The notes under the pieces were generated by a model. It searched no databases. It was not told the DNA's origin and saw only the letters and a list, made by a program, of their open reading frames with translations. Positions 1 through 14,790 of a stretch of 14,790 nt of DNA are shown here, one piece after another (within the stretch, counting starts at the first letter, position 1; every line of letters starts with the position of its first letter). This DNA comes from an uncultured Sulfitobacter sp. (GTDB taxonomy: Bacteria; Pseudomonadota; Alphaproteobacteria; Rhodobacterales; Rhodobacteraceae). The stretch is from assembly GCA_937923365.1 (NCBI GenBank), contig CALAIJ010000184.1, positions 1-14,790 on the forward strand. The letters run 5' to 3'. The position numbers and the translations under genes are program-made.

Positions 1-819
1 AATGTCGCGGTAATCGTCCGTTTTCTCGGCGCGGATCTGGGTGTCATAGAGGGCCAGAGCCACGTCCAGTTCGCCGCGATCCAGATGCAGGAGGGCTTTG
101 TGCCACCAGACGTGGTAGCGGAAGTTGTTGGACTGTGCCCAGGCCGCGGTATGGTCTTCGATCAGGGCGATGCCCGCATCGGGCTCTGCGCGCATATCGT
201 GCACGTGGGCCACTGCATGCAGGCCCCAGGCGTCGTCAGGCGCATGGATCAGACCCGTAAGGCCCGCCTTTTCCGCAGCAGTGTAGTCGCCGGTTTCTTC
301 CAGTGTGAAGGCATGGCACCCCATCAGGTAGCCACGCAGCGGGTGATCCTTGTCATGCGCGGGCAAAATCCGCTCGATGGAGGCCCGCATGCCCGTCGCA
401 TCCCCCAGAATGAAGCGGATGGCATGGCTGACTTTGGCCGAAAGCGTGTCTTCGGGGTGCAGGGCCAGCACTTGCTCCATGGCAGAGACCGCACCGGTAG
501 GGCTGTCGGCCAGCCAGCGGTCCAGTGCGGTGATCCACCACTCTTCGCGCGCATTTACGGGCGTTGCCATGCGGGCGCGGTGCGCGTCCGTGCGGGCGGC
601 TTCAGCCACGTCCCACATCTCGGCGCGGCCCATCATCAGGCAGAAAAGGCCCTTGGCGGCAAAGCCCATGGCAAAGTCGGGGGCCGCGTCCAGAGTGGCC
701 GCCAGATGGTGTGGTGTCGTCTGCCCGTGGGCCAGAAATGCGCGCACCATATTGTTCCAGCTGTCCAACGCGGTCGCGCAGGAAAGGGAAACAGGGGCGT
801 TACAAATGTCACTTGTCAT
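1..819 (-). CDS. TPR protein, TTC38-like (3' end cut by window edge)
   Basis: An open frame of 273 codons runs from ATG at 819 off the left edge, so the C-terminus is missing. The start MTSDICNAPVSLSCATALDSW is preceded by a weak purine-rich AGAAAGG. The protein is helical, with repeated A/L-rich segments of TPR type. Phrases such as EEWWITALDRWL, HPLRGYLMGCHAFTLEETGDY, WGLHAVAHVHDM and YHVWWHKALLHLDRGELD match my memory of the bacterial tetratricopeptide repeat protein 38 (TTC38) family. The invariant HAVAHV and WHxAL positions are the strongest cues. No signal peptide or membrane segment is visible, so it is probably cytosolic. The biochemical role of bacterial TTC38 proteins is not established. 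It lies 197 bp downstream of the CoA-transferase gene on the same strand, with room for its own promoter. Family assignment is fairly sure; function is unknown. Confidence 0.85.
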   Translation of the reverse strand, partial: MTSDICNAPVSLSCATALDSWNNMVRAFLAHGQTTPHHLAATLDAAPDFAMGFAAKGLFCLMMGRAEMWDVAEAARTDAHRARMATPVNAREEWWITALDRWLADSPTGAVSAMEQVLALHPEDTLSAKVSHAIRFILGDATGMRASIERILPAHDKDHPLRGYLMGCHAFTLEETGDYTAAEKAGLTGLIHAPDDAWGLHAVAHVHDMRAEPDAGIALIEDHTAAWAQSNNFRYHVWWHKALLHLDRGELDVALALYDTQIRAEKTDDYRDI

Positions 820-936
820 GGGGTGGGCCTTTCTAGGTCACAGGTCTTGCGGGGTAGGAATACCCGTAAAAGAGGTGCCAATGAACGTAGATATGGGCCG
901 CTACACGCCAACGTGAAGGGGGGAACTCGCTTCGTG

Positions 937-951
937 AGTGATTGTGTCACT
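937..951. promoter_or_regulatory. Short inverted repeat upstream of the TTC38-like gene
   Basis: AGTGA-TTGTG-TCACT is a perfect 5-bp dyad with a 5-bp spacer, in the gap between the CoA-transferase stop and the TTC38-like start. It could be an operator, but arms this short also arise by chance. I found no convincing -35/-10 pair beside it. Confidence 0.2.
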
Positions 952-1016
952 TCGGCCCGCCTGAACCTCGAAAGTGAGCGTGTTCTTGCGCAATTCCCGT
1001 CACATAGGGCGAATTG

Positions 1017-2207
1017 TTACAAAGGTTTCCCCGGCATTGGTCCCCAGGTTTCAAGCACTTCGTCGGTGTCCTGACCCACATGGGGCGGCGCGCGGTCATA
1101 GCGCACGGGCGTTGCTGAGAACTTGAGCGGGTTGGCCAGAAGCTGCAGATCATCGCCATCCGCGCGGGGCACCTGCACCACCGCACCACGCGCCTTGGCC
1201 TGATCGGATTGCAGTGCCTCGCCGACAGTGTGGATCGGCCCGCAAGGCACTTTGACACTTTGCAGCCGCGCCATGACCTCTGCGCGGGGCAAGGCGCGCA
1301 GGGGCGGGGTGATCATCGGCATCAGCGCCTCGCGATGCTCGATCCGGCCCTGATTGGTGACAAAGCGCGGGTCCCGGGCCACTTGGGCGATGTCCAGCAC
1401 ATCACAAAAGCGCGCAAATTGCGCGTCATTGCCCACGGCCAGCAGAAAGTGGCCATCGCTGCATTCAAACGCATCATAAGGCACGATGTTGGGGTGCGCA
1501 TTACCGCGGCGAACAGGTTCCTGCCCGGAGGTCAGGAAGTTGGTGCCTTCGTTGATCAGCCACGCCATCTGCGCGTCGACAAGGGCCAGATCAATGTGCT
1601 GACCTTCGCCCGTGGCGTCGCGGTGGCGCAGGGCGGCCAGAATACCGATGGTGGCATACATCCCGCACATCACGTCGGCGATACCGACGCCGACCTTTGT
1701 AGGCGCGCCTTCAGGATCGCCCGTCAGGGACATGATGCCGCCAAAGCCCTGGGCCATCAGATCATACCCCGGTTGGGTGCGGTTCGGGCCAAACTGGCCG
1801 TACCCCGAAATCGAGCAGTAGACGAGCGCGGGGTGCTGTTTCAGCATCGTGGCATGGTCCAACCCGTATTTCACCAGCCCGTCCGGCTTGAAGTTCTCGA
1901 TCACCACATCTGCGCGGGCGGCCAGATGGCGGATGATTTCCTGGCCCTCCTCAGTGGCGATATCTACCGCGATGGAGCGTTTGTTGCGGTTGGCGGCCAT
2001 GAAGTATGCCGACAGGTCCGTGGGCTGGCCCTTCGCGTCGCGGGCATAGTTCGGCCCCCAACCACGCGTATCATCACCGCCCGTCTTGGGGTTCTCCACC
2101 TTGATGACGGTGGCGCCCATGTCGCCCAGCAGTTGTGTGCAGGTGGGCCCGGCGAGGATTCGGCTGAGGTCGAGAATAAAAAGGCCGTCGAGTGCGGTTT
2201 GGGTCAT
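1017..2207 (-). CDS. Family III CoA-transferase (CaiB/BaiF type)
   Basis: A complete 396-residue protein, the usual length for family III CoA-transferases, which move CoA between acyl-CoA donors and carboxylic acids. The N-terminus GLFILDLSRILAGPTCTQLLGDMGA is the family signature, followed by VIKVENP, FMAANRNKRSIAVD and ENFKPDGL. PGYDLMAQGFGGIMSLTG (about residues 146-163) and the GVGIADVMCGMYA segment are also typical. By alignment from memory with formyl-CoA transferase and alpha-methylacyl-CoA racemase, Asp178 in IADVM is the catalytic aspartate that forms the acyl anhydride. ATG at 2207 has a good GAGGTG ribosome binding site. The substrate cannot be read from sequence: related members act on formyl/oxalyl, succinyl, carnitinyl, mesaconyl and other groups. 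The next gene upstream on this strand is a ThDP enzyme, which suggests a shared 2-oxo or 2-hydroxy acid pathway. The 219-bp gap with hairpins argues against tight coupling. Confidence 0.93.
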   Translation of the reverse strand: MTQTALDGLFILDLSRILAGPTCTQLLGDMGATVIKVENPKTGGDDTRGWGPNYARDAKGQPTDLSAYFMAANRNKRSIAVDIATEEGQEIIRHLAARADVVIENFKPDGLVKYGLDHATMLKQHPALVYCSISGYGQFGPNRTQPGYDLMAQGFGGIMSLTGDPEGAPTKVGVGIADVMCGMYATIGILAALRHRDATGEGQHIDLALVDAQMAWLINEGTNFLTSGQEPVRRGNAHPNIVPYDAFECSDGHFLLAVGNDAQFARFCDVLDIAQVARDPRFVTNQGRIEHREALMPMITPPLRALPRAEVMARLQSVKVPCGPIHTVGEALQSDQAKARGAVVQVPRADGDDLQLLANPLKFSATPVRYDRAPPHVGQDTDEVLETWGPMPGKPL

Positions 2208-2274
2208 TGTTGCACCTCAGCTGACAAAGAAGGCATGCGCCCGCCCGGAACAAGGCCACCTGTGGCCGCCGGGC

Positions 2275-2303
2275 AGCGCCGGACCCCGCCTTGGTCCGGC
2301 GCT
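2275..2303. terminator. Strong GC-rich hairpin between the ThDP and CoA-transferase genes
   Basis: AGCGCCGGACC and GGTCCGGCGCT form a perfect 11-bp stem around a 7-nt loop. It lies 124 bp past the ThDP-gene stop and 67 bp before the CoA-transferase start. No T-run follows on the minus strand and only TTT on the plus strand, so it is not a textbook intrinsic terminator. It may be an RNA-stabilising or processing hairpin, or a REP-like element. A TTGACA at 2329-2324 (minus strand) lies 20 nt upstream of it. Confidence 0.45.
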
Positions 2304-2380
2304 TTGGCTGATGCAGGCGCGTCTGTCAAAGGGAAGACAAATGCGGCGGGCATAAAGTGCCTCACATTGAGGTCTGAAGC

Positions 2381-2397
2381 GCCAGACCGGGTCCGGC
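2381..2397. repeat. Second, related hairpin just past the ThDP-gene stop
   Basis: GCCAGACC-G-GGTCCGGC is an 8-bp imperfect inverted repeat that, read on the minus strand, folds with a G-U pair. The segment AGCGCCAGACC at 2378-2388 differs by one base from AGCGCCGGACC at 2275-2285, so the two hairpins look like diverged copies. It starts about 30 bp beyond the stop of the ThDP gene and may mark its 3' end. No T-tract is present. Confidence 0.3.
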
Positions 2398-2426
2398 CCT
2401 GCCCGGCGCGCGTGGGGTGCGTCTGC

Positions 2427-4037
2427 CTAGATGCGGCCATCGTAGGCTCCCTTTTCGATCACGGCGGCAATGACGGTGAAAGTGTCGGCTGCCTGCGCGG
2501 TTTCGAGGGCTTTGGTCAGCTCGGCCCGCGTGTGCACCGTCACACCCGCCCCGCCAAAGGCGCGGCCCATGGCGGCAAAGTCATGTTCGGCAAAATCAAC
2601 GCCCGTGTTGGCCATCTGCCGCTCGCGCTGCTTTTTCTCGATCAGCGCAAGCGACGCATCCACAAAGACCAGAATGATCGGGGTGATTTTCAATTCGGCA
2701 GCCGTTGCCAGTTCGCCTGCCACCATCAGAAAGCCTGCATCGCCCGTAAATGCCACCACGGGGCGGTCAGGAGAGGCGAGTTTCGCGCCCATCGCCAAGG
2801 GCACAGCACAGCCCATCGTGCAAAGTGCAGAGGATTGCATCAGGTCGCGTGGGGCATAGGTTTCCCACATCTGGCTCAGCAGAATGCGGTGGGCGCCACT
2901 GTCCACAGAAGCCAACGTGTCACGCGGCAGCACGTCGCGGCAGGTGGCGATCACAGCGGCGGGCCCCCAGTCTTCGTCCTTTGGGAAGGCTGCGGCCAGT
3001 GCGGTCTTGGCTGTGGCCACTTCGCCTTGGCTCCATGTCTTGACCGCAGGCAGGTCCGCGCCCAAGGCGGCCAGCGTTGCGGCACAGTCAGTGGCAAAAT
3101 TCAGCGAAGACTGGTGCATGTAGTGGTGATTGGGGGCGGCCTGAATGTCGATCACGTTGTGGCTGGTAGGTGTCCAGACATCGCGCCAGCCGGGGCGCAT
3201 CTCCACAGGGTCATAGCCCACGCAAAGGATCAGATCGGCCGATTGCACGAAGGGCACCAGCGTCTTGTCGGCCAAGGGCGACAGGCCCGCGCCGCCCAGC
3301 GACAGGGGGTGATCCTCGGCCAGCATCCCCTTGGCCTTGTAGGTGGTGATGACAGGGACATTATGCGCCTCGGCAAAGGCGGTAACGTCAGTGTGCTGGT
3401 TCAGCGCGCCTACGCCCACAATCATCACTGGTCGCTTGGCATTTGCCAGCCAGTCGCGCGCAGTGGCCAGATCGGCGCCTGTAGGCGCGCTGGCGCTGGC
3501 AGGTACCCGCGGGGCAGGGGCCGTGGCAGGTATTTGCGTGTCAGCCACATCCACAGGCACGTCGATGTGCACGGGGCCGTGGTGACCTTCGGTGGCAATT
3601 GTGACGGCCTTGTCCGCGATGATATGCGCGGCATCCGGCGTCAGTGTGAAACTGGCCTTGGTCAGGGGGGCAAAGACAGCGCGCTGGTCCACCACTTGGT
3701 GGGTGTAGCGCTGCGCTTCACCCGCATCGACGCAGCCGGACAGCACAATGAGCGGCACCTGATCCTGCAACGCATTGGCGACGGTGTTCACACCATTCAG
3801 CGTGCCCGGCCCGATGGTGCCTACCAGAATGGCTGGCGCGTGGTCACGGTGGTGATGCCCTTCGGCGATGAAACCTGCGGCGTTTTCATGTTTGCACAGA
3901 ATAAACCGGATGCCTGCGGCCTCAAGCGCGTCGATGAGGGTCAGGACCTCTCCGCCGGGCATGCCGAAGGCGGTGCGGCAGCCTGCGGCATAGAGGCGGC
4001 GGGCAAGGGCGTCAGCGGCGCGGATGGTGTCGGGCAT
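2427..4037 (-). CDS. ThDP-dependent decarboxylase/carboligase-like protein (acetolactate-synthase family)
   Basis: 536 residues with the three-domain order of acetolactate synthase-type enzymes. The N-terminal Pyr domain has AFGMPGGEVLTLIDAL and CKHENAAGFIAEG, with Glu51 at the catalytic position that activates thiamine diphosphate. The central domain has KRPVMIVGVGA (about 201-211). The C-terminal PP domain is about 365-536. The cofactor motif is unusual: GDG is GDA at 432-434, and the NN pair is Val459-Asp460. The metal ligands Asp433 and Asp460 can still work, since Asp at the second site occurs in related proteins. ATG 4037 (MPDTIRAADALARR) is preferred over the upstream in-frame start at 4097, because homology begins there and AAAAAGG precedes it. 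No small regulatory subunit lies nearby, so this is unlikely to be the housekeeping IlvB. The substrate is unknown; annotation as 'acetolactate synthase' would be over-specific. Confidence 0.88.
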   Translation of the reverse strand: MPDTIRAADALARRLYAAGCRTAFGMPGGEVLTLIDALEAAGIRFILCKHENAAGFIAEGHHHRDHAPAILVGTIGPGTLNGVNTVANALQDQVPLIVLSGCVDAGEAQRYTHQVVDQRAVFAPLTKASFTLTPDAAHIIADKAVTIATEGHHGPVHIDVPVDVADTQIPATAPAPRVPASASAPTGADLATARDWLANAKRPVMIVGVGALNQHTDVTAFAEAHNVPVITTYKAKGMLAEDHPLSLGGAGLSPLADKTLVPFVQSADLILCVGYDPVEMRPGWRDVWTPTSHNVIDIQAAPNHHYMHQSSLNFATDCAATLAALGADLPAVKTWSQGEVATAKTALAAAFPKDEDWGPAAVIATCRDVLPRDTLASVDSGAHRILLSQMWETYAPRDLMQSSALCTMGCAVPLAMGAKLASPDRPVVAFTGDAGFLMVAGELATAAELKITPIILVFVDASLALIEKKQRERQMANTGVDFAEHDFAAMGRAFGGAGVTVHTRAELTKALETAQAADTFTVIAAVIEKGAYDGRI

Positions 4038-4156
4038 GAGAGCAGGGCCTTTTTGTTGTGCGTAAGGCCAAGAACCACGACACAGCGCAAAGCGCAACTC
4101 AACGCTGCGTGGGGTTTGTTGCAGGAAATGCGTGCTTCCAAGGAGATACCGCCATG

Positions 4157-4609
4157 CTAGCTGGCACCCGCATAGAGGGCTTTGATCTCTGTCGCCCGGT
4201 CGTGGTCTGAAAAATCAAGAATAAGAAGCGTCGTCAACGGGCGGCCGTCATAGGCTGTTGTGCTGCAGAATTTGGCAAACGCCAGTGTCTCTTCCAGGCT
4301 TTCGTTGTCGTGCCAAGAGGTCATGACATCACTTCCGGCGGGCACCGGACCGTAGTCGAATTGCGCAAGGTTTGCGTGGTCAATGCTATCGTCCCACAAG
4401 GTGCTTTGAGGGCCAAAGGCTATCGCAAACAGACAGCCGGATTTCACGAGCGTCTCACTGACGGAGTACCTGGTCTCGTCGCTGACAGGCCTGGCCAAAA
4501 TGATCAAACAGCGAAAGGCATTCAACGTACCTGGTACCGCCAGATCACGTCCGGGCGGCACCCATTGATAGATCAGCGTCTCCGCCTTTTCCGTGGCCTT
4601 TGTCAGCAC
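4157..4609 (-). CDS. Small DUF7684-like protein downstream of gcrA
   Basis: About 150 residues from a proposed GTG at 4609 to TAG at 4157. The frame is open further upstream but would overlap gcrA by more than 120 bp, which I consider false. Features include FRCLIILARPVSDETRYSVS, KSGCLFAIAFGPQSTLWDDS, LAQFDYG, MTSWHDNESLEETLAFAKFC and TTLLILDFSDHDR. The pattern (Cys-containing hydrophobic strand, WDDS, MTxWHxxExLEExLxFAxxC, closing hydrophobic strand) matches what I remember as DUF7684, a family without known function. No signal peptide or membrane helix is visible. It starts 17 nt after the gcrA stop, so co-transcription is likely. The start is uncertain: GTG 4609 has only TAAGGG upstream, about 12 nt away and within a palindrome; another in-frame GTG follows at YQWVPPG. 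Confidence 0.68.
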   Translation of the reverse strand: MLTKATEKAETLIYQWVPPGRDLAVPGTLNAFRCLIILARPVSDETRYSVSETLVKSGCLFAIAFGPQSTLWDDSIDHANLAQFDYGPVPAGSDVMTSWHDNESLEETLAFAKFCSTTAYDGRPLTTLLILDFSDHDRATEIKALYAGAS

Positions 4610-4613
4610 GATG

Positions 4614-4625
4614 GGGTGCGCACCC
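4614..4625. repeat. 12-bp perfect palindrome abutting the gcrA stop
   Basis: GGGTGCGCACCC is perfectly self-complementary and begins at the base directly after the gcrA TAA (minus strand). It contains the only candidate ribosome binding bases for the next ORF. It may be a protein-binding site or simply chance in GC-rich DNA. Confidence 0.3.
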
Positions 4626-5198
4626 TTACCGCCGGCGGTCGCGGCGCGAGGACATGGGCTGGAACGCAACGCCCACATGGGCCTCGCAATAGGGTTTGCC
4701 CTGTTTGACAGGCAGGCCGCAGAACCAGAACTCTTCCGTGGCAGGATCACCGACGGGCCATTTGCAGGTCCGCTCGGTCAATTCCATCAGGCTGATCTTC
4801 TTGGAGTTCCGTTCCACTTCGTTGACCTTGGCCAAGGCTTCGGGGCTGATCTCATTGGCCGATGGTTGCGGCGGCAGGGGCTGGCCTGCAGGGATAATCT
4901 GCTTGCGCGCGGGCAGCGTTGATTTGGGTGGCGCTGCGGATTCCGTCTTGGGTTCCTGCCGCACTTCCTTGGGGGCGGCCTTTGCCTTGGGTTTGGGGGC
5001 TGCCTTTGCGGTCTTGGGCTTGGCGTCTGCTTTGGCAGCCGTGCCGGAGGTGGCGCGGTTGGACAGCCCCAGACGGTGCACTTTGCCGATCACCGCATTG
5101 CGGGTCACGCCGCCCAGCTCCTTGGCGATCTGGCTGGCGGATTGGCCTTCGCCCCACATCTTTTTCAGCGTCTCTACACGGTCATCTGTCCAGGACAT
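4626..5198 (-). CDS. gcrA: GcrA cell-cycle regulator
   Basis: 190 residues with the standard GcrA layout. The N-terminal DNA-binding helix-turn-helix is MSWTDDRVETLKKMWGEGQS through GGVTRNAVIGKVHRLGLSNR (residues 1-48). A low-complexity Ala/Lys/Pro linker spans about 53-118. The conserved C-terminal segment includes ISLMELTERTCKWPVGDP and FWFCGLPVKQGKPYCEAH, with Cys145, Cys160, Cys171 and His174 in a zinc-ligand-like arrangement. In Caulobacter, GcrA binds RNA polymerase sigma70 and activates promoters carrying CcrM-methylated GANTC sites, controlling S-phase and division genes. ATG 5198 is chosen over the upstream in-frame start at 5252: every GcrA I recall begins MSWTD, and GAGAGG lies just upstream. 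The linker is slightly longer than in the 173-residue Caulobacter protein. A terminator-like hairpin with a TTGACA at its base precedes the gene. I see no GANTC in the 64 bp upstream. Confidence 0.97.
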   Translation of the reverse strand: MSWTDDRVETLKKMWGEGQSASQIAKELGGVTRNAVIGKVHRLGLSNRATSGTAAKADAKPKTAKAAPKPKAKAAPKEVRQEPKTESAAPPKSTLPARKQIIPAGQPLPPQPSANEISPEALAKVNEVERNSKKISLMELTERTCKWPVGDPATEEFWFCGLPVKQGKPYCEAHVGVAFQPMSSRRDRRR

Positions 5199-5216
5199 GT
5201 CACGCCTCTCAGTTAA

Positions 5217-5247
5217 AAAGCGGCCCATCAGGTATGTGGACCGCTTT
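5217..5247 (-). terminator. Intrinsic terminator of the EamA gene
   Basis: On the minus strand AAAGCGGTCC pairs with GGGCCGCTTT (10 bp, one G-U) around an 11-nt loop, and the stem runs into TTTTT. It begins 15 nt after the EamA stop and ends 18 nt before the gcrA ATG. It is a good terminator for the EamA transcript, and the only hairpin in the window with a proper T-run. Confidence 0.7.
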
Positions 5248-5252
5248 GTCAA
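5247..5252 (-). promoter_or_regulatory. TTGACA, possible -35 of gcrA
   Basis: A perfect TTGACA on the minus strand at the foot of the terminator hairpin. A 16-17 bp spacer would put the -10 (TGATGG or GATGGG) inside the hairpin loop and arm, which is a poor match. If used, the gcrA transcript would start close to its ribosome binding site. Confidence 0.35.
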
Positions 5253-5262
5253 AATTCGATCC

Positions 5263-6210
5263 CTATTCTACCCTGTCCGGGGCTGGGCGCAAGCGGGTAG
5301 CTGCATCTTGGTGAGTGGGTTGGGGGGCGTGTGATTTCAGCCGCGCTTCGCGCCACGCCAGAAGCACTGCCCCTGCGATAATGATCCCCGCACCGATCCA
5401 GCTGACAGCATCGGGCAGCGCGCCATAAAACAGCGCATCATACAGCACCGCAAAAAGCAGTGTGGCATAGCTGAAGGGTGCCACAAAACTTGCATCCGCC
5501 CGTGCCATACCGTTGACAAAACAGGTCTGAGCGGCGGCCATCGAACAGCCCACGCCCGCCAGAACGGCCCATTGCAGCGCAGTCGGGCTTTGCCAAACCG
5601 TGTAGACAGCCACCGACGAGATCACCAAACCAAGCGTGTTGTTGAAGATCAGGATCTGGAAAGGCCCTTCGCGCCGCGAGAGCTGCTTGATGAAGATAAG
5701 CTCAAGCCCCATCACAAGCGCCGCCCCCAGCGCCAGCAAGGCAGCGGGTTGAAAGCTGGACGGCGTAGGCCGCAGCAGGATCAGCGCGCCCAGCAAGGCC
5801 AGACCCGCAGCCGCCCAGCGGACAGGGCCCACCTTTTCACCCAGCAGCGGAATGGCCAGCATCATCGCAAAGACAGGGTTCAGGAACGAAATTGCCGTGG
5901 CGTCCCCCAGGGGGATGAACGCGACAGAGGCGAACATCAGTGTCACCCCCGCCCAGCCACACAGCGTGCGCGCCAGATGGAGCCGCAGATGGGGCCGCTC
6001 AAGGGCAGGGCGCACCACTGCCGCCACACTCAGGATCAAGATCCACGCGAACAGGAACCTGCCATGGCTGATTTGCAAAGCGTGCAGCGGCGCGCCGAAA
6101 CTGCCTGTGCCCAAGCCCTTGGCCAGCAGCGATGAAGCCGCAATAAACACCCCCGCCGTCACGATCATCCCTGCCGCCAGTGCGTTGTTCTGCTGCTTTG
6201 CGATAAACAT
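5263..6210 (-). CDS. EamA/DMT family membrane transporter
   Basis: 315 residues, very hydrophobic, with about ten predicted membrane helices arranged as two EamA repeats (roughly 15-135 and 150-285). Typical cues are HGRFLFAWILIL, FIPLGDATAISFLNPVFAMMLAIPLLGEKVG at the end of the first repeat, and PFSYATLLFAVLYDALFYGALPDAVSWIGAGIIIAGAVLLAWRE at the end of the second. The C-terminal tail is short, basic and cytosolic in type. Drug/metabolite transporters of this family export or exchange small metabolites; the substrate cannot be predicted. ATG 6210 is kept as start, though its ribosome binding site is poor (GCAGGCG). Met15 is a possible alternative. The gene diverges from the arginine leader/argD unit, with only 85 bp between its ATG and the leader ATG, so the two share a promoter region. 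Confidence 0.93.
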   Translation of the reverse strand: MFIAKQQNNALAAGMIVTAGVFIAASSLLAKGLGTGSFGAPLHALQISHGRFLFAWILILSVAAVVRPALERPHLRLHLARTLCGWAGVTLMFASVAFIPLGDATAISFLNPVFAMMLAIPLLGEKVGPVRWAAAGLALLGALILLRPTPSSFQPAALLALGAALVMGLELIFIKQLSRREGPFQILIFNNTLGLVISSVAVYTVWQSPTALQWAVLAGVGCSMAAAQTCFVNGMARADASFVAPFSYATLLFAVLYDALFYGALPDAVSWIGAGIIIAGAVLLAWREARLKSHAPQPTHQDAATRLRPAPDRVE

Positions 6211-6259
6211 GGGCGTGCTATGCGCCTGCGGCTTGCGCTGGGCAATGACAAATTTCCTC

Positions 6260-6289
6260 TTTACGGGCGGTATCTTTGCCCGCTATGCC
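6260..6289 (+). promoter_or_regulatory. Candidate promoter of the leader-argD-argF transcript
   Basis: TTTACG (6260-6265), an 18-bp spacer and TATGCC (6284-6289) place +1 six bases later, at A6296, which is the A of the leader ATG. Such a leaderless start would explain why the leader ORF has no Shine-Dalgarno sequence. The spacer contains CGGGC-9 bp-GCCCG (6264-6282), a possible operator. The hexamers are only moderate matches to sigma70. An alternative -10 is TATCTT at 6271. Confidence 0.4.
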
Positions 6290-6295
6290 TGCGAC

Positions 6296-6340
6296 ATGAT
6301 CAACTCAAACGCATATCTTCTTCGACGACGCCGTCGCTGA
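6296..6340 (+). CDS. Putative arginine leader peptide upstream of argDF
   Basis: ATG to TGA encodes MINSNAYLLRRRRR, 14 residues ending in five arginines read from CGA CGA CGC CGT CGC. A run of the pathway's end-product amino acid, in a tiny ORF 139 bp before the first of two arginine-biosynthesis genes, is the hallmark of ribosome-mediated attenuation. No Shine-Dalgarno is present. In rhizobial trpL the leader is leaderless, and a promoter can be drawn here that starts at this ATG. The arginine codons themselves can fold (CGACG-ACGC-CGTCG, 6323-6336). Downstream arms allow two exclusive structures. Too short for standard gene callers. The peptide and its position are seen directly; the regulatory role is inferred. 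I do not know of a named family for it. Confidence 0.72.
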   Translation: MINSNAYLLRRRRR

Positions 6341-6368
6341 CAGTGCCGCGCCCCTGTCTGGCAGGGGT
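6336..6368 (+). promoter_or_regulatory. Candidate attenuator: two mutually exclusive hairpins after the leader peptide
   Basis: Structure A pairs GCTGACAG (6336-6343, covering the leader stop) with CTGTC-T-GGC (6354-6362, one bulged T), 8 bp with one G-U. Structure B pairs CCCCTG (6351-6356) with CAGGGG (6362-6367), extendable by one G-U, loop TCTGG. Both need bases 6354-6356 and 6362, so they cannot coexist. A ribosome stalled at the first Arg codons would leave A free to form. One that reaches the stop would mask its left arm and favour B. Structure B is followed by TTGATCC, not a T-run, so it is a weak intrinsic terminator; Rho or pausing may be involved. Confidence 0.5.
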
Positions 6369-6429
6369 TGATCCATTGGCCACGCTTTTGGCCGAGCTTC
6401 CCAAATCCCATTGACTGACGACCGCCGCC

Positions 6430-6483
6430 ATGCCCTTTTGGGCGCTTACCCGCGGCCTTTTCCCAAAGGATACGATCCGATGA
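6430..6483 (+). CDS. Possible short ORF overlapping the argD start (ATGA)
   Basis: ATG at 6430 to TGA at 6481-6483 encodes MPFWALTRGLFPKDTIR. Its stop overlaps the argD ATG as ATGA, the arrangement used for translational coupling. It has no good ribosome binding site, and its start lies in a small GCCC-TTTT-GGGC hairpin. Could be chance. Confidence 0.2.
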   Translation: MPFWALTRGLFPKDTIR

Positions 6484-7649
6484 TTGCTTCTGTTCTGCCG
6501 ACCTATTCCCGTGCCCCCCTGAGCTTTGTCAAAGGCGAAGGCTCTTGGCTGATCGAGGCGGATGGCCGACGTTTTCTGGATCTGGGCGCAGGGATTGCGG
6601 TGAATGCACTGGGCCATGCGCATCCCGCCCTGGTCAAGGCGCTGACGGATCAGGCGGGGGCGCTCTGGCATACCTCCAACCTTTACGAGATACCGCAGCA
6701 ACAAGCGCTTGCGGACCGCTTGGTGGAACACAGCTTTGCCGACACGGTATTCTTCACCAATTCCGGCACGGAAGCCTGCGAGTTGGCGGTCAAGATGGCG
6801 CGCAAGTATCACTACGATAAAGGCGCGCCTGAACGGGTGGAGATCATTACCTTTGAGGGCTCCTTTCACGGACGCTCCGCTGCGGGCATCGCGGCGGCAG
6901 GGTCCGAAAAGATGACAAAGGGCTTTGGACCGTTGCTGGGCGGTTTTACCCATCTGCCTTTTGGCGATCATGACGCGTTGACCGCCGCCATTACGGACAA
7001 GACCTGTGCGGTCATGGTGGAGCCCGTGCAGGGTGAAGGCGGCATTCGTCCGCTGCCGGACGCCTGCCTCAAAGGGCTGCGCGATCTGTGTGACCAACAC
7101 GGCGTTCTGATGATCCTCGACGAGGTGCAGTGCGGCGTGGGGCGCACGGGGCGGCTCTTTGCCCATGAATGGGCGGGCATCAACCCTGACATCATGATGG
7201 TGGCCAAAGGTATCGGCGGCGGCTTCCCCTTGGGCGCGGTGCTGGCCAGCGAAGATGCGGCCAGCGGCATGACCGCAGGCACGCACGGATCGACCTATGG
7301 GGGCAACCCGCTGGGATGCGCAGTGGGTGCCGCGGTGATGGACACGGTCACAGCGCCAGAGTTTCTGGCGGAAGTGAACCGCAAGTCGGCCCTCCTGCGT
7401 CAAAAGCTGGAAGGACTGATTGCCAGCCACCCCGAAGTGCTGGACGCAGTGCGCGGCACGGGGCTGATGCTGGGTATCAAGTGCAAAGCGCCGAATATGG
7501 ACATGGTCAACGCGGGCTACGCGCAGAAAGTCATCACGGTTCCTGCCGCTGACAATGTGATCCGCCTGCTGCCGCCTCTGACGATCTCGGACGATGAAAT
7601 CGACATGGCCATTGCCCGTCTGGACGCCGCCGCCGCCTCACTCGCCTGA
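6480..7649 (+). CDS. argD: Acetylornithine aminotransferase
   Basis: 389 residues, the usual size for this class III, PLP-dependent aminotransferase. It converts N-acetylglutamate semialdehyde to N-acetylornithine in arginine synthesis and often also serves as succinyldiaminopimelate aminotransferase for lysine. Motifs in order: FLDLGAGIAVNALGHAHP (32-49), phosphate-binding NSGTEA (94-99), SFHGRS (128-133), EPVQGEGG (181-188), LDEVQCGVGRTG with the PLP-contacting Asp214, MMVAKGIGGGFPLGA with the Schiff-base Lys243, and STYGGNP (271-277). ATG 6480 is chosen because homologues begin MIxxVLPTYSRAPLSFxxGEGSW and AAAGGA lies 9 nt upstream. An in-frame TTG at 6411 would add 23 residues and is rejected. 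It is the first structural gene behind the arginine leader; argF follows after 51 bp. Confidence in ArgD over other class III transaminases comes from the argF neighbour. Confidence 0.95.
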   Translation: MIASVLPTYSRAPLSFVKGEGSWLIEADGRRFLDLGAGIAVNALGHAHPALVKALTDQAGALWHTSNLYEIPQQQALADRLVEHSFADTVFFTNSGTEACELAVKMARKYHYDKGAPERVEIITFEGSFHGRSAAGIAAAGSEKMTKGFGPLLGGFTHLPFGDHDALTAAITDKTCAVMVEPVQGEGGIRPLPDACLKGLRDLCDQHGVLMILDEVQCGVGRTGRLFAHEWAGINPDIMMVAKGIGGGFPLGAVLASEDAASGMTAGTHGSTYGGNPLGCAVGAAVMDTVTAPEFLAEVNRKSALLRQKLEGLIASHPEVLDAVRGTGLMLGIKCKAPNMDMVNAGYAQKVITVPAADNVIRLLPPLTISDDEIDMAIARLDAAAASLA

Positions 7650-7700
7650 TCCTTTTCTGGCCGGAATATTCCTTCGGGTCTTGCAATCAAGAGATGCCAA

Positions 7701-8606
7701 ATGAACCATTTTCTCGACATTCACCAAACAGACCCCGCCGCCCTGCGGGGCATGATCGACAGCGCCATTTCGATGAAAACGGCCCGCGCGGGCCAGCCCA
7801 AAGGGGCGCTGGACACCGATCAGCCGCTCAAAGACCATATGGTCGCGCTTATTTTCGAAAAACCCTCGACCCGCACACGCATCAGCTTTGACGTGGGCGT
7901 GCGCCAGATGGGTGGCCAGACGATGGTTCTGTCGGGCACCGACATGCAACTGGGCCTCGGAGAGACGATTGCGGACACGGCCCGCGTCCTCAGCCGTTAC
8001 GTGGATCTGATCATGATCCGGACATTCGAGGAAGCGACGCTTCTGGAGATGGCCGAATACGCCTCTGTGCCGGTGATCAACGGGCTGACAAACCGCACAC
8101 ATCCCTGCCAGATCATGGCGGATGTGATGACGTTTGAAGAACACGCAGGCCCCATCAAGGGTCGCAAGGTGGTCTGGTCGGGTGACGGAAACAACGTCTT
8201 TGCCAGCTTTGCCCATGCGGCCAAACAGTTCGAGTTTGATCTGACCTTTACCGGCCCTCCAACGCTGGATCCGGAACCTGCACTGGACGGCATGTACGCC
8301 ATCGAACGCGATCCGCACAAAGCGGTGGAAGTTGCTGATCTGGTTGTCACGGACACCTGGGTCTCCATGCATGATCCGCAATCCGCGCGTGAGCGGCGGC
8401 ACAACCAGTTGCGCGGCTATCAGGTGAACGATGCCCTGATGGCGCGGGCCAATGACGATGCGCTTTTCATGCATTGCCTGCCAGCCCACCGCGACGACGA
8501 GGCAACAAGCGCTGTCATGGATGGCCCCCATTCCGTGATCTTTGACGAGGCCGAAAACCGCCTGCATGCGCAAAAGGCGATCATGCGCTACTGCCTTGGC
8601 AAGTAA
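7701..8606 (+). CDS. argF: Ornithine carbamoyltransferase
   Basis: 301 residues, slightly short for the family (about 305-320). The enzyme joins carbamoyl phosphate and ornithine to citrulline, in the cytosol, normally as a trimer. Motifs: carbamoyl-phosphate loop [12 protein letters not shown] with STRTR at 56-60, HPCQIMAD at 134-141, ornithine-binding DTWVSM at 218-223, and HCLPAHR at 258-264 with the catalytic Cys259. The S-M-G consensus reads SMHD here; the ornithine-contacting Asp, Ser and Met remain. The ribosome binding site before ATG 7701 is weak (AAGAGA). It sits 51 bp after argD and overlaps the following ketopantoate-reductase-like gene by about 11 bp, so the three are probably co-transcribed and under the upstream arginine leader. 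The assignment is secure. Confidence 0.97.
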
Positions 8607-9612
8607 GACCCATATCGCGGTTGCGCGGGCGGACGCCGTTGGCTGCTTTATTGGCGGTTTGTTGGCAGCCGCAGGGCACCGCGTGACCCTGCTGGCCCCT
8701 CGGCAGACAGCGGTCGAGATCCGCGCACACGGGTTGACCTTGACGGACTTTGGCGGTTTTGCGCAACGGATCAGCGCGGATGAACTGACTATCAGCGAAG
8801 ACGCGGCCTGCCTTGCAGGCGCTGACATTATCCTTGTGCGGGCAGGCGCGGTTGAAATGGCCGCTTTGGGTGCAGAGATTGCCGCGCAGGTGGCAAGTGC
8901 GGCTTGCGTGGTTCCTCTCGCGAGCGACCCCGAGTGCATCGACGTTCTGCAGCCTTTTCTGCCCGCGCAGGACCTGCGCGCGGGCATGGTGGCATTTCAG
9001 GTGGTTGCGATGGGGCAGGGCTGCTTCCACCGCGAAACCAGTGGCGAGGTCTTTATCGCGGCAGGGGCAGGGGATCTGGCCCAAACCCTGGCCACGCCGC
9101 AACTGGTTGTCCGCGAGGTGGACAACATCACCAATCTGCAATGGGGCCGCTTCCTGATTTTGCTGAACGACGGGTTGAATGCGCTGAGCGGGCTTGCCTT
9201 GCCTGTCCAGCTGCGGGATCGCGCTTGGCGCAAGCTGCTCGCGGCACAATGGCGCGAAGGCGCGGCGGTGCTCAAGGCCACGGGTATCACGCCGGAACTG
9301 GGCACCACGACCCCGATCGGGCTGATCCCTTGGGCGATGCAGCTGCCTTCTGGGCTCTTTGCCCGCGTCGCTGGCCCCTTGCTGGACATGGACGCACAGG
9401 CGCGCACCGCTATGGCGCATGATCTGATTGCGGGCAGGGCGACACAGATTGATCAGTTGCAAGGGCGGATGGTGAAGATGGGGCGCGCGGCGGGGATCGC
9501 CACCCCGATCAGTGCGCGGGTGCACGAGCTTGTCAAACTGGCAGAAGTCGCCGCCGAAGGGGTGCCGAACTTGCCGGTATCTGCCCTGCGGTCGCCGCAA
9601 GACCCGCCCTAG
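8596..9612 (+). CDS. Ketopantoate reductase-like protein, probable pseudoenzyme
   Basis: About 338 residues from a proposed TTG at 8596 ([10 protein letters not shown]). ATG at 8566 is an alternative, and neither has a strong ribosome binding site. The overall pattern is that of 2-dehydropantoate 2-reductase (PanE/ApbA). It has an N-terminal Rossmann half ([29 protein letters not shown]) and a helical C-terminal half ([24 protein letters not shown] and the [10 protein letters not shown] region). Key residues are missing. The GxGxxG loop reads A-R11-A-D13-A-V-G, so two glycines are lost. The conserved QNG reads ASD (109-111). The catalytic Lys of WGK is Arg185. The Ser/Glu pair of the SSM...TEID region is Ala272 and Gln284. 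The frame has no interruption over a kilobase, which suggests the protein is kept for another role. It overlaps argF by 11 bp, and its stop shares bases with the convergent PiT gene. It is unlikely to make pantoate by the known chemistry. Confidence 0.85.
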
Positions 9613-11090
9613 CCGACCACTGCGTTCAGGATGTAGAAAACCACGCCCGACATGCACGCAGCCGCAGGCACCGTGATGACCCAGGCGGCGACGATGGTCA
9701 TGAAATGCGAACGGCGCACCAGCTTGCGGCGACGCCGCTCTTCCGGCGCGATCCGCTTGACGTTCCCGACCGCGACGTCGGGTCTGCGCAAGCGCCGCTC
9801 CATATGCCATTCGCGATAAAACCCGACACCAAACACCCCGCCCACCGCAATATGGGTGGAGCTGACAGGCAGGCCCAGCCAACTGGCAATGATGACGGTG
9901 ATCGCCGCTGAGAGTGCCACGCAGTAGGCGCGCATGGGGTTCAGTTTGGTGATCTGGCTGCCGACCATACGAATGAGCTTTGGGCCGAACAGGAACAGGC
10001 CAAAGGAGATGCCAAAGGCGCCGATTACCATGACCCAAAGCGGGATGGTGACCTTGGCCTCGAACCCGCCGAATTCGGTGGCATGCACAATTGCCGCCAA
10101 GGGCCCCACGGCATTGGCGACGTCATTGGCCCCGTGGGCAAAGCTGAGCAGCGCGGCGGAGAAGACCAGCGGCACGCCAAACAGCACTTTGACGGACTTG
10201 TTGCGGTTCTCCATCCCTTCGGACTTGCGGTGGATCAGCGGGGCAGAGATGGCATAGACCAGCGCGCCGATCACTGCCCCCACCAGCAATGCGGTTGTGA
10301 TGTCGATCTTGATGATCTTCTTGAGGCCCTTCATGGCCAGATAGGTGCCAAAGACGCCGGCCATCACCCCGATCAATACCGGCACCCACTTGCGTGAGGC
10401 GGCGATCTTGTCCTCTTGATAGAGGATCCGCGCCTTGATGAACGCAAGGAACATGGCCGCAATCGCGCCCCCCAGAACGGGCGAGATAACCCATGACGCG
10501 GCGATCTTGCTCATGGAGGCCCAGTTGACAGCCGTCAGGCCAGCGGCCGCGATGCCAGCCCCCATAACGCCGCCCACAACCGAGTGTGTCGTCGACACCG
10601 GCGCGCCTACCCATGTGGCAAGGTTCACCCAAAGGGCGGAAGAGATAAGTGCGGCCATCATCGCCCAGATGAACACCTGTGTGTCTTCAAAAGACGCGGG
10701 ATCAATAATGCCTTTGGAAATGGTGGAGACGACGTCACCACCCGCCAACAACGCGCCTGCACTTTCGCATAAAGCGGCGATGACAATGGCACCGCCCATG
10801 GTCAGGGCATTGGCCCCCACGGCGGGACCCATGTTGTTGGCCACATCGTTCGCGCCGATATTGACGGCCATGTAGGCACCAAAGGCGGCGGCTGCGACGA
10901 CCACAAAGCTGACCGGGGTCTGACCGAAAAAGACCGCCGCAACAACGGCTGCGATCACGATAAAGGCAAGGGCAAGCCCCAGCCCGACCATTGGTCGCGC
11001 GACATATGCGGTGGCCATCTCTACTTGCGAAATGCGGTTTAGATCGGTGTCCAGCGTTTTCCACTGGCTCCCCTGCGGTGCCTTACCCAT
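9609..11090 (-). CDS. PiT-family inorganic phosphate permease
   Basis: 493 residues, within the range of the family, with about ten or more membrane helices. PiT proteins are inner-membrane symporters that import phosphate, usually as metal-phosphate with H+ or Na+. The two inverted halves each carry the signature: VNIGANDVANNMGPAVGANAL (GANDVAN at 79-85) and FAHGANDVANAVGPLAAI (320-326). They also carry the paired APVSTTHSVVGG (163-174) and LPVSSTHIAVGG (408-419). A hydrophilic, Arg/Lys-rich stretch at about 428-462 precedes the last helix. ATG 11090 follows a G-rich stretch, CCGGGGGGC. No phoU or DUF47 partner is next to it, and I see no convincing Pho box in the 100 bp upstream. Its TAG stop and the TAG of the convergent gene are the two strands of one CTAG. 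Substrate assignment rests on family knowledge. Confidence 0.95.
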   Translation of the reverse strand: MGKAPQGSQWKTLDTDLNRISQVEMATAYVARPMVGLGLALAFIVIAAVVAAVFFGQTPVSFVVVAAAAFGAYMAVNIGANDVANNMGPAVGANALTMGGAIVIAALCESAGALLAGGDVVSTISKGIIDPASFEDTQVFIWAMMAALISSALWVNLATWVGAPVSTTHSVVGGVMGAGIAAAGLTAVNWASMSKIAASWVISPVLGGAIAAMFLAFIKARILYQEDKIAASRKWVPVLIGVMAGVFGTYLAMKGLKKIIKIDITTALLVGAVIGALVYAISAPLIHRKSEGMENRNKSVKVLFGVPLVFSAALLSFAHGANDVANAVGPLAAIVHATEFGGFEAKVTIPLWVMVIGAFGISFGLFLFGPKLIRMVGSQITKLNPMRAYCVALSAAITVIIASWLGLPVSSTHIAVGGVFGVGFYREWHMERRLRRPDVAVGNVKRIAPEERRRRKLVRRSHFMTIVAAWVITVPAAACMSGVVFYILNAVVG

Positions 11091-11190
11091 GTCTGATTGC
11101 CCCCCGGCGTATTGTCGTTGGTAAATGCCGTGACATACCGTGGGCGCGGGCGCAAGAAATCTGTGCTGTGGCGGTCAGAATTTTACCGCG

Positions 11191-11658
11191 TCAGAGGGCG
11201 GCGAGGATGTCTTTCAACGCAGGCTCGTCCACAAGATTTGCCGCCTCTTTGGGGGAGAACCATGCACGCTTGCGCAGCTGTGCTTCGGGGTATTCCTCTT
11301 TTAAAGCATGCACTTGCGTTAAGTATACCTGTGCTTCGACCTGCACACTCATGCCTTCACCCATGCCTTTTTCGTACTCGTATTGACCGACGGGCTTGGG
11401 GTTGATGTCGGCCTTGGCGACGCCCGCCTCTTCCCATGCTTCCTGCAAGGCGGCACCGGGCCCGTCGTAGCCATCCATGGGCCAGCCTTTGGGCACGATC
11501 CAGCGACCTGTATCGCGGCTGGTAATCAAAAGAACCTGCTTGCTCTCGCCAGTTTGCTGATAGCAAAGGGCGGCAACCTGAACCCGTTTGGGTCGCTGCA
11601 AGATGGGCATGATTACGTCAGCCCAAGCGCGTTTCACGAAGTGCATCATTATGTGCAT
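11191..11658 (-). CDS. NUDIX hydrolase
   Basis: About 155 residues from ATG 11658; TTG at 11682 and the Met pair at 11649/11646 are alternative starts, none with a strong ribosome binding site. NUDIX enzymes hydrolyse nucleoside-diphosphate-linked compounds. The box is G58-WPMDGYDGPGAALQEAWEEAG-V80 in the order Gx5...EAxEEAGV. Metal-binding Glu73, Glu76 and Glu77 are present. The usual first Glu is Tyr64 and the usual Arg is Gln72, a variant I recall from alphaproteobacterial homologues with a PKGWPM lead-in, related to diadenosine/diphosphoinositol polyphosphate hydrolases. RWIVPKGW directly before the box and RKRAWFSPKEAANLV near the C-terminus also fit that group. The substrate is unknown. 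It diverges from gnd and lies 100 bp upstream of the PiT gene on the same strand. Confidence 0.9.
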   Translation of the reverse strand: MHIMMHFVKRAWADVIMPILQRPKRVQVAALCYQQTGESKQVLLITSRDTGRWIVPKGWPMDGYDGPGAALQEAWEEAGVAKADINPKPVGQYEYEKGMGEGMSVQVEAQVYLTQVHALKEEYPEAQLRKRAWFSPKEAANLVDEPALKDILAAL

Positions 11659-11800
11659 CCATTGTTTATCGTTGATTTTCAAAAACCTGCGGATGCAATC
11701 TAACCTATCTGGTGAAGAATATCAAATTTGTCCACAGGCCTTGCGCCCAGGGTGCCATCGGCCCAATCTGGTTGTGCAATTTCAGGAGCATCAAAACATC

Positions 11801-13231
11801 ATGACATCTACGAAACAGGGCGCGGACATTGGCGTTTATGGCTTGGGCACGATGGGGTCCGCGCTTGCGCTTAATCTGGCAGAAAACGGATTTGATGTTG
11901 CCGTCTCTAACCGCGAGCCTGAGTGGATCGACGATTTTATCAACGAAGCCGGTGCCTTGGCCGGAAGACTTCATGGTACGCCTGAACTTGAAGATTTTGT
12001 CCAAGCCATCGCCCGCCCACGCAGCATCCTGTTCATGATCCCCTCGGGGGCACCGATGGATGCGATGATCAAAGCCGTCACACCCTATCTGGATGAGGGT
12101 GACACCTTGATCGATGGCGGGAACGCTGATTTCAACGCCACGCGCCGCCGTTCTGCTGATCTTGACGGGACGGGCCTGCATTTCGTGGGCATGGGCGTCT
12201 CGGGCGGGGCCGAGGGCGCGCGCAAAGGTCCGTCAATGATGGTCGGAGGGACGGCCCACTCCTGGGCGCAGTTGCGTCCCATGGCGGAAGCAATCGCCGC
12301 AAAATTCGAAGGCGATCCCTGTGTCGATCACTTGGGCCCTGATGGCGCGGGCCACTTTGTAAAGACGGTCCACAACGGTATTGAATACGCCGATATGCAA
12401 ATGATTGCAGAGGTTTACGGGATATTGCGTGACGCCGCCGACCTGCCTGCTGCAAAGATTGGCGCCTTGTTCGAACGCTGGCAGGAAGGGCCGCTAAGTT
12501 CCTATCTGATAGAGGTTTCAGCCGCCGCTTTGCAAAGTACGGATGCCAAGACCGGCAAGCCAATGGTCGATGTCATCCGCGATCAGGCGGGCCAGAAAGG
12601 GACCGGACGCTGGACCTTGATCGAGGCGCTGAAGATGGGGCAATCAGCCTCCACAATCGAGGCGGCGGTAGGTGCGCGAGGGTGGTCATCGGAAAAGGAC
12701 ACCCGCGTCATGGCAGAGCCGTTATTGCCTGCTGGCACACAGGACGCTTCGGTCCCTTCAGAGGATGATCTGGAAATGGCGTTGCTTGCAGGGCGTATTC
12801 TGGGGCACGCGCAGGGGTTTCGGATCTTGGCTGCGGCCTCGGACGAGTTCAGTTGGGATCTGGATTTCGCAAGAATATCAGAGATCTGGCGCGCAGGATG
12901 TATCATCCGCTCCAGCCTGCTGGACGATCTGTCCGACGCCTTTCGCAACGAATTGCCTGCTTGCCATCTGATCCTCGCGCCACGGTTGCGGACCCGTCTG
13001 GAGAGCAGCATTCCGGCGTTGCGTCGGGTTGTCGCGGCCGCTGTCACATCTGGCGTCGCAGTGCCCGCTTTGGCGGCAGCACTTGGGTGGTACGACAGCA
13101 TGCGGCGGGGGCGCGGCACGGCCAATCTTGTTCAGGCGCAGCGTGATTTCTTCGGCCATCACGGGTTTGAGCGGACCGACGAAGACGGCGGCAAGCATCA
13201 CGGGGATTGGAATTCTCTAAGCCCCTCTTGA
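11801..13231 (+). CDS. gnd: 6-phosphogluconate dehydrogenase, decarboxylating
   Basis: 476 residues, the length of the long (GndA) form. It oxidises 6-phosphogluconate to ribulose 5-phosphate, CO2 and NADPH in the pentose phosphate pathway, in the cytosol. Motifs: Rossmann loop [20 protein letters not shown] (11-30) followed by SNRE, where Asn-Arg indicates NADP preference; DGGNADF (105-111); [18 protein letters not shown] (130-147); and [17 protein letters not shown] with Lys188, Asn192 and Glu195 as catalytic/substrate residues. QKGTGRWT (265-272) and the C-terminal [21 protein letters not shown], whose tail reaches the partner subunit, are also present. ATG 11801 is chosen for homology ([14 protein letters not shown]); AGGAG lies 12 nt upstream, slightly far. 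An in-frame ATG at 11693 would add 36 atypical residues. The 3' end overlaps truA by 15 bp on the opposite strand. Confidence 0.97.
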
Positions 13232-13993
13232 AAAAGGGTTTTCCGGATAACTTACATGCGCAAGATACAGCCCCTGAGGCGGGCAGACGGGCCCACATGC
13301 GGCGCGATCACGCGCCTCCAGTGCATCTTGCATGTCTTTCGGCTGCCAGGAACCCGTGCCGACACGTTCTAACGAGCCGACAAAGCTCCGCACCTGATTG
13401 TGCAGGAACGAACGTGCGCGCACATCGAAATGAAACTCAGGCCCGCTTGGCGTTTCAACCCGTGATACGTCTAGGCGGTCAAGGGTTTTCACAGGGCTAT
13501 CCGCTTGACAGATGGTTGAGCGAAACGTCGTAAAGTCATGTTTCCCAAGTAAAATATCTGCGGCGGCCTGCATCTTCGTCACGTCGAGATCCTGTTTGAC
13601 CTGCCAAACCAGCCCCGTCTGAAGGGTGGTGGGGGCACGCCGCGCAAGGATACGGTAGAGATAGCGCCGCTCGGTTGCGGCGAAACGGGCGTGAAAACCG
13701 TCGGACACCGGCATGCAATCGACGATCGCGACGGGATGTGGCTTGAGATGATAATTCAACGCCTCAGACAGCCGGAACGGCGTCCAATCCCCGATCATGT
13801 CACAATGGGCGACCTGCGCCAGTGCGTGCACGCCTGCATCTGTGCGGCCAGCGGCGGAAATTTTGTGGACGCGTGGTTCCAGCTTGGCCAGGGCCGCCTC
13901 GATCGCGCCTTGCACCGATGGCAGGTCAATCTGGCGCTGCCACCCGACGAAAGGTGCGCCGTTGTATTCGATTTTCAGGGCAAAACGAGGCAT
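13217..13993 (-). CDS. truA: tRNA pseudouridine(38-40) synthase TruA
   Basis: 258 residues, close to the E. coli enzyme (270). It isomerises uridines 38-40 in the anticodon stem-loop of many tRNAs and works as a cytosolic dimer. The start [21 protein letters not shown] is the standard N-terminus. [18 protein letters not shown] carries the catalytic Asp52. ARRYLYRI-type motif [19 protein letters not shown] and [20 protein letters not shown] follow in the expected order. ATG 13993 has GCAGG four bases upstream. It is transcribed toward gnd and overlaps its last 15 bases, and it diverges from the YcjX-type gene. No terminator is seen at its 3' end, which lies inside gnd. The identity is secure. 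Confidence 0.97.
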
Positions 13994-14082
13994 GGCCTGC
14001 GTCTAACGGGGTCGGCACTTTCTGGCAATCCCTGCATCCACACCCTATGTTGGCACCAACGGGTAAAGAGGGCAGCGAAACT

Positions 14083-14790
14083 TTGGTAATCTCACGCATT
14101 GCTGACGGCATCTGGCGTCAGGTCGAAATGGTACAGGACACTGTTTCGGAAACACTATTTGAACCCGTGATCCGTCTGGGCGTCACCGGGCTTGCGCGGT
14201 CAGGCAAGACGGTTTTCATCACGTCACTGGTGGCAAACCTGCTGGATCGCGGCAGAATGCCCGCGTTACTGGCCGCCAAGGAAGGCCGCATCGAAGCTGC
14301 GTTCCTGCAGCCGCAACCTGACGATACGGTGCCGCGTTTTGAATATGAGGCCCATCTGGCGGCGATGACCGGTCCAAAGCCCCACTGGCCGCAAAGCACG
14401 CGCACGATTTCCGAGTTGCGGTTGTCGTTGAAAGTACGGCCCAACGGGTTGTTGTCCGGTCTGCAAGGTCCGCGCACGATCCATCTGGATATTGTCGATT
14501 ACCCGGGCGAATGGCTGCTTGATCTGGCGTTGATGGACCGGACTTATGAAGACTGGTCCAGCGCCACGCTTGAGCGCATCAAAGACCGCCCAAGTGCAAG
14601 CAACTTCATGGCTTTGGTCGCGGATGTTGATCCAAAGTCTAAACATGATGAGACTTATGCACAGGAATTATCCACAGCCTTCGCTGCCTACCTGCAAGCG
14701 GCACGTGCCGAAGGGTTCTCCGATTGCACGCCGGGGCGGTTCTTGCTGCCGGGCGATCTGGCAGGCAGTCCGGTGCTGACTTTCGCGCCT
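14083..14790 (+). CDS. YcjX family P-loop ATPase/GTPase (5' part; cut by window edge)
   Basis: Open to the right edge, 236 codons from a proposed TTG at 14083 (MVISRIADGIWRQVE). It is preceded by AGAGGG about 10 nt upstream. ATG at 14047 is in frame and possible but has no ribosome binding site. After a short helix comes FEPVIRLGVTGLARSGKTVFITSLVANLLDRGRMP, with Walker A GLARSGKT at 36-43. RTIHLDIVDYPGEWLLDLALMDRTYEDWS is the DYPGEW signature of the YcjX/stress-induced nucleotide-binding family. Full members are roughly 460-490 residues, so about half is present. In related genomes ycjX is often followed by a YcjF/DUF697 membrane protein, which would lie outside the window. The cellular role is poorly defined (envelope-stress linked in enterobacteria). 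Confidence 0.93.
   Translation, partial: MVISRIADGIWRQVEMVQDTVSETLFEPVIRLGVTGLARSGKTVFITSLVANLLDRGRMPALLAAKEGRIEAAFLQPQPDDTVPRFEYEAHLAAMTGPKPHWPQSTRTISELRLSLKVRPNGLLSGLQGPRTIHLDIVDYPGEWLLDLALMDRTYEDWSSATLERIKDRPSASNFMALVADVDPKSKHDETYAQELSTAFAAYLQAARAEGFSDCTPGRFLLPGDLAGSPVLTFAP

Follow-up and report, generated by a model that had tools for sequence, protein, structure and literature searches.

The window, a 14,790-nucleotide stretch from a draft genome (65% complete) of an uncultured Sulfitobacter sp., carries on its plus strand two genes of arginine biosynthesis, argD, encoding acetylornithine transaminase (6480-7649; NF002325 and TIGR00707), and argF, encoding ornithine carbamoyltransferase (7701-8606; NF001986 and TIGR00658), and both score above the cut-offs of their family models, in agreement with the preliminary description. 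Among named contigs, those with the nearest argD are Sulfitobacter contigs (top identity 89%, L038), and a Shine-Dalgarno-like AAAGG can be read ahead of it in the sequence (6465-6469, plus strand). Between argD-argF and a divergent EamA-type transporter gene on the minus strand (5263-6210) sits a short open reading frame (ORF) on the plus strand (6296-6340), which reads ATG ATC AAC TCA AAC GCA TAT CTT CTT CGA CGA CGC CGT CGC TGA and encodes, in 14 codons, the peptide MINSNAYLLRRRRR. Its codons 10-14 (6323-6337) are CGA CGA CGC CGT CGC, and 139 nt separate its stop from the ATG of argD at 6480, so that the sequence bears out both the count of Arg codons (five, with CGA twice) and the spacing originally reported. 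The ATG at 6296 is also internal to a longer open frame starting at 5852; the start that is kept in relatives is 6296 and not that of the longer frame. Rfam gave no match in the window at gathering score, and at E up to 10 the region 6200-6560 gave a single match, on the opposite strand and far under the cut-off.

The leader ORF is not a product of chance. Under a fixed criterion (an ATG ORF of at most 22 codons with Arg-Arg, at least three Arg and at least one CGA codon, and a stop 60-230 nt before argD), leaders were found at 170 of 176 Rhodobacteraceae loci, duplicates included, compared with 137/3520 first-order Markov shuffles, 9/176 reverse complements and 5/397 stretches farther upstream. 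When GTG starts were allowed and two Arg codons were taken as enough, an Arg-Arg leader was present in 178 of 179 distinct upstreams (distinct by the 200 nt upstream, out of 198 loci in all). These figures, like those for the 135-locus set below, depend on ORF choice by Arg and CGA count, while the genus set is free of CGA choice, and there an Arg run closes a short ATG ORF, similarly spaced from argD, at each of the 30 argD loci, that of the window included, and all 30 leaders contain an in-frame CGA. Loss of the Arg run among relatives would speak against a regulatory role, as the preliminary description had put it; the run is kept across the Rhodobacteraceae. The sample comprised the best 80 of a larger number of titled Rhodobacteraceae contigs, a choice biased toward near relatives, 28 new best-scoring loci from a family-wide search with roughly one genome for each genus and a further 40 lower-scoring loci from the list of that search, which took in 394 genomes, 43 of them with no ArgD match at E 1e-170. 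A later set of 18 loci (20 minus two repeats, L352 being L109 and L357 being L108), fetched after the model was made, had the leader in every case (ATG in 17, GTG in L356), with CGA first in the Arg run and a downstream TTGAC motif.

The six loci that fail the fixed criterion include four with just two Arg codons, both CGA (L095, L109, L148, and L172), one with nine Arg codons, none CGA (L154), and one with no leader at all (L145), and two loci outside the 176 (L123 and L126) have leaders. In L145, the sole distinct locus without a leader, the end of an upstream gene comes close to TTGAC, as would be seen after replacement of the leader region. Outside the Rhodobacteraceae, 2 of the 26 best-scoring loci of a class-wide search (L201 and L205) pass the criterion in a wider search window, and neither has TA at the conserved place before the ATG. 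Among other arginine genes in the genus, the criterion was passed before argG in 1 of 25 and before argJ in 1 of 24 loci, both chance-like, and in a search of 36 genus genomes for the pattern ATGATC-N15-33-CGACGACG, the argD site alone recurred as a leader, as judged by eye. The argG upstreams of four Sulfitobacter loci (L244, L247, L250, and L251), inspected by eye, have no Arg leader and show a promoter-like CTTGC followed about 15 nt later by GATAC or GGTAC, shortly before argG.

The Arg codons of the leader show a bias both in codon choice and in position. The Arg pair begins at codon 10 or 11 in 130 of 178 leaders and opens with CGA in 169; the invariant part of the peptide is the Arg-Arg core alone, the invariance of these two residues being set by the search rule, and a third Arg is found in 82% and a fourth in 71% of leaders. 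In a set of 135 loci, CGA makes up 289 of 575 leader Arg codons but 174 of 1825 within argD itself, the leader share being somewhat inflated because the scoring favored CGA, and it makes up 5 of 159 Arg codons in nine genes of the window. Leader frames in these 135 loci show no break between start and stop and measure 9 to 19 codons. Among the short leaders, MTKATQTRRA has two CGA codons alone, and L031 retains Arg through an AGA codon. When the 178 leaders were aligned on the Arg pair, no residue besides Arg exceeded 44%, and such a variable remainder fits a leader in which codons would be sensed. The hexamer CATATC, often read as His-Ile, recurs at codons 5-7 in 56 of 178 leaders, and CATAT occurs in different frames (52, 20, and 3 leaders) and may therefore be a nucleotide feature.

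Upstream of the ORF on the plus strand are a -35-like TTTACG (6260-6265) and a -10-like TATGCC (6284-6289), the latter beginning 12 nt before the leader ATG. In the 178-leader set the start was picked partly by the promoter; in the single-ATG set (96 loci), which is free of promoter choice, T is at -35 from the ATG in 93% of loci and TA is exactly at -12 in 58 of 96, with 21 of 96 at the next best offset, -13. A general promoter scan gave no sigma-70 site at this promoter, and no conserved Shine-Dalgarno tract was seen ahead of the leader ATG. From the placement of the -10/-35 pair, transcripts are expected to start at the ATG itself, and the leader ORF is thus probably leaderless. This predicted start is one that both the promoter placement and the lack of covariation upstream of the ATG (below) fit.

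The start of the leader is predicted to pair with a segment beyond its own stop codon. In the window, a 9-bp run with one G-U joins 6298-6306 (GATCAACTC) to 6365-6373 (GGGTTGATC) on the plus strand, and these are the 5′ and 3′ strands of a helix termed P1, the 3′ strand being designated segment D. Leader nt 1-12, start codon included, match the stretch from stop to TTGAC of their own locus better than those of other loci (z 14.3, n = 154), and covariation is also seen in the 63 loci without an ATGATC leader start (z 8.0). TGATC occurs in the segment D stretch of 73 of 91 loci with ATGATC leaders and of 4 of 63 with other leaders. The controls were null, with z 0.7 for nt 13-24, 0.7 for nt -12 to -1 and -0.3 for the stretch from TTGAC to argD. 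Because permutation leaves relatedness in, path-independent pairs on an ArgD tree of 120 loci were also used, and in the 41 such pairs with different leader starts the own partner was favored in 29 and the swapped partner in 4, with 8 ties (control segment, same pairs: 17 own, 12 swapped, and 12 ties); pairs of ATGATC with non-ATGATC leaders gave 16 own, 0 swapped, and 4 ties in 20 pairs. The 18 loci fetched later gave z 6.8 for P1 and 0.8 for the control. P1 is 4 to 10 bp long with G-U allowed, a mere 4-bp run in 14 of 154 loci, and in 125 of 154 it is no more than 2 nt away from the predicted 5′ end. An RNAalifold run with 29 aligned sequences not of the Sulfitobacter type did not recover P1, the leader start being paired with the argD start instead of segment D. 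As read from these comparisons, the co-evolution of leader nt 1-12 with the segment after the stop is new here.

Control of the argD ribosome-binding site by segment D was considered and rejected. GATGATC is found in this site in 54 of 77 loci with TGATC in segment D and in 18 of 77 without, and windows ungrouped by clade gave weak signals (leader start vs argD -12, z 3.7; near segment D vs the stretch after hairpin C, z 3.4). Within-clade permutation gave -0.2 for segment D and 0.2 for the leader start, and the association is therefore probably one of shared ancestry.

Three hairpins and a sequence motif follow the leader on the plus strand. Hairpin A (6351-6367; CCCCTG...CAGGGG), which overlaps the 3′ strand of P1 by 3 nt, was read from the sequence and its fold and was seen by eye in several Sulfitobacter loci. 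Hairpin B (6378-6393; GGCCA...TGGCC) covaries in fixed windows (z 7.6), as does hairpin C before argD (6424-6456; GCCGC...GCGGC, with an inner TGCCC...GGGCG; fold and z 4.8), which is followed in the window by CTTTTC; the clade-permuted segment test overstates z for P1, B and C, these segments having been chosen for pairing. RNAalifold recovered hairpins B and C from the 29 other sequences and found no structure in 36 Sulfitobacter-type sequences. Between B and C is a C-rich stretch (6396-6415) ending in TTGAC (6411-6415), a pentamer present in 172 of 175 loci, and over the 30 nt up to and including it C outnumbers G in 169 of 172 loci; a stretch so rich in C and poor in G would suit Rho. TTGAC lies about 55-70 nt before argD, with GGCA or GGCC some 16 nt later. 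It may be a second promoter, which would bypass the leader, or an RNA element. A promoter is favored by the pentamer, by its spacing from argD and by the fact that L145 retains it; against one, the -10 does not resemble TATAAT and is not the same in Sulfitobacter as in the other loci.

The preliminary description had called the leader a candidate arginine attenuator, and of this the conserved Arg leader ahead of argD stands, while the classical sense of the term is not supported, there being no conserved antiterminator found and rarely a U tract. Five or more T in the 8 nt after hairpin C were found in just 19 of 172 loci, and a terminator scan of the window region gave no terminator. A hairpin formed by the Arg codons and the stop has z 6.8 in fixed windows and 3.8 in the clade-permuted test, and it is unsupported within Sulfitobacter (z 0.7 there vs 4.1 elsewhere). 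Segment covariation gave no conserved antiterminator pairing and no upstream strand that pairs consistently with hairpin C. When RNAs were folded with a ribosome masking the start, the Arg codons or the stop, hairpins B and C hardly shifted, and with the mask on the start or the Arg codons the access to the argD ribosome-binding site hardly changed. Neither segment covariation nor ribosome-mask folding thus turned up a classical antiterminator. Membership in the terminator/antiterminator class is not claimed, because one of its defining features, a ribosome-dependent antiterminator, was sought and not found. In its anatomy the leader would nevertheless appear to work like that of an attenuator.

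Control of arginine synthesis in bacteria is known chiefly through the repressor ArgR. The preliminary description had taken an E. coli-type ArgR to be usually absent from this group, and this held in the genomes searched: no PF01316 match came from 60 relatives or from 149 family genomes, while 9 of 14 control genomes gave one; the sets of 60 and 149 overlap by at least the source genome and one other, and the source genome is only 65% complete. A conserved ArgR in gammaproteobacteria and its absence in other classes have also been reported (PMC5343134, in the part drawn on here).

A real, family-wide and codon-based arginine leader is very probably what these features amount to, and sequence comparison supports its ORF, the conservation of that ORF, the bias in codons and their position, the promoter placement, P1, and hairpins B and C. 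We infer the transcript start, the stalling, the ribosome geometry and the direction of regulation and, with least certainty, the read-out. In the proposed mechanism, a leaderless regulatory ORF at the extreme 5′ end of the argDF transcript would gauge charged tRNA-Arg. A ribosome would initiate at the 5′-terminal ATG and, when charged tRNA-Arg is low, would stall at the CGA-led Arg pair near codons 10-11. From the usual footprint of a ribosome, one stalled with an Arg codon in its A site would occupy about nt 12 to 42; the leading nine or so nt would therefore be just free to pair with segment D as P1, and the stall would leave no space for the next ribosome. With ample arginine, ribosomes would run through and reload at the ATG, and P1 would therefore be open more of the time. 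The level of argDF expression would follow from this ribosome-dependent state, most likely because transcription would end early in the C-rich stretch and at hairpin C ahead of argD, and argDF would go up when arginine runs short. The anatomy of the leader agrees with stalling as the means by which charged tRNA-Arg would be sensed, and it is likely that shortage acts through stalling and P1 to raise argDF expression. More tentatively, and with some doubt, this may be a distinct sensor design in which the 5′-terminal start codon is itself the switch strand and no separate antiterminator is needed, the Arg run being kept around codons 10-11 because a ribosome stalled there would both block the next one and just free nt 1-9 to clamp segment D.

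Several other explanations of the same features have to be weighed. A textbook attenuator would have hairpin C as its terminator and, farther upstream, a strand in competition with either arm of that hairpin, through a pairing that varies between clades and so escapes the covariation test; it would account for a covarying hairpin adjoining argD and for the T-rich tail of some loci, that of the window included. Within Sulfitobacter the Arg codons even covary with the 5′ arm of hairpin C (z 2.3), but the same comparison gives z -2.8 in the non-Sulfitobacter loci, the post-stop segment vs the 3′ arm gives z 1.4 overall, and with the U tract so rare and the terminator scan of the window region empty this explanation is unlikely. 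It is rather improbable that P1, which so often closes the very 5′ end, serves the fate of the RNA by shielding either the argDF message or a short leader RNA against decay, or that such a short RNA acts in trans in the manner of rnTrpL of Sinorhizobium, an attenuator RNA that is leaderless and has functions in its own right (PMC10117765, in part). A ribosome-based reason is demanded by the strictness of the Arg codons and their position, and the peptide is unconserved beyond Arg.

This lack of conservation also bears on the idea of an arrest peptide whose nascent chain, while in the exit tunnel, binds arginine or ornithine, as for SpeFL or the fungal arginine attenuator peptide. Ornithine is used by argF, and the His-Ile that precedes the Arg run in 56 of 178 leaders recalls the HIRR core of the speF leader (PMC6386406, in the portion used), but HIRR itself occurs in 3 of 178, a conserved peptide around the stall site is absent, and the nucleotides of the first codons track P1 and not a peptide, all of which makes an arrest peptide very improbable. 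Just as hard to credit is a conserved RNA or DNA element on which the ORF merely happens to lie. As a string of letters CGACG is strongly conserved, and pairing of the Arg codons with the post-stop segment is seen in the tests given above, but the frames are open throughout, L031 keeps its Arg with a different codon and the distance from promoter to ATG is kept.

No description of an argD leader in Rhodobacteraceae was found in the open-licence full-text literature searched, a scope that excludes older comparative surveys of proteobacterial attenuation and is therefore no proof of novelty. If the reading is true, a family-wide argDF leader would show how Rhodobacteraceae, in which ArgR was not found, can tune the arginine pathway, and arginine would join the amino acids with a biosynthetic leader.

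The classical attenuators of the trp, his, leu, ilv, thr and phe operons place a leader peptide rich in the end product before its own biosynthetic operon and combine an antiterminator with a U-tailed terminator, neither of which is conserved at the argD leader. Among leaders that respond to arginine, rbfL of Staphylococcus aureus is likewise a short upstream ORF in which rare Arg codons slow ribosomes in arginine shortage, but there the stalled ribosome blocks the next ribosome-binding site, low arginine represses and the target is a biofilm regulator (PMC13009471, in the part consulted). A precedent for arginine sensing at a comparable codon position is orf34 of speF in Salmonella, in which tandem Arg codons at 12-13 sense arginine, low arginine favors expression, Rho is involved and regulation persists when CGA CGA replaces the native codons; this system differs in that it is from a gammaproteobacterium, has a long leader and a conserved peptide domain, precedes ornithine decarboxylase and, with its start at nt 32, is not leaderless (PMC6386406, in the same portion). 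A precedent for a leaderless leader is rnTrpL/trpL of Sinorhizobium meliloti, which is also alphaproteobacterial, leaderless and 14 codons long with end-product codons before a biosynthetic gene, and which differs in serving tryptophan, in being seen to be translated by Ribo-seq and in its reported trans functions (PMC10117765, in part).

Of the known systems, the cysS leader of Rhodobacterales comes nearest; it is described as uORFC-8-2, a leader ORF ahead of cysS (PMC8632094, in the section used here). It comes from the same taxonomic order and is likewise a short leader with tandem codons of the relevant amino acid; it differs in that its codons are for Cys, its gene encodes a tRNA synthetase and its 3′ end carries a U run, where the argD leader has Arg codons, biosynthetic genes and a rare U tract (PMC8632094); lying ahead of argD with Arg codons, the argD leader is not itself a member of uORFC-8-2. 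Cys-rich leaders, candidate members of uORFC-8-2, were found in 28 of 50 cysS upstreams (L298-L347), many having the Cys pair before codons 14-15. TA is at -12 in 13 of the 28, and the first 12 nt co-evolve with the post-stop stretch (z 5.0; control nt 13-24, -0.3, one of the 28 being too short), a start-codon helix that goes unmentioned in the section of PMC8632094 on uORFC-8-2. Its recurrence ahead of cysS offers a directly testable point on how leaderless leaders work, and, more tentatively, the covariation of the start codon in both groups suggests a general design of such leaders in Rhodobacterales.
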